A DNA stretch of 64,000 nt, from the NCBI RefSeq assembly GCF_000196235.1, contig NC_008541.1:3224001-3288000 (forward strand), read 5' to 3'. Position numbers and translations under genes: made by a program. This document shows, in pieces, positions 1 through 64,000 of the stretch (positions within the stretch are counted from its first letter, which is position 1; each line of letters begins with the position of its first letter). Under the pieces are notes generated by a model that worked only from the letters and a program-made list of their open reading frames with translations, was not told the origin of the DNA and searched no databases. This stretch comes from Arthrobacter sp. FB24 (GTDB lineage Bacteria; Actinomycetota; Actinomycetes; Actinomycetales; Micrococcaceae).

Positions 1-3000
1 CAAACTTCGCCCGGCCGCCTTCGGCGGACAGCGGCCCGAAGTTGTGTAGCGCGCGGCCGTGCGGCGTGCGGCCGTAACCCGGGGAGAAGATCACATGGTC
101 GCGGACCAGGCCCTGGGCCCGTTCCAGGTCAACCACCCGGAAGGATTCGGGGCCGGCTGTGAAGAAACTTGCCAGCAGCGGGTAGTTGGGCAGCTGCAAC
201 CGAATGGCCTCGCCGATGCGTGCGGCGTGGCGGAGGCTGGCCGTGACCACGGCGAGGGAGGTTCTTGGCCGCAAGCGGGCATGCTCGAACACGAGGTCAA
301 CCACCCGGTTGACCTCGGCCACGGCGGACTCCACGCCTTCCTGATCGGCGCTCGGCAGACCGGTGCCGTCCGGCAGGTACTCCACCAGCAGCGCACGGTC
401 CAGCCCGGTGGCAGTCTGCCCCTCGGGGAGCCGGTGCAGTTGGCCGTCATAGAAACTCTTGCTCAGCTGCAGCACGAGGTCCTCGTCGACTGCCCGGTAC
501 GCGCAAGTCAGGCGCCGGGTCGGCAACACCGAGGACAGCGCCGTGTAGGCACTCTCCACGCTTTGGTGGGCGGTCTCGCCGGCAGCCAACCGCTCGACGC
601 CGACCGTAAACGTGCGGGGGCTGGCGATCTTGTCGTCGCCGAAGGCGATCACCTGCCTGGCCCGGGCAATGGCCGGAAGGACTGCCTGAAGGGAGGTCGC
701 TTCGGCGTCGAGGATTACTACGGCATCGAACTTCTGCTCAGCCGGCAGCAGGCCGGTCATGAGGTAGGGGCTCACCGACCACACCGGCACCAGCATGGGG
801 ACCAGGGCCGGCGCCTGCGCCGTCAGGGCGGCAAGGGTAACCCGGCCGTCCTTCAGGAGGCTCCGGAGCAGGTCCGCCTGCCGCGGGTTCTCGGCAATGC
901 CGGCACGCCACCGTTCGGACAGCGTCCACCGCAGCCGTGCCGCGCCGCTGGCGATGTGGGCGTTGTCAGCCAGGCGGTATTCGGCTTCGAGCTGGCGCAG
1001 GGCATCGCCGTCGGACATCGCCAGGTAGTCGTCCCCGCTGATCATCGCTTCAAGGGCTGACTGCCACCAGGCAAGATCCAGCTCTGCCGCGACTGATTCG
1101 GCGGGCACTTCCCGCTCCGCCAGGTCCGCGAGCAGTTCCCCGAGTCCGTGCTCACGCATGTTCTCGATGAGAAGCGTCCGCTCCGGTAGCGTCTTGAGCG
1201 TCCGGGTGTCGGCAACCAGCCGCTCCAGGCGTTCCATCAGTTCCTCGTAGGGCGTGTGCTGAAGGTCTCCGCCCGCCTCGGTGTGCTTAATGGCCGCACC
1301 CAGCTGGGCAAGTTCACGGTCCAGGCTGCGGTACATCACGTTCACTTCGCCCAGGCCGGACGGCACTGCGGGGTGCCGCTGCGTTGTGGCGTAGTCCGCC
1401 CACAGAGCCCGCTGCTCCTGGACGAGCACCAGCGAACTGTGGAGGTCGGCGATGTGCACGCCGGGACGGACGTATTCCTTCGCCACGCGGCGCAGCCGGG
1501 ACCGCTGCATGGATGGCATGTCGATGTTGCGTTCGCGGCGCCACGGGGAGGTGGCTGTCGCGGAGATGAGGTCGTGGACCGGCCGGTCGAAGATGTCCGG
1601 GGTGAACTTGTCCAGGCTCTCCCTGACTGCCATCAGCAACTCGAGCTGGGCACCCCATTCGTGGAAGGTGGTACCAAGGCGGATCTGGGCGTGCTCGGCT
1701 ACTTCGTTCATGCGGTGGCGCAGCACTGGCAGGTTCTTCTCAACCGAGCGCGCAACGTCCTGCGCCTCTTCGGTCTCCTTGCGGGTCAGGAGCCGCGCGC
1801 CGTGCCAGGGGCTGGCCGTGGAAGCCCGGCTGAAACTGCCCAGTTCAGCTGCACGGCGAAGGCGTCCGGCCAGTTCCTCGCGGTCGCGGATATTGTCCAG
1901 CACACTACGCTTCAGGCGCACAGTGGTGGCGGGCGGCGTCGGCTGGATGGAGGTCAGCTCGGCCAGCGACTGCATGGCCTGATAGGGCGAGCAGCCCCAC
2001 CGCTGGCGGACGTTGTGGAGCGACGCCACGTGGTCCATGAGGGCATGCCGGTGCTCCGCCAGCGTGGTGTGCAGGTTGTCGAGCTGGGGCTGAAGCGACT
2101 TCTCATTCCGGACAATGGCGCGCACCAGCTGGCCCTTGAGCTGCAGGGGCGTCGCCGTACCGGAGAGCGCAAACAAGATGGACTCCAGGCCCAGCGTCTC
2201 CAGCTGGCCCCCGATCTCGCTGAGGCTTGCCCGGCGGTCGCCCACCACCAGCACGGTCTTTCCTTCGTCCACCAGGGCCCCGATGGTGTTGATGGCAGTC
2301 TGGGTCTGCCCTGTGCCTGGCGGGCTGCTGACGAGGAGGGAGTCGCCGGCGCGCACGGCGTCCACCACATACTGCTGGTCGGCGTCGGCGTCGAGAAGCA
2401 AGAGCTCATCAGCGGGGTCCCGCTGGTCAATATCCTGGAAGCGGTCCTCGGCGAGCTGGGCCACTTCCACGGCATCCCCGGCCGCAGCACGGGCCAGGGC
2501 CGCCACGATGGGGTTGTTCTGGTTGATCCACGGATCATCGAGGTTGCCGGAAAGGTCCGCGAACGTGGAAACGAGGAGGTTGTGCTCCACCTCGGCGCCG
2601 TGGATGGGCTTGATGAGCGTCCCCAGGCGGTCCAGGACGGGCTGGGGATCGAACCGTGCCGTGCTGTAGGCCATCCGGGTCACAGCGTTGACATCGAAAA
2701 CTATGCCGTGGATGGTCTTCAGGTGCCTGATAAGAGCAGGATTGATCTGGGCCTGCTCCGTCAGCTGGAGTTCGTAGTCGTCTTCGCCAGGACGGACGGT
2801 GAGGGAAATGGCGGTCAGCATTACCGGCGCAGACACGCGCTGGGGCTTTCCGCCCACAGCGGACGTCCAAGACACCGTTCCGGCCGAAAAATACCCGGCG
2901 TCGATGCCGCGGTCGTTGCTGAGCTCAAAAATCTTGGAGCGGAGGTTGCGCGAAGCCCTCGCCGCAACGACGTACTGATCGTGGTCGCGGATCAGCGTGG

Positions 3001-3238
3001 ACAGGCGCGTGCGCCGCCCCGCCATAAGCTGCGCCAATCCGGACGGATGCGCATGCGTGATGTCGATGGAACCTTCCGGCGTTTTGGTGAAACGCAGCAT
3101 CGTGTCTGCTCCGGTGACCGGCTTAAGCCCCGACAGCCACTTCCTGAGCTCCTCGGAGCCCTCTGGGAGGCCTTGAACAACTGACACTTCTGCCTTCTTT
3201 TCTGCGTTTGCACGTGACGCCCTGGACCATACCGGCAT
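1..3238 (-). CDS. Large UPF1/SF1-like helicase/AAA ATPase, partial (C-terminus beyond window)
   Basis: This reading frame stays open from an ATG at 3238 to the left edge, at least 1079 codons, so the C-terminus is missing. Visible helicase landmarks are a P-loop-like segment SSPPGTGQT around residue 311, followed by a strand ending KTVLVVGDR, a motif-II-like VVILDAEAT around residue 844, a motif-III-like AFGDDK, and near the edge the motif V/VI-type stretch QGLVRDHVIFSPG. The order matches superfamily 1 (UPF1-like, AAA_11/AAA_12) helicases. The P-loop Lys is replaced by Gln and motif II reads DAEA rather than DEAx, so the ATPase may be altered. The start is chosen because it is the first ATG of the long frame; the upstream GAAAG is only a weak ribosome-binding site. 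The long plus-strand frame at 1256-3184 is an antisense shadow. The role is unknown; nucleic-acid remodelling is inferred. Confidence 0.75.
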   Translation of the reverse strand, partial: MPVWSRASRANAEKKAEVSVVQGLPEGSEELRKWLSGLKPVTGADTMLRFTKTPEGSIDITHAHPSGLAQLMAGRRTRLSTLIRDHDQYVVAARASRNLRSKIFELSNDRGIDAGYFSAGTVSWTSAVGGKPQRVSAPVMLTAISLTVRPGEDDYELQLTEQAQINPALIRHLKTIHGIVFDVNAVTRMAYSTARFDPQPVLDRLGTLIKPIHGAEVEHNLLVSTFADLSGNLDDPWINQNNPIVAALARAAAGDAVEVAQLAEDRFQDIDQRDPADELLLLDADADQQYVVDAVRAGDSLLVSSPPGTGQTQTAINTIGALVDEGKTVLVVGDRRASLSEIGGQLETLGLESILFALSGTATPLQLKGQLVRAIVRNEKSLQPQLDNLHTTLAEHRHALMDHVASLHNVRQRWGCSPYQAMQSLAELTSIQPTPPATTVRLKRSVLDNIRDREELAGRLRRAAELGSFSRASTASPWHGARLLTRKETEEAQDVARSVEKNLPVLRHRMNEVAEHAQIRLGTTFHEWGAQLELLMAVRESLDKFTPDIFDRPVHDLISATATSPWRRERNIDMPSMQRSRLRRVAKEYVRPGVHIADLHSSLVLVQEQRALWADYATTQRHPAVPSGLGEVNVMYRSLDRELAQLGAAIKHTEAGGDLQHTPYEELMERLERLVADTRTLKTLPERTLLIENMREHGLGELLADLAEREVPAESVAAELDLAWWQSALEAMISGDDYLAMSDGDALRQLEAEYRLADNAHIASGAARLRWTLSERWRAGIAENPRQADLLRSLLKDGRVTLAALTAQAPALVPMLVPVWSVSPYLMTGLLPAEQKFDAVVILDAEATSLQAVLPAIARARQVIAFGDDKIASPRTFTVGVERLAAGETAHQSVESAYTALSSVLPTRRLTCAYRAVDEDLVLQLSKSFYDGQLHRLPEGQTATGLDRALLVEYLPDGTGLPSADQEGVESAVAEVNRVVDLVFEHARLRPRTSLAVVTASLRHAARIGEAIRLQLPNYPLLASFFTAGPESFRVVDLERAQGLVRDHVIFSPGYGRTPHGRALHNFGPLSAEGGRAKF

Positions 3239-3330
3239 ACTTTCGAGCGTAGCCCGTATCGGGGCCCAGTGAGAGACCGCAACACTGGAGCGGGCCAAAA
3301 TTGCGCCGGATTTGGGGAGAATAAAACAAA

Positions 3331-3360
3331 GTGGCCGGCCTCATCGCTGAGGCCGGCCAC
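3331..3360 (-). terminator. Intrinsic terminator downstream of guaA
   Basis: A perfect 12-bp inverted repeat (3331-3342 with 3349-3360, arms GTGGCCGGCCTC/GAGGCCGGCCAC) with a 6-nt loop. On the minus strand it is followed by TTTGTTTTATT. It lies 8 bases past the guaA stop, so it most likely ends guaA transcription. Confidence 0.85.
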
Positions 3361-3368
3361 TCAAAGTG

Positions 3369-4958
3369 CTATTCCCACTCGATGGTTCCCGGCGGCTTGC
3401 TGGTCACGTCCAGCACCACCCGGTTGACGCCTTCCACCTCATTGGTGATGCGGTTGGAGATCTTTGCCAGCAACTCGTACGGAAGCCGTGACCAGTCGGC
3501 GGTCATGGCGTCCTCGGACGAAACGGGACGCAGGACGATCGGATGGCCGTAGGTCCGGCCATCACCCTGGACACCGACGCTGCGGACATCCGCCAGCAGC
3601 ACGACCGGCATCTGCCACACCTCGTTGTCAAGGCCGGCCGCAGTGAGCTCGGCACGGGCTATCGCGTCGGCCTTGCGGAGCAGGTCCAGGCGTTCCTTGG
3701 TCACTTCGCCGACGATGCGGATGCCGAGGCCTGGCCCCGGGAAGGGCTGGCGGCCCACGATCTCCTGCGGCAGCCCCAGCTGGGCGCCCACCGCACGGAC
3801 TTCGTCCTTGAACAGCGCACGAAGCGGCTCGACGAGTTCGAACTGCAGGTCCTCCGGCAGGCCGCCCACGTTGTGGTGGCTCTTGATGTTGGCCGCACCT
3901 TCGCCGCCGCCGGATTCGACGACGTCCGGGTACAGGGTCCCCTGGACCAGGAACTTGATCTTCTCACCGTGGGCAGCCGCCTCGGCGATGATGGCAAGCT
4001 CCGCTTCCTCGAATGCACGGATGAATTCGCGGCCGATGATCTTGCGCTTGGTCTCGGGATCGCTGACCCCGGCCAGTGCCGCCTGGAACCTCTCCTGCTC
4101 GTTGGCAACGTACAGCTTGACGCCCGTGGCTGCCACGAAGTCGCGTTCAACCTGCTCCGCCTCGCCTTCGCGGAGCAGTCCGTGGTCCACGAACACACAG
4201 GTCAGCTGATCGCCCACGGCGCGCTGGACCAGGGCAGCCGCAACCGCAGAGTCGACTCCGCCGGAAAGGCCGCAAATGACCCTGGCGTCTCCGATCTGCT
4301 TGCGGATGCGGTCCACCTGTTCCTCGAGGATGTTCCCCGTGGTCCAGTTGGGTTCGAGCTTGGCGCCCTTGAACAGGAAGTTCTCGAGCACCTGCTGGCC
4401 GTACGCGGAGTGTTTTACCTCCGGGTGCCACTGCACGCCGTAAAGGCACTTCTCCTCGTTGGCGAATGCCGCCACGGGAGCACCGGCGGTGGTGGCCAGG
4501 ACTTCAAAGCCTTCCGGTGCTTCCTGCACGGAATCGCCATGGCTCATCCAGGTGTTCTGGTGGTGCGGCAGGCCGTCCAGGATGGACCGGGCCTCCCCTA
4601 CTGTGGTGGCTTCCGTGGCGCCGTATTCGCGCAGGCCTGTCTGGGCGACCGTGCCGCCCAGTGCGTTGGCCATCGCCTGGAAGCCGTAGCAGATGCCGAA
4701 GACCGGGATCCCGGCTTCAAAGAGGTCGGCACCCACACTCGGTGCACCTTCCGCGTACACGCTGGAAGGGCCACCCGAAAGGATGATGGCGGCGGGGTTC
4801 TTGGCCAGCAGTTGTTCGGTGCTGTAGGTATGCGGAACCACTTCCGAATACACATTTGCTTCCCGGACGCGGCGGGCAATCAGCTGCGCGTACTGGGCAC
4901 CGTAGTCAACAACCAGCACCGGCTTCTGGGAAGTCTGGGATGCAGTGGGAGTAGTCAC
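3369..4958 (-). CDS. guaA: GMP synthase (glutamine-hydrolysing)
   Basis: Converts XMP to GMP using ATP and glutamine, the last step of de novo guanine nucleotide synthesis (cytosol). At 529 aa it has the family's normal length. The N-terminal class I glutamine amidotransferase domain (about residues 12-205) has its nucleophile Cys90 in FGICYGFQ and a His/Glu pair in VQWHPEVKH. The ATP-pyrophosphatase domain follows with the P-loop SGGVDSAV near residue 230, then the C-terminal dimerisation domain ending PPGTIEWE. The start is GTG at 4958 with a weak AGTAGG upstream. GuaB (16165-17676) and GuaB3 (8911-10047), on the same strand, supply the preceding step. A strong terminator follows the gene. 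Confidence 0.97.
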
Positions 4959-5041
4959 CGTACTAGCCTACTTGGCACCGCCGTCCGGCCGCACATTGAG
5001 AAGCTCCGGGTAAGCGAACTCACAGGATGCGAACCGCCCGC

Positions 5042-5554
5042 TCAGTAGCGCTTGGACGCCTGCGGATTCGCGGCGAGTTCCGCCTCCACCTCGGCGTGGA
5101 ACTTCTTCTCCACGATGAAGGACAGGAACGGGATCACACCGCCCAGGGCCAGGAGGATCAGTTTGGCGAACGGCCACCGCATCAGCGACCACAGCCGGAA
5201 GTTGGACATCAGGTACACGACATACATCCAGCCGTGCACAATCAGCACCGTGACGGAGACGTTCACTCCCCCGAGGACGCCCTGCGGCTCGGCGTCTGCG
5301 AACCCGAAGCCAAACGGCTGGCCTGTCACCGCGTTGGTGCCGCCTGCGAACAGGTACTGGCCGAAGGCGTAGCGCGCAACCAGTTCGGCGCAGAGCAGGA
5401 GGAGCATTCCGCCCGTCAGGTATGCCATGACTTTGTAGAACTTCAGGGCGGACCGGATCTGGGCTTCAGTCCCGCCGAACCTGCGCTTCTTGACGGTGCC
5501 CGATCCGCCGGTCTGGGACGGCTGGGGCTGGATGGCCGGCTTGGGATCGATCAT
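5042..5554 (-). CDS. DUF3817-type integral membrane protein
   Basis: 170 aa with three or four hydrophobic segments: about 40-60 (the MAYLTGGMLLLLCAELVARY region), 95-118 (the VTVLIVHGWMYVVYLM region) and 130-150 (the LILLALGGVIPFLSFIVE region). This arrangement and the HGWMYVVYL stretch fit the DUF3817 family (YdzA-like C-terminal domain). The ATG at 5554 is preferred over longer in-frame starts because AAAGG lies 7 bases upstream and the start overlaps the SURF1 stop as ATGA. The gene is therefore probably translated together with SURF1. No enzymatic motif is visible and the function is unknown. Confidence 0.85.
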   Translation of the reverse strand: MIDPKPAIQPQPSQTGGSGTVKKRRFGGTEAQIRSALKFYKVMAYLTGGMLLLLCAELVARYAFGQYLFAGGTNAVTGQPFGFGFADAEPQGVLGGVNVSVTVLIVHGWMYVVYLMSNFRLWSLMRWPFAKLILLALGGVIPFLSFIVEKKFHAEVEAELAANPQASKRY

Positions 5555-6447
5555 GGCTGTACCTTTTGTTCGGTCGGGCTGGGGGTTTCTGATGAGCCGG
5601 GGTGCGGGCCGGCGTGCGGAGGTTCTGCTGCGCCTTCGCGGTGTGCACCGTGTTCGTCGTGTTCGTCGTCGAGCTCGTCCTCGAGGTCCCGGCGGTAGTC
5701 GTCCTTCACCATCCGCCACCAGATGAACAGCGCGAAACCGGCGAAGACTATCCACTCCACCGAGTAGAAGAGATTGAGCCAGTTCACCTGCTGGGCCGGG
5801 GGCTGCGGGCCGATGTTCAGGGGCTTCAGGTTACCGTTGACGGCCGCGGCGCTGACGTCGGTACCGGCGGCCATTTCGGAGGTTGCCGCCACGAATCCCG
5901 GGTAGCTGCTGACTTCCCAGGCGTTGATCAGTTCCGCCACGGACACTGCCGTGGCGCGACCGGGTTCGGGAGCAATGCCGGGCAGCGGGGCTTCGGACGG
6001 CAGGAGCCGTCCGGTGAGTTCAATGGTGCCCGACGGCGGCGCAGCGGCTTTCGCGGCGTCGGCCACCCATCCGCGGGCGACCGGAATCCATGTCCGGGGC
6101 GTCGCTCCGACGCCGCTGAGGACAGGAGCGTCCTGAACCGAAAACGCAGATACGACCCAGAACCCGGTGGCACCATCATGAAGGCGGCCCGGGACCAGCA
6201 CCTGCTTGTCGGGATCGTAGGATCCCTTGGCGGTGACCATCTGGTCCGCCACGGAGCCATGGAAGAATTCACCCGGCTGCAGCACTTTGACCAGCGGCTT
6301 GGTGTCTTCCGTGCCGGACGAAACCGGTGCTTCCGGCTGGGTGGAGCGCCCGAACTGCCATTGGCTGAGCAGCACAAAAACCCCGGAAATGACGATCGCA
6401 AACACCAGTCCTGCGATCCAGCGGGGTTTGAGGGCAGTTTTCAACAC
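5551..6447 (-). CDS. SURF1-family cytochrome c oxidase assembly protein
   Basis: 298 aa with the SURF1 topology: one N-terminal membrane helix (about 11-29), a long extracytoplasmic region, and a second helix near 222-242 (WIVFAGFALFIWWRMV), followed by an acidic, His-rich and Pro-rich tail. SURF1 proteins assist haem insertion and assembly of aa3-type cytochrome oxidase. The start is GTG 6447, with TTG 6444 an equally possible start behind the same AAGG. The next gene (DUF3817) overlaps by four bases, so the two form a small operon. The charged C-terminal tail is not part of the core family and is probably disordered. Confidence 0.88.
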   Translation of the reverse strand: MLKTALKPRWIAGLVFAIVISGVFVLLSQWQFGRSTQPEAPVSSGTEDTKPLVKVLQPGEFFHGSVADQMVTAKGSYDPDKQVLVPGRLHDGATGFWVVSAFSVQDAPVLSGVGATPRTWIPVARGWVADAAKAAAPPSGTIELTGRLLPSEAPLPGIAPEPGRATAVSVAELINAWEVSSYPGFVAATSEMAAGTDVSAAAVNGNLKPLNIGPQPPAQQVNWLNLFYSVEWIVFAGFALFIWWRMVKDDYRRDLEDELDDEHDEHGAHREGAAEPPHAGPHPGSSETPSPTEQKVQP

Positions 6448-6497
6448 ACCTTAACCGTACTTCGTCCTCGCGTAGAACAACGAAACGGGCGCTGTGC

Positions 6498-6986
6498 CTA
6501 GTGGTCGAAGAACACCAGGCTGGAGTTGATGAGCTCAGCGATCACTTCGGGGTCGTAAGCCCTGCGAAGGGACTCCCTGAACGATTCCTTTGACAGCGAA
6601 CGGGCCAGGGTGGCAAGGACTTCGAGGTGGTCCGAAAATGAACTTGCCGGCGTCGCAATCAGGATAATGACAGTCGCCGGACCGTCAGCTGCCCCGAAGT
6701 CCAGGGCCTTGCCGTACTTGGTGATCCCCACCGCAATTGACGTCCGCGAAACGAACTCACTGCGGGCGTGCGGCAGCCCGACTCCCCCGGGCAGGCCGGT
6801 GGCCAGCTGGTGCTCCCGGGCGTTGACGTGCTTCAGGAAGCCTTCGAGGTCCGAGACCCGCCCCGCCGCATAGAGCCGTTCAGCCAACTGGGTCGCCGCG
6901 TCGGTCTTGTCCTTGGCATCAAGTTCAAGAATCACCATTTCCGGCGTGGTGAGTTCGGCATCGTACCGGTCCAGTGGTTCCGCCAA
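6498..6986 (-). CDS. PTS EIIA type-2 (fructose/nitrogen-type) domain protein
   Basis: 162 aa, a single PTS EIIA type-2 domain. The phospho-accepting His lies in the motif GLPHAR near residue 74, followed by the typical strand TSIAVGITK. The start is TTG 6986, supported by GAAGGGA six bases upstream; no in-frame ATG fits. EIIA proteins accept phosphate from HPr and pass it to a sugar-specific EIIB or act as regulators. No EIIB, EIIC, HPr or enzyme I is encoded in this window, so the protein is either a stand-alone regulatory EIIA or serves a permease elsewhere. It lies 51 bp downstream of glpD on the same strand and could be co-transcribed with it. Confidence 0.85.
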   Translation of the reverse strand: MAEPLDRYDAELTTPEMVILELDAKDKTDAATQLAERLYAAGRVSDLEGFLKHVNAREHQLATGLPGGVGLPHARSEFVSRTSIAVGITKYGKALDFGAADGPATVIILIATPASSFSDHLEVLATLARSLSKESFRESLRRAYDPEVIAELINSSLVFFDH

Positions 6987-7037
6987 GAGTTGTCCCTTCA
7001 GTGAGGCAGGAGGTGCGCGTCAGGCATCCGCCTTGCC

Positions 7038-8789
7038 TCAGCGCAACGGAACGATGTCCTCGACGCCCAGGCGTGCGGCGTCGGCAGATTCATCGTCCGG
7101 CTGCTCCTGGCTCAGCCGTTCGGCTTCCACCCGGGCAAGGTAGTGCTTGATTTCGCTTTCGCGCTGCGCGTCGCTCCAGCCAAGAATTTCTCCCATCAGC
7201 TTAGCGACTACCGGGACAGCGGACACACCACGGTCCCAGGACTCGATGGAAATCCGGGTTCTGCGCGTCAATACGTCGTGTACGTGACGTGCGCCTTCGT
7301 GGGTGGCCGCGTAAACCGCCTCGGCTTGAAGGTAGTCGTCGGCGCCCGGCAGCGGTTCGGCCAGGGCCGGGTTCTCCTTGATGAGCGCCAGGACCTCCGT
7401 GGCCATCGACCCGTACCGGTTGAGCAGGTGCTCAATCCGGGCTACGTGCACGCCGGACTCTTCAGCGGTCCGGTTACGCCGGTTCCAAGCCGCTTTGAAC
7501 CCGCTGGCTCCCAGCAGGGGAATGGAATCCGTACAGCTGGGCGCCACCCGCTCGTCCATGCTGCGCGTCGCTTCATCGACGGCGTCCTTGGCCATGACCC
7601 GGTAGGTGGTCCATTTTCCGCCGGCCACCACCACGAGGCCCGGCACCGGGTGGGCCACCACGTGTTCACGCGAAAGCTTGGCCGTGGAGTCGTTCTCTCC
7701 CGCCAGGAGCGGACGGAGCCCGGCGTAGACGCCCTCGACGTCCTCCCTGGTCAGGGGCCGCTTGAGCACCTTGTTGACGTGTTCAAGGATGTAGTCGATG
7801 TCCTTGCTGGACGCTGCCGGATGAGCTTTGTCCAGATGCCAGTCAGTGTCCGTGGTGCCGATGATCCAGTGTCGGCCCCACGGAATGACGAACAGCACTG
7901 ATTTTTCAGTCCGCAGAATCAGGCCGACGGTTGACTGGAACCGGTCGCGCGGCACCACGAGGTGGATGCCCTTGGAGGCGCGCACCTTCAGCTGCCCGCG
8001 GTCCGTCACCATGGCTTGCGTTTCGTCGGTCCAGACTCCGGTTGCGTTGATAACCTGCTTGGCCCGGATGCTGAACGTGGAGCCGTCCTCGCGGTTGACC
8101 ACCTTGGCGCCGACCACGCGCTCGCCTTCGCGCAGGAAGTCCACCACGGCCGTTTGGTTGACTGCATGGGCCCCGTAGTACGCGGCCGTGCGGATCAGGT
8201 TGGCCACATACTTGGCGTCGTCCACCTGGCCGTCGTAGTAGCGGATGGCCCCGACGAAGGCGTCGTCCTTCAGGCTTGGCGCAGCCCGCAGCGTGCCGCG
8301 GCGGGACAGGTGCTTGTGGAACGGAACGCCCCGCTGGTGGCCGCTGGAAATGGACATGACGTCGTAGAGGGCAATTCCCGCGCCGACATAGGGCCGTTCG
8401 AAGAAAGGCTTGGTCAGTGGGTAGAGGAAGGGAACGGGCCGGGCCAGGTGGGGTGCGATCTCCGAAAGAAGCAGTCCGCGTTCGTGAAGCGCTTCCTTCA
8501 CCAGCCCGAAATCGAGCATTTCAAGGTAGCGAAGTCCGCCGTGAATGAGCTTGGAGGAGCGTGAGGACGTACCTGCCGCCCAGTCATTGGCCTCCACGAT
8601 GCCCACGCTCAGGCCGCGGGTCACAGCGTCCAGGGCAGCGCCGGTGCCTACGATGCCACCGCCGACAATGAGGATGTCGAGTTCCTTGCCAGGCTCCATT
8701 GTCGCCTTGAGGGCCGCCAGCGACGCTTCCCTCGCGGCGGGGCCGAGTGCCCCCTGTTGAAAGGACGAACCTCCGGAAGAACTGTTCAT
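7038..8789 (-). CDS. glpD: Aerobic glycerol-3-phosphate dehydrogenase (FAD)
   Basis: 583 aa. Oxidises sn-glycerol 3-phosphate to dihydroxyacetone phosphate and passes electrons to the quinone pool at the membrane. The FAD-binding dinucleotide fold is near residue 40-50 (VGGGIVGTGAALDA), followed by the GlpD signature AAGTSSRSSKLIHGGLRYLE (about 91-110) and a C-terminal DAO_C domain with a CTDSIPLLG linker. The start ATG 8789 has GGAGGCGTGAA directly upstream. The length and all domains are normal for the family. No glpF or glpK is next to it, so glycerol uptake is encoded elsewhere. Confidence 0.95.
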   Translation of the reverse strand: MNSSSGGSSFQQGALGPAAREASLAALKATMEPGKELDILIVGGGIVGTGAALDAVTRGLSVGIVEANDWAAGTSSRSSKLIHGGLRYLEMLDFGLVKEALHERGLLLSEIAPHLARPVPFLYPLTKPFFERPYVGAGIALYDVMSISSGHQRGVPFHKHLSRRGTLRAAPSLKDDAFVGAIRYYDGQVDDAKYVANLIRTAAYYGAHAVNQTAVVDFLREGERVVGAKVVNREDGSTFSIRAKQVINATGVWTDETQAMVTDRGQLKVRASKGIHLVVPRDRFQSTVGLILRTEKSVLFVIPWGRHWIIGTTDTDWHLDKAHPAASSKDIDYILEHVNKVLKRPLTREDVEGVYAGLRPLLAGENDSTAKLSREHVVAHPVPGLVVVAGGKWTTYRVMAKDAVDEATRSMDERVAPSCTDSIPLLGASGFKAAWNRRNRTAEESGVHVARIEHLLNRYGSMATEVLALIKENPALAEPLPGADDYLQAEAVYAATHEGARHVHDVLTRRTRISIESWDRGVSAVPVVAKLMGEILGWSDAQRESEIKHYLARVEAERLSQEQPDDESADAARLGVEDIVPLR

Positions 8790-8910
8790 TTCACGCCTCC
8801 ATCCGCATCAAACCTCGTAGGTGACCAGACTACTTCCTAGGCATGCGGATGGGCAGGGCTCAATTTCTGCCGGTCCCGGGGGCCGGGACCGGCCTAGTTC
8901 CGGGTGCCCG

Positions 8911-10047
8911 TCAGTTTCCGGAGTAGGGGGAAACGACGACGTCGACCCGCTGGAACTCTTTCAGGTCCGAATAGCCAGTGGTCGCCATGGAGCGGCGGAG
9001 GGCGCCGATCAGGTTGGACGTGCCGTTGGTGTGGTGCCCGGGGCCGAAGAGGACCTCCTCCAGCGGACCCACGGTGCCGACGTTGACCCTGTCGCCACGC
9101 GGCAGCTCCAGGTGGTGCGCCTCCTGGCCCCAGTGCCAGCCCTTGCCCGGCGCTTCTTCGGCGCGCGCCAGCGCACTGCCGAGCATCACGGCGTCAGCGC
9201 CCATGGCGATGGCCTTGACGATATCGCCGGAGGATCCCATGCCGCCGTCGGCTATCACGTGAACGTAACGGCCGCCGGACTCGTCCATGTAGTCGCGGCG
9301 TGCGGCGGCGACGTCGGAAATCGCCGAAGCCATGGGCGAGTGGATTCCCAGGGCACGCCGGGTTGTGGTGGTCGCACCGCCACCGAATCCCACCAGAACG
9401 CCGGCGGCGCCGGTGCGCATGAGGTGCAGGGCAGGCGTGTAGCCGGCCGCGCCGCCCACGATCACCGGAACATCGAGCTCGTAGATGAACTGCTTGAGGT
9501 TCAGCGGTTCATGGTCCTTGGAGACGTGCTCGGCGGACACCGTGGTTCCGCGGATCACGAAGATGTCCACGCCGGCGGCGACGACGGTCTTGTAGTGTTC
9601 CTGGGTGCGCTGCGGAGTCAGCGAGCCGGCAACGGTCACACCGGCGGCACGGATTTCGGCCAGGCGGGACGTGATCAGTTCCGGCTGGATGGGAGCCTGG
9701 TAGAGCTCCTGCATCCGGCGGGTGACGGCGGGACTGTTGGTCTCGTCATCCAGCGCCCCGATCTGGTCGAGTACCGACTGGGGGTCCTCATAGCGGGTCC
9801 ACAGTCCCTCGAGGTCGAGCACGCCCAGTCCGCCAAGGCGGCCCAGGGCAATGGCGGTCTCGGGGGACATCGCTGAATCCATGGGCGCCGCGATGACCGG
9901 CATGTCGAACTTGTAGGCATCTATCTGCCACGAGACCGAAACGTCCTTGGGATCACGCGTCCGACGGTTGGGGACGATCGCGATGTCATCCAGGGAGTAG
10001 GCACGACGCCCACGCTTGCCACGGCCAAGCTCAATCTCATAAGTCAC
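8911..10047 (-). CDS. guaB3: GuaB3 family IMP dehydrogenase-like protein
   Basis: 378 aa TIM-barrel protein of the IMPDH/GMP reductase family without the two CBS domains present in GuaB. N-terminal landmarks are YSLDDIAIVPNRRT and PVIAAPMDSAMSP (about 17-60), then ADGGMGSSGDIVKAIAMGAD (about 251-270) and MLGSALARAEE. The loop where GuaB carries the catalytic Cys (GSICTTR) here reads IRGTTVSAEH, with no Cys. Starts with GTG 10047. Members lie close to guaA/guaB in actinobacteria, as here. Whether it makes XMP in this organism cannot be decided from sequence. Confidence 0.9.
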   Translation of the reverse strand: MTYEIELGRGKRGRRAYSLDDIAIVPNRRTRDPKDVSVSWQIDAYKFDMPVIAAPMDSAMSPETAIALGRLGGLGVLDLEGLWTRYEDPQSVLDQIGALDDETNSPAVTRRMQELYQAPIQPELITSRLAEIRAAGVTVAGSLTPQRTQEHYKTVVAAGVDIFVIRGTTVSAEHVSKDHEPLNLKQFIYELDVPVIVGGAAGYTPALHLMRTGAAGVLVGFGGGATTTTRRALGIHSPMASAISDVAAARRDYMDESGGRYVHVIADGGMGSSGDIVKAIAMGADAVMLGSALARAEEAPGKGWHWGQEAHHLELPRGDRVNVGTVGPLEEVLFGPGHHTNGTSNLIGALRRSMATTGYSDLKEFQRVDVVVSPYSGN

Positions 10048-10075
10048 GTCACCACTTTACTTGACCACGCCGGAT

Positions 10076-10098
10076 ACGGCGGGGCGACTCCCCGCCGT
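10076..10098. other. Hairpin in the guaB3 leader
   Basis: Perfect 9-bp inverted repeat ACGGCGGGG/CCCCGCCGT with a 5-nt loop, 28 bases upstream of the guaB3 start. No T-run follows on either strand. It could fold in the guaB3 5' untranslated region; its role is unknown. Confidence 0.45.
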
Positions 10099-10127
10099 CG
10101 CCAGGAAAACTGATAGTCCACACTTTA

Positions 10128-10144
10128 TTGACACGATTTGTCAA
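10128..10144. promoter_or_regulatory. Palindrome TTGACA-N5-TGTCAA in the guaB3/protease divergent region
   Basis: A perfect inverted repeat of two 6-bp arms with a 5-bp centre. The left arm is also a consensus -35 hexamer for the plus strand, and the following bases are unusually A+T-rich (to about 10185). The layout fits an operator overlapping the promoter of the secreted protease gene at 10241. No regulator gene lies beside it. Confidence 0.5.
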
Positions 10145-10240
10145 CCATTTACAAGTTGTGAAAATACCTTTACGTTTACTCTCGGTTACCACCTGATACA
10201 CCACGTGACCGTCCATCACTCCACCATCCGGGCCACACCT

Positions 10241-12196
10241 ATGCCCGATCCGAGAAAGAAGCTCCTTTTGGCAAAAGCAGCAAGGGCACCAATCAGGCGC
10301 CATCGCATATTGGCGCTGTCGCTCGCGGCAGCAGTCGGCACCCTGGCCTTCGCGAGTTCACCGGTCTTCGCCACCACCGGAACCGGAGACGGTTCCTCCC
10401 CAGGAGCCGCCGCGGCCCAAAGCCCCCAGGGGCAGGCTGTGGCCGCAGGCGAGGCCTATACAAAGTTCATCGTGGACTACAAGGAAAGTGCGGCCAACTC
10501 CACGCCTAACGGCCGCGCCAACGCCTGGGGCAAGGCAGCCAACGCGCAGGGCGTGACAGTCAAGGAAGTCCGCACCCTGGCCACCGGCGGAACGCTGATC
10601 GAGGCGGACAAGGCCCTGGCCGGGCAGGCGGCCAAGGACTTCATGGCCGGGATTGCGGCCTCGGGGTCGGTCGAATCCGTAGAGCCCGACGCGCGGATGA
10701 CAGTGGCGCTCACACCCAACGACCCGCGCTATGGCGAGCAGTGGGACTTCACCGCCACGAACGGCATGCGGATTCCCGGTGCGTGGGACGTCGCCACCGG
10801 CACCGGCGTGACAGTGGCCGTCATCGACACCGGCATCACTGCCCACCCCGACCTGGACGCCAACGTGCTCCCCGGTTACGACTTTGTCTCGGACGCCACC
10901 GCTGCACGGGACGGCAACGGCCGCGATGCCAACGCGCAGGACCAGGGCGACTGGTACGCCGCCGGCGAGTGCGGCCAGACAACGGCCGGCAACAGCTCCT
11001 GGCACGGCACCCACGTGGCCGGCACCGTGGCAGCCGTGACCGGCAACGCGACCGGAGTGGCCGGCGTGGCACCCAATGCCAAAGTGGTCCCGGTCCGCGT
11101 CCTCGCCAAGTGCGGCGGTTCCCTGTCCGACATCGCCGACGCGATCATCTGGTCAGCCGGCGGAACCGTCTCGGGCATCCCGGCCAACGCCAACCCGGCA
11201 AAGGTCATCAACATGAGCCTGGGCGGATCCGGCTCCTGCGGCACCACCTACCAAGCGGCCATCGATTCCGCAGTTTCGCGGGGAGCCACCGTGGTGGTTG
11301 CCGCCGGCAACAGCAACCAGGATGCTTCCGGTTTCCGCCCGGCGAACTGCAACAACGTTGTGAGTGTGGCCGCGAGCAACCCGGGCGGCAGCCTCTCCTA
11401 CTACTCCAACTACGGCGCCACGGTTGACCTGACCGCACCGGGCGGAGACGTCAGGGTGACCGGCGGCGGGATCCTCTCCACCATCAATACCGGCACCACC
11501 ACGCCGTCTTCGGCGGGCTACGCCAACTACCAAGGGACATCCATGGCGGCCCCGCACGTGGCCGGGCTAGCTGCACTTATGAAATCCAAAACCTCCTCCC
11601 TCACCCCGGCCCAGGTCGAGTCCACGCTCAAGCAGGGAACCCGCGCGATGCCGGGCGGCTGCACCACCGGCTGCGGCGCCGGCCTCTCTGACGCCACCAA
11701 GACCATGGGACTGCTGGGCGGGACCACTCCCCCGCCGTCAGGCAACCTCCTCCTGAACCCCGGCTTCGAAGAGGGCGCCGCCTCATGGACCTCTGACCAC
11801 GCCGATACCTTCGAAACCGGTACAAATGCCCGGACCGGTTCCCGCTTCGCCGGACTCAACGGCTGGGGCCAGGCGACGTCCTACAAGCTGGACCAGGCTT
11901 TCGCAGTCCCCTCCACCGTGTCCGCCGCGTCGCTGTCCTTCTACTTGAAAGTGCAGTCCGACGAAACGACTGCCAGCTCGGCCTATGACACCCTCAAAGT
12001 CCAGATGATCAGCGGCGGCACCACCACCACGTTGGCCACGTACTCCAACCTCAACGAGTCCACCGGCTACGTGCAGAAGCAGCTGGATCTTTCCGCCTAC
12101 AAGGGCAAGAGCGTGACCTTGCGCTTCCTGGGTGTCGAGGATTCATCGCTGTCGACGTACTTCTACCTTGATGACACGTCCGTGACCACGTCCTAG
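10241..12196 (+). CDS. Secreted S8 family serine peptidase (subtilisin-like)
   Basis: 651 aa exported protease. A basic n-region followed by a hydrophobic stretch (LALSLAAAVGTLAFA, about 28-42) forms the signal peptide. An inhibitor-I9-like propeptide follows, then the peptidase domain with the full triad: Asp in VAVIDTGIT, His in WHGTHVAGT and Ser in GTSMAAPHVAG. After the catalytic domain and a Pro-rich linker (GGTTPPPSG), a C-terminal beta-sandwich-like domain begins at NLLLNPGFEEG (about 560-651), typical of carbohydrate-binding or jellyroll appendages. ATG 10241 is chosen because it gives a proper signal peptide; the frame stays open upstream but encodes no likely protein, and no clear Shine-Dalgarno is present. 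It is followed by a hairpin terminator. Confidence 0.93.
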   Translation: MPDPRKKLLLAKAARAPIRRHRILALSLAAAVGTLAFASSPVFATTGTGDGSSPGAAAAQSPQGQAVAAGEAYTKFIVDYKESAANSTPNGRANAWGKAANAQGVTVKEVRTLATGGTLIEADKALAGQAAKDFMAGIAASGSVESVEPDARMTVALTPNDPRYGEQWDFTATNGMRIPGAWDVATGTGVTVAVIDTGITAHPDLDANVLPGYDFVSDATAARDGNGRDANAQDQGDWYAAGECGQTTAGNSSWHGTHVAGTVAAVTGNATGVAGVAPNAKVVPVRVLAKCGGSLSDIADAIIWSAGGTVSGIPANANPAKVINMSLGGSGSCGTTYQAAIDSAVSRGATVVVAAGNSNQDASGFRPANCNNVVSVAASNPGGSLSYYSNYGATVDLTAPGGDVRVTGGGILSTINTGTTTPSSAGYANYQGTSMAAPHVAGLAALMKSKTSSLTPAQVESTLKQGTRAMPGGCTTGCGAGLSDATKTMGLLGGTTPPPSGNLLLNPGFEEGAASWTSDHADTFETGTNARTGSRFAGLNGWGQATSYKLDQAFAVPSTVSAASLSFYLKVQSDETTASSAYDTLKVQMISGGTTTTLATYSNLNESTGYVQKQLDLSAYKGKSVTLRFLGVEDSSLSTYFYLDDTSVTTS

Positions 12197-12220
12197 CTCT
12201 CCACTCCAATAAAGACCGAA

Positions 12221-12252
12221 CCGCCGGCCGCGCGCTCCTGCGCGGCCGGCGG
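12221..12252. terminator. Hairpin terminator between convergent protease and ABC exporter
   Basis: Perfect 13-bp stem (12221-12233 with 12240-12252) and a 6-nt loop; flanking GACCG/CGGTC bases can extend it. It lies 25 bases after the protease stop and about 50 bases from the stop of the opposing ABC gene. There is no T-run, so termination efficiency is uncertain. Confidence 0.6.
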
Positions 12253-12304
12253 TCCGGTCCTTGGACAAAGCTCGAACACCGCTGACTACGCCCCGGCGGA
12301 AAGG

Positions 12305-14164
12305 TCAGATCCCCTCGGCCTCGTCCACCGTGAGCTGCGATTCGAACATCCTGAAGTACCGGCCACGGAGAGCCACCAGTTCGCGGTGGGTTCCCTGTTC
12401 CACGACCCTGCCGTCTTCCAGCATGTAAACGATGTCCGCCTTCTCGATCGTTGCGAGCCGGTGGCTGATGGCGATGATGGTGCTGCTTCGGTCGGCGAAG
12501 AGGCGGGTGAAGATCCGGTGTTCGGCGAGCGCGTCGATCGCCGACGTCGGCTCGTCCATCACCATGAAGGAGGCGTTCCGGTAGAAGTTCCGTGCCATGG
12601 CGAGCCGCTGCCACTGGCCGCCGCTCAGTCCGCTGCCCTTGCGCCCGCGCGGGTCTTCCATCCAGTTGCTGACGTGGTTGTCCAGGCCGTTGGGCAGTTT
12701 GTTGATGAATTCGAGGGCCTCGGCATCGGAGGCCGCACGCCGGATCCGCTCATCGTCCCGCGGCGAATCGACGTCGCCAAAGAGAATATTCTCCGCTGCC
12801 GTGGCGAACTCATATTTGAGGAATTCTTGGCTCAGCACCGCCAGATGGCGGTGCCAGGACTTGACGTCGACGGCGGCGAGGTCGACGCCGTCGAGCATCA
12901 CCTGCCCCGAATCGGGGCGGTAGAGGCCGGCGAGAATCCGGATCAGGGTGGACTTCCCGGCGCCGTTCTCCCCCACGATGGCGATGTGCTGGCCCTCGCG
13001 GATGGTCATGGTGATGCCGCGGATAACCTCGATGTCGCTGCCCGTGTACGTGAACCGGATGTCCCTCAACTCCACGGTCTTCGGAGCCTGCAGGAGCGGC
13101 GGAGCGTGCTCGGAGTGCACGGGCAGCGCCATGAATAGCTCGTAGTCCTTAAGGTTCGCCAGGTCCTCGTCGATGGAGCTGAGCGAAGAGACGAGGTTGT
13201 TGGCCGTGGACAGCGCCCGGCTGACGATCTGCTGGACGTACAGGAACTGGCCCACCGGCTGGGCACGGGCGATGATCTGGCCCACCACCCAGATCAGCGA
13301 AACAACCTCGGCGCCGTACTGCAGGGCGTCCGCTGCCAGCTGCTTGGGAATGTAGCGCTTCTGGAAATCAAGCCGCCGCTTCTCGTCGGCGTCCCGGAGC
13401 CGGGAGCGCAACCCCATGAGGTAGCCGACGATTCCGTACAGCCGCATCTCGGCAATGTGCTGCGGCCGCAGCAGGTTGGTTTCGATCATCCGGCGTTGCC
13501 GGCGGGAATCCACCTGCGTATTCCAGTGGGCGATCTGTTCCCGGGACAGCTTGAATTGCAGGTACACGCTGGGAACGATGGCCACCAGGACGATCACGGC
13601 GATCCACCAGCTCACAAGCAGAAGGGCTCCCACGGCCAGGATCACGGAGACCAGCTGGGTAAAGATCGCGGCGATCCGGTCCAGGACCCGGGCATAGGAA
13701 TCGGAGAACCGCTTGGCGCGGTCGTACAGGTCCACCGTCTCCTTGTCGTCATAGCGCCAGAAATCGAGGGCCAGGAACCGCTCGTACATGAGGTCCCCCA
13801 CAATGGCCCCCACCCTGAAGCTCATGAGCTGCTGGATGTAGCGGTCCACACTGCTGAAGGCACCCCAGAACAGACCCAGCGCGGCGGTGATGATGACGTA
13901 GACGATCGCCCGCTGGCCCTCGGCGGCGTCGCCGGCGTACGCGGCCGCCAAGGCCGTGGTGGTCAGGGCGGCAAAGTAGGTGGTGACCAGGGGCAGCAGC
14001 GCCGAGATCAGCGAGCCGACCACCTTCATCACGACGGCGGCAGGAGAGGCCCGGAAGCTGACCCGCAGAACCTGCGCCACAGCCCGCGCGTACGGCCGCA
14101 CGGCAAGCCGCCGCTGAGGGTCCCTTTTTGGGTTCAGTTCGGCGGGATGGCGTGGTTGGGACAT
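12305..14164 (-). CDS. ABC exporter half-transporter (membrane domain fused to ATPase)
   Basis: 619 aa. The N-terminal half has about six membrane helices (residues about 45-330), and the C-terminal half is an ABC ATPase with Walker A GENGAGKST, signature LSGGQWQR, Walker B FMVMDEPTS and the H-loop ISHRLATI. This is the exporter (type IV) architecture, acting as a dimer. The substrate is not predictable from the sequence. No second half-transporter is adjacent, which favours a homodimer. The start ATG 14164 has only a weak upstream purine stretch. Confidence 0.92.
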   Translation of the reverse strand: MSQPRHPAELNPKRDPQRRLAVRPYARAVAQVLRVSFRASPAAVVMKVVGSLISALLPLVTTYFAALTTTALAAAYAGDAAEGQRAIVYVIITAALGLFWGAFSSVDRYIQQLMSFRVGAIVGDLMYERFLALDFWRYDDKETVDLYDRAKRFSDSYARVLDRIAAIFTQLVSVILAVGALLLVSWWIAVIVLVAIVPSVYLQFKLSREQIAHWNTQVDSRRQRRMIETNLLRPQHIAEMRLYGIVGYLMGLRSRLRDADEKRRLDFQKRYIPKQLAADALQYGAEVVSLIWVVGQIIARAQPVGQFLYVQQIVSRALSTANNLVSSLSSIDEDLANLKDYELFMALPVHSEHAPPLLQAPKTVELRDIRFTYTGSDIEVIRGITMTIREGQHIAIVGENGAGKSTLIRILAGLYRPDSGQVMLDGVDLAAVDVKSWHRHLAVLSQEFLKYEFATAAENILFGDVDSPRDDERIRRAASDAEALEFINKLPNGLDNHVSNWMEDPRGRKGSGLSGGQWQRLAMARNFYRNASFMVMDEPTSAIDALAEHRIFTRLFADRSSTIIAISHRLATIEKADIVYMLEDGRVVEQGTHRELVALRGRYFRMFESQLTVDEAEGI

Positions 14165-14204
14165 GCATCCAGCCTAGTGCTGCGGAACCGGCCTGGCGGC
14201 AGGG

Positions 14205-14720
14205 TCAGTACTTCTCACCGTACTGGTATTCAGGGAGATCAAAGCATGCACTGTAGCCCGCAATCCGAAGCGTTTCCGGTGGCTCCTCGAAAGAGACCAA
14301 CAGGTGGGTGCCGTCCTCGTGCAGGAGATCGAGCGACCGATCCCCGTTGAGGGTCTTGTCTTCTGAAACCTTCCACCCTGCCCGGCCGGACACTGCAGCG
14401 GCCACCTCATCCAGGAACCCGTCGCGGTCCACTCCCGGCATCAATTCGGCTTCGGCATCACCGGCCCATTTCTTCCGCTCGCCGTCGCAACGCAGCAGGC
14501 TTGAGGTGTCGTTTGCCCACGTTGACACGACCGCGTCTTCGGGCAGCAGCGCCACGATTTCCTTTTCCATCGACATGACCTTGGATTTGGCTGATTCGAG
14601 GCTGATGTCCATGTCTTTTCCGTTTCCGGCCTGCCCGCATGAGGCCACCATTGCAGTGAATGCTATTGCCCCGGCTACCCGCCAGGCGGTTGTCCACCCG
14701 TGTCCGGCCCTACCGATCAC
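14205..14720 (-). CDS. Hypothetical lipoprotein
   Basis: 171 aa. A signal peptide with the lipobox MVASC (Cys near residue 27) implies a secreted, membrane-anchored protein. The mature part starts GQAGNGKDMDIS and is a small alpha/beta protein with one further Cys pair candidate (LLRCDGE and YSACFDL). No recognised family. GTG 14720 is chosen because it places the signal peptide at the N-terminus and overlaps the upstream DUF1023 gene by 11 bases; longer starts would overlap that gene by more than 140 bases. The tight overlap suggests co-translation and a functional link with the hydrolase. Confidence 0.7.
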   Translation of the reverse strand: MIGRAGHGWTTAWRVAGAIAFTAMVASCGQAGNGKDMDISLESAKSKVMSMEKEIVALLPEDAVVSTWANDTSSLLRCDGERKKWAGDAEAELMPGVDRDGFLDEVAAAVSGRAGWKVSEDKTLNGDRSLDLLHEDGTHLLVSFEEPPETLRIAGYSACFDLPEYQYGEKY

Positions 14721-16074
14721 GGAGTTCCGTACGGACGTCGTTGATGGCCTTTTCATTCCAGGGATCCGTGGTGGCGATGAGGCTGTGGTTGTCGATGCTG
14801 TAGGCCTGTGTCCATTCGAAGCCCCCCGGCGGCTCATAAACGTGCTTTTCAAAGGCGGGCTCCTTCATCGGGTAATTCTCCCCTACAACTCCGTTTGCTT
14901 CGGCGGTCAGCAGGATATCGGGGTAGGTGAAACTGGAATAGTCGGTGCCGGGGTCAGGCTCCCAGCCAGGAGGCATGGCAGCGCCGGACAGGGCTACGAG
15001 CTTGTCAAAGTGGGCTCCTTCGATCTCCGCCCCGGTGAGGTTCCGAAGTCCCCAGCTGTGGCCTATGCCCACCGACTGGGCCCCGGACGGCAACTCAAGG
15101 TCGACAGCGGCCTGGAAGGCCCGCAGGACTGGAGCCGAATCGGCCACGAACTCATCGCTCTTGGCCTCCACCAGGAATGCCTCAACAAAGCCACCGTCGG
15201 GAAACTCCGATCCCTTGTACACAAACGCCGCGGTCCCGCCCGACTTGTCCGCCTCAACCAAGCGGTTGGCCAGCTGTTGCGGGCCGCCGCCATAGAACGA
15301 CGCTTCGTTGGTGGTGGTGCCGGGAACATACGTGATCATGGACGTCGTGTGCCCGTCATAGCTGCCGATGAGTTCCACGATGGACTGTTCACCGGGATCA
15401 TAGGCGGCGAGCTGGATTTTCCCGTCGACCGCCCGCTGGAGATACGCCAGTCCGGACTGCCGTTCCCGCCAGGCCTCGTGCTCGGCGGCGAAACGCACCG
15501 GATAGGTCGAATCCATGTTCCAGGGGTTGAATTCCGGTTCCGGATCCTTTGTTTGGAGCCAGGCAATCCGTTCCTGGGCGTTCAGTCGGTTGGCCTCGAC
15601 CCGCACATTGAACGGTATGCCGTTCGTGTTCCCTGCCAGGTCCGGGTGGTCCCGGATGAAGTCCTGATGCTGGGCGTCGGTGAGGCTCAGCCACCAGTCC
15701 CGGACCTCGGGGGCGGACTTGCCGGCGATATTCCCCGGGCCGGGCGTTCCGGAGCTGCCGCCGGACGGCCCGGACACAGCCGCACCTCCGGCGGCCGAGC
15801 TAGCCGATTCCTGCTCGTTTGCCTGGTGCAGCAGCGTGTCCGCGGCCTGGTCAAGGAAAAGGGCTGCTGCCCTCATCGAGCGGCTATGGGTTCCTCTCCA
15901 GTCCTGGCGGAACCTCTCTGCATCAGGGCCGGGCCACGGGGTTCCGGCCACGCCGGCATTGAAGGAAAGCCGCTGCCCGTCCAGCATTCGACCGGCCGAC
16001 CGCATCGTGGCGGCGAGCTGCCTCAGCTGCGCCACATCGGCCCCATGGAATCCGCCTGCCAAACCATCCCCCAA
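14710..16074 (-). CDS. DUF1023-type alpha/beta hydrolase with WXG100-like N-terminus
   Basis: 454 aa. Residues about 1-95 form a helical WXG100/ESX-like region (with TPWPGPDAERFRQDW), then a Ser/Gly/Pro-rich linker, then an alpha/beta-hydrolase domain of the actinobacterial DUF1023 (Abhydrolase_8) family with nucleophile elbow GHSWG (Ser340) and a late His in IDNHSLI. No signal peptide is seen; WXG-containing proteins are often exported by type VII secretion, but no type VII gene is present in this window. The start is uncertain: TTG 16074 gives the full frame, TTG 16062 and GTG 16035 are alternatives. The substrate is unknown. Confidence 0.8.
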   Translation of the reverse strand: MGDGLAGGFHGADVAQLRQLAATMRSAGRMLDGQRLSFNAGVAGTPWPGPDAERFRQDWRGTHSRSMRAAALFLDQAADTLLHQANEQESASSAAGGAAVSGPSGGSSGTPGPGNIAGKSAPEVRDWWLSLTDAQHQDFIRDHPDLAGNTNGIPFNVRVEANRLNAQERIAWLQTKDPEPEFNPWNMDSTYPVRFAAEHEAWRERQSGLAYLQRAVDGKIQLAAYDPGEQSIVELIGSYDGHTTSMITYVPGTTTNEASFYGGGPQQLANRLVEADKSGGTAAFVYKGSEFPDGGFVEAFLVEAKSDEFVADSAPVLRAFQAAVDLELPSGAQSVGIGHSWGLRNLTGAEIEGAHFDKLVALSGAAMPPGWEPDPGTDYSSFTYPDILLTAEANGVVGENYPMKEPAFEKHVYEPPGGFEWTQAYSIDNHSLIATTDPWNEKAINDVRTELRDR

Positions 16075-16118
16075 GGCCGGTGAAGTATTTACTCCATCGA
16101 ATATACAGACTCGGCAGC

Positions 16119-16154
16119 CCGAAGGGGATGGGGAAGACTCCCCATCCCCTTCGG
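16119..16154 (-). terminator. Strong hairpin downstream of guaB
   Basis: Perfect 16-bp inverted repeat (16119-16134 with 16139-16154, arm core GAAGGGGATGGGG) with a 4-nt loop, 10 bases after the guaB stop. No clear T-run follows on the minus strand. It probably terminates guaB transcription. Confidence 0.7.
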
Positions 16155-16164
16155 ACCGGCGGAC

Positions 16165-17739
<1,575 letters not shown>

Positions 17740-17875
17740 TCATTACGGGACTGGCCTGTGCAGATGGTGGTGCCTTGGTGCGGAAGTGTTGAATAAATTC
17801 TAGAACCTCTGCGGCGATCCCCATATTCCGCGGCGGTAATGTGAGCAACCGCACGTGCCCGCAGGTCACGCCGGC

Positions 17876-19921
17876 TCAGGTCCAGCCGGTGGCGGCCAGC
17901 AGCCGCTGTTCGAACATGGGAATCATGCTCTGCACATACGTTTTCGTCAGGTGGTTGTCGTCCTTGTAGACATAGATGTTGCCCACCACTGCCGGGCAGA
18001 TTCCGTCGGCGCAGATGAAGTCGCTCATATCCATCAGGTGGAGGCCGGCCACCTTGCCGCGGTACTGGTCCAGCGGTGACGAGTCGGCGAGCGCTTCACC
18101 GAGCGGCGGATTGCACTCCTCCGCGGCGGCCCCCCTCTTTTGCACGCACTCCGGCATGTTGAACCCAAACCGCGGATTGTCGCGGACGCCCACGACGTCC
18201 ATCCCGGCGTCCGTGAACGGCTTGATGCCCTCCAGGTAACCAGGCACTTCCGTTTCGAACGGCGCTTCGACATGCGTCAGGGATGCCACGGTGAACACGG
18301 CGTCCGGCTTGTGTTCAAGCACATATGCAGCGCTGGCCTTATTGAAGGCATTGCACTCAGCATCACGCTCGGCCGACTCCGCGCCGAAGCGGCAGCTGCC
18401 CTTGAGGAGCGTGACCACCTCCCAGCCGTGCTCCTTGGCGATCGGACCCAGCGCGGCCATGTACTGCTGCGCGTGCGAGTCGCCCAGCACCACGATCCGC
18501 TTGGTGACAACGTCCGGCTTGCTGTTCTGCAGACAGCCCGAGAGCAGCGGGTCACCGGGCACATTGCCGTCGGTGCAGAGGCCGTCGATATCCGCCCACT
18601 CGTTCTTCATGGCAGCCGGCGCCGGAATGATCCTGGCTTCCGGCGTCGGCTTTCCCGCGTTTTCGGGAGTCAGTGCGGCGGCACCCGGCGTCAGTTCCCT
18701 GGGCTGCGCCGCGGCGGCTGCTTCCTCGGCCGTCAGTTTGGTCTGCCACAGTGACACCGGGCCCGCGAGCAGGGCTCCGCACGCCACGATTACGACGGCG
18801 TTCCGCCAGATCCGCCGTTGCGGCCAGTGCCATTCGCGCAGCGGTTTTTCCACGAACCGGGTGGTGAGGACTGCCATCGCCACGGAGGCTGCCACGATGG
18901 CAAGGCCCTGGACGAGGTTCGGCGAGACAACACCCGTGCCCGCGAGGGCCAGGACCAGCAGCGGCCAGTGCCACAAGTACAGCGCGTAGGAGTTGTCACC
19001 GAGTGACACGAGGGGTTTCCAGCTCAGGAGGCGGTCGGCACCAAAGCGGCTGCCGCTCTGGCCGGCCACAATGATTGCCGCCGCCGACAGCGTGGGCCAG
19101 AGCGCCACGAAACCCGGGAAGGACCGGTCCACCGTCAGCAGCAGGCCGCAGGACACCATGGCCACCACGCCCGCCCAGCCCAGGATGATCCGAAGGACCT
19201 TTCCCGGCTTCAGGTAAGGAAGTGCGAGAGCCAGCAGGGAGCCCAATGCAAACTCCCACAGCCTGGTCCTGGTATCAAAGTAGGCGTAGGCCTGGTTGGT
19301 GGCCGTCTGGTCAATGGAAAAGGCCAGCGACGCCGCAAAAACCACGCCGAAGGCAACGGCCAAAAGCATGCGGTAACTGATCCCGGGCCGGCGCAGGACC
19401 CGGTGCAGCAGGGCGATTCCCGCAAACACCAGGGGCCACAGGATAAAGACCTGCCCCTGGATGGACAGTGACCAGAAATGCTGCAGCGGGCTCGCGCCGG
19501 AGTGGTCCTGCGCGTAGTAGTCAACGGCCGAGTCCGCAAGCAGCCAGTTCTGCCGGTAGAGCAGTGAGGCCCACGCCTGGTCCAGGACGTCCGGCCAGCG
19601 GCTTTGCGGAAGAAGTGCCCAGGTGCCGGCCAGCACACCCAGGATAACGACGACGGCGGCAGGCAGCAGCCGCTTGAACAGGTGCAGCCAGTGGCTGACC
19701 AGCTTAAGCGGGCTGCCGCTTTCCACTTTCCGCACGAAGGAGAGGGTGAGCAGGAACGCGGAGATGAGCAGGAAGATGTCCACGCCGCCGGATACCCGGC
19801 CCAGCCAGACGTGGTACGTGACCACCATCAGTACTGCCAGTGCCCGGAGGCCTTGGACCTCGGGGCGGTACCCCTTCCTGGCCGCCTTGTTCGTAGATGT
19901 CGTCGCGGGAGTCGTCGTCAT
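17876..19921 (-). CDS. Acyltransferase-3 family protein with SGNH domain (OafA-like)
   Basis: 681 aa. The N-terminal membrane domain has about ten helices (residues about 25-395) and begins with the family motif VQGLRALAVLMVVTYHVW, where the His is the proposed acyl-transfer residue. The C-terminal extracytoplasmic SGNH-hydrolase domain (about 440-681) has block I GDSHAQQ and the late Asp/His pair in DDNHLTK. OafA/OatA-type proteins move acetyl groups to cell-wall or surface polysaccharide. The start ATG 19921 overlaps the stop of the upstream paralogue as ATGA, so the two are one operon. Confidence 0.92.
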   Translation of the reverse strand: MTTTPATTSTNKAARKGYRPEVQGLRALAVLMVVTYHVWLGRVSGGVDIFLLISAFLLTLSFVRKVESGSPLKLVSHWLHLFKRLLPAAVVVILGVLAGTWALLPQSRWPDVLDQAWASLLYRQNWLLADSAVDYYAQDHSGASPLQHFWSLSIQGQVFILWPLVFAGIALLHRVLRRPGISYRMLLAVAFGVVFAASLAFSIDQTATNQAYAYFDTRTRLWEFALGSLLALALPYLKPGKVLRIILGWAGVVAMVSCGLLLTVDRSFPGFVALWPTLSAAAIIVAGQSGSRFGADRLLSWKPLVSLGDNSYALYLWHWPLLVLALAGTGVVSPNLVQGLAIVAASVAMAVLTTRFVEKPLREWHWPQRRIWRNAVVIVACGALLAGPVSLWQTKLTAEEAAAAAQPRELTPGAAALTPENAGKPTPEARIIPAPAAMKNEWADIDGLCTDGNVPGDPLLSGCLQNSKPDVVTKRIVVLGDSHAQQYMAALGPIAKEHGWEVVTLLKGSCRFGAESAERDAECNAFNKASAAYVLEHKPDAVFTVASLTHVEAPFETEVPGYLEGIKPFTDAGMDVVGVRDNPRFGFNMPECVQKRGAAAEECNPPLGEALADSSPLDQYRGKVAGLHLMDMSDFICADGICPAVVGNIYVYKDDNHLTKTYVQSMIPMFEQRLLAATGWT

Positions 19922-21972
19922 TCCGTGTTCCAGCCGGTCGCTGCCAGAAACTCCTTCTCGAAGTAGGGGGTGATGCTGTCCATATAGGTGCGGGTGACGT
20001 GGTTGTCGTCTTTGTAGACCATGACGTTGCCGATGACCGCCGGACAGGTGTCGCCCTGGCAGAAGAAGCGGCTGAGGTCGAGGAACTTTGTGTCCGGCAC
20101 CTGGGCGGCAATTTCGGCGTCCGGCGAAGCCGGCTGATAACTGTCAGCCGCCTTGGCGGCGCACGCCGAATAGTTGTCCTTGTTGCGCTCGAGGCAGTCC
20201 GGGACGGCCTCGGGCATTCGGGGCGTGTCCCGGAGCGCAACGACAGGGATGCCGGCGCCGTTGATTTCCTTGATCTCCGGAACCCACGCCGGGTCCATGA
20301 ATTCCGTCTTGTTCGGATTCGGGTCTGTCCGCGTGCTGGTGGTGACCACGAGGTCCGGTTTCATCTCCAGGACCTTCCTGGCCGTGTCCTTGTTGAAGTC
20401 GAGGCAACCTTCGGACAGCTCAGGGGCGGCGGTATCAGTCACCGGGCAATAGCCCTTGGTGATGGTCTCCACTTTCCAGCCGTGCTTGTCGGCGAGGTTC
20501 AGCAGTGGCGTGGCCCAGACATGGGCGTGCGAGCTACCAATGACCACAATGGATTTCTCCGCATCGTCCTTGCCGTTGGAGCAAAGGTTGATGAGCTCGG
20601 CGTCGTTGGTGGTGCAGCCGCCCTGAAACTTCGGCCAGTCCTCCGCCACCGTGGTGAGGCTGGGGAGCAGCGGCGCGGACTTGTCGGCGGCGTCGACGTA
20701 GCCGGGATCAAGCACCCGTGCACCCGGGTTATTGGCCCAGGCCTGGCTTGCGGCGGCAGCAGTGGCGCTGCTGATCTGGAACTGCCACCCGGCGAGGGGA
20801 ACGGAAGCGGTGGCCACTGCGGCGGCGACGGCAATCAGTGCGCGACGGCGGTTGACCTCGGGCCATGTCCATTCACGCCAGGGTTTCTCGATGAATCTGG
20901 TGGTGAGGTAGGCGAGGCCCATCGACGCCACGATGATGACCGTGCCGGACAACGGCCCGGCGTGGTCGCGGCCCGTCGCCGCGAGGGCAATGACAAGGAT
21001 CGGCCAGTGCCACAGATACAGGGCGTAGGAGTTGTCCCCCAACCGGACCAGTGGTCCGGCGCTCAGGATCCGGTCAACGCCGAACCTGCTCCCCGTCTGG
21101 CCGGCAGCGATGACGCAGGCGGCTGCAAGTGTGGGCCACAGGGCCGCCACTCCCGGGAACGCCGCCTGGACGTTGAGCAGGATCCCGCAACTCAACATGG
21201 CGACAATGCCCAGCCAGCCAAGGGCTATGCGCCCTGTCCGGGGTATCCGGAGGCCGGGAAGGATCAGCGCCACCAGTGTTCCGAGGGCGAATTCCCACAG
21301 CCGGGCGCCGGTGTCGAAGTAGGCCTGCGCCTGGTTGGTCAGGGTGAAGATAATCGAGTACGTCAGTGACACCAGGAACACGCCGACGAAGATGTAGCAC
21401 AGCAGGATCCGGTAGTGCAGCCGGTAACGCTTCGCCAGCAGCGCGGCCGCGGCAAAGATCAGCGGCCACAGAATGAAAACCTGTCCCTGGATGGACAGCG
21501 ACCAGAAGTGCTGGAACGGGCTGGCCAGGCTGTGGTCGGTGGCATAGTAGTCGACGGCCTGCGTCTGCAGGAGCCGGTTTTCCATGTAGAACAGGGATGC
21601 CCAGCCCTGCGCGATCACGTCCAGCCAGCGGGTGCTCGGCAGGAAGATGAAGCTCGCGGCGAGGATGGCAACTATCACTGTGACCGCGGCGGGCAACAGT
21701 CGCCGGAAGAGGTGCAGCCAATGCTTGAACAGTGCCATTGGGCGGCCCTGCTCATATTTGCCCACGAACTGCAGCGTCATGAGGAAGGCCGAGATCAGCA
21801 GGAATACGTCAACGCCGCCGGACACCCGGCCAAACCAGACGTGGTAGCTGACCACCATCAGCACGGCCAGCGAGCGCAGGCCCTGGATTTCCGGCCTGAA
21901 CTTCGATTTTCGGCTCGCTTCAGTTCCGGCGCCACTACGGCGCGGCGAGGCCAGGGCTCTCGCTATGGACAT
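19918..21972 (-). CDS. Acyltransferase-3 family protein with SGNH domain, second copy
   Basis: 684 aa paralogue of the downstream gene, with the same layout: IQGLRSLAVLMVVSYHVWF near residue 40, about ten membrane helices, then an SGNH domain with DDNHVTR near the C-terminus. Block I reads GSSHAHV, so the usual Asp before the nucleophilic Ser (GDSH) is Ser here. ATG 21972 is preferred because GAGGGG lies seven bases upstream; the earlier ATG 22008 has no ribosome-binding site. Tandem copies suggest acylation of two sites or two polymers. No glycan-synthesis genes are adjacent. Confidence 0.9.
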   Translation of the reverse strand: MSIARALASPRRSGAGTEASRKSKFRPEIQGLRSLAVLMVVSYHVWFGRVSGGVDVFLLISAFLMTLQFVGKYEQGRPMALFKHWLHLFRRLLPAAVTVIVAILAASFIFLPSTRWLDVIAQGWASLFYMENRLLQTQAVDYYATDHSLASPFQHFWSLSIQGQVFILWPLIFAAAALLAKRYRLHYRILLCYIFVGVFLVSLTYSIIFTLTNQAQAYFDTGARLWEFALGTLVALILPGLRIPRTGRIALGWLGIVAMLSCGILLNVQAAFPGVAALWPTLAAACVIAAGQTGSRFGVDRILSAGPLVRLGDNSYALYLWHWPILVIALAATGRDHAGPLSGTVIIVASMGLAYLTTRFIEKPWREWTWPEVNRRRALIAVAAAVATASVPLAGWQFQISSATAAAASQAWANNPGARVLDPGYVDAADKSAPLLPSLTTVAEDWPKFQGGCTTNDAELINLCSNGKDDAEKSIVVIGSSHAHVWATPLLNLADKHGWKVETITKGYCPVTDTAAPELSEGCLDFNKDTARKVLEMKPDLVVTTSTRTDPNPNKTEFMDPAWVPEIKEINGAGIPVVALRDTPRMPEAVPDCLERNKDNYSACAAKAADSYQPASPDAEIAAQVPDTKFLDLSRFFCQGDTCPAVIGNVMVYKDDNHVTRTYMDSITPYFEKEFLAATGWNTE

Positions 21973-22188
21973 AGAAAAACCCCTCAGGCGGACAACCAAA
22001 GCATCCATGTTACCGAATCGTAATTTTCATCGCCAATCGCCGGCGCATTCGGGAAGAACCCCCGCCTCCCATTAAGGCACCGCAAGCTGGGAGTTTCCAG
22101 AGGCGTGCGGCGGCTACGGGCCGGCCGGGAAACTAGGCTGGTGCCGACGCCGGATCGCGGAACCGGAAAACACGGAGGAGTGGCCATA

Positions 22189-23157
22189 GTGATCGTTCAG
22201 GTACGGATATGCACACCCGCGGAGCTCTCCGACCTGGTGGTGGAAAGCTGCACACAGCAAACCGGCGCGGCGGAAGTGGCCGTGCATAAGGGAGCGTCCA
22301 TCCAGCCGCCCGGGGATGTGGTGGTGGTCCACGTGGCCAGGGAATCAGTCGAGGAGCTGCTGGAAAAGCTGCATGCCCTGAACCTCCAGGAGGTCGGCTC
22401 CATCGCCATTTCAATGCCGGAGCTCATGCTCTCCCGGCGTGCCGACCGGGCTGAAGCAGCGGCGCCCGGCGACGGGGCCGACGCCATGATCTGGGACGAG
22501 GTGACGCGCCAGACAGGCGAGGATTCGCGGCTCACCTGGAGCTATCTGGCCTTCCTCGTCCTGGCCACGCAACTGGCCGCAATCGGGATCGTCACGGATT
22601 CAACCATCGCCATCGTCGGGGCCATGGCCGTCGGGCCGGAGTTCGGGCCGCTGGCTGCCCTGGCTGTCGCGCTGGCGCAGCGCAAATGGAAGCTGGGACG
22701 CAGCGCCGCGCTGGCTCTGGGTGTCGGTTTTCCCGTAGCAATGCTCCTGGCAGCCTTGACGGCCTGGTTGTCAGTTCCATTGGGGCTCTTCCCTGCCGAC
22801 ACCCTCGACACCGGGTCAGCCGTGGAATTCATTTATCATCCAGGGCCCTACTCGCTGATCGTTGCGGTGCTGGCCGGTGCAGCAGGGATGCTCTCCGTGA
22901 TCAGCCGGCGCTCCGCGGCCCTGATCGGGGTCTTCATTTCGGTGACCACCGTTCCCGCCGCAGGGTTCGTCGCCGTCGCGCTGGTCCTGGGCGAGTACCA
23001 GAAAGCGGCGGGGTCTGCGCTTCAGCTGCTGCTGAACCTCCTGGGTATCGTGGTTTCTGCGGTTGCGGTCCTCATTTTCTACCGGATCATCACCAAGCGA
23101 CTGCCGGAGGGCATGGCCCGGCGGCTGAGGCGACAGGCCTTGCGCGCCCGGAGCTAG
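22189..23157 (+). CDS. DUF389 family membrane protein
   Basis: 322 aa. An N-terminal soluble alpha/beta region (about 1-90, ACT/ferredoxin-like, ending in a VGSIAIS strand) is followed by about six membrane helices (residues 120-310), with the family-typical segment AIVGAMAVGPEFGPLAALAV. The start GTG 22189 has GGAGGAG eight bases upstream and is strongly preferred over the earlier in-frame starts. The function of DUF389 proteins is not established; some are discussed as transporters. The stop TAG shares the palindrome CTAG with the stop of the convergent flavoprotein gene. Confidence 0.88.
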   Translation: MIVQVRICTPAELSDLVVESCTQQTGAAEVAVHKGASIQPPGDVVVVHVARESVEELLEKLHALNLQEVGSIAISMPELMLSRRADRAEAAAPGDGADAMIWDEVTRQTGEDSRLTWSYLAFLVLATQLAAIGIVTDSTIAIVGAMAVGPEFGPLAALAVALAQRKWKLGRSAALALGVGFPVAMLLAALTAWLSVPLGLFPADTLDTGSAVEFIYHPGPYSLIVAVLAGAAGMLSVISRRSAALIGVFISVTTVPAAGFVAVALVLGEYQKAAGSALQLLLNLLGIVVSAVAVLIFYRIITKRLPEGMARRLRRQALRARS

Positions 23158-24272
23158 CCCCGCGCCACCGCTTTCACCGGCGACACCACGGCCGGGATCT
23201 TCCCGGCCACGTATCGGGCGTCCCTGCATACACCGGGAAGGGTGGCCGAAGCCGCTGAGTACATGAATTCCTCTCCCAGGAAGAACAGCCCGGGCTTATC
23301 GAGCGCCACGCCGCGGTGCTGCCTTGGCCGTCCGTCGCCGTCGAACACTGGCATTGCGATCCAGTCGAATGACTCCCGGTAGCCGGTGCACCAGATCACG
23401 TTGGACACGTCATCGAGGGGTCTTCCCGCCACCACAGGCAGGCCATCCTGCACGCCGGTCACCCGCGGCACACGTTCGACGCCGGCGGCAGCGAGGTCCT
23501 TGCTTTTGGTCCTGATCAGCGGGTCCGCGTGCCCTAGTTTTAGCGGTGCGGCTTTACGGCCAATTGGCGAGTCAAGTGTCAGCACGTGGAGCCCCACGAA
23601 CCGCACCACGGGCAGGACGAAGCGGGCCGCGGCCCTTCCGTGCCGCACTGGCAGCTCGCCGCCCGGCTTGCCTGCTACCACTGTGTGGTGCGTCCGGCTC
23701 ACTTCAAGGGCAATTTCCGCTCCCGAGTTGCCCAGCCCCACCACCAGGACACGGCCGGCCCGGAGCTGGTCCGGGTTCCGGTATTCGCTGGAGTGGAGCT
23801 GCACGGTCGACGGCGCGAGGTCTGTCGCAAAGTCCGGCAGCCTGGGCGCCTGCGTGCAACCGGTCGCCACAACGACGTTGCCTGCTTCCCATCGCTTTCC
23901 GTCCGAAACGGCAACGTACCGTCCTTGCTCGCGCCACAACTTCTCCACCCGGGTGCCGGTGCGGACCGGGAGCGCAAAAGTGGCGGCATAGGCTTCCAGG
24001 TAGTCCGCCAGCTCGTCCTTGGTCGGGAAGGACAACCCGTCCCCCGGAAAACGCATGCCGGGCAGGCCGTCGTACTTTGCCGGAGTGAACAGCCTCAGCG
24101 TGTCCCACCGCTGCCGCCAGGCATCTCCGATCCTCGGATTCGCGTCCAGGATCAGGAATCTCCGGCCTTGGCGCTTGAGGTAGTGGCCGATGGCCAGGCC
24201 GGCCTGTCCCCCTCCGATCACCAGCGTGTCAAGCATGTCACCGGACCCGCCTTCTTCTCGTATGTTGTTCAT
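23154..24272 (-). CDS. FAD/NAD(P)-dependent oxidoreductase (CzcO/flavin monooxygenase-like)
   Basis: 372 aa. FAD-binding Rossmann motif VIGGGQAGLAIG near residue 18, NAD(P)-binding motif VVGLGNSGAEIA near residue 178, and the late motif VIWCTGYRESF near 290. This layout matches single-component flavin-containing monooxygenases and CzcO-like proteins (soluble, cytosolic). The substrate is unknown. The start ATG 24272 has AGGAGG with ten-base spacing and overlaps the upstream PQ-loop gene as ATGA, so the two are an operon. Confidence 0.88.
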   Translation of the reverse strand: MNNIREEGGSGDMLDTLVIGGGQAGLAIGHYLKRQGRRFLILDANPRIGDAWRQRWDTLRLFTPAKYDGLPGMRFPGDGLSFPTKDELADYLEAYAATFALPVRTGTRVEKLWREQGRYVAVSDGKRWEAGNVVVATGCTQAPRLPDFATDLAPSTVQLHSSEYRNPDQLRAGRVLVVGLGNSGAEIALEVSRTHHTVVAGKPGGELPVRHGRAAARFVLPVVRFVGLHVLTLDSPIGRKAAPLKLGHADPLIRTKSKDLAAAGVERVPRVTGVQDGLPVVAGRPLDDVSNVIWCTGYRESFDWIAMPVFDGDGRPRQHRGVALDKPGLFFLGEEFMYSAASATLPGVCRDARYVAGKIPAVVSPVKAVARG

Positions 24273-24616
24273 TGCGCTGCCTCCTGTTCAGCCGCTGCGG
24301 ATTGATCGGATGAACCGTCCCGGCTGGTTCCCGGCCGCCCTGTATCCCGACCGTGCGATTCGCTCCTGTAGCGCAGCCACCACACGAGCATCAGCGCGGA
24401 CGCCAGAACGTACACCACATGGAGCAGCCAGATCGGACCGGCCGGCAGGTGGAAGACGTACACGGAGTGGACAGCGTTGGCCACATTGCTCAGGACCAGG
24501 CTGCTGAGGCTATAGGACGCCAGATCCTTGGTCCGCGCCGCTTTGAGAAGCATCGGCAGCATGCCAAGGGCGAACAGTACGGTGGAGCACGTACCGGCCA
24601 GGACGGGAAGGTTCAT
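24269..24616 (-). CDS. Small PQ-loop/SemiSWEET-like membrane protein
   Basis: 115 aa with three membrane helices (about 5-22, 37-55, 62-82) and a polar C-terminal tail. The segment after helix 1 (MLPMLLKAARTKDLASYS) resembles a PQ-loop repeat, which fits the SemiSWEET/PQ-loop fold of small sugar or solute carriers that dimerise. Assignment rests on topology and that one motif. It overlaps the flavoprotein gene by four bases; a shared small-molecule pathway is inferred. Confidence 0.65.
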   Translation of the reverse strand: MNLPVLAGTCSTVLFALGMLPMLLKAARTKDLASYSLSSLVLSNVANAVHSVYVFHLPAGPIWLLHVVYVLASALMLVWWLRYRSESHGRDTGRPGTSRDGSSDQSAAAEQEAAQ

Positions 24617-24710
24617 AGTTCGACACTAGGTCGGCATCCGCACGGTCCGCGTCGGCAGAATTATGCATTTTGCCCGGGCCACGGGTGGGTAGTTGTATGC
24701 AGCCTGATAC

Positions 24711-26348
24711 CTACCCGGCGAGCCCGTGCTCGAAGGCGTACCTGGTGGCGGCTACCCTGGACCGGAGTCCAAGTTTGAGGAAGATGTTGCTGATATGCCG
24801 GGCAACAGTCTTTTCACTCAGGTAAAGCTCACCGGCGATCACACGGTTGGCCTTTCCCGCCGCAACGAGCCGGAGCACTTCGATCTCGCGCGGCGTGAGG
24901 GGTCCGGCGTCCTTCTCCTGCACCGGCGTGTGTTCGAGTGAGGTCCAGGCAGCCGCCGGGGCTGCGCCGAGGGCGAGGAACTCGGCCCGCGCCGCCTCGA
25001 AGTCCATCTCCGCCGCATCCTCGTCGCCGGATGCACGGCAGGCACGGCCCACAAGGGTTCGGCAGCGTGCTGCCTCGAACGGAACGCCCAGTTCCCGCCA
25101 GAGCATCCACGCGCGTCGCAGGACCGGCTGCGCCCGGGCGGGCTCTCCTTCGGCTAGGAGGACGGCGCCCCCGGCCTGGCAGGAGGCGGCCTGCACCATC
25201 GGCATCGCGCAGTCCTGCGCAACGGCGGCCAGCTCGTCCGCGGACCGCCTGGCCGCGGCGGTGTCCCCCGCGGCCAGCTCTATTTCCACAAGCGCCGGCA
25301 GCAGGTGGCGGCGGGTGGCGACGTCGGCGGAATCGGCCGCCCTCCGGATGAGGGCGCGCGCGGCAGGGATATCGCCAAGGGCCAGCTTCAGCAGGGCAAG
25401 TCCTGGCTGGGGCTCGTAGCCACTGCGTCCGGCGTGACGGTAGCATTCCTCCGCCGCAGCGAAGTCCCCCCTCAGGCGCTCTACTTCGCCCTCCTGGTAG
25501 AAGCCGCCGTAGAACGCATGATAGTCCCCTGCCGCAGCCAGGCGCTGCGCGTCCTTGGCCGCGCTGATGGCGTCATCCCAGGCCCCGTGCAGCCGGTACA
25601 GTTCGGCGCGGTGGGCCTGGCACTGGCCGCTGAACAGGACCATGTCCGGCCGTCCCGCGCACCAGCGGTCCAGCGCAGTCGTCCACTCCAGGGCGCGGCG
25701 CAGGTCGAAGGCCAGGTGGCAGTTGCCGATGACGGCGCAGTAGATGATGCCCGAGGGCACCGGCGAAACCTCCCCCGCGGTCACTGCCACCATCACCTCG
25801 TCAAAGAGCCGAACGCCGCTGCTGATGTCACCGAGCATCAGGCTGGCCTGCCCCCTGCCCAGTAAGGAGAGGGAGATGAGGTCCCGGTCCTGGAACCGTT
25901 CCCCGACGGCCAGGGCGTCCGCGAAGACCCGGTTGGCACCGTCAGGGTCGCCGCCGTATAGCATGCCCAGAGCCGTCGGAAGCAGCAGCAGGCCCTCCAC
26001 CACGCAGGGCTCGTTCAGTTCAGCCACCAGCCGTCCGGCGCGTGCAAACCAGCCGGTGCTGCGGGCCATCTGGCCTGTGTTCATCAGATGCATGCCGATC
26101 CATCCGGCGCAGCGCGCCGCACCGGGCACGTCGCCGACGACGAGGTACTCCTCGTGCGCGCGGGTGAGGTTGTCGATTCCCGTGTCAGTCTTGCCCGTCA
26201 GGATTTCCACTGTGGCCAGGCGTTCGAGATCGGGCGCGGTGAGCCCGCCACGCCGGTCGGCGTCAAGGAACTGTTCGACGGCCTCGGTCCACCGATGCCC
26301 TTCGAAGGCGGAACGGCCCCGGTCAAGACCGGCTTCAGACGTTGCCAT
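24711..26348 (-). CDS. LuxR-family transcriptional regulator with helical-repeat N-terminus
   Basis: 545 aa. Residues about 1-460 are a run of amphipathic helices rich in Ala/Leu with TPR-like spacing (no P-loop, so not a MalT/LAL-type ATPase). The C-terminal 65 residues are a LuxR/GerE HTH with LTPREIEVLRLVAAGKANR and LSEKTVARHISNIF. The start ATG 26348 has GGGAGG upstream. The helical part probably senses a ligand or partner protein. The neighbours (groEL downstream of its start, PQ-loop/flavoprotein operon after its stop) give no firm target. Confidence 0.88.
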   Translation of the reverse strand: MATSEAGLDRGRSAFEGHRWTEAVEQFLDADRRGGLTAPDLERLATVEILTGKTDTGIDNLTRAHEEYLVVGDVPGAARCAGWIGMHLMNTGQMARSTGWFARAGRLVAELNEPCVVEGLLLLPTALGMLYGGDPDGANRVFADALAVGERFQDRDLISLSLLGRGQASLMLGDISSGVRLFDEVMVAVTAGEVSPVPSGIIYCAVIGNCHLAFDLRRALEWTTALDRWCAGRPDMVLFSGQCQAHRAELYRLHGAWDDAISAAKDAQRLAAAGDYHAFYGGFYQEGEVERLRGDFAAAEECYRHAGRSGYEPQPGLALLKLALGDIPAARALIRRAADSADVATRRHLLPALVEIELAAGDTAAARRSADELAAVAQDCAMPMVQAASCQAGGAVLLAEGEPARAQPVLRRAWMLWRELGVPFEAARCRTLVGRACRASGDEDAAEMDFEAARAEFLALGAAPAAAWTSLEHTPVQEKDAGPLTPREIEVLRLVAAGKANRVIAGELYLSEKTVARHISNIFLKLGLRSRVAATRYAFEHGLAG

Positions 26349-26496
26349 GATGCCTCCCCGCGGATCCGGCGGCCCTGTGGCCGGGCCCGTCCCTAAGCGC
26401 CCGCGGTTGCTCTAAGCGCCACGGTACGCCGGGTGTCGCCGGGGGCACAAGCACCGGCGAAGGGCCAGGGAGCGGGATGCAAAAGGGCACGAAAAA

Positions 26497-26543
26497 GCCG
26501 GCCCGGCGCGGGCGGTTTCTGGAAACCGTCCGGCCGGGCCGGC
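26497..26543 (-). terminator. Intrinsic terminator of groEL
   Basis: Long near-perfect hairpin: outer 11-bp arms (26497-26507 with 26533-26543) plus an inner stem around CGGTTT/AAACCG. On the minus strand it is followed by TTTTTC. It lies 21 bases past the groEL stop. Confidence 0.85.
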
Positions 26544-26564
26544 CTTTAGGGCGTTGGCTGCAAG

Positions 26565-28187
<1,623 letters not shown>

Positions 28188-28199
28188 TCAAGACAGAAA

Positions 28200-28245
28200 C
28201 CCCGCGCAGCAGATTCATCGCTAACGACGAAACGGCTGCGCGGGG
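28200..28245 (-). other. Intercistronic hairpin between groES and groEL
   Basis: Perfect 11-bp inverted repeat CCCCGCGCAGC (28200-28210) with GCTGCGCGGGG (28235-28245) and a 24-nt loop, in the 79-bp gap between the two genes. It could stabilise or process the mRNA and set the GroES:GroEL ratio; no T-run makes it look like a terminator. Confidence 0.5.
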
Positions 28246-28254
28246 GTCCAAGAG

Positions 28255-28548
28255 TTACTTTACGACGATCGCCAGAACGTCGCGGGCGGACAGCACGAGG
28301 TACTCGGTGCCGCCGGTCTTGACTTCGGTTCCACCGTACTTGGAGTAGATAACGACGTCGCCAACGGCTACGTCGACCGGAACGCGGTTGCCATCTTCAA
28401 AGCGGCCGGGGCCGACTGCAACAACTTCACCTTCCTGCGGCTTCTCCTGCGCGGAGTCCGGGATAACCAGGCCGGAAGCCGTGGTCTGCTCTGCTTCGAG
28501 CGGGCGGACAACAATACGATCCTCAAGAGGCTTAATAGAGACCGACAC
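28255..28548 (-). CDS. groES: Co-chaperonin GroES (10 kDa)
   Basis: 97 aa, normal length. Begins [17 protein letters not shown] and contains the mobile-loop region [20 protein letters not shown] (about 20-40), then [14 protein letters not shown]. Caps the GroEL ring. The start is GTG 28548 with a strong AAAGGAGAGG upstream. First gene of the groES-groEL operon; it is transcribed from a promoter overlapped by CIRCE elements. Confidence 0.97.
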
Positions 28549-28659
28549 TCGGACCTCTCCTTTACGTCAGCAAATTTATGGACTGGAAAACTGTTGCGCC
28601 TGAGCATACAAACCGTCGTCGCGGTGCCGGCAGCAGCGTGGCTGGCAGTTCTTCATGTG

Positions 28660-28686
28660 TTAGCACCCTCCTAGGGAGAGTGCTAA
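28660..28686. promoter_or_regulatory. CIRCE operator 1 (proximal to groES)
   Basis: TTAGCACCC-N9-GAGTGCTAA. One base differs from the CIRCE consensus (TTAGCACTC-N9-GAGTGCTAA), the binding site of the repressor HrcA. It lies about 110 bases ahead of groES, downstream of the predicted -10 and thus in the transcribed leader. Confidence 0.9.
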
Positions 28687-28691
28687 TGATG

Positions 28692-28721
28692 ACTCTATGT
28701 AAGTGGTTAGCACTCGGTCAA
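28692..28721 (-). promoter_or_regulatory. Probable groES-groEL promoter
   Basis: On the minus strand, TTGACC (28716-28721) and TAGAGT (28692-28697) are separated by 18 bp and fit a housekeeping sigma-70-type promoter. The -35 lies in the centre of CIRCE operator 2 and the start point would fall just before operator 1, ideal for repression. Confidence 0.6.
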
Positions 28722-28733
28722 GGCGAGTGCCAG
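28707..28733. promoter_or_regulatory. CIRCE operator 2 (distal)
   Basis: TTAGCACTC-N9-GAGTGCCAG. The left half is a perfect match to CIRCE and the right half has two mismatches. It surrounds the predicted groES -35 box and lies 20 bp from operator 1. Confidence 0.85.
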
Positions 28734-28754
28734 AATTTCGTCCCCGGTGAACGG

Positions 28755-29153
28755 CTAGCGCCCTGCCAGGTCCTCAAAATCGACGTCGTCACCGTCGTCC
28801 GTGTCGTCGTCGTTCGTAACGTTGCGGTTCCGGTAAAGCAGGACGGCGGCGGCGAGCGCCGTAACCACAGAGGCAATGAGGAACACGAGGCCGCCCGTTC
28901 GGACTGCCGCATAGGACTCGCGGATTTCCCGAGCCTCGTCGGTGGCGTCCTGGATGTTCTTGCCGCCCACCGAGTACACCGTTGCGTTGAAGGAATCCAG
29001 GAAGAAGATGATGACCAGAAGTGCCAGGCAGACCACGGCGATGGCGGAACCGGCGATCAGCGCAGTCCGGGCATATTTGGCAAGTCCGGTGTGCTGCGGG
29101 CGGTCATTGCCCTGGTCATCGACGGGTGGCTGCTGCACTGCGCTGTCTTCCAT
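28755..29153 (-). CDS. Hypothetical two-helix membrane protein
   Basis: 132 aa. Polar N-terminus, two membrane helices (about 30-52 and 85-104) separated by an extracytoplasmic loop of roughly 30 residues, and a very acidic C-terminal tail (NDDDTDDGDDVDFED). No recognised family. ATG 29153 is chosen because GAAGG lies just upstream; longer in-frame starts would overlap the divergent methyltransferase gene. It is probably cytoplasmic-membrane located; function unknown. Confidence 0.7.
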   Translation of the reverse strand: MEDSAVQQPPVDDQGNDRPQHTGLAKYARTALIAGSAIAVVCLALLVIIFFLDSFNATVYSVGGKNIQDATDEAREIRESYAAVRTGGLVFLIASVVTALAAAVLLYRNRNVTNDDDTDDGDDVDFEDLAGR

Positions 29154-29208
29154 GCCTTCAACCCTAGCCGCACCGCGGGTGCAGGGCTCCTCGATTAGGC
29201 TTGATGAC

Positions 29209-30453
29209 ATGGCTGACGCATTGCAGGACCTGATCGCCCCGCTCCTGACCAGCGAAGGCTGGGAGCTGCTGGCGTCGCTGGGGCCCTACCGGGAGGACGA
29301 CGCGTTCCGGCTCAACGAGTCGCTCCGGAAGGCCGGCCACTCCCCCGCACTGGTGTCCGCCGTCCTCACCCAGTCCAGGCTGCGGACCAAGGCCGAGGCC
29401 AAATTCGGCGAATTCGCCCGGCAGATGATCTTCACGCCCGCCGGGCTGGAGCAGGCCACCCGCCTCAACGTCGCCGCCCGGCACGCAGAACGGTTCGCGT
29501 CCGCCGGGATCGAGCATGTGGCCGATCTCGGCTGCGGGCTGGGTGCCGATTCGATGGCCCTGGCCTCCATGGACATCAGGGTTACCGCCGTGGAAATGGA
29601 TGAGACCACCGCTGCCTGCGCCACCATGAACCTGATTCCTTTCCCGCACGCCAGCGTGGTCCACTCCGATGCGACCTCCGTCCCGCTCGAGGGCGTGGGC
29701 GGCGTCTGGCTGGATCCGGCCCGCCGCACCACCTCGACGTCCGGCACGCGGCGGATCTGGGATCCGGAGGAATTCTCCCCGCCGCTGTCCTTCGTGAAGT
29801 CCCTCGCTGAGTCCGGGCGGGCCGTGGGCGTAAAGATGGGTCCCGGCATCCCGCATGATTCCGTCCCCGCCGGCTGCGAAGCGCAGTGGGTGTCCGTGGG
29901 CGGCGACGTCACCGAAGTGACGCTGTGGTTCAACGCGGTCAGCCGGCCCGGCATCCGGCGGGCGGCGCTGCTGCTGGGCCCGCAGGGCGCGGCGGAAATC
30001 ACCAGCGCGGAAGAGTTCGACGGCGGCCCGGTGGCGCCCGTGGGTCCTGTGGAGGGATACCTGTACGAACCGGACGGAGCCGTCATCCGGGCCGGGCTCG
30101 TGGCGGATGTCGCTGCCCGGCTGGGCGGCCACCTCCTGGATGAGCACATTGCCTACATCTGTGCCCCCGAGCTCGTGGACACCCCGTTTGCCAGGGCCTA
30201 TAAGGTCCTTGAGGTCATGCCGTTCAACGTCAAGGCCCTCAAGGCCTGGGTGAAGCAGAACAACATCGGCGTGCTGGACATCAAGAAGCGCGGCACGTCC
30301 GTCACCCCGGAAGAACTCCGCAAGCAGCTCTTTGCCGGAGGAAAAAACGGCGGCAAGGGTTCGAAGGGCAAAAAGACAGCCACCCTGGTCCTCACCAGGA
30401 TCGGCGAGGACCGGGTGGCCATCTCGGTGGAGCCTGTGCAGCCCCGGGTCTAG
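29209..30453 (+). CDS. Class I SAM-dependent methyltransferase with THUMP-like C-terminus
   Basis: 414 aa. SAM-binding motif I VADLGCGLGADS near residue 105, then an acidic strand end (VTAVEMDE) and a motif IV-like WLDPARR near 165, in a Rossmann fold. The C-terminal region, with PFNVKALKAWVKQNNIGVLDIKKRG split between 340 and 366, is the THUMP-like domain (Thump_like) found with RNA-modification methyltransferases, so an RNA substrate is likely but not proven. The start ATG 29209 opens the conserved part; the frame continues upstream but there it overlaps the divergent gene. A basic Gly/Lys-rich segment (GGKNGGKGSKGKK) follows. Confidence 0.85.
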   Translation: MADALQDLIAPLLTSEGWELLASLGPYREDDAFRLNESLRKAGHSPALVSAVLTQSRLRTKAEAKFGEFARQMIFTPAGLEQATRLNVAARHAERFASAGIEHVADLGCGLGADSMALASMDIRVTAVEMDETTAACATMNLIPFPHASVVHSDATSVPLEGVGGVWLDPARRTTSTSGTRRIWDPEEFSPPLSFVKSLAESGRAVGVKMGPGIPHDSVPAGCEAQWVSVGGDVTEVTLWFNAVSRPGIRRAALLLGPQGAAEITSAEEFDGGPVAPVGPVEGYLYEPDGAVIRAGLVADVAARLGGHLLDEHIAYICAPELVDTPFARAYKVLEVMPFNVKALKAWVKQNNIGVLDIKKRGTSVTPEELRKQLFAGGKNGGKGSKGKKTATLVLTRIGEDRVAISVEPVQPRV

Positions 30454-30466
30454 CTGCGGCCCAAAG

Positions 30467-31297
30467 CTACTGGGCCCGCATGAACTCTTCCGCCGCCCGG
30501 ACCTGCTCGTCCGTGGGCCGGACACCGGTGTACAGCACAAACTGCTCCAGGGCCTGGATGGTGGCCACTTCCGCTCCGGTGATCACGGTCTTGCCGGCAG
30601 CGCGGGCCGCCTTGATGAGCGGCGTCTCGGCGGGCAGCGCAACGACGTCGAACACCACTTTCGCGGCGTCCACGGCCTCCTGCGGGAAGGACAGCGAGTC
30701 AGCATCCGGCCCTCCCGCCATGCCGACGGGCGTGACGTTGATGATCATGTCCGCCGTGCCGCCGGCGTCCGCCGCCGGGAGCTCGGGCCTCCACTTGAAT
30801 CCGTAGAGGTCCGCCAGCGGCTTACCGGATGCCTCGTTCCGGGCCACGATGGTGACGTCCGTGAAGCCTGCGTCACGGAGGGCGGCGGCGGTGGCTTTGG
30901 CCATGCCCCCGGAACCCTTGAGCAGCACTGAATAGTTGGTGGGGACGGCGTTACGCTGCAGCAGCTGCTCGATGGCCGTGTAGTCGGTGTTGTACGCCGT
31001 GAGCCGGCCTCCGTCATTCACGATCGTGTTAACGGAATCGATGGCCTTGGCGGAGGGGTCCATGACGTCGACCAGCGCGATGACGTCTTCCTTGTACGGC
31101 ATGGACACAGCGCAGCCCCGGATGCCCAGGCCCCTGACGCCGGCGATGGCTTGGGCCAGGTCCGTTGGCGCGAACGCCTTGTAGATCCAGTTCAGGCCCA
31201 GCTGCTCGTAAAGATGGTTGTGGAAGCGGGTCCCGTTGTTGCTCGGCCGGGCCGAGAGCGAGATGCACAGGGTCATGTCTTTATTCAGAATTGGCAC
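30467..31297 (-). CDS. Shikimate 5-dehydrogenase-like protein (AroE family)
   Basis: 276 aa. Substrate-binding N-terminus with SLSARPSNNGTRFHNHLY and the catalytic Lys in the segment GCAVSMPYKEDVI (about 80), followed by an NADP-binding Rossmann domain with the Gly-rich motif LLKGSGGMAKATA. In classical AroE this region reads NVTxPxK; here it reads VSMPYK, which fits the AroE-like/YdiB-related branch. It reduces 3-dehydroshikimate or acts on a related substrate. GTG 31297 is preferred because it includes the PILNKDM stretch; ATG 31276 is an alternative. Not adjacent to other aro genes, so a housekeeping role in aromatic synthesis is uncertain. Confidence 0.8.
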   Translation of the reverse strand: MPILNKDMTLCISLSARPSNNGTRFHNHLYEQLGLNWIYKAFAPTDLAQAIAGVRGLGIRGCAVSMPYKEDVIALVDVMDPSAKAIDSVNTIVNDGGRLTAYNTDYTAIEQLLQRNAVPTNYSVLLKGSGGMAKATAAALRDAGFTDVTIVARNEASGKPLADLYGFKWRPELPAADAGGTADMIINVTPVGMAGGPDADSLSFPQEAVDAAKVVFDVVALPAETPLIKAARAAGKTVITGAEVATIQALEQFVLYTGVRPTDEQVRAAEEFMRAQ

Positions 31298-31355
31298 TCG
31301 TCCATTAAACGCCCCCGGAGCCCGGGCAGCACTGTTACGCCACACGGCAGGGGCG

Positions 31356-33161
31356 TCAGCACCCGCTTCCGGGGGCGTGGGGGCCGACGGCGGCAGGCAG
31401 CTTTCCGGGTGCCGGCGCCTTGCCCGCCAGAACGGCAACCAGGGCGTTGAAGGCCTCCTGGCTCCGCCCGTAGAGGGCCACCTTGGCGGGTGCCGTCGAG
31501 CCGGCCAGCGGCCACGGCGCATCAAGGGCCACCACGACGTCGCCCGTGGCGGGCGGCCCTTCATAGCCGATCAGCGTCACGAGCGGCCCGGCGCCGAGGG
31601 TAATGCCGGCAGCCCGGGCAGCCCGGGCAAACCGGGCACGGTCCTGTTCACTGCCGCCGGCAACGCGGACGCTGCCGGGCACCACCGGCCCGTGGCACGG
31701 TCCGGCCAGGACGGTCACCGCGGCCGCGGAAATACGTTCGGAGAGGGCAGAGCCGCTTCCCGGGGCTGCACCCTGTGGAGCAGGGGTCCGTGCGCGCCAA
31801 ATCATCATGGTCACCACCCGCTGTGCCGCGTCGTTGAGGCGCGACGCCGGGAGCGCGCCGGTCTTGACGGCGCTGACCACTGCCGCGTGGGCGGCGGCCA
31901 CGTCCCCGGGCATGAGCAGCAGATCCGCCCCCGCTGCCAGGGCCAGCGGTGCGGCGGACTCCCCGGGGTATTGCTTCGTGATCGCACCCATGTTGAGTGC
32001 ATCGGTCACGGCAACGCCCTTGAAACCCATGCCGCGGAGGGTGGCGTAGCTCTGTTTGGACAACGACGCCGGAACCCCCGGTTCCAGGGCCGGCACGGAG
32101 ATGTGGCCGGTCATGATCATGGGCAGCCCGGCATCGATGGCGGCCTGGAAAGGTTTCCAGTCCTTCGCGCGGAGCTGCGCCACCGTTGCTTTCTGCACCG
32201 GCAGGTTCTCGTGCGAGTCGACGGCAACGGAGCCGTGCCCCGGGAAGTGCTTGGCGGAAGGCAGGATCCCGGCCGCCAGCATTCCCTGGGCAAAGCCGAC
32301 GCCCAGGCTTGCTGCCGCGTCCGGGTCGCCGGACATGGCCCTGGCGCCGATCGTCGGATCCTGCGGCCCCGCTGTGACATCCGTGTCCGGCGCGAAATCC
32401 GCAGTGAAGCCCAGCCCGGCCAGCTCCGCCGCGAGCGCCTTGCCGGCGTCGGTTGCCAGCCCGACGTTCCCTGCGGCGCCGAAGCTCATGGGTGCCGGCC
32501 ATTCCGTCAACGGAGCGCGCAGCCTCGCCACGACCCCGCCCTCCTGGTCCACCCCGACCAGTGCAGGCCAGGTGCGTCCGTCCGCCTTGGCCGCGTTCCG
32601 GAGGCGGCTGATGCCTGCCGCCATGGCGGCGGTGTCCACGGTTCCGTCGGCGGAGAGGGGCACGTTGTCACCCATGATGATCGCGCCGCCCAGGTGCAGC
32701 CGTTCCATGGTTGCCGCGTGCGAAGCAAAATCCGTTCCGGTAAAGAACGGCATCATCACCTGCCCGGCCTTCTGTTCAAGGCTCATTGCTGCGACAGCGG
32801 CGCGGGCCGAGTCTTCATCCTGCTGCTGCGGCCCCCAGCCCAGCTGGCGCTCCCCAGGTGCCGGGGTGGGAGGCCCGGAGGATCGCGGGGCTCCCGAAGC
32901 ACCGGGTTCGGACCGCACGGCTCCGCCGGACGGTGATGCCGTGCCGGGGGACGTTCCCGACGGCGTTCCCGAGGTGGGCGGAGAAGGCACACCGGTGCAG
33001 GCTGCGGTCGCGAGCATGGCCGCAGTCATCGCGAGGGCCGGCGCTGACTTGTGGAAAGTCTTTGTGTGCGGCGTCTTTTTGTGCGGCGTCTTTTTGTGCG
33101 GCGTCTTTTTGTGGGGCGTCTTTTTGTGGGAACTGTCACTGCGTCCTCGAAACCAAGCCAT
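31356..33161 (-). CDS. GH3 family beta-N-acetylhexosaminidase-like lipoprotein
   Basis: 601 aa. After an unusual basic N-terminus made of KTPHK repeats, a hydrophobic segment and lipobox ATAAC mark a lipoprotein (Cys near residue 55). A Ser/Pro/Gly-rich linker leads to a glycoside hydrolase family 3 barrel (about 115-430) with the NagZ-type motif KHFPGHGSVAVDSH and nucleophile Asp in VTDALNMGAI. The C-terminal part (about 450-590) is a GH3 C-domain-like fold. NagZ-type enzymes remove N-acetylglucosamine from wall fragments; an extracytoplasmic form would act in wall recycling. ATG 33161 is used; a TTG directly before it is less likely. Confidence 0.88.
   Translation of the reverse strand: MAWFRGRSDSSHKKTPHKKTPHKKTPHKKTPHTKTFHKSAPALAMTAAMLATAACTGVPSPPTSGTPSGTSPGTASPSGGAVRSEPGASGAPRSSGPPTPAPGERQLGWGPQQQDEDSARAAVAAMSLEQKAGQVMMPFFTGTDFASHAATMERLHLGGAIIMGDNVPLSADGTVDTAAMAAGISRLRNAAKADGRTWPALVGVDQEGGVVARLRAPLTEWPAPMSFGAAGNVGLATDAGKALAAELAGLGFTADFAPDTDVTAGPQDPTIGARAMSGDPDAAASLGVGFAQGMLAAGILPSAKHFPGHGSVAVDSHENLPVQKATVAQLRAKDWKPFQAAIDAGLPMIMTGHISVPALEPGVPASLSKQSYATLRGMGFKGVAVTDALNMGAITKQYPGESAAPLALAAGADLLLMPGDVAAAHAAVVSAVKTGALPASRLNDAAQRVVTMMIWRARTPAPQGAAPGSGSALSERISAAAVTVLAGPCHGPVVPGSVRVAGGSEQDRARFARAARAAGITLGAGPLVTLIGYEGPPATGDVVVALDAPWPLAGSTAPAKVALYGRSQEAFNALVAVLAGKAPAPGKLPAAVGPHAPGSGC
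33066..33130. repeat. 15-bp tandem repeat inside the GH3 lipoprotein gene
   Basis: Four consecutive copies of GTGCGGCGTCTTTTT (the fourth has one change, GTGGGG) plus a 5-base remnant. Read on the minus strand each copy encodes Lys-Lys-Thr-Pro-His, giving a basic five-residue repeat before the signal peptide. The copy number is a multiple of three bases, so gain or loss would not shift the frame. Confidence 0.95.
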
Positions 33162-33254
33162 CAACTCGATGCTACCCCTGCACTAGACTTGAACCACCCG
33201 TTGCCCGCCCGCAGGCGGCTTCGGCAACGGACGGCGGAACAGTGAAGGGACCAC

Positions 33255-34406
33255 ATGAAGATTGATTTCGCTTCATCCAGGCAATCAACTCTTGGTGTGG
33301 AATGGGAGCTGGCGCTGGTCAATGCGCAAACCGGCGAACTGGCGTCCGTGGCCAATGAAGTGCTGCGCGGCGTCTCGGCCAACCATCCCGAACTCAACGA
33401 GGACGACGAACACCCCCACATCAAGCAGGAACTCCTGCTCAACACAGTGGAGCTTGTCACCGGCATCTGCGAAACGGTGGCGCAGGCCAAGGCCGATCTC
33501 AGCAGTTCCCTTGCCGCAGTGCGGGAAGTCACAGACCCCATGGGCGTTGAGGTCTTCTGCGCCGGAAGCCATCCTTTCAGTCCTCCCCAGCTGCAGCCGG
33601 TCACGGACAAGGCCCGCTACGCCAAGCTCATCGACCGCACCCAGTGGTGGGGCCGCCAGATGGTGATCTACGGAGTCCACGTCCATGTGGGCCTGGACAG
33701 CCGCGACAAAGTCCTTCCGGTGCTGGACGGCCTGGTGAACTACTTCCCGCACTTCCAGGCGCTCTCCGCGTCGAGTCCGTTCTGGGGCGGCGAGGACACC
33801 GGCTACGCTTCCCAGCGCGCGCTGATGTTCCAGCAATTGCCGACCGCCGGGCTGCCGTTCCAGTTCTCCACCTGGGCGGAGTACGAGTCCTACGTCCAGG
33901 ACATGTTTACCACCGGAGTGATCGACACAATCTCGGAGATCCGCTGGGATATCCGCCCGGTCCCCAACCTGGGCACCATCGAGATGCGCATTTGCGACGG
34001 CCTGGCCACGCTGGAAGAGGTCGGTGCGATCGCGGCCCTGACCCAGTGCCTGGTGGACGAGTTCTCCACCATCCTGGACAACGGCGGTACCATTCCCACC
34101 ATGCCTCCCTGGCACGTCCAGGAGAACAAATGGCGTGCCGCCCGGTACGGCCTCGAGGCGATCATCATCCTCGATGCCGAGGGCAACGAGCAGCTGGTCA
34201 CCGACCACCTGCTGGAAACCCTGAACCGGCTCGAGCCCGTGGCCGCGAAGCTCGGCTGCTCCGACGAGCTTGCCGACGTCGAAAAGATCATCAGCCGCGG
34301 TGCCGGATACCAGCGGCAGCGCCGCGTGGCCGCGGAACACGGCGGAGACCTCCGGGCCGTGGTGCTGGACCTCGTCAAGCAGATGCGGAACGGCCCCACC
34401 GCCTGA
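33255..34406 (+). CDS. YbdK-type carboxylate-amine ligase / glutamate-cysteine ligase 2 family
   Basis: 383 aa. Starts with the family landmark TLGVEWELALV (about 12-22), then the QELLLNTVELVTG stretch (about 57-69), the VIYGVHVHVGL segment near residue 138, and the C-terminal active region with IEMRICDGLATLEEV. This is the GCS2 (glutamate-cysteine ligase type 2) fold, forming gamma-glutamyl or carboxylate-amine bonds with ATP. Because mycothiol, not glutathione, is expected here, a classical glutathione role is unlikely. ATG 33255 has GAAGGGA upstream. Confidence 0.88.
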   Translation: MKIDFASSRQSTLGVEWELALVNAQTGELASVANEVLRGVSANHPELNEDDEHPHIKQELLLNTVELVTGICETVAQAKADLSSSLAAVREVTDPMGVEVFCAGSHPFSPPQLQPVTDKARYAKLIDRTQWWGRQMVIYGVHVHVGLDSRDKVLPVLDGLVNYFPHFQALSASSPFWGGEDTGYASQRALMFQQLPTAGLPFQFSTWAEYESYVQDMFTTGVIDTISEIRWDIRPVPNLGTIEMRICDGLATLEEVGAIAALTQCLVDEFSTILDNGGTIPTMPPWHVQENKWRAARYGLEAIIILDAEGNEQLVTDHLLETLNRLEPVAAKLGCSDELADVEKIISRGAGYQRQRRVAAEHGGDLRAVVLDLVKQMRNGPTA

Positions 34407-34452
34407 ACTCCTTGGCTGCAGCGCCGGGCCGGGGGCCGCGGCGCCGTGCGGG

Positions 34453-35523
34453 CTACGCCGAAACCGTCGTGACCGGCATGGACGAATCCGGGGCGAAGCT
34501 GATGCCGCTGGGCTCGATGCCGGCCATGACCAGCTGGGCACCGAGGGCGGCCACCATGGCACCGTTGTCTGTGCACAGCTCAAGCGGCGGAACAGTCAGC
34601 CGGATTCCGGCCGCCCTGCACCGCTGTTCGGTGAGCTGGCGCAGCCGCGAGTTCGCGGCTACCCCGCCGCCCAGCAGGAGCTCGGTGATGCCGTTTTCCG
34701 TGCAGGCGAGCACCGCCTTGGACGTGATGACGTCCACAACGGCCTCCTGGAAGGCGGCCGCGATGTCCGCGACCGGCACTTCGTCGCCCCGGGCTTCGAA
34801 CTGCTCCACGCAACGGGCGACGGCGGTCTTCAATCCGCTGAAGGACCAGTCGTAGCGGTGCGGGCCGGGTTCGTCCGCGGTGCCCATGTACTTGGGCTGC
34901 GTCAGTCCGCGCGGGAACCGGATGGCCTTGGCGTTGCCTGTCCGGGCTAGTTTGTCGATGGCCGGGCCGCCCGGGTAGCCGAGCCCCAGGAGCCGTGCCA
35001 CTTTGTCGTAGGCTTCCCCGGCAGCGTCGTCAATCGTGGAGCCCAGCAGCTCGACGTCGTCGGTGATGCTCCTGATCCGGAGGATCTCGGTGTGGCCGCC
35101 GGAAACCAGCAGGGCGCCCAGGTGTTCAGGCAGGGTGTTCTCCTCCTGCAGCAGGCCGACACCGACGTGGGCCACCAGGTGGTTGATGGCATATAGCGGT
35201 TTGCCCGTGGCCACCGCGAGCGCCTTGGCGGCGCACACGCCCACCATCAAAGCCCCGGCCAGCCCGGGACCGGAAGTGACGGCGATCGCGTCCACGTCGT
35301 CAAGCTGGACTCCCGCGTCCGCGAGGGCTTCCTGGAGGGTGGGCACGAAGGCGTCCAGGTGTGCACGGGAGGCGATCTCGGGGATGACTCCGCCGAAGCG
35401 GACATGCTCTTCCATGGAGGATGACACAGTGTTGCTGAGCAGCGCAGTTCCGCGCACGATTCCCACACCTGTCTCATCGCAGGAGGACTCGATGCCCAGG
35501 ACTAGGGGCTGTGTTCGGTTCAT
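34453..35523 (-). CDS. tsaD: tRNA N6-threonylcarbamoyladenosine transferase TsaD
   Basis: 356 aa. ASKHA fold starting [17 protein letters not shown], the metal-binding His pair in [10 protein letters not shown] (about 129-138) and the strand VSGGHTEIL. Transfers the threonylcarbamoyl group to A37 of ANN-decoding tRNAs together with TsaB and TsaE, both encoded just upstream. ATG 35523 overlaps the rimI stop as ATGA. Last gene of the alr-tsaE-tsaB-rimI-tsaD operon. Confidence 0.97.
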
Positions 35524-36074
35524 GGTGTGTCTGCCTCCGTGGCCGGCGGTTGGTCTGGGGTCGCATCCATGGCCGCGGGCCTGGGTGGCGGGCTGGCATC
35601 CTGAAGCTGGAGCCGCATGATCAGGGCGTCAACGCCGTCCCGGTAATACCTTGGCCGGACATGGATCTGCTCGAAGCCGAAGCGGCGGTAGAGGTCCTGG
35701 GCCCGGGGGTTGTCAGCCCTGACCTCCAGCAGCACATCCGCCGCGCGGCGCCGCCGGCTTTCGGCGATGAGCTCGGTCAGCAGGGCCGAGCCGATCCCCT
35801 TGCCTTCGCACTCGGGTACCACGGCGATGGTCTGCACATCCGCGATGGGTTCGATGCACATCAGTCCGGCGTAACCCACAATTTCGCCGGCAGCTTCGGC
35901 CACAACGTAGTGGCGGGTCCCGGTCTGTGCCAGTTCTTCATGGAACATCTGGAGCGGCCACGCGTCCACCGGGAACAGCCTGCATTCGAGGGTGTGCACG
36001 GCGGGGATGTCCGTCCCGTTCATGCTGCGCAACGTCACCCCTGCCGGCGCGGCGCCGGCCGCCATCCCGGTCAC
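35520..36074 (-). CDS. rimI: Ribosomal-protein-alanine N-acetyltransferase (GNAT)
   Basis: 184 aa GNAT fold with the acetyl-CoA loop [12 protein letters not shown] near residue 86-97 and the motif [18 protein letters not shown] near 121. RimI acetylates the N-terminal alanine of ribosomal protein S18. The start GTG 36074 overlaps the tsaB stop as GTGA. Its place between tsaB and tsaD is the usual one in actinobacteria and supports the name. Confidence 0.92.
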
Positions 36075-36742
36075 AGCGCACGCTTCCGGGGCCCGGGAAC
36101 CTGGGCATCGGACTCGCGGAGGTACAGCGGCGTGGAATCCAGCAGCTGCTCCCCCGCAGCCAGCCTCGCCAGGGCGAACTGGCCAAGATACAGGGCGTCC
36201 GGCTGCTCGGTGCTGAAATCCGGGTCGGCTTTCAGGACGTCCTCGTAGATGCCCGCTCCGGCGCCGTAGGCCGGGAGGTCGGGAAGATCGGCCGCGAAGC
36301 CCACGTGCGGTCCGTCAACGAGCAGGGGCAGCTGGCCGTCGGTGAGTGAATAGCGCGCCCAATAGACCTCTTTGCGCCGGGCATCCGTTGCCACCAGGAA
36401 TTCCGGCACGGCAGCAGTCGATTCGGCCACTTCCAGCGCCATGGCGTCCAGGCTCATCAGGCCGTACAGCGGTTTACCCCAGACGTAGGACAGGGTCCGA
36501 GCCGTGGCGATCCCGGACCGCAGCCCGGTGAACGGCCCCGGGCCCACACCGGTCACGATCGCGTCGATGTCCGCCCCCGTGACCCCGGCATCGGCGAGCA
36601 GGGCGTCGATGCCCGGGGCCAGCACTTCGGCATGGCTGCGGGTGTCCTCGGTGGAGAAACTCGCCAGCACGCCCTCCGGCGCATCGTCCGAAACCAGCGC
36701 CGCACTGGCCACGGCTGAGGTGTCGATGGCAAGGATGAGCAT
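36071..36742 (-). CDS. tsaB: tRNA threonylcarbamoyladenosine biosynthesis protein TsaB
   Basis: 223 aa. Begins LILAIDTSAVASAALV, with RSHAEVLAPGID (about 35-46) and the TsaB signature GVGPGPFTGLRSGIATA (about 66-82). A TsaD paralogue that forms a heterodimer with it. ATG 36742 has AAGGGA upstream and shares one base with the tsaE stop codon, indicating translational coupling. Confidence 0.95.
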   Translation of the reverse strand: MLILAIDTSAVASAALVSDDAPEGVLASFSTEDTRSHAEVLAPGIDALLADAGVTGADIDAIVTGVGPGPFTGLRSGIATARTLSYVWGKPLYGLMSLDAMALEVAESTAAVPEFLVATDARRKEVYWARYSLTDGQLPLLVDGPHVGFAADLPDLPAYGAGAGIYEDVLKADPDFSTEQPDALYLGQFALARLAAGEQLLDSTPLYLRESDAQVPGPRKRAL

Positions 36743-37329
36743 CAGGAATTCCCTTTCAGGGCGGCCGGCAGCAGGGGCTGCTCGGCCCAGCGCGGGCCGT
36801 AGCCCCGGATCATAATGGTGCGGGGTTCGTCGTCGTCGTCCGTATCGAAGTCCAGCACGCCGTCAGCGGCGCCCGGCGCGGAGGCTCCCGCGGCGCCGGA
36901 TAAGGAGCCCAGCGGACGGTGCAGTTCGACGTCGAGCACGCTGTCGCTGAGGTGTTCCACCCGTCCGCGCCCCCACTCCACCACCGTGACGGTGCTGTCC
37001 ATGGTGTTTTCGAGGTCGATGTCATCGATCTCCGCCGCACTCTCCAGCCGATAGGCATCCACGTGCACCAGGTCGGGGCCGCCGGGACGCGGGCCGTCCG
37101 GAAGGTTGGGATGGATGCGGACCAGGACGAACGTGGGGGAAATAATGCCCGCCCGCACCCCCAGGCCCTCGCCGAGTCCCTGGGTAAAGGTGGTCTTGCC
37201 GGCTCCGAGCTCTCCGGTCAGGATGACGAGGTCGCCCGAGTCAAGAACGGCGCCAAGGGCGGCCCCAAGGGCATGGGTTTCCTCGGCGCTCTGCACCGTC
37301 AGGGACAGCTCCCACTGCGGATCACTCAT
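36742..37329 (-). CDS. tsaE: tRNA threonylcarbamoyladenosine biosynthesis ATPase TsaE
   Basis: 195 aa. P-loop GELGAGKTTFTQG near residue 40-52, a SPTFVLV strand and a VHVDAYRL Walker-B-like motif (about 88-95), then VVEWGRG. The ATPase that resets the TsaBD complex. It carries a C-terminal extension of about 45 residues, acidic (DFDTDDDDEPR), beyond the usual core. Overlaps the alr stop codon by four bases (ATGA). Confidence 0.95.
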   Translation of the reverse strand: MSDPQWELSLTVQSAEETHALGAALGAVLDSGDLVILTGELGAGKTTFTQGLGEGLGVRAGIISPTFVLVRIHPNLPDGPRPGGPDLVHVDAYRLESAAEIDDIDLENTMDSTVTVVEWGRGRVEHLSDSVLDVELHRPLGSLSGAAGASAPGAADGVLDFDTDDDDEPRTIMIRGYGPRWAEQPLLPAALKGNS

Positions 37330-38579
37330 TGCGCCTCACCCGGTCCGTCCGTGTGGCTTTCGTTCATATACCGCCTCGGTACCCGCGGGCTGATCCGCGT
37401 CACGATCTCGTAGTTGATGGTGCCCGCCGCGCGGGCCCAGTCGTCCGCCGTCGGGCCGCCGTCCGTTCCGTCGCCGAAGAGGACGGCCTCGGCACCCAGC
37501 ACGCTGGCCCCGCCGGACGACACCCCGCGGGGTCCGAGGTCGATCACCATCTGGTCCATCGCGATCCTGCCCACCACCGGGTAGTTACGGCCCTCCACCC
37601 GGACGGGGCCGCCTGTGGCCACGCGGGGCACCCCGTCGGCATAACCGAGCGGGATCAGTCCCAGGGTGCTGGCGCCGGCGGTGCGGTAGTTGAGCCCGTA
37701 GGACACGCCCTGGCCGGCGGGGACGTCCTTGCAGTGGGACACCTTGGTGCGGACGGTCATCGCCGGGCGAAGGCCCAGCTCGGCCGGCGACTGGCCCTCG
37801 AACGGCGAGAGCCCATAGATGCCGAGTCCCACGCGGACCAGGTCGAAGTGCGTGTCCGGACGGGACAGCGTGGCGGGGGTGTTGGCCAGATGCCGCACTT
37901 CGGGATCCACGCCGGCGTCCTCCGCGATGGCCAGGACTTCGCGGAAGGCCTGCAGCTGCAGGTCCGTTTCCGGACGGTGCGGTTCATCCGCCACGGCAAG
38001 GTGGGAGAAAATGCCCACCACGCGGAGCAGGCCTTCGTCCTGGTATTCCATCGCTTCGCCCACCAGGCTGTCCCATGCTTCAAGAGTGGCGCCGTTGCGG
38101 CCCAGGCCGGTGTCCACCTTCAGGTGGACGCGCGCGGGGCGTTCCTGTTCCCGGGCCGCCAGGACGATCTTTTCCAGCTCCCAGCCGGAGCAGCCAATGT
38201 CGATTCCGGCTGCGACGGCGGCACCGAAGTTGCTGTCCGGCGTGTGCAGCCAAGCGAGCAGCGGCGCCTCGATTCCCGCAGCCCGCAGGGCGAGAGCCTC
38301 TGAAATGTGTGCAACGCCAAGCCAGCGCGCCCCGGCTTCCAGCGCAGCGCGTGCCACCGGAACGGCACCGTGCCCGTAGGCATCCGCCTTCACCACGGCC
38401 ATGACCTGCGCCGGCGAGGCAACAGCGGCCAGATGGCGCACGTTGTGCCGGATGGCGTCGAGGTCGATCACTGCTGAACGTTCGCCAGCGGAACGCCCGC
38501 TCGCGGAACGTTCAATGGCGGGGCCAGATGTTGCGTCCGGGACGGGCCGGGAGTCACCGGTTGCTGCTGGGTAAGTCAC
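37326..38579 (-). CDS. alr: Alanine racemase
   Basis: 417 aa. PLP enzyme that supplies D-alanine for peptidoglycan. The PLP-binding Lys lies in VVKADAYGHGAVP near residue 65, and the second catalytic residue, a Tyr, lies in GLNYRTA with the motif AMTVRTKVSH before it. About 30 extra N-terminal residues (SERSASGRSAGERSA) precede the conserved start VIDLDAIRHN. The start is GTG 38579 with no real ribosome-binding site; a leaderless transcript or a later start is possible. First gene of the tsaE-tsaB-rimI-tsaD operon. Confidence 0.95.
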   Translation of the reverse strand: MTYPAATGDSRPVPDATSGPAIERSASGRSAGERSAVIDLDAIRHNVRHLAAVASPAQVMAVVKADAYGHGAVPVARAALEAGARWLGVAHISEALALRAAGIEAPLLAWLHTPDSNFGAAVAAGIDIGCSGWELEKIVLAAREQERPARVHLKVDTGLGRNGATLEAWDSLVGEAMEYQDEGLLRVVGIFSHLAVADEPHRPETDLQLQAFREVLAIAEDAGVDPEVRHLANTPATLSRPDTHFDLVRVGLGIYGLSPFEGQSPAELGLRPAMTVRTKVSHCKDVPAGQGVSYGLNYRTAGASTLGLIPLGYADGVPRVATGGPVRVEGRNYPVVGRIAMDQMVIDLGPRGVSSGGASVLGAEAVLFGDGTDGGPTADDWARAAGTINYEIVTRISPRVPRRYMNESHTDGPGEAQ

Positions 38580-38621
38580 CCTAGTGATTCTAGTGGCGGC
38601 GCGGCGGGTGGCTTAATTCAG

Positions 38622-39713
38622 CTAGGCGTCGGAGAGGTGGGCGATGGTTGCCGTGGCCCGGCGCAGGGCCTGCGGCGGAACATCGCGGACAATTTCCTCA
38701 AGGAAGCTGAAGCGCCGCAGCCACTGGCTGCTTTGCCGTTCCGGCCTGGCGTTGGCCCGTTTCCACCAGTCGGCGATGTCGCCCCAGCCGGGTGCTGCGA
38801 GTGAACCGCCCACTTCCTGGACTGCCAGCGACGCGCACAGGTTGGCGAACCGGAGCCGGTCCGCCAGCGGCCAGCGCGCCAGGCTGCCCACAATGAAGGC
38901 CGCACCGAAGCAGTCCCCGGCGCCGGTGGGGTCAAAGGCCGAGACTGGCAGCGACGGCACCCATTCCTCCTCGCCCGTTTCGGAATCCACGGCCATCGCA
39001 CCCTGCGGCCCCAGGGTCACCACGGCCACCGGAACCCGGTCGGCGAGCGCGTACAGCGCCGCCCAGGGTGTGTCCCGGCCGGTGAACGCCATGGCCTCGC
39101 GCTGGTTGGGCATAAAAGCGTGGAAGTACTCGAGGTTGTCCAGCCTGGTGGAGGACCATTTGCCGGTGGCGTCCCAGCCGACGTCGCCGAAAAGTTTGAC
39201 TCCCGCGCCGTGGGCAGCAACCGCCCACGGGGCGAGTTCTTCGTCCAGGTCGGCGACGGCGGCGAGTGCGGCCGGCGGCGTGCCGATCAGTTCCGAGGAC
39301 GTGACCGGGGCCGGGTGGCCGTGGGTCACCATGGAGCGGTCGTGCTGCACGCTCAGCGAGACGGTCACGGGCGAGTGCCAGCCGGGTACCCGCTTGGAGA
39401 GGGACAGGTCCACATGCTCCTGGGCGGCCAGGATCTTCCAGTTGTAATCCCCGTAGCCGTCATCGCCGAAGGCAGCCGCCAGCCCGGTGCGCAGTCCCAG
39501 GCGCGCGGCGGCAATGGCCTGGTTGGCCACCCCGCCCGGGCAGCTGCCCATTCCCTCGCTCCAGATTTCAGTGCCTGGCTCCGGTGCGTGGGGCAGCCCG
39601 GTGAAGATGATGTCCTGGAAGACAGTCCCCGTCAGGAGCAGGTCAAAGCTCCCGTCCGCGGGAGTGCGGACGGCGGAGAGCGGATCGAACCGGCGCTCTG
39701 GTATCGCGTCCAT
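38622..39713 (-). CDS. PfkB-family carbohydrate kinase
   Basis: 363 aa ribokinase fold. The N-terminal pattern GMGSCPGGVANQAIAAARLG near residue 60-79 and the C-terminal anion hole/catalytic motif DPTGAGDCFGAAF near residue 275, with the catalytic Asp, are both intact. Phosphorylates a sugar or nucleoside with ATP; the substrate cannot be read from sequence. ATG 39713 is chosen; an earlier in-frame start lies inside the divergent promoter region. It is divergent to the GH4 gene, and the shared region has two palindromes, so joint sugar-responsive control is likely. Confidence 0.88.
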   Translation of the reverse strand: MDAIPERRFDPLSAVRTPADGSFDLLLTGTVFQDIIFTGLPHAPEPGTEIWSEGMGSCPGGVANQAIAAARLGLRTGLAAAFGDDGYGDYNWKILAAQEHVDLSLSKRVPGWHSPVTVSLSVQHDRSMVTHGHPAPVTSSELIGTPPAALAAVADLDEELAPWAVAAHGAGVKLFGDVGWDATGKWSSTRLDNLEYFHAFMPNQREAMAFTGRDTPWAALYALADRVPVAVVTLGPQGAMAVDSETGEEEWVPSLPVSAFDPTGAGDCFGAAFIVGSLARWPLADRLRFANLCASLAVQEVGGSLAAPGWGDIADWWKRANARPERQSSQWLRRFSFLEEIVRDVPPQALRRATATIAHLSDA

Positions 39714-39769
39714 GTTCGGCAGACTACGCCCTCGCGCCACCCCTGCAAAGGTCCCCGTCGCGGGTCGCC

Positions 39770-39791
39770 GGAAGCGCTTGGACACGTGTCC
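39770..39791. promoter_or_regulatory. Candidate operator(s) between pfkB-type kinase and GH4 genes
   Basis: Two adjacent palindromes in the 116-bp divergent region: AAGCGCTT (39772-39779), resembling the centre of LacI/CcpA-type sites, and the perfect 12-bp GGACACGTGTCC (39780-39791). No regulator gene is beside them. The GH4 start follows TAGACT (a possible -10) by only about ten bases. Confidence 0.5.
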
Positions 39792-39829
39792 CCGTGAGGG
39801 GCCCGCCGTAGCCGAATAGACTGCGTGGT

Positions 39830-41230
39830 ATGCGGCTCATGATTGCCGGTGGCGGCGGATTCCGTGTCCCGCTCGTGTACCGGGCGCTCACCTCCGGCCC
39901 CTTCGCGGGGCTGGTGCGCGAGCTTGTGCTCTACGACGTCGATCCCCTGCGGCTGGCCGCCATCAAGGCCGTCCTGGCGTCGATGGCCCCTTCCAACGGT
40001 GCACGCGGCCCTGCAGTCAGCACCACCACCTCGCTGGCCGAGGGGCTCGAAGGCACCGCCATGGTGTTCGCGGCCATCCGGCCCGGAGGAACAGCTGGCC
40101 GCACCGCTGACGAACGCGTGGCAATCGGCCTGGGCCTGCTGGGCCAGGAGACCACGGGCGCCGGCGGAATCTCCTACGCGCTGCGATCCATCCCCGGGAT
40201 GCTGGCCTTGGCCCGAGAAATGAAGCAGCGATGCCCCGGGGCATGGTTGGTTAACTTCACCAACCCGGCCGGGATGGTCACCGAGGCGCTGGTGCCCGTG
40301 CTGGGAAACCGGGTGATCGGCATCTGCGACTCGGCCGGCGGCCTGGTCCACCGGGCGGCCCGGGCGGCCGGCGCCGCCTTGCCGGAGGGAAGGCTCGACG
40401 GCGTGGGCTACTACGGGCTCAACCACCTGGGCTGGCTGTACCGGCTGGAATCCGGCGGAAAGGACCTGCTGCCCGGACTGCTGGCGGACGCGCAGGCCCT
40501 GTCCGGCTTCGAGGAGGGCCGGCTCTTTCCGCAGCCGTTCCTCCAGGCACTCGGCTGCCTGCCCAACGAGTACCTCTATTACTACTACGACACCGCCCGG
40601 GCCGTCGGCGCCATCCGCGCCATGCGGCAGACACGCGGCGAGTCGATCCACGAGCAGCAGTCGGGGCTCTACCCGGCGCTGGCCGCGGCCGGATCCCGCG
40701 CCTACGAACTGTGGGACGCGGCCCGCCGTTCGCGCGAGGAAGGCTACCTCGCCGAGGCACGCGCCGGCGGCGAACAACGGGACGAGGAGGACCTCGCGGG
40801 CGGCGGGTATGAGCGCGTTGCCCTCGCGGTTATGCGCGCCCTGGCCGGCGGTGCGCCGGACGATGCAGCGCCCCTCAGCGGTGGCATTGCTGCCGGGATC
40901 ACGGAGCTCATCCTGAACACCCCCAACGAAGGTGCGGTTCCCGGGCTGCCGGCGGACGCTGTCGTCGAGGTACCCTGCCAGGTGACGCCCGACGGCGCCA
41001 TGCCGCTGCCGCAGGACCGGCCCGGAGACGCGCAGCTTGCCCTCATGCAGCGGGTCAAGGAGGTGGAGCGGCTCACGGTGTCGTCCGTGGTGCAGGGACG
41101 ACGGTCCGACGCTCTGCGGGCTTTCGGGCTCCATCCGCTGATCGACTCCGAGGAACTGGCTGTGAAACTCCTGGCCGGCTACGAGGCGGCGTTTCCGGCG
41201 CTCGGGCAGCTGTGGCGCGGCGGGGCCTGA
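39830..41230 (+). CDS. GH4 family 6-phospho-beta-glucosidase
   Basis: 466 aa. NAD-binding N-terminus (LMIAGGGGFRVPLVYRAL), then VNFTNPAGMVTEAL and GICDSAGG (metal-binding Cys region) near residue 155-170, and the YYGLNHLGWLY segment with the metal-binding His. GH4 enzymes hydrolyse glycosides by NAD/Mn-dependent redox chemistry; this layout matches 6-phospho-beta-glucosidases. The start ATG 39830 has no ribosome-binding site, and a -10-like TAGACT lies just upstream, suggesting a leaderless mRNA. Works probably with the divergent kinase in sugar catabolism. Confidence 0.88.
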   Translation: MRLMIAGGGGFRVPLVYRALTSGPFAGLVRELVLYDVDPLRLAAIKAVLASMAPSNGARGPAVSTTTSLAEGLEGTAMVFAAIRPGGTAGRTADERVAIGLGLLGQETTGAGGISYALRSIPGMLALAREMKQRCPGAWLVNFTNPAGMVTEALVPVLGNRVIGICDSAGGLVHRAARAAGAALPEGRLDGVGYYGLNHLGWLYRLESGGKDLLPGLLADAQALSGFEEGRLFPQPFLQALGCLPNEYLYYYYDTARAVGAIRAMRQTRGESIHEQQSGLYPALAAAGSRAYELWDAARRSREEGYLAEARAGGEQRDEEDLAGGGYERVALAVMRALAGGAPDDAAPLSGGIAAGITELILNTPNEGAVPGLPADAVVEVPCQVTPDGAMPLPQDRPGDAQLALMQRVKEVERLTVSSVVQGRRSDALRAFGLHPLIDSEELAVKLLAGYEAAFPALGQLWRGGA

Positions 41231-41255
41231 GTCCGGATGTTGATGCCGACGGCCT

Positions 41256-41801
41256 CTACAGCTTGCGGTACAGCACCTTCAGGCCCACGTATCCCAGCGT
41301 CGGGTGGTTGAAGGCCTCCGGGATGGTGGCCAGGACCTCAAAACCCATGGCCTGCCAGGCCGCGACGGCGCGGACGTTGCTCTCCACCACGGCGTTGAAC
41401 TGCATGGCACGGAATCCTGCCGCCCGGGCCGCGTCCAGCGAGTAGGCGCAGAGGGCCTTGGCGAGTCCCTTGCCGGCGTGGTCCGGGTGGACCATGTAGC
41501 CTGCGTTGGCCACGTGGCTCCCTCCCCCGCCCTGGTTGGCGTGCAGTTCTCCCGTCCCCAGCACCGCCCCGTCCTGGACAGCCACGAATGCCTGGCCCGG
41601 GGCGTCCTTGAACCAGCGCGCGCGGGCCTCGTCCTCCGTGGTGCCGCGGTCCCAGGTGAAGGTCTCCCCGGCCCGGATGACCGGCTCCAGGATGGCCCAC
41701 ATACCGGCCCAGTCGGCTGCGGTGGCGGGGCGGATTTCGATGCCGGCCGGGTGCTGGTTTGAATCTGCTGCTGCGTCTGCGGTTGCGCTCACAGCCGCCA
41801 C
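41256..41801 (-). CDS. GNAT family N-acetyltransferase
   Basis: 181 aa. GNAT fold beginning IEIRPATAADWAGMW, with the acetyl-CoA loop HPDHAGKGLAKALCAY near residue 107 and the late ESNVRAVAAWQAMGFEVL segment. The substrate is unknown; the closest type is the phosphinothricin/amino-acid acetyltransferase-like group. The start is not certain: GTG 41801 or GTG 41792 precede the domain, and neither has a strong ribosome-binding site. Divergent from mshA. Confidence 0.85.
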   Translation of the reverse strand: MAAVSATADAAADSNQHPAGIEIRPATAADWAGMWAILEPVIRAGETFTWDRGTTEDEARARWFKDAPGQAFVAVQDGAVLGTGELHANQGGGGSHVANAGYMVHPDHAGKGLAKALCAYSLDAARAAGFRAMQFNAVVESNVRAVAAWQAMGFEVLATIPEAFNHPTLGYVGLKVLYRKL

Positions 41802-41913
41802 GTTAGCAGGAGTGCTTCCGGTGTTCGGGAGCGTGTTCGGGACACTGTGAAGGCCGGGGCACTTGAGGAGTAGTGTTTTATCGGATGCAGTTCCGCAAGC
41901 CGAAGGGAGAGCC

Positions 41914-43179
41914 GTGACTCTGATCCGCCGTGTCGCGTTCCTTTCCCTGCACACCTCGCCCATGGAACAACCCGGTTCCGGCGACGCCGGCGGCATGAAC
42001 GTATACGTGCGGGCACTGGCGTCGGCGCTGGCTGCCAGCGGCGTTGAGGTGGAAATCTTCACCCGGTCCACGTCGTCGGGACAACCCGCCGTCGAACACC
42101 CGGATCCCGGCGTGTGCGTCCACAACGTGATCTCCGGACCGCCGCGGAAGCTGCCCAAAGAGGAGCTTCCGGAGCTGCTGCACAGCATGGTGGCGGAAAT
42201 TGAGCGCATCCGGCAGCGCCAGCCGCACGGCCGGTACGACCTCATCCATTCGCACTACTGGGTGTCCGGCGTGGCCGGGCTGGAGCTTTCCCGGCTGTGG
42301 GGCGTGCCGCTGGTGCACACCATGCACACCATGGCCAAGGTCAAGAACCTCCTCCTGCAGTCCGGCGAGAAGCCCGAACCGCGGCGGCGCGAGGACGGCG
42401 AACTCCGGATCGTCGACGGCGCCACCCGGCTGATCGCGAACACCCCCGCCGAAGCCGCCGAACTCGTGTCGCATTACAACGCCGACTTCGACCACATCGA
42501 TGTGGCTCCCCCGGGTGTGGACCTGACTGTTTTTACGCCGGCCTTCCGCCCCAGGTCCCGGGCACAGCTCGGCGTACCTGCCGGCAAGTTCCACCTACTG
42601 TTCGCCGGACGCATCCAACGGCTCAAGGGCCCGCAGGTCCTCGTCAAGGCAGCTGCCCTGCTCCGCTCGCGCCGCCCGGACATCGACCTGCAGGTGACCA
42701 TCCTGGGCGCACTGAGCGGGGCCAAGGACTTCGACCTGAAGTCGCTGATCAGCGCTGCCGGAATGGACGACGTCGTCACCCACCACCCGCCGGTGAACGC
42801 ACCGGAGCTGGCCGGCTGGTTCCGCTCCGCCGACGTCGTGGTGATGCCGTCCTACAGTGAATCCTTCGGCTTGGTGGCGTTGGAAGCCCAGGCATGCGGG
42901 ACTCCGGTGGTGGCAACCCGGGTGGGCGGACTGTCCCGGGCCATTTTCGACGGACGGACCGGGCTGCTGGTGGACGGGCACAAAGCCGCTGACTGGGCCG
43001 ACGTTCTGGAAGCGCTCTATGACGACCCCGCCACCCGCGGGGACATGGGGCGGGCTGCAGCCCTGCACGCCCAGGGTTTCGGCTGGCAGCGCACTGCCGC
43101 CATCACGCTGGAGAGCTACCACGCCGCCGTAGACCAGTACATTGATAGTCACAGAATTCCGGTGGGCCACTCGCCTTGA
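41914..43179 (+). CDS. mshA: D-inositol-3-phosphate glycosyltransferase (mycothiol step 1)
   Basis: 421 aa GT4 glycosyltransferase. The N-terminal SLHTSPMEQPGSGDAGGMNV (about 10-29) and HSHYWVSGVAGLE (about 110) are MshA hallmarks; the donor site includes FAGRIQRLKGPQ and PSYSESFGLVALEAQA. Transfers GlcNAc from UDP-GlcNAc to inositol 3-phosphate, the first step of mycothiol synthesis. GTG 41914 is chosen because GAAGGGAGA sits directly upstream. ino1 at 47603-48688 makes the inositol phosphate acceptor. Confidence 0.95.
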   Translation: MTLIRRVAFLSLHTSPMEQPGSGDAGGMNVYVRALASALAASGVEVEIFTRSTSSGQPAVEHPDPGVCVHNVISGPPRKLPKEELPELLHSMVAEIERIRQRQPHGRYDLIHSHYWVSGVAGLELSRLWGVPLVHTMHTMAKVKNLLLQSGEKPEPRRREDGELRIVDGATRLIANTPAEAAELVSHYNADFDHIDVAPPGVDLTVFTPAFRPRSRAQLGVPAGKFHLLFAGRIQRLKGPQVLVKAAALLRSRRPDIDLQVTILGALSGAKDFDLKSLISAAGMDDVVTHHPPVNAPELAGWFRSADVVVMPSYSESFGLVALEAQACGTPVVATRVGGLSRAIFDGRTGLLVDGHKAADWADVLEALYDDPATRGDMGRAAALHAQGFGWQRTAAITLESYHAAVDQYIDSHRIPVGHSP

Positions 43180-43243
43180 GCCGGGCAGCGCCGGGCGGGA
43201 CCCCCGAACGGTTTTCCCTGAAGCCACGAACTGAAGGACAACG

Positions 43244-44941
43244 ATGTCTGACAACAACGTCATGAGTGACCTGGAAATCGCCCAGCGCGCCACCATGCGC
43301 CCCATCGGTGACATCGCCGCCGCGGCAGGCATCAACGCCGACGCCGTGGAACTCTATGGCCGGTACAAGGCGAAAATCGATCCGGCGAAGCTTATAGATC
43401 CGGCAGGGGCACCGAAGCGCCTGCCGGGCAAGGTGGTGCTCGTCTCCGCGATGTCCCCCACTCCGGCGGGCGAGGGGAAGTCCACCACCACGGTGGGTCT
43501 GGCGGATTCCCTCGCCCGGGCGGGCCGGAACGTGATGATTGCGCTGCGTGAGCCGTCCCTGGGTCCCGTTCTTGGGATGAAGGGCGGGGCCACCGGCGGA
43601 GGCTACTCCCAGGTGCTGCCCATGGAGGAAATCAACCTGCACTTCACGGGCGACTTCCACGCCATCACCTCGGCGAACAACGCGCTCATGGCCCTGGTGG
43701 ACAACCATATTTTCCAGGGCAACGAACTCAACATCGATCCCCGCAGGATGACCTTCAAACGGGTCCTCGACATGAACGACCGCTCCCTCCGCGAAGTGAT
43801 CATCGGCCTCGGCGGTCCGGCCCAGGGCGTCCCGCGGCAGGACGGCTTCGACATCACCGTGGCTTCGGAGATCATGGCGGTCTTCTGCCTGGCCACGGAC
43901 ATCGCCGATCTCCGTGCCCGGCTGGGCCGCATCACCTTCGGCTATACCTATGACCGCGAACCCGTCACGGTGGCGGACCTCGGGGTCCAGGGTGCACTGA
44001 CCATGCTGCTCAGGGATGCGATCAAGCCCAACCTCGTGCAGACCATCGCCGGCACTCCGGCCCTGGTGCACGGCGGCCCGTTTGCCAACATCGCACACGG
44101 CTGCAACTCGCTGATCGCCACCCAGACCGCCCGCCGGCTCGCGGACATCGTGGTCACCGAAGCCGGCTTCGGCGCAGACCTGGGCGCGGAAAAGTTCATG
44201 GACATCAAGGCGAGGGTGGCAGGCGTGGCGCCGTCCGCCGTCGTGCTCGTGGCAACCGTACGGGCGCTGAAGATGCACGGCGGTGTGGCCAAGGACCGGC
44301 TGCAGGAGCCCAACGTGGAGGCGCTGGCCGCCGGATCGGCAAATCTCCGGCGGCACATCCGCAACGTGGAGAAGTTCGGAATCACTCCCGTGGTGGCCGT
44401 CAACAAGTTCGCCACTGACACCCCGGAGGAGTTGGACTGGCTGCTGGAGTGGTGCGCCGGCGAAGGGGTGCAGGCCGCGGTGGCAGACGTCTGGGGTCGC
44501 GGCGGCGGCGGCGACGGCGGCGACGAGCTCGCGGCCAAGGTGCTCGCGGCGCTCGAGGCGCCGCACAGCTTCCGGCACCTCTACCCGCTGGAGCTGTCTG
44601 TGGAGGACAAGATCCGCACCATCGTGCAGGAAATGTACGGGGCCGACGGCGTGGACTTCTCCGTTCCCGCCCTCAAGCGCCTTGCCGAAATCGAGAAGAA
44701 CGGCTGGGCCGGCATGCCCGTCTGCATGGCCAAGACCCAGTACTCCTTCAGTGACGACGCCACCCGCCTGGGCGCACCGAAAGGCTTCACGGTCCATGTA
44801 CGGGACCTCATCCCCAAGACCGGGGCGGGTTTCATCGTGGCCCTGACCGGCGCGGTGATGACGATGCCGGGTCTGCCCAAGGTTCCGGCAGCCCTGCGGA
44901 TGGACGTGGACGACACCGGCAAGCCCCTCGGCCTCTTCTAG
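43244..44941 (+). CDS. fhs: Formate-tetrahydrofolate ligase
   Basis: 565 aa. P-loop [18 protein letters not shown] near residue 67-84, then the family motif [19 protein letters not shown] (about 100-118), [13 protein letters not shown] and [12 protein letters not shown] near the C-terminus. Makes 10-formyl-THF from formate, THF and ATP. ATG 43244 has GAAGGA upstream. The stop TAG shares its G with the first base of a 32-bp tandem repeat, so the 3' end abuts the array. Confidence 0.96.
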
Positions 44942-45154
44942 ACGCTCTCTCACCTCCTGCCGGTTTTTCCCAGACCCTCTCTCACTTCCTGCCGGTTTTT
45001 CCCAAACGCTCTCTCACTTCCAGCCTGTTTTTCCCAGACGCTCTCTCACTTCCAGCCTGTTTTTCCCAGACGCTCTCTCACTTCCTGCCGGTTTTTCCCA
45101 GACCCTCTCTCACTTCCTGCCGATTTTTCCCAGACCCTCTCTCACTTCCTGCCG
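44941..45154 (-). repeat. 32-bp tandem repeat cluster A (6.7 copies, inverted orientation)
   Basis: Six full 32-bp units start at 44941, 44973, 45005, 45037, 45069 and 45101, followed by a 22-base partial unit from 45133. On the minus strand every unit carries the core GTGAGAGAG, in most followed by CGTCTGGG, then A-rich and G-rich stretches. Units differ by a few point changes (for example CCGGCAGG or CAGGCTGG). There are no spacers, so it is not a CRISPR array. The same 32-bp family recurs in the opposite orientation at 46173-46252 and 47477-47602. Confidence 0.95.
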
Positions 45155-45168
45155 ACCAAACAGCTGCC

Positions 45169-45177
45169 TGTGGATAA
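45169..45177 (-). promoter_or_regulatory. DnaA-box-like nonamer ahead of the endonuclease-like gene
   Basis: TGTGGATAA on the plus strand, a perfect match to the DnaA-box consensus TTATNCACA read on the minus strand. A single copy, 15 bases after repeat cluster A and 40 bases before the gene at 45217. It may be chance. Confidence 0.3.
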
Positions 45178-45216
45178 CTTCTGCAGCGCGAGTGGTTTTC
45201 GGGTAACAATGCCAGC

Positions 45217-46176
45217 ATGCAAAAGCGCAACGAATTGCCCGGCCATCTGGCGGTGGCTCCATTCACGTTGGATTCAGCGCGGGCGTCCGGAGTTTCCAGG
45301 GCCAGGCTGCGGCGGAAAGATGTGGTTCATGTGGGCCGCGGACTCTACCGGCCGTCAGACTGGAACTTCGAACTGGAGGCCGCTGCAAGGGCGTTGTCTA
45401 CCGCGTCGCCAGGGGCTTGGATATCCCACGTCACGGCAGCCCGGCTTCACTGCCAACTCCTGCCACCCTGGCTAGCTGACTCGACGGAGTTGCACTTGAG
45501 CAAGCCCCGGGCCCTGCCCTCTGTGCGCCGCAGCGGCGTTATCGGCCACACGGTGGTGGCCCTCGAGGACGAGATTGAATCGATCGATGGCCTCCGCGTC
45601 AGTACCCGTTCGCGGACCTGGCTGGATCTGGCGCGACGGCTGCCGGTGAGCGATCTGGTGTGCATGGGGGATCAGCTGATCCGTGTCCCGCGAGTGGCGT
45701 TCGAGGGACGCACCCGGCCTTATGACACTTTGGACGGTCTCCGCACCTTGGTTGGCCGCCACCCAAACCTGCAGGGTGTAGTCCGTGCCCGGGAGGCGCT
45801 GCACCTCATGCGGGTCGGTGCGGATTCCGCGCCCGAATCGCTTCTCCGCCTGGCAATGGCCGACGCCGGCCTCCCTGAGCCGGAGCTCCAGTTGGCGTTG
45901 CGCCCAACGGATGCCGTGTCGCCCACGGCTGATCTGGGCTACCGTCACCGGCGTCTCGCCATCCAGTACGACGGCGAACATCACCTTCTCGACGCCCAGA
46001 TCTTCAGCGACAGACGGCGGGACAAAGCATTTGAGTCGGCTGGCTGGACGGTCCTGATCCTCGGCAAGGACGATCTTGCTGATGGTTGCCGGCCGGCCGT
46101 CAGCAAGATCAAACGACTGCTGCGCACCGCATGGCTCGATCATCCCCAAGCGTCCGGTTTTGCCGACGCCGGGTGA
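45217..46176 (+). CDS. Winged-helix (AbiEi-like) plus DUF559 endonuclease-like protein
   Basis: 319 aa, cytosolic. Residues about 1-60 resemble the AbiEi-type winged helix (start LPGHLAVAPFTLDSARASG, later RKDVVHVGRGLYRP). The C-terminal 100 residues match the DUF559/Vsr-like nuclease fold: TADLGYRHRR, AIQYDGEHHL, DRRRDKAFESAGWTVLIL. The catalytic Asp of DLGY and of YDGEHH are present; Gln replaces the Glu often seen before YDG. Such genes are frequent single accessory genes in actinobacteria and their role is unknown. No ribosome-binding site precedes ATG 45217. The stop TGA is provided by the first repeat unit of cluster B. Flanked on both sides by inverted 32-bp repeats. Confidence 0.8.
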   Translation: MQKRNELPGHLAVAPFTLDSARASGVSRARLRRKDVVHVGRGLYRPSDWNFELEAAARALSTASPGAWISHVTAARLHCQLLPPWLADSTELHLSKPRALPSVRRSGVIGHTVVALEDEIESIDGLRVSTRSRTWLDLARRLPVSDLVCMGDQLIRVPRVAFEGRTRPYDTLDGLRTLVGRHPNLQGVVRAREALHLMRVGADSAPESLLRLAMADAGLPEPELQLALRPTDAVSPTADLGYRHRRLAIQYDGEHHLLDAQIFSDRRRDKAFESAGWTVLILGKDDLADGCRPAVSKIKRLLRTAWLDHPQASGFADAG

Positions 46177-46252
46177 GAGAGCGTTGCGCCAAAACCCGCC
46201 AAAAGTGAGAGAGGATCAGTCTTAAACCTGTAGGGAATGAGAGAGCGTCTGG
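46173..46252 (+). repeat. 32-bp repeat cluster B (about 2.5 copies)
   Basis: A full unit at 46173-46204 (GTGAGAGAGCG core), a degenerate unit 46205-46236 (GTGAGAGAGGATC), and a partial unit from 46237 (ATGAGAGAGCGTCTGG), all in 32-base register. The unit supplies the stop codon of the endonuclease-like gene, and the 3' part encodes the C-terminal residues QTLSHS of the opposing DUF2306 gene. Confidence 0.9.
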
Positions 46253-46731
46253 TCCTTTGCTTTGGCTGCCACCCCGGTACTGCCACCGCGCTTGAGTGAA
46301 ACGAACATCACCGCCACGCTCAGCACCACCAGCCCGGCAACGTACGCCGCGGAGGCCGGGTCCTCGGCAAGAAGTTGCGGGATGGCCCGTCCCGGCACCG
46401 CGACGGCGAAAATGAACGCCACGGAGATACCGATATAGCTACCCACCATGTTTCCCAGGTGCGACGGAACGTTGCCGCGAATTGCACTCACAAGGCCGAG
46501 GGTAACGGTCACGATGGTGAAGGCGGACAGCCCGTGCAGCCAGGTGAAATGTCCGGCGGTCACAATCCAGAAACTGCTGAAGCAGACGTAGTACATGGCT
46601 GCCACCCACAGGTAGCCCATCGTGCGGTGGATGCGGTCGCGTCGACGGCGAAGTATTTGAAAGGGGCCAATGACGAGGACGAACAACGCTGCGATCACAT
46701 GACTGACAAGCAGTACATTCCAGTGCTCCAT
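46222..46731 (-). CDS. DUF2306 family membrane protein
   Basis: 169 aa with about four membrane helices (5-22, 39-60, 64-88, 98-116, 128-148). The second-helix region IHRTMGYLWVAAMY and the HGLSAFTIVTV segment fit DUF2306. The last residues (DQTLSHSLQV) are encoded by the 32-bp repeat. ATG 46731 has AAGG upstream. Divergent from the MerR gene with shared ACTATCC/GGATAGT boxes; the MerR protein probably controls it. Transport or sensing role unknown. Confidence 0.8.
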   Translation of the reverse strand: MEHWNVLLVSHVIAALFVLVIGPFQILRRRRDRIHRTMGYLWVAAMYYVCFSSFWIVTAGHFTWLHGLSAFTIVTVTLGLVSAIRGNVPSHLGNMVGSYIGISVAFIFAVAVPGRAIPQLLAEDPASAAYVAGLVVLSVAVMFVSLKRGGSTGVAAKAKDQTLSHSLQV

Positions 46732-46738
46732 AGCCTTA

Positions 46739-46796
46739 GGATAGAGCCACTATCCAGGCATGTACATCAGGATAGTCGGCGCCGGATCCACTATCC
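46739..46796. promoter_or_regulatory. Multiple ACTATCC/GGATAGT boxes between DUF2306 and MerR genes
   Basis: GGATAG (46739-46744), CTATCC (46750-46755), GGATAG (46770-46775) and CTATCC (46791-46796) alternate; ACTATCC at 46749 and 46790 and GGATAGT at 46770 are spaced about two helical turns apart (starts 21 and 20 bases apart). This is a likely binding array for the MerR-type regulator that lies beside it, controlling both divergent genes. Confidence 0.65.
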
Positions 46797-46830
46797 AATG
46801 GACCCAAGCCTCGAACCCAAGAAGGCGCGG

Positions 46831-47454
46831 ATGCAGCTCAAGGAACTCAGTGAGCGGTCGGGGGTCTCGGCCGCCAGCATCAAGTATTACCTGCGTGAGG
46901 GCCTGTTGCCCGCCGGGGCGGCCGTCCACCCAACCCGCGCGCAGTATTCAGCGCGGCACGTCGAGCGACTCGAATTGATCCAGGCGCTCCGCCGGATAGT
47001 CGGACTGACCATCGAACAGATCCGCGGTCTGCTCAGAATGGCCGACGACGGCGCACCGCGGCTTGACCTGTTGGCGGCAGTCCAGCGCGTGGTGCTGGAG
47101 CTGGACAGCTACGCCACAACGGGTGGCGGCGTCGGCACACCGGCGGCTGACGCCGTCGTACGTCTTCGGGGCTGGCCCGATGCCCAGAGCGACGCCCGGA
47201 ACGCGCTCAATGCGCATGTCGAGTTGATGGAAAGCCTCAACATCCGTGTCTCACCTGAGGTGCTGGACACGTACAGCAAGGCTATGGATGACGTCGCCGG
47301 GATCGATATCGCGGCCACGACGGCGCCGGACAGCGTCGACCAGCTTATTCTCACTGCCGCAGTCGGGATGCACATGCACAGCCGGCTGCTGCTCAGGCTC
47401 CTGGCGCTTGCACAGGCCAGCCACGCCATCCGCAGATATGAAAATGACGTTTAA
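46831..47454 (+). CDS. MerR-family transcriptional regulator
   Basis: 207 aa. N-terminal winged HTH of MerR type: MQLKELSERSGVSAASIKYY, then the second helix pair with EIEQIRGLLRM-like IEQIRGLLR. The C-terminal 130 residues are helical with no metal-binding Cys motif, so it is an effector type different from heavy-metal MerR. ATG 46831 is chosen because AGAAGG lies eight bases upstream; ATG 46798 would add 11 residues and abut the operator. Divergent from the DUF2306 gene. Confidence 0.85.
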   Translation: MQLKELSERSGVSAASIKYYLREGLLPAGAAVHPTRAQYSARHVERLELIQALRRIVGLTIEQIRGLLRMADDGAPRLDLLAAVQRVVLELDSYATTGGGVGTPAADAVVRLRGWPDAQSDARNALNAHVELMESLNIRVSPEVLDTYSKAMDDVAGIDIAATTAPDSVDQLILTAAVGMHMHSRLLLRLLALAQASHAIRRYENDV

Positions 47455-47455
47455 G

Positions 47456-47493
47456 CGCGACGCTCCCCCACCGGAAGTGAGAGAGCGTCGCGC
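47456..47493 (+). terminator. Hairpin at the MerR 3' end, partly built from a repeat unit
   Basis: GCGCGACGCTC (47456-47466) pairs perfectly with GAGCGTCGCGC (47483-47493), 11 bp with a 16-nt loop. The right arm lies inside the first unit of repeat cluster C and the left arm looks like an inverted partial unit. It starts just after the MerR stop codon. No T-run follows. Confidence 0.5.
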
Positions 47494-47602
47494 CAAAACC
47501 CACCAAAAGTGAGAGAGCGGCGCCAAAACCCACCAAAAGTGAGAGAGCGTCGCGCCAAAACCCACCAAAAGTGAGAGAGCGTCGCGGGGAAAGCGGGAGG
47601 GC
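47477..47602 (+). repeat. 32-bp repeat cluster C (4 copies)
   Basis: Units at 47477-47508 (32 bp), 47509-47538 (30 bp, missing TC), 47539-47570 (32 bp) and 47571-47602 (32 bp, divergent second half). The first three are nearly identical, core GTGAGAGAGCG and CCAAAACCCACCAAAA. The cluster ends exactly at the ino1 stop codon (47603) and lies between convergent MerR and ino1 genes. Confidence 0.92.
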
Positions 47603-48688
47603 TTAGCGCTCCAGGTCTCCGCGGATGAAGGCCTCAACCTTTTCACGGGCGAGGTCGTCGTTGAACTGTTCCGGCGGGGACTTCATGAAGTAGCTGGACG
47701 CCGAGAGCAGCGGGCCGCCGATACCGCGGTCCAGGCCGATCTTGGCCGCGCGGATGGCGTCGATGATCACGCCGGCGGAGTTGGGTGAGTCCCAGACCTC
47801 CAGCTTGTATTCGAGCGACACCGGGGCGTCACCGAAGTTGCGTCCTTCGAGGCGCACGAAGGCCCACTTGCGGTCATCGAGCCACTGGACGTAGTCGGAC
47901 GGGCCGATGTGCACGTCCTTGGCGGCCAGTTCAGCTTCGACGTTGGACGTGACGGCCTGGGTCTTGGAGATCTTCTTGGACTCGAGGCGGTCGCGCTCCA
48001 GCATGTTCTTGAAGTCCATGTTGCCGCCGACGTTCAGCTGGTAGGTGCGGTCCAGCGTGACGCCGCGGTCTTCGAAGAGCTTGGCCATGACGCGGTGCGT
48101 GATGGTGGCACCGATCTGGCTCTTGATGTCGTCGCCCACGATCGGGACACCGGCGGCCGTGAACTTGTCCGCCCACTCCTTGGTTCCGGCGATGAAGACG
48201 GGCAGGGCGTTGACGAAGGCCACGCCGGCGTCGATTGCGGCCTGTGCGTAGAATTCGGCGGCTTCCTGCGATCCAACGGGCAGGTAGCAGACCATGACGT
48301 CAACCTTGGCGTCCTTCAGTGCCTGGACAACATCGACCGGCTCTGACGGGGACTGCTCAATGGTCTCAAGGTAGTACTTGCCGAGGCCGTCCAGGGTGGG
48401 GCCGCGCTGGACCGTTACGCCGGTGGGCGGGACGTCGGCGATCTTGATGGTGTTGTTTTCGCTGGCCAGGATGGCGTCGGCCAGGTCAACGCCGACCTTC
48501 TTGCCGTCGACATCGAAGGCTGCAACGAATTCAACATCGTTGACGTGGTACTTGCCGAACTCCACGTGCATCAGACCGGGAATCGTGGCCTGGGGGTCGG
48601 CATCCCGGTAGTAGTGGACACCCTGGACCAGGGACGCGGCGCAGTTACCCACACCGACGATGGCAACACGAATCGGATTTGAAGACAC
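47603..48688 (-). CDS. ino1: Inositol-3-phosphate synthase
   Basis: 361 aa. NAD-binding start [17 protein letters not shown], the motifs [14 protein letters not shown] and [18 protein letters not shown] (about 200-217), and [12 protein letters not shown]. Converts glucose 6-phosphate to inositol 3-phosphate, precursor of mycothiol and phosphatidylinositol. GTG 48688 has AAAGGAG six bases upstream, strongly favoured over upstream starts. The short actinobacterial form fits. MshA at 41914-43179 uses the product. Confidence 0.95.
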
Positions 48689-48887
48689 GGAACTCCTTTG
48701 AGAACAAACTTCAGTGCCCGGCGCGGCAGCGCTCTGATGAGCGACGGCGGCTGATGGGCACGGCGCCATTGGGCGCCCTTGCATTGTAGCCAACCCCGCC
48801 GGGGCCGGAGTTGTTCCCGGCCCCGGCTTTATGACATGGACGGTTCTGTTACGCGGCCCTGATACGCGTCGGCCCTGTTAGGGCGCG

Positions 48888-49925
48888 CTACTTCTGCGCC
48901 CAGAGGTTGATGTCGGATTCGACGGCGAACTCGTCGATCGCCTTCAGCTCCTCCTGCGAGAACGCCAGGTTGTTGATGGCGGACAGGGTGTCCTCCAACT
49001 GTTTGACGCTGGACGCGCCCACCAGCGCGGACGTCACGGGTGAGCCCTTGGGCTGGTCGCGGAGGATCCAGGCGATGGCCATCTGCGCGAGCGACTGGCC
49101 GCGGCCTGCGGCGATATTGTTGAGCGCGCGCACCCGGTCCAGCTTGTCCTCGGTGAGCGCCGATTCAGACAGGAACCGTTCCTTGGCTGCACGCGAATCG
49201 GCCGGGACGCCGTTCAGGTAGCGGTCCGTCAGCATGCCCTGTGCCAGCGGGGAGAACGCAATGGAACCCGCGCCCACCTGGTCCAGCGCCTCGTAGAGGT
49301 TCGGTGCGCCGTCTTCGGTCCAGCGGTTCAGCATGGAGTAGCTGGGCTGGTGGATGAGCAGCGGGGTGCCGAGCTCCTTCAGGATCCGGGCGGCCTCGAT
49401 GGTCTGTTCCGGGGTGTAGGAGGAGATGCCTGCATAGAGTGCCTTCCCGGAGCGGACGGCGTAGTCCAGCGCACCCATGGTCTCTTCCATGGGCGTTTCA
49501 GGGTCCGGGCGGTGGCTGTAGAAGATGTCCACGTAGTCCAGGCCCATGCGCTGCAGCGACTGGTCCAGGCTGGAGATCAGGTATTTGCGGGAGCCCCACT
49601 CGCCGTACGGGCCCGGCCACATGTAGTAACCGGCCTTCGTGGAGATGACCAGCTCGTCGCGGTACGGCTTGAAGTCGTCCTGCAGGTGGCGGCCGAAGTT
49701 AGTTTCTGCGGAGCCGTCCGGCGGGCCGTAGTTGTTCGCCAGGTCAAAGTGGTTGACGCCCAGGTCGAAGGCGCGGCGGAGGATGGCGCGCTGCTCGTCG
49801 AAGCGCTTATCGTCGCCGAAGTTGTGCCAGAGCCCCAGGGAGATCGCCGGAAGCTTCAGGCCGCTGCGTCCGACGCGGCGGTAGGGCATGGATTCATAGC
49901 GGTTCTCCGCTGCAGAATAAGTCAT
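48888..49925 (-). CDS. Aldo/keto reductase (YghZ-like)
   Basis: 345 aa. NADPH-dependent aldo/keto reductase fold with LGLWHNFGDD near 30, Asp-Tyr active site in FDLANNYGPPDGSAE (about 60-75), the long family-specific insertion YYMWPGPYGEWGSRKYL and VDIFYSHRPDPETPMEETMGAL split around 135-155. This insertion matches YghZ-type (L-glyceraldehyde 3-phosphate reductase) enzymes. ATG 49925 is chosen; the longer frame has no ribosome-binding site. The physiological substrate is uncertain. Confidence 0.9.
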   Translation of the reverse strand: MTYSAAENRYESMPYRRVGRSGLKLPAISLGLWHNFGDDKRFDEQRAILRRAFDLGVNHFDLANNYGPPDGSAETNFGRHLQDDFKPYRDELVISTKAGYYMWPGPYGEWGSRKYLISSLDQSLQRMGLDYVDIFYSHRPDPETPMEETMGALDYAVRSGKALYAGISSYTPEQTIEAARILKELGTPLLIHQPSYSMLNRWTEDGAPNLYEALDQVGAGSIAFSPLAQGMLTDRYLNGVPADSRAAKERFLSESALTEDKLDRVRALNNIAAGRGQSLAQMAIAWILRDQPKGSPVTSALVGASSVKQLEDTLSAINNLAFSQEELKAIDEFAVESDINLWAQK

Positions 49926-50030
49926 ACCTGCAATCCTGCCAGCTGTGACGCAGGCTACAGCCAACAAATCCGTTGTTACGCCGCGGGCTGACACAAATAG
50001 CCCGCGGCGCAGCAACAGCAATCAAGCGGG

Positions 50031-51785
50031 TCAGGCCCTCACGATGACGGCACTCCACGGCGCCAGCAAGAGCGAGCCGCCGTCGGGCACTGATGCCTCG
50101 TCGGTGGAAAGCAACACTGATCCGGCCGCATCTTCGAGCTTTACCGTCTGTTCGGAGAAGTTCAGCGCCACCAGCACGTCTCCACGCCGGAACCGCAGCC
50201 ACCCCTCCTCTTCGCTGTAGTCCACCGCGGTGTCCGTGAAGCCCAGCCCCGCAAGTTCCGGGGTGGAACGGCGGAGCGCCGTCAGGGTCCGGTAGAGGTC
50301 CAGGAGGCGGGCATGGTCACCCTCGGTGGCCTCGGCCCAGTTCAGTTTCGAACGGTTGAAGGTCTCCGGATCCTGGGGATCAGGTACGACGGCGGGATCC
50401 CACCCCATGCGTTCGAACTCCTTGATACGGCCTTCCGCCGTCGCCTTGCCCAGCTCCGGCTCGGGGTGGGAGGTGAAGAACTGCCACGGCGTGGTGGCGC
50501 CGTATTCCTCCCCCATAAAGAGCATGGGCGTGAACGGGGACGTCAGCGTGAGGACGGCCGCCACGGCCAACCGGCCGTAGGACAGCGACTGGGAAAGCCT
50601 GTCGCCGGTGGCGCGGTTGCCGATCTGGTCGTGGTTCTGGCTGCACACCACCAGGGCTGCGGGGTGCACCAGCCCGGTGTTAATGGGCCGCCCGTGGTGC
50701 CGGCCGCGGAAGCTGGAGTAGCTGCCGTCGTGGAAGAACCCGTCGCGCAGCACCTTGGCCAGGGCGCCCAGCGAATCGAAGTCGCTGTAGTACCCCTCCG
50801 TCTCGCCGCTGATGTTCACGTGGACGGCGTGGTGGAAGTCGTCGCTCCACTGGCCCTCCAGTCCGTACCCGTTGACGTCGCGGGGGTACAGCAGGCGGGG
50901 GTTGTTGAGGTCCGACTCCGCGATCATGGTGATCGGGCGGCCGGTTTCCGCGGCCACAGTGTCGCCCAGGGCACCGAACTCCTCCAGGAGGTGGACCGCC
51001 CGCTCGTCCTTGAAGGCGTGCACGGCGTCGATCCGCAGCCCGTCGACGTGGTAGTCCCTGAGCCACATGGCTGCGTTGTCCAGGATGTAGCGGCGGACCT
51101 CGTCTGATCCGTTGCCGTCCAGGTTCACCGAGTCGCCCCAGGTGTTCCCTTCGCCGGACTTCAAGTAGGGCCCGAACTTCGGCAGATAGTTTCCGCTGGG
51201 ACCGAGGTGGTTGTACACGACGTCCTGGATGACGCCCAGGCCTGCGCCGTGGGCGGCGTCCACGAAACGCTGGTAAGCGGCAGGGCCGCCGTAGCCCTCA
51301 TGGACGGTGTACCAGAGGACCCCGTCGTAGCCCCAGTTGTGGGTGCCGTTGAAGCCGTTGACGGGCAGGAGTTCCACGAAGTCGACGCCGAGGTCCTTGA
51401 GGTAGCCCAGCTTTCCGGCTGCGGCTTCCAGGGTGCCCTCCGGCGTGAACGTGCCAATGTGCAGTTCGTAGATGACGGCACCCTGCAGCTCCCGGCCCGC
51501 CCAGTTCCCGTCGGCCCACGCGTGGGCGGCGGGGTCGAAGGTGCGGGACAGAGAGTGCACGCCGGCCGGCTGGCGGCGGGACCGGGGATCCGGCAAGGGG
51601 GTGGTGTCCGTCCCCGGCAGGTAGCCGTAGTCCACCTCTCCCCCGGCCGGGGCGTCCGAGGCCGTCCACCAGCCGTCGCCGCGCTGGCTCATGGGGTATT
51701 CAGAGCCGTCGGCCAACAACGTGATGGCAGTGACCTCCGGGGCCCAGATGTCGAAGCGTCCGCTTCCGCTTGCGGGGTGGGTCAT
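50031..51785 (-). CDS. treZ: Malto-oligosyltrehalose trehalohydrolase
   Basis: 584 aa GH13. N-terminal E-set-like domain ([14 protein letters not shown]), then the GH13 barrel with the nucleophile Asp in [14 protein letters not shown] and the acid Glu in [10 protein letters not shown], and the late QNHDQIGNR motif. Releases trehalose from maltooligosyl-trehalose. ATG 51785 overlaps the treY stop as ATGA. Last gene of glgX-treY-treZ. Confidence 0.96.
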
Positions 51786-54145
51786 CCGTGGTTCTCCGTT
51801 CCGTCGGTGCCAGCCGGGCCAGCTGGAACAAGCAGTGCAACCGGGTAGCTTGCCAGGATGTCCGCGACCGGTACCGGCCCGGGTCCGAAGCTGGTGCCCG
51901 TGAGTTCGTCCGTCATTTCCGCCGGCAATGCCACCGACGTGTCCCGCCACCCGCCGGACTGTTCCAGCCGGCGCGGCAGCCTCGTGGCCAGCGTCAGAGC
52001 GCCCGCAGCCTCACCGGCTCCGCGGCTGAACGCCACGAGGTGCGCCGCGGCCGGCCCGGACGCGGTGACCGCCGTGTAGGCGGTGAAAAGCTCGGGCCGG
52101 TCGCGCCTGAGCCGGAGTGCCCGCGAAGTCACCAGCAGCTTGGCGGCGTCGTCCTGGTACGACGCCGGACGCTCGCCGGAGTCGAGTGCCGCCAGCGACT
52201 TACGCCGCTCGGCAAAGTCGACAGTCCGGCGGTTGTCAGGGTCGGTGAGGGAACGGTCCCAGAACTCGGTGCCCTGGTACACGTCCGGTACGCCCGGCAT
52301 GGTCAGCTGCACGAGTTTCGCGGACAGCGCGTTCGCCGCGCCGTACGGTTCCAGGAGCGCCACGAAGGCCTCCAGTTCCGCACGGACTTCCGGGTTGTCG
52401 AACGCGGCGTCGACGGCGGCGGCCAGCTTCTGCTCGAACGCTTCGTTCGGGTCCAGCCAGTCGGTCGAATTGCCGGCCTCCCGGGCGGCCTTGGTGGCGT
52501 ACTGCTGGAGTCGCTCACGGGACGCCGGCCACGCGCCGGCGATGGCCTGCCACAGGAGGCTGGCCAGCGGCCCGTCGGGCAGCGGCACAAGTTCCTGCAG
52601 CTTGGTCAGCACCTTGTCCCATTCCGCCACGAACTCGGAAATCACGGAGATCCGGGCCCGGGTGTCCTCGCTGCGTTTGGTGTCGTGAGTGCTCAGCGTG
52701 GTCATGGACAACGGCAGTTCGGCTTCCCGCCGCGCCATCCGCTGGTGGAACTCGGCCGGGTCGAGGGCGAACTCGGTGGGGTCGGCGCCCACCTCCGTCA
52801 GTGTGCCCAGCCGGGTGTAGCGGAAGAACGCTGTGTCCTCCACGCCCTTGGCCATCACCATGCCGGAGGTCTGCTGGAACCGCTGTGCCAGCGCCGAGCC
52901 GGCGTCCAGCAGCAGCGGCTGCAGCAGTTCGATGGCCGCAGCGAGGTCCGGCCGGTTCCGTGCGGCGAGGCTGCAGGCTTCCCTGAGGACTTCCTCGCCG
53001 TACGGCAGGTAGGTCCGATAGACGGGAAAGGAAGCGATGATCTCGGAGATCGCGTCGGCTGCGAGTTCGGTATCCAGCGCCGTCCCGGCTAGTTCTGTCC
53101 CGGCCGGAATGAGCCTTCCCAGCCGGAGGATCTCGGAGTGCAGGATGCCGTCGGTGATCCGGCGTTTGGTTCCGCGGATCATTTCCTCATAGTCTGCGGG
53201 TTCTCCGCCGCGGAGCCTGCCGTCGAGCTGGTCCAGGGCCGTCTGCGCCGAGGCGTCGACGAAGAGGCGGTCCACGTCAGCCAAGGCGTCGTAGCCGGTG
53301 GTGCCTTCGCATTCGAAGGAAGCCGGCAGCTCCTCCCCCGGTTCCAGGATCTTCTCGATCAGCAAGTAGCTGCCGCCGGTGGCTTCGCGGAGCCGCCGGA
53401 GGTAGCCCTCGGGGTCAGCGAGCCCGTCCGGGTGGTCGATCCGCAGCCCGTCCGCCAGACCTTCGCGGAACCAGCGGATCACTTCAGCATGGGCTTCGTC
53501 GAACACCCGGGGAACTTCCACCCGGACGCCGGCCAGAGTATTCACGGCGAAGAAACGTCGGTAGTTGAGGTCCGTATCCGCGCGGCGCCAGCCCACCAGT
53601 TCGTAGTTCTGGCGGGCGTGGACGTCACGGGGGTCATCGCCGTCGCCAAAGCTGCCCTCGGCAAGCGGGAACCGGTGGTCGTAGTAGCGGAGTTCGCCGT
53701 CGCGGATCTCCAGCTTGTCCAGGTCGTCATCGCTCCCCAGCACTGGGAGCCGGACCCGTCCGCCGCCGAAGTCCCAGTCGACGTCGAACGCCTCGGCGTA
53801 AGGGGACTTCCGGCCCTCCTTGAGCAGGGACCACCACCAGGGGTTCTGGTATGGCGACGCGACCCCGACGTGGTTGGGCACAATGTCCACGAGGACGCCC
53901 ATGCCGGCGGCGCGGGCCGCCCGGGACACCGCTGCGAGGCCCTCGGGGCCGCCGCGGTCGGCGTCCACCGTGGACGGGTCGGTGACGTCGTAGCCGTGGT
54001 CTGATCCTTTTTCCGCCGTCAGGATCGGGGACAGGTAGATCCAGTCCACGCCCAGCGATTTCAGGTAAGGGACCTCGGCGGCAGCGTCCTGGAGCGTGAA
54101 GGACGGGCGGATCTGGAGGCGGTATGTGGAGACAGGGGTCCTCAT
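51782..54145 (-). CDS. treY: Malto-oligosyltrehalose synthase
   Basis: 787 aa GH13. Begins [17 protein letters not shown], with nucleophile region [13 protein letters not shown] (about 231-243), acid Glu in [13 protein letters not shown] (about 259-271) and the late motif [12 protein letters not shown]. Turns the reducing end of maltodextrins into an alpha,alpha-1,1 linkage. The start 54145 overlaps the glgX stop (ATGA). Works with TreZ and the debranching enzyme upstream. Confidence 0.96.
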
Positions 54146-56397
54146 GAATCCTCCTGCCCCTTCGACCTGACCTTCTTGGTGTGCGGCGGCTCAGGGACAA
54201 TCGGCGTAGTCAGCGCCTCGGTTTCACTGGTAGTCGTCTGGGACAAGGCAGCGAGCGAAGCGGCCACTGAATGATCCGGTTCCACTTCGGGGGTGCTGTG
54301 GGCCCGCAGGACCACGAGGGACTTCGCATCGACGGGCAGCGATCCTCCCGCCTCCACTGGTTCAGTGTCGGCGTTATGTCCTGCGGTGTCGATGATGATG
54401 TCCCAGGCCGGAGCATATTCGTCGGAGGGCAGCGTGAACTTTACTTCGTCGTCGTGCGCATTGAAGTAGAGCACGAAGTTGACGTCCGTGATGCGGCGGC
54501 CGCGTTCGTCGCGGCCACGGATGCCGTCGCCGTTGAGGAACATGCCCACCGAGCGGCCGAAGCCGCTGTCCCAGTCTTCGGGTTTCATGGTGGAGCCGTC
54601 CACGTCCAGCCATTCGATGTCCGGAAGCCGTTCACCTTCGCCTCGCAGGACCGGCCTGCCATCGAAAAAGCGGCTGCGGCGGAAGGTGGGGTGCTTGTGC
54701 CGGAGGGCGTTGACGGCGGCGGTGAATTCCACCAGCGGCTGGTCCACCGCGTCCCAGTTGATCCAGGTCAGTTCGGAATCCTGGCAGTAGCCGTTGTTGT
54801 TGCCCTGCTGGGTGCGGCCCATCTCGTCGCCGTGCAGGATCATCGGCACGCCCTGCGAGAGCAACAGAGAGGCGATGAAGTTGCGCTGCTGCCGGGCGCG
54901 GAGGCCCAGGACCTTGGGGTCGTCGGTGGGGCCTTCGGCGCCGCAGTTCCAGGAGCGGTTGTGCGATTCGCCGTCGTTGTTGTCCTCGCCGTTGGCCTCG
55001 TTGTGCTTCTCGTTGTAGGACACCAGGTCGTGGAGCGTAAAGCCGTCGTGGGCGGTAACGAAGTTGATCGAGGCGACCGGACGGCGGCCGGAGTGCTCGT
55101 ACAGGTCGGCAGAGCCGGTGATCCTGGAAGCAAATTCACCCAAGGTGGCCGGTTCCCCACGCCAGAAATCGCGGACGGTGTCGCGGTACTTTCCGTTCCA
55201 TTCCGTCCACTGCGGCGGGAAGTTCCCCACCTGGTAGCCGCCGGGGCCAACGTCCCACGGCTCCGCAATCAGCTTGACCTGGGACACAACCGGGTCCTGC
55301 TGGATGAGTTCGAAGAAGGTGGACAGCTTGTCCACGTCATAGAATTCCCGGGCCAGGGTGGAGGCGAGGTCGAACCTGAAGCCGTCCACGTGCATTTCGG
55401 TGACCCAGTAGCGCAGGGAGTCCATCAGGAGCTGCAGGGAGTGGGGGTGCCGGACGTTGAGCGAGTTTCCTGTGCCCGTGTAGTCCATGTAGTGCTTCTC
55501 GTCGCCGTCCATGAGCCGGTAGTAGGCGGCGTTGTCGATGCCCTTGAAGGACAGGGTGGGCCCCAGGTGGTTTCCTTCGGCCGTGTGGTTGTAGACGACG
55601 TCGAGGATCACTTCGATGCCTGCCTGGTGCAGCGAGCGGACCATGGCCTTGAAGTCCTGGACCTGCTGGCCGGTGTCGCCGGTGGAACTGTAGCTGTTGT
55701 GCGGGGCGAAGAAGCCGATGGTGTTGTAGCCCCAGTAGTTGTTCAGGCCCTTGTCTTCGAGGATGCCGTCGTTGACGAACTGGTGTACAGGCATGAGTTC
55801 GATCGCGGTGATGCCCAGCTTTTGCAGGTGGGAGATAACCGAGGGGTGTGCAACGCCGGCGTAGGTGCCGCGCTGGTCTTCCGGAACCTCGGGGTGCAGC
55901 TGGGTCAGGCCCTTGACGTGGGCCTCGTAGATGACCGACTTGTGGTACGGCACGCGGGGCAGGTGGTCCCCGTCCCAGTCGAAGAACGGGTTGATCACCA
56001 CGCCCATCATCATGTGCGGGGCCGAATCGGCGTCGTTACGGGAATCGGGGTCGCCCATGTTGTAGGAGAAGAGCGCGGGGTCCCAGTCGATCTGGCCATG
56101 CACGGCCTTCGCGTAGGGATCCAGAAGCAGCTTGTTCGGATTGAACCGGTTGCCGGAGTCGGGGTCGTAGGGACCGTGGACGCGGTAACCGTATTTCTGT
56201 CCGGGCTGGATGTGCGGCAGGTAGCAGTGCCAGACGTAACCGTCGACTTCCAGGAGTTCGATCCGCGTCTCCCCGCCTTCGTCGTCGAAGAGGCACAGTT
56301 CAACCTTTTCGGCCCTTTCGCTAAAAAGCGCAAAGTTCGTGCCAGTGCCGTTAAAGGTGGCTCCCAGCGGGTATGCCGATCCGGGCCAGACTTCCAT
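54142..56397 (-). CDS. glgX: Glycogen debranching enzyme GlgX
   Basis: 751 aa GH13 isoamylase type. N-terminal CBM48-like domain ([19 protein letters not shown]), then the barrel with Asp in [15 protein letters not shown] (about 340), Glu in [16 protein letters not shown] and the late [13 protein letters not shown] motif. Removes alpha-1,6 branches of glycogen limit dextrins, giving the linear chains that TreY uses. ATG 56397 has GAGGAG upstream. First gene of the operon; the A+T-rich leader (56398-56480) probably holds the promoter. Confidence 0.96.
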
Positions 56398-56489
56398 GTG
56401 TTCTCCTCGTGCGTAACGAATAAATCTCTAGACAGACTACTAGTAAGTAGGTTTAGTAATTGTTTGTTGCCGCGGTTTACGCAGAATGA

Positions 56490-58004
56490 TTACAAGGTCC
56501 GCATCACCTCGGGCAGGGATTGAGCGATGGCACCGGCGGTCACGGGGCCGCCGGCTGAGGCAAGGGTCCCTGCGCGGCCGTGCAGGCTCGCCGCCATGGC
56601 GCCGATGGCCGCCCAGCGCTGGTCCGCGGAGATCCCGCAGGCCGCAAATCTTTCCTCGTCATCCGAATGCTGGGCCAGCAGGGACCCGAGCACCCCGGCC
56701 AGCACGTCACCGCTTCCGGCAGTTGCCATCCACGGCGTGGCTTCAGCCTGGCTGAAAACGGGGCCGTACGGCGCAGCCACCAGCGTGGTGGCGCCCTTGA
56801 GCAGGACTGTGGCTCCGGTCCTTTCAGCCGCCTGGCGCACGGCGTCGAGGGTGGCACCGTCAACTCCCTGCCGGCCCAGGTCGATCCCGTACCGCTGCAG
56901 GACGCGCGCCAGCTCGCCGCCGTGCGGTGTCAGCACCACGTGCGGAGGCAGGGCATCAGGAAGGGCAGGCAGCGCACCGGCGTCGGCGGCCACTGGCAGT
57001 CCCGTCTCCACGGCGTCGCGGACCCGCTGCAGCTGTTCGCGGTCGCCTTCGGCGATCCCTGAACCGACCAGCCACGCCTGGACGTGCGCGTCTGCCACGT
57101 TGTCCGGTCCGCACACCACCTCCGGGCAGGCCTGGCGCACCAGGCGGGTCGGCTCGGGCGGGCCAAGGTACCGGACCATCCCGGCGCCCGCTGCGAGGGC
57201 GCCGCGGCAGGCGAGGACGGCAGCTCCCGGATACTGTTGCGATCCCGCCACGACGCCCAGGACGCCCCGGGTGTATTTGTGGGAGCGGCGCGTCGGCGGG
57301 GGCAGCAACCGGGCAAGGTCGGCGGATTCCAGGCGCCTCAGCACCGGCGACGGCAGTTCGGTTTCAATGCCGATGGGGATGACCAGGACGCGCCCGGCAT
57401 GGTCGGCGCCGGGATCGGCGAGCAGCCCGGCTTTCGCTCCGCCGAACGTCACGGTGAGGTCGGCCGGAAGGACCGGATCATAGGCCTCGCCGGTGTCGGC
57501 GTTCACGCCGCTGGGAATGTCGCAGGCCACCACAAACCCGTGGGCGGCGGCGCGCAGCTTCCCGATGAGGGATGCCGTGGCGCCGTGGAGCCCGCCTTGG
57601 GCTCCGGTCCCCAGTACCGCGTCGATCACGACGTCGGCGCTGGCGGCTGCCGCTGCCAGCTCACCGGCGTTGTGGTCGGTGAGGGTCCGGGCGCGCCCGC
57701 CGGCCCGTTCAAAGGCGGCCAGCCCGTCCGGGTGGGCCTCACCGGCGGTGAGCACCGCCGTCGTACGCAGTCCCCGGGCGGCCAGGAAGGCCGCGGCGAA
57801 GAGCCCGTCTCCCCCGTTGTTACCTTTGCCGGTAAGAACCGCCACGCTGGCCCCGTAGGGACGGATCCCCCGGGCAACGAGTTCACGGACAACGGCGTTG
57901 GCCAGGCCGTAGGCGGCCCGCTGCATCAGAACAGCGCCTGCCCCGGAAAGAAGAAGGGGCTTTTCGGCCTCACGAATCTGGGTGCCGGTGTAGGCGCTGA
58001 TCAT
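56490..58004 (-). CDS. nnr: Bifunctional NAD(P)HX epimerase/dehydratase
   Basis: 504 aa fusion of the YjeF-N epimerase (about 1-215, with TGKGNNGGDGLFAAAFLA near 58) and the ribokinase-like dehydratase domain (about 225-500, with TPHGGELARVLQ and AGSGDVLAGVLGSLLAQ). Repairs hydrated NAD(P)H. In E. coli the same fusion is nnr. ATG 58004 opens ISAYTGTQIREAE. Lies upstream of glgX and downstream of acpS on the same strand; separate from the operon downstream. Confidence 0.92.
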   Translation of the reverse strand: MISAYTGTQIREAEKPLLLSGAGAVLMQRAAYGLANAVVRELVARGIRPYGASVAVLTGKGNNGGDGLFAAAFLAARGLRTTAVLTAGEAHPDGLAAFERAGGRARTLTDHNAGELAAAAASADVVIDAVLGTGAQGGLHGATASLIGKLRAAAHGFVVACDIPSGVNADTGEAYDPVLPADLTVTFGGAKAGLLADPGADHAGRVLVIPIGIETELPSPVLRRLESADLARLLPPPTRRSHKYTRGVLGVVAGSQQYPGAAVLACRGALAAGAGMVRYLGPPEPTRLVRQACPEVVCGPDNVADAHVQAWLVGSGIAEGDREQLQRVRDAVETGLPVAADAGALPALPDALPPHVVLTPHGGELARVLQRYGIDLGRQGVDGATLDAVRQAAERTGATVLLKGATTLVAAPYGPVFSQAEATPWMATAGSGDVLAGVLGSLLAQHSDDEERFAACGISADQRWAAIGAMAASLHGRAGTLASAGGPVTAGAIAQSLPEVMRTL

Positions 58005-58061
58005 TGGTTCAGTCCAATCGGTGCTGGGTCCGCTGCGGGCCGTCGGGTGGAGAGTGCGCGC

Positions 58062-58409
58062 TTACCCCTCCGCGAGGACGGTCGCCGTGGCGATTCCGCC
58101 GTCGTGGCTCATCGACAAGTGCCAGCGCTTGACGCCCTTGGACTCGGCGACGGCCAGCACGGTGCCCTTGACCTGGATGGTGGGTCCGTTCTGGTCAAGG
58201 CCGATCCAGCAGTCCTGCCAGTTCATGCCGGCGGGAGCGCCCAGGACCTTGGCCACGGCTTCCTTGGCCGCAAAGCGCGCGGCCAAGGAGCGCGTGTTCA
58301 GCTCGCGCTCGGCAGGGACGAACAGCCTGTCCCGGAGCCCTGGGGTCCGTTCCAGCTGCCGGCCAAACCGTTCAATGTCTACGACGTCTACGCCAATACC
58401 AACAATCAT
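58062..58409 (-). CDS. acpS: Holo-acyl-carrier-protein synthase
   Basis: 115 aa. Starts [18 protein letters not shown] and has [17 protein letters not shown] (about 46-62), the Mg2+/CoA-binding AcpS signature. Attaches the 4'-phosphopantetheine arm to apo-ACP. ATG 58409 lies six bases after the glmS stop, so the gene is probably in a glmS-acpS-nnr transcript. Confidence 0.95.
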
Positions 58410-58414
58410 GCGGC

Positions 58415-60307
58415 TTATTCTACGGTCACGCTCTTGGCCAGGTTGCGTGGCTGGTCCACGTCATATCCCTTGGCCGTGGCAAGTTCGAGGGCGAAGATCT
58501 GCAGCGGCACGGTGGCCAGCAGGGGCGCCAGGAGCGTGGGGGTTTCGGGGATGTAGAAGACGTGCTCGGCGTACGCCTTCACGGCCTCGTCACCCTCTTC
58601 GGCGATCACGATGGTCTTCGCGCCGCGGGCCCGGACCTCCTGGATGTTGGAGACCACCTTGGCGTGCAGCGAGTTCCGGCCGCGCGGAGAGGGAACCACC
58701 ACGAACACCGGCTGGCCTTCCTCAATCAGCGCGATCGGGCCGTGCTTCAGCTCGCCGGCCGCGAAGCCTTCGGCGTGGATGTAGGCGAGCTCCTTGAGCT
58801 TGAGCGCGCCCTCCATGGCAACGGGGAACCCGACGTGGCGGCCCAGGAACAGCACCGACTTGGCGCCGGCCATGGAGCGGGCAAGTTCCTTGATCTCGCC
58901 CTCGTGGTCCAGGATCTCCTGGATCTTGGCCGGGATCTTGCCGAGATCGGCCAGAATGTCCTTGATCTCGCCCTGGAACTTGTTACCGCGCAGCTGTGCC
59001 AAATACAGGCCCAGCAGGTACGCGGCCGCGATCTGCGCCAGGAACGCCTTGGTGGAAGCCACCGCGATCTCCGGACCGGCGTGCGTGTAGAGCACGGCGT
59101 CTGATTCACGCGGGATGGTGGAGCCGTTGGTGTTGCAGATGGAGAGGGTCTTGGCGCCCTGCTCCTTGGCGTACCGCACGGCCATCAGGGTGTCCATGGT
59201 CTCGCCGGACTGGGAGATGGACACCACCAGAGTGTTCTCGTCCACGATGGGGTCGCGGTAGCGGAACTCATGGGAGAGCTCCACCTCCGTGGCGATCCGG
59301 CACCAGTGCTCAATGGCGTACTTGGCCACCTGGCCGGCGTACGCGGAGGTGCCGCACGCGAGCACGATGATTTTGGTGATGTTCTTCAGGTGCTCGGGGT
59401 CGATGCGCATTTCATCGAGCGTGAGCTTGCCGTCGAGGTCGTAGCGGCCCAGCAGGGTCTTGGCCACGGCGTCCGGCTGGTCATGGATTTCCTTCTCCAT
59501 GAAGGACGGGAAGCCGCCCTTCTCCGCCGACGCCGGATCCCAGTCCACGTGGTATTCCTTGCCGTGGGCGGGGGCGCCGAAGAAGTCGGTGATCTCCACA
59601 CTGTCCGCGGTGATCGTCACGATCTGGTCCTGGCCCAGCTCCACGGCGCGGCGCGTGTAGTCGATAAAGCCGGAGACGTCCGAGCCGAGGAAGTTCTCCC
59701 CTTCGCCCAGGCCCACCACGAGCGGTGAGTTACGCCGGGCGGCGACGACGACGTCGGGCTGGTCCGCGTGCACGGCCAGCAGCGTGAAGGCGCCTTCGAG
59801 GCGCTGGCAGGCAAGCTGCATGGCCTTGGTCATGCCGCCGTTGGCGGCGTCGCCGTTCAGCTGGTTCCGGAAGATGTCGCCCAGCAGCGCGGCGGCCACC
59901 TCGGTGTCCGTCTCCGACGTGAACACGGTGCCCTTTTCGAGCAGTTCGAGCTTGAGCTCGGCGAAGTTTTCGATGATGCCGTTGTGGATCAGTGCCAGCT
60001 TGCCGCCGTCGGACAGGTGCGGGTGCGCATTCTGGTCCGTGGGCCCGCCGTGCGTGGCCCAGCGGGTGTGTCCGATTCCGGTGACGGAATCAGGGAGCGG
60101 TGACTCTTCCAGTTCTGCGAGCAGGTTGCTCAGCTTTCCGGACTTCTTGCGGGACGAAATCGTTCCGTCCGCCACCACAGCGACACCTGCGGAGTCATAC
60201 CCCCGGTATTCCAGGCGGCGGAGTCCCTCCAGGACAACGTCCAACGCGCTGTGGCCAACATTTACCCGGCCTGACGAATGGCCTACGTATCCTACGATTC
60301 CACACAT
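58415..60307 (-). CDS. glmS: Glutamine-fructose-6-phosphate aminotransferase (isomerising)
   Basis: 630 aa. Catalytic Cys2 of the amidotransferase domain in MCGIVGYVG, then [13 protein letters not shown] (about 32-44), and two SIS domains with [14 protein letters not shown] (about 375) and [11 protein letters not shown] near 510. Makes glucosamine 6-phosphate for UDP-GlcNAc; GlmM at 62869-64000 uses it next. ATG 60307 is fixed by the required Cys2; a longer frame upstream is spurious. No glmS-ribozyme-like leader is recognisable in the 133-bp divergent region. Confidence 0.96.
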
Positions 60308-60440
60308 AGAGCCAAGCTTATATGGAGGAGCGGTCCGCTGACGTTCGTTGCGGCCGCGGCGGGGCAGCGCCCGGGCCCCTGACAGCGGATGCGTCGGGCT
60401 CCATTTCGCTCTCAGCGTCGCGGAGGGCAGAATCTCTAAC

Positions 60441-61406
60441 GTGACTTTGCAACGCAATGAAGCGAATGGAGAGGGTGTCTCCCCGTTCGTGGAGCTGGAC
60501 AGGCAGACCTGGTCCCGGCTCGCAGCCCAGATGGAACAGCCTCTGAACGAAGAGGACGTGGTCCGTCTCAGAGGGCTCGGCGATCCGCTGGACATGAAGG
60601 AAGTCCGCGAAGTCTATTTGCCGCTCTCCCGGCTGCTTCACCTCTATGTGGAGGCTGCGGGCCAGCTGCACGCAGCCACCACCACGTTCCTCGGCGAACA
60701 GACGCAGCGCACGCCCTTTGTGATCGGCGTGGCCGGTTCCGTAGCTGTGGGCAAGTCCACCATCGCCCGCGTGCTCCGCGAGATGCTCCGCCGCTGGCCC
60801 GGCACGCCCAACGTGGAGCTCATTACCACTGACGGTTTCCTGTATCCCCTGGCCGAGCTCAAGCGCCGGCACCTCCTGGAGCGGAAGGGCTTTCCGGAGT
60901 CGTATGACCGCCGCGCACTCCTCCGCTTTGTGAGTGAGATCAAGGGCGGCGCGGAAGAGGTCCGGGCTCCGTGGTACTCCCACGTCACGTACGACATCGT
61001 GCCGGGCAAGGAAGTGGTGGTCCGCCGGCCCGACGTGCTGATCGTGGAGGGGCTGAACGTCCTGGCCCCGGCCCGTCCCCGCCACGACGGCAAGCAGGGG
61101 CTGGCGCTGAGCGATTTCTTCGATTTCTCCATTTACGTGGACGCCAAGACCTCCTACATCGAGGAATGGTACGTGGACCGGTTCCGCAAACTGCGCACCA
61201 CCGCGTTTGCCCAGCCGGAGTCCTACTTCCACCGCTATGCCACTCTGTCCGATGAGGAAGCCGAAAGCACCGCCCGCGATATCTGGAAGCGCATCAACGA
61301 GCCCAACCTCGAGGAAAACGTGCTCCCCACGCGGGGCCGGGCACAACTGGTGCTCACCAAGGAAGCAGATCATTCGATCCGCCGCATGCTGCTGCGGAAG
61401 GTCTAG
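60441..61406 (+). CDS. coaA: Pantothenate kinase (type I)
   Basis: 321 aa. P-loop [16 protein letters not shown] near 97-112, then [15 protein letters not shown] and the [12 protein letters not shown] segment (about 225-236), the usual prokaryotic type I PanK. First step of CoA synthesis, cytosolic. GTG 60441 is chosen because it follows a GGAGGG element (13 bases away) and matches the family's N-terminus; the longer frame upstream is not supported. Divergent from glmS. Confidence 0.94.
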
Positions 61407-61411
61407 CACAC

Positions 61412-62311
61412 GTGTGCCACAACTGTTACCCCGCTGTCGCCACCGCGGCGCCGAGCAGGCGGTCCGTCGCCAGGTTCCTGGCCGCCGGCGCAGGACTGAC
61501 CGCCCTGGCAGCCTGCACGCCCGACGCCGGGACCCGGCCGCCGTCGTCGTCCTCCGCGTCTGCAACGTCCGCCTCCGCCTCGCAGGCGGCAGCGCCGTCG
61601 ACTGCAGGGCCGGCGACTTCCCCCACGGTCACGGAACCGGGCACGACGCCGCCGGCGGTTCCCACCTCCGCACCGACGCCCACTTCGCCTGCGGCCGGCC
61701 TGGCTCAACAGCATTCCCTGACGGACCCCGCCAGTCCGTGGCTGGTAGTCAACAAGCACCGCCCGCTCTCCCCCGCCGACTATGTCCCGGCGGACCTCGT
61801 CCAGCCGAACATCGCTCTGGCAGTTTCCGGCGAGGCAGCCCAACTGAACAGCACGACGGCGGCCGCCGCGGAGCAGATGTTCGCCGCGGCGGCCGGCGAC
61901 GGCGTCACCATGACCCTGGCGAGCGGCTACCGCTCCTACGGCACACAGGTGGCGACGTACAACAGCTATGTGGCGTCCCGCGGGCAGGCAGAAGCGGACA
62001 CGGCCTCGGCCAGGCCGGGCTTCTCGGAACACCAGACCGGGTGGGCCTTTGACATCGGCGACGGCGGCGGGGCGTGCAGCTTCCAGCCGTGTTTCGCCGA
62101 ACAGCCGGCGGCGGTGTGGGCCAAGGCCAACGCGCACCGCTTTGGTTTTGTGGTGCGGTATCCGTGGATGTTCCACGAGGTCACGGGTTACTACTACGAG
62201 TCCTGGCATCTGCGGTTCATCGGCGTGGAGGCGGCAGCGGACATGTCAGCCAAGGGCATTGCGACGCTGGAGGAGTACTTCGGACTGGAAGCGGCCCCGG
62301 GGTATCTGTAG
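61412..62311 (+). CDS. M15 family D-alanyl-D-alanine carboxypeptidase lipoprotein (VanY-like)
   Basis: 299 aa. The N-terminus has twin arginines (SRRSVARFLAAG) and lipobox LAAC, suggesting a Tat-exported lipoprotein. A Ser/Thr/Pro-rich linker (about 40-90) precedes the VanY/M15 domain with the zinc ligands in SEHQTGWAFDIG (His and Asp) and in ESWHLRFIG. Trims D-Ala from peptidoglycan stem peptides. GTG 61412 is five bases after the coaA stop, so the gene is probably cotranscribed. No van resistance genes are near. Confidence 0.9.
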   Translation: MCHNCYPAVATAAPSRRSVARFLAAGAGLTALAACTPDAGTRPPSSSSASATSASASQAAAPSTAGPATSPTVTEPGTTPPAVPTSAPTPTSPAAGLAQQHSLTDPASPWLVVNKHRPLSPADYVPADLVQPNIALAVSGEAAQLNSTTAAAAEQMFAAAAGDGVTMTLASGYRSYGTQVATYNSYVASRGQAEADTASARPGFSEHQTGWAFDIGDGGGACSFQPCFAEQPAAVWAKANAHRFGFVVRYPWMFHEVTGYYYESWHLRFIGVEAAADMSAKGIATLEEYFGLEAAPGYL

Positions 62312-62404
62312 GGCTGCTTCGCCGTCGGGTTGACCGGCGACACGGCTCTGCGAAATTACCCTGCCGTCACATCGTGTTCACAGAGCCGCGCTAGTCTGGG
62401 TCGC

Positions 62405-62800
62405 ATGTTGACCGGATTCAAGAATTTCATCATGAAGGGCAACGTCGTAGACCTTGCCGTGGCCGTGGTCATGGGTGCGGCTTTCAGCGCCGTCGTGACC
62501 TCAATCGTTGAAGGTCTGCTGACCCCGCTGATCGGCCGCTTGTTCAATGCCAAGGGCATTGAGGACATGCAGTGGGAGGGGTTCATGTATGGCTCCGTCA
62601 TCTCCTCCGTCATTTCGTTCCTGCTCGTCGGCGCTTCCATCTATTTCGTGGTCGTCCTGCCGATGAACCACATGATCGAACGCCGCAACCGCAGGCTCGG
62701 AATTGGTACCGAGGTCAAGGAAGAGGCCGCCGAGGACCCACAAATCGCACTCCTCACTGAAATCCGCGACTCACTCCGGAGCGGCAGCACACGGGCCTAG
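62405..62800 (+). CDS. mscL: Large-conductance mechanosensitive channel MscL
   Basis: 131 aa. N-terminal helix FKNFIMKGNVVDLAVAVVMG and first membrane helix with the hydrophobic gate residues, a second helix (about 68-91, SVISSVISFLLVGASIYFVV) and a cytosolic C-terminal helix (ALLTEIRDSLRSG). Relieves osmotic downshock as a pentamer. ATG 62405 is the conserved MscL start; a longer frame upstream is not supported. Confidence 0.96.
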   Translation: MLTGFKNFIMKGNVVDLAVAVVMGAAFSAVVTSIVEGLLTPLIGRLFNAKGIEDMQWEGFMYGSVISSVISFLLVGASIYFVVVLPMNHMIERRNRRLGIGTEVKEEAAEDPQIALLTEIRDSLRSGSTRA

Positions 62801-62815
62801 GTTCCTGAGGACACA

Positions 62816-62851
62816 AAAGTGGTCCGCCTCCGGATGGGGGCGGACCACTTT
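62816..62851. terminator. Bidirectional terminator between mscL and glmM
   Basis: Perfect 13-bp stem AAAGTGGTCCGCC (62816-62828) with GGCGGACCACTTT (62839-62851) and a 10-nt loop, T-rich after the hairpin on the plus strand and A-rich before it (so T-rich on the minus strand). It lies between the convergent mscL and glmM genes. Confidence 0.85.
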
Positions 62852-62868
62852 GCTGTTTGCGGGCGTGG

Positions 62869-64000
62869 TTAGACCGCCGGCGCGACGGCCAGGCGTTCCT
62901 CCACCACGGCGGCAAGGTGCTTGCAGATGCGTTCGGCGGTGGGCATGTCGGCCGCCTCCACCATCACCCGGACCAAAGCCTCGGTTCCGGACGGCCGCAG
63001 CAGCACACGGCCGGTTTCGCCAAGTTCCGCGGAAGCCTCAGCCACAGCGGCCAGGACACCCTCGTCGGTGCCGGCGCGGGCCTTGTCCACCTTCTTGACG
63101 TTGATCATCAGCTGCGGAAGCTTGGTCATCACCGTGGCGAGTTCTTTCAATGACTTGCCCGTGAGCGCCACCTGGGCGGCCAGTTGCAGGCCGGTCAGGA
63201 GTCCGTCGCCGGTGGTGGCGTGGTCTGCGAAGATCACGTGGCCGGACTGTTCGCCGCCGAGGTTGTAGCCGCCGTCGCGCATTTCCTCAAGAACGTAGCG
63301 GTCCCCCACTGCGGTCTCCCGGATGCTGATCCCGGCGTTGCGGAGGGCGATCTTCAGCCCGAGGTTGCTCATGACGGTGGCCACCAGGACGTTGTCCTTG
63401 AGCTTCCCGGATTCCTTCAGCGCCAGGGCGAGGATGGCCATGATCTGGTCACCGTCCACCTCGTTGCCTTCATGGTCGATGGCAAGGCACCGGTCGGCGT
63501 CGCCGTCGTGGGCGATGCCGAGGTCGGCACCGTGTTCCACCACTGCCCGCTGGAGGGCGCCGAGGTGGGTTGAGCCCACGCCGTCGTTGATGTTCAGGCC
63601 GTCGGGCTCAGCGCCGATAACCACGATCTCGGCACCGGCGTCGTTGAAGAGCTGCGGTGAACAGCCGCTGGCCGCACCGTGGGCGCAGTCGAGGACAACC
63701 TTCAGCCCGTCCAGGCGGTGCGGCAGGGTCCCGAGCAGGTGGACGATGTAGCGGTCCTCGGCGTCTGAGAACGTCTGAATACGGCCTACGTCGCTGCCTG
63801 TGGGCCTGACGGGATCCTTGGCCATCTGGGCTTCGATGGCATCCTCCACCTCGTCGGGGAGCTTCTGGCCGCCCTTGGCGAAGAATTTGATGCCGTTGTC
63901 CGGCGCAGGGTTATGGGAGGCGGAGATCATGACGCCGAAGTCGGCGTGGAGGTCGGCCACCAGGTAGGCGGCGGCAGGAGTGGGGAGGACGCCGGCATCG
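62869..64000 (-). CDS. glmM: Phosphoglucosamine mutase, partial (N-terminus beyond window)
   Basis: At least 377 residues; the frame is open to the right edge (the visible start reads [20 protein letters not shown]), so about 70 N-terminal residues are outside. The catalytic phospho-Ser is in [13 protein letters not shown], the Mg2+ loop is DGDADRC, and the C-terminal domain has [14 protein letters not shown]. Converts glucosamine 6-phosphate to glucosamine 1-phosphate for UDP-GlcNAc; it works after GlmS (58415-60307). Confidence 0.95.

Follow-up and report, generated by a model that had tools for sequence, protein, structure and literature searches.

A putative AbiEi-Vsr-like endonuclease and dispersed palindromic 32-bp repeat arrays in Arthrobacter: a candidate partnership

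The array and the nuclease gene between fhs and ino1

The locus lies in Arthrobacter sp. FB24 (GCF_000196235.1, NC_008541.1, positions 3,224,001-3,288,000 of the forward strand; these 64,000 nt are referred to as the window). Between fhs and ino1 there is an array of 32-bp units with the layout (-)7 [nuclease] (+)3 [DUF2306-MerR] (+)4 (Table 1). A preliminary description had reported three clusters of one 32-bp unit, the left one inverted relative to the cluster right of the nuclease gene, together with fhs, ino1, DUF2306 and MerR genes. Exact core searches and TRF recovered the clusters at those positions, the inversion held relative to both right clusters, and Pfam confirmed the gene identities. 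The exact core GTGAGAGAG occurs 13 times in the window against 0.52 expected, with seven minus-strand copies at 44945-45145, two plus-strand copies at 46173-46213 and four plus-strand copies at 47477-47579. A chance origin was ruled out, as none of 100 shuffles reached at least 13 copies. When up to two mismatches were allowed, the middle cluster contained three cores. TRF gave a period of 32, with a copy number of 6.7 for 44940-45154 and of 3.8 for 47467-47586. An Rfam RNA family was rejected for the repeats, with zero matches up to E 1 in 44700-47800. Of 80 related loci, 77 have the 9-mer TGTGGATAA within 160 bp of the nuclease start. Each gene module had also been described as bounded by repeats in the manner of mobile-island ends, a reading that found no support: the DUF2306/MerR pair merely splits the plus half.

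Table 1. Features of the array between fhs and ino1 (window coordinates)
Position	Strand	Feature	Basis
44940..45154	-	Left array half: 7 inverted 32-bp units, core GTGAGAGAG[C/G]GT on minus strand	TRF and exact core search
45169..45177	+	TGTGGATAA (DnaA-box-like TTATCCACA), upstream of nuclease	Sequence; 9-mer recurs in related loci
45217..46176	+	AbiEi-like/Vsr-like endonuclease, 319 aa	ORF, profile and fold comparison
45508..45552	+	Codons 98-112: segment holding residues 98, 102 and 112, covarying with repeat core	Covariation
45823..46137	+	Codons 203-307: Vsr/I-Bth0305I-like nuclease domain	Fold and residue conservation
46173..46252	+	Right array half, first part: 3 cores, the first overlapping the nuclease stop codon	
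46222..46731	-	DUF2306 membrane protein, passenger splitting the plus half	Pfam
46798..47454	+	MerR-family regulator, passenger	Pfam
47477..47602	+	Right array half, second part: 4 cores	

The nuclease appears to combine two parts, an AbiEi-like half and a Vsr/I-Bth0305I-like endonuclease, in one fused protein. The AbiEi likeness spans the first ~200 residues by fold; in profile comparison, residues 16-141 match AbiEi models from a defence library. Fold comparison gives the catalytic domain a Vsr/I-Bth0305I-like fold. Foldseek by itself returned zero matches at E 0.001 for this protein, and I-Bth0305I was the sole match of a PDB profile search (E 0.2). Comparison of 98 aligned proteins showed the predicted catalytic residues to be conserved: E207, D239, D252, H256 and D265 were invariant in all 98 and H255 was retained in 95. 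DUF559 (PF04480), the earlier label of the gene, stays below threshold in the window protein (18.1 vs 20.6 bits) but matches some close homologs. Pfam identified no AbiEii nucleotidyltransferase toxin in the products of the five genes spanning fhs to ino1.

Dispersal, bracketing and covariation of the repeats

The preliminary description had treated the clusters as a feature of an accessory island and had named genome-wide occurrence, beforehand, as an outcome counting against its reading. The repeats do occur genome-wide, with 131 cores in the 5.07-Mb genome compared to 5 for a reversed-pattern control, and the clusters are not specific to the island. Tandem core pairs numbered 66 genome-wide and zero in the control. 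Every two-strand cluster that was read (16/16) had the order (-)m(+)n. Of 32 clusters placed on the map, 14 fell between convergent ORFs and as many between tandem ones; 2 were between divergent ORFs and 2 inside ORFs. The 117 units selected by TGAGAGAG gave the consensus AAGTGAGAGAGCGTC, in which the spacer varies; it carries CGT[C/T] directly after the core and lacks a GTAG tag. Upon folding, a solo array forms a strong hairpin and a minus-plus pair folds stably, and the tandem units of the left half give no stable structure.

In related loci, the nuclease gene is bracketed by inverted 32-bp arrays in 68 of 79 cases, compared to 0 of 251 control genes. Among the 11 loci falling outside the bracketing criterion, four are without any 11-mer repeated on either side. 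More distant homologs are bracketed by repeats of their own in 35 of 43 cases. Direct-repeat bracketing was rejected for clade A, which had no excess, and in clade B the palindromes are present in few copies, with 0-7 exact 13-mers in each genome. Two of four paralogs in the nuclease's own genome have no further palindrome copies within 711 kb of that genome. For plasmid DUF559 genes, the strength of single-side palindromes gave no separation from controls at the 95th percentile (1 of 12), though its rank test was low (p 5.6e-5); flank-to-flank matching separated the two sets (7/12 vs 10/256 controls).

Comparison between species indicates that the repeat core changes together with the enzyme. 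The identity of residue 102 goes with the base at the fifth position of TGAGAGAGCGT: A occurs with S/A/P in 40/40, G with E/Q in 23/24, and C with G/A in 14/14, and A102 accompanies base A (4 cases) as well as base C (3). Among 244 columns compared at 80% identity, residue 102 takes rank 5, with 10 discordant pairs. Independent pairs on the tree never oppose this match, with the base unchanged in some and a number of pairs too small for a sign test. The columns that best match the sixth core base at 70% identity lie outside 98-112, and the third and ninth bases have no strong covarying protein column. From the covariation of residue 102 with a core base, the array is the putative recognition site of the nuclease.

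A strict core search had suggested many relatives without repeats, a result overturned by variant cores in their flanks. The generic core pattern under-counts G002 (TGAGGAAG) and G010 (TGCGGGAG), as the cores of both misfit it. Counting against the proposed pairing, three genomes carry TGAGAGAG arrays without a nuclease above 55% identity: G025 (17 pairs), G027 (14 pairs, in an assembly 68% complete) and G028 (50 pairs, with fhs at the edge of a contig). In G001, moreover, we found no nuclease for a second core that is likewise dispersed. Where sampling covered 120-240 kb, too little to read a genome-wide core, G035 and G017 yielded none and the one sampled pair of G031 did not match its flank core.

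Compared across genomes, three chromosomal sites (X, Y and Z) appear in three states: gene inside the array, solo array, or neither. Identical repeats kept by strains lacking the gene, with no empty fhs-ino1 site, had been named as a further outcome against the earlier reading. At that site 5 of 30 genomes keep an array or palindrome without the nuclease, but 1 of 30 has a clean empty site. In four of these five (G008, G013, G015 and G021), a nuclease adjoins arrays at another site. In G015 and G021 the array and, by eye, the DUF2306 gene are found where the nuclease is missing. At a shared site, the core in G036 differs from that in G000.

A proposed system and its rivals

The link between nuclease and repeats goes beyond position alone because of the bracketing (68/79 vs 0/251), the residue-base covariation and the lack of a PF01797 match in the genome; on the same results, the earlier proposal of a REP-like repeat with a DUF559-type nuclease and no Y1 transposase stands. 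With the corrections given above, REP-like repeats with a non-RAYT partner enzyme are well supported, and the data suggest a partnership between the nuclease and repeats that it recognises. Recognition as such is supported by sequence comparison; we infer that the protein binds and cuts, and likewise that its gene moves through break repair and in which direction.

We consider it probable that dispersed (-)m(+)n palindromic arrays belong to one system with a repeat-specific endonuclease, involving homing-like movement between arrays and their maintenance. The AbiEi-like half would bind the core of 11-14 bp that recurs at 32-bp intervals, and the Vsr-like half would cut or nick DNA at the arrays. 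The nuclease gene occupies the middle of one array, with the minus half on one side and the plus half on the other, so that the joined minus-plus hairpin of solo arrays is missing at its own locus. Similar to a homing endonuclease in its own target, the gene could settle in other arrays; differential loss of older copies may account for the same distribution as gene moves. Break repair would expand 32-bp units locally, and drifting enzyme specificity would rewrite arrays genome-wide.

An unlikely alternative, though the strongest of the rivals, is an autoregulating AbiEi-like regulator, with arrays at the gene as operators, dispersed arrays as a regulon, terminators or insulators, and a nuclease domain serving another purpose. 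An excerpt of PMC7319586 states that the promoters of AbiEi and Rv2827c contain inverted repeats to which these proteins themselves bind, and both the ORF placement of the 32 clusters and the solo-array hairpin fit this explanation. It does not account for why a matching plus array also lies downstream of the gene, why different species have the nuclease in different arrays, or why one site carries different cores in G036 and G000. Defence or addiction appears improbable; in this view foreign DNA would be the target of the nuclease, and the repeats in the genome would serve as decoys or self-marks. The N-terminal match to defence-library AbiEi models favors it, as does the DUF559 protein VsrA, needed for an SOS response in Caulobacter without a methyltransferase according to an excerpt of PMC12907096; however, no nucleotidyltransferase toxin gene was found in the five-gene stretch from fhs to ino1, and decoy binding does not predict a gene in different arrays. 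Very improbable, and already disfavoured, is a RAYT that mobilises ordinary REPs while the nuclease is a bystander. REP-like placement, inverted pairing and hairpins would fit, but a RAYT was rejected as partner enzyme since the genome has zero PF01797 matches at E 0.01 (6 of 14 control genomes match); additionally, the core tracks the nuclease, which is bracketed where control genes are not.

Relation to known systems

Similar to REPIN/RAYT systems (REPtrons), the enzyme gene here has short repeats on both sides, the repeats also occur elsewhere between genes as inverted pairs, and repeat type is matched to enzyme. Unlike those systems, the enzyme is AbiEi-Vsr-like rather than Y1/HUH, the units are 32-bp tandems without the GTAG tag, and the gene sits in the array centre. 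I-Bth0305I is a homing endonuclease of the EDxHD family. With it and Vsr the nuclease shares the catalytic domain fold and a gene amid its presumed target; here, however, no intron is seen, an AbiEi-like domain is fused, and the targets are many dispersed arrays. As for homing endonucleases generally, the gene lies inside its presumed recognition site and gene-free sites exist (X, Y and Z). AbiEi/Rv2827c antitoxins resemble the N-terminal half and differ in having no fused nuclease, and their AbiEii toxin partner is absent from fhs to ino1.

Among the matches listed, we found no prior description of such a system in the open-access literature, and no titles or abstract starts linking DUF559 or AbiEi-nuclease fusions to repeats. 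A nuclease changing in step with its repeat, and found in different arrays by species, offers a testable candidate mechanism, and its covariation offers a naturally occurring code for protein-DNA recognition. A gene family with no annotation beyond DUF559 would also gain a suggested function. More tentatively, and with the balance against it, DUF559/Vsr-like nucleases may be the missing partners of a large share of RAYT-less bacterial palindromic repeats across phyla, including boxC-type CCCTCTCCC, each lineage with its own repeat coevolving by a readable protein-DNA code. In an excerpt of PMC3733652, the authors describe CGTC REPs as apparently lacking a dedicated transposase, with a RAYT for the GTAG class; an excerpt of PMC4666352 reports no mobility activity near copies of the boxC/TM-ECO triplex repeats. 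By these excerpts both kinds are, like the arrays here, short, mostly intergenic and without a known mobilising enzyme. The CGT[C/T] after the core recalls the CGTC tag. CGTC REPs have an 8-9 bp stem and a 4-5 nt loop; the single units of the present arrays do not appear to be hairpins of that size, and a minus-plus pair folds stably. By analogy, kinship with CGTC REPs and boxC is a possible lead; E. coli boxC copy 9 adjoins the DUF559 gene ycjD.

Repeat arrays in the window and in the FB24 genome

The three clusters of a 32-bp repeat claimed in the preliminary description are present in the window, where 13 exact GTGAGAGAG cores occur with a 32-bp period (0.52 expected). The left cluster is indeed inverted, lying on the minus strand versus the plus strand for both right clusters. 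From this order of minus then plus clusters, together with the 32-bp spacing found genome-wide, the window holds a single array that is split twice: (-)7 nuclease (+)3 DUF2306-MerR (+)4, where the numbers are units on each strand.

Across the 5.07-Mb FB24 genome (G000) we counted 131 cores (61 forward, 70 reverse; reversed-pattern control, 5) and 66 tandem core pairs (control, 0). The core places listed are a subset (100 of 131), and 35 clusters were read from fetched stretches and the window. Within these 35, same-strand cores were spaced by 32 in 57 cases, minus-strand cores preceded plus-strand cores in 16 of 16 clusters holding both, and the most frequent minus-plus offset, 23 in the coordinates used (8 cases), corresponds to a 13-bp gap between 9-mers. 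Relative to crude ORF calls, 14 of 32 clusters lay between convergent ORFs, 14 between tandem ORFs, 2 between divergent ORFs and 2 within an ORF; three more were left out because a flanking ORF was missing on one side. The consensus of 117 units was AAGTGAGAGAGCGT[C/T] plus a spacer that is conserved only loosely, the core being fixed by selection of these units with TGAGAGAG. By eye, spacers were mostly similar inside a cluster and different between clusters.

Coordinates of individual features
Feature	Sequence	Position	Strand	Description
Nuclease gene	window	45217-46176	+	AbiEi-like/Vsr-like endonuclease, 319 aa
DnaA-like box	window	45169-45177		own copy of TGTGGATAA
Tandem repeat	window	33058-33128		15-bp unit, 4.7 copies (GTCTTTTTGTGCGGC)
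ycjD (L290)	E. coli MG1655	1351204-1351760		DUF559 gene

Repeats and cores at nuclease genes of relatives

With a strict core search, tandem pairs turned up in 22 of the 59 relatives, while a nuclease-family match at E 1e-20 or better was present in 37/37 same-genus genomes, paralogs counted. Reading the flanks of the best matches showed that core-negative genomes carry a different core. The best 80 of 164 nuclease loci in titled genome records were analyzed for bracketing, with ORFs of the same loci as controls. Of the 79 with sufficient flank, 68 carried a shared 11-mer in two or more copies per flank, inverted between the flanks and spaced 32 or 64 bp apart in both, versus 0 of 251 control ORFs. 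By this test the array was chiefly one-sided in four loci (L139, L143, L155, L178), the 11-mer copies were 1 and 2 in three (L132, L146, L174), and no repeated 11-mer was found in the flanks of L183, L184, L185 and L188; for L139, L143 and L188, a degenerate-core method recovered a core on both sides. Flank-to-flank alignment placed 60/79 loci above the 95th and 49/79 above the 99th percentile of 232 controls. An Arthrobacter-type nuclease locus (L189, 62% identity) also turned up under the record title Sporosarcina beigongshangi; this assembly may be mislabelled or contaminated.

Bracketing extends to more distant proteins. In a second clade (clade B, 50–58% identity), palindromes of about 60 bp were visible by eye on both sides, with 0–7 exact 13-mer copies per genome. 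The flank test was also run on 43 still more distant homologs: 4 FB24 paralogs, 31 proteins of same-genus genomes and 8 of other genera in the order. Against 233 control ORFs, 2 of which reached 18, 36 homologs scored above the 95th percentile and 35 above the 99th, these 35 taking in 7 of the 8 from outside the genus. Three of the four FB24 paralogs (L032-L035) passed the flank test and L034 failed. By eye, the left and right flanks of each of the four carry repeats that resemble one another. Within 711 kb of G000, the L032 and L033 palindromes had no additional copies, that of L034 gave an equivocal 3 versus 1 in the control at two mismatches and 27 versus 9 at three, and that of L035 had 4 exact copies including those at its own locus (7 versus 0 at three mismatches).

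Dispersed cores were compared with the core at the local nuclease. Nearly all pairs among those listed in G036 were TGAGGGAGCGT-like, matching the core at its own nuclease, and the majority among those listed in G011 were TGAGCGGGCGT-like. One sampled cluster in each of G012 and G018 carried that genome's own core, the sampled stretches of G035 and G017 contained no cluster, and the single pair in those of G031 did not match its flank core. G001 carries its nuclease-flank core, TGAGCGGGSGT, plus a second dispersed family, TGATGGGGCGT, for which no nuclease was found; these arrays are possibly the orphan of a lost nuclease.

A two-sided core was obtained for 81 of 100 loci, 80 of them with a clean protein too. 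The fifth base of TGAGAGAGCGT was paired with residue 102 as follows: A with Ser (34), Ala (4) or Pro (2); G with Glu (20), Gln (3) or Gly (1); C with Gly (11) or Ala (3); and T with Ser (2). Normalised mutual information was 0.72, versus 0.45 for the next column (54 de-duplicated rows). Because kinship inflates mutual information, we also compared pairs of close proteins. Residue 102 ranked first of 244 variable columns for the fifth base at ≥70% identity (420 discordant pairs), first at ≥75% (86 pairs) and fifth at 80%, where just 10 discordant pairs exist. At both 70 and 75%, T112 was the top column for core bases four and seven. Variation of the sixth base is concentrated in one small clade; its top columns at 70% lay elsewhere (T130, S235; residue 102 ranked 51), and no strong column was found for the third and ninth bases. 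On a tree built without columns 90–118, a minimum of 7 changes was counted for the fifth base and of 13 for residue 102; the independent pairs, none opposing and some with an identical base, numbered fewer than six, short of what a sign test needs. We infer that the segment with residues 98–105, low-confidence in the structure model, touches DNA. Together, these sequence comparisons strongly suggest that the nuclease recognises the arrays.

Occupied, solo and array-free sites

Three chromosomal sites were compared, each at 30 loci. At site X (fhs-ino1), a clade A or B nuclease was present in 21/30 (the G022 copy in fragments). The anticipated empty fhs-ino1 site was clean in one genome (G034, 87 bp); in 5/30 an array or palindrome is kept without nuclease, namely G008 (degenerate), G013, G014 (palindrome), G015 and G021, with DUF2306 recognised by eye in G015 and G021. 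The rest were two contig ends (G028, G036) and one unrelated sequence (G005). At site Y, whose neighbours we take to be PucR-like and purU, the nuclease was found in 3 (G013, G015, G021) and a solo array in 4 (G000, G020, G028 and G036, the last with a GGGAG core); neither was seen within about 420 bp in 23/30 using the clade-A pattern. The middle of the site-Y solo array forms a hairpin with 22-bp arms (z -13.9). At site Z, beside a small Lys-rich ORF that is presumably AURKAIP1-like, 4/30 had the nuclease (G008, G023, G033, G034) and 2/30 a solo array, recognised by pattern in G012 and, in degenerate form, by eye in G022. Neither was found in the other 24, among which G006, G007 and G015 have a palindrome of more distant type.

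In G000 and G020 the nuclease gene occupies X and a solo array lies at Y; G013, G015 and G021 have the opposite arrangement. Gene movement between arrays is the simplest reading of this swap. Alternatively, several copies may have been ancestral and then lost differentially, and two related loci are indeed present in some genome records (LR733293.1 gives L140 and L146). The gene's central position in a palindromic array, and the finding of three sites that are each occupied, solo or array-free depending on the genome, match the pattern of homing genes that reside in their target. The nuclease, a putative cutter, would break DNA at arrays, and repair of the breaks would lead to growth of the 32-bp tandem units. 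The arrays of G025, G027 and G028 (17, 14 and 50 pairs), where no clade-A nuclease was found, show that persistence or arrival of arrays is possible in its absence. The system would work like a REPtron, although it falls outside the full REPtron definition, and like a homing endonuclease, although break and conversion are putative here. Among the open-access matches listed, no description of such a nuclease-repeat system was found.

DUF559 genes elsewhere and a DnaA-like box

From 43 plasmid records with a match, we fetched 12 short DUF559 genes (hosts: Azospirillum, Sphingomonas, Sphingobium, Shinella, Sinorhizobium, Methylobacterium, Deinococcus and cyanobacteria). Flank-to-flank matches exceeded the 95th percentile in 7/12, versus 10 of 256 control genes taken from seven of these replicons (rank test, p 1.5e-5). 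In one of the seven, L299, both sides resemble related coding sequence and not a repeat; several of the remaining matches are CCCTCTCCC-type palindromes. That DUF559/Vsr-like nucleases partner a large share of RAYT-less palindromic repeats across phyla is a lead we hold to be rather doubtful, and slightly more so because the L299 flanks look like coding sequence. At E 1e-8, the DUF559 Pfam HMM itself matched in just 5 genomes out of 40 in the class. E. coli ycjD adjoins copy 9 of the boxC repeats in PMC4666352. By eye, the 3' side of ycjD carries a boxC palindrome together with a second, degenerate copy, and its 5' side another palindrome. Two short plasmid DUF559 genes, L298 and L300, lie inside operons (sufB-sufC, paaD-paaZ) and adjoin palindromic repeats.

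The DnaA-like box TGTGGATAA was found ≤160 bp upstream of the nuclease gene in 77/80 loci and totals 77 in those loci (967 kb, both strands), against a background of 6 in 400 kb of evenly spaced G000 stretches. We take TTATCCACA to be a DnaA box; our guess is that nuclease expression may be linked to replication. Two TGTGGATAA copies also lie directly after the first ORF of C4, presumably dnaA-like, ahead of the next ORF.
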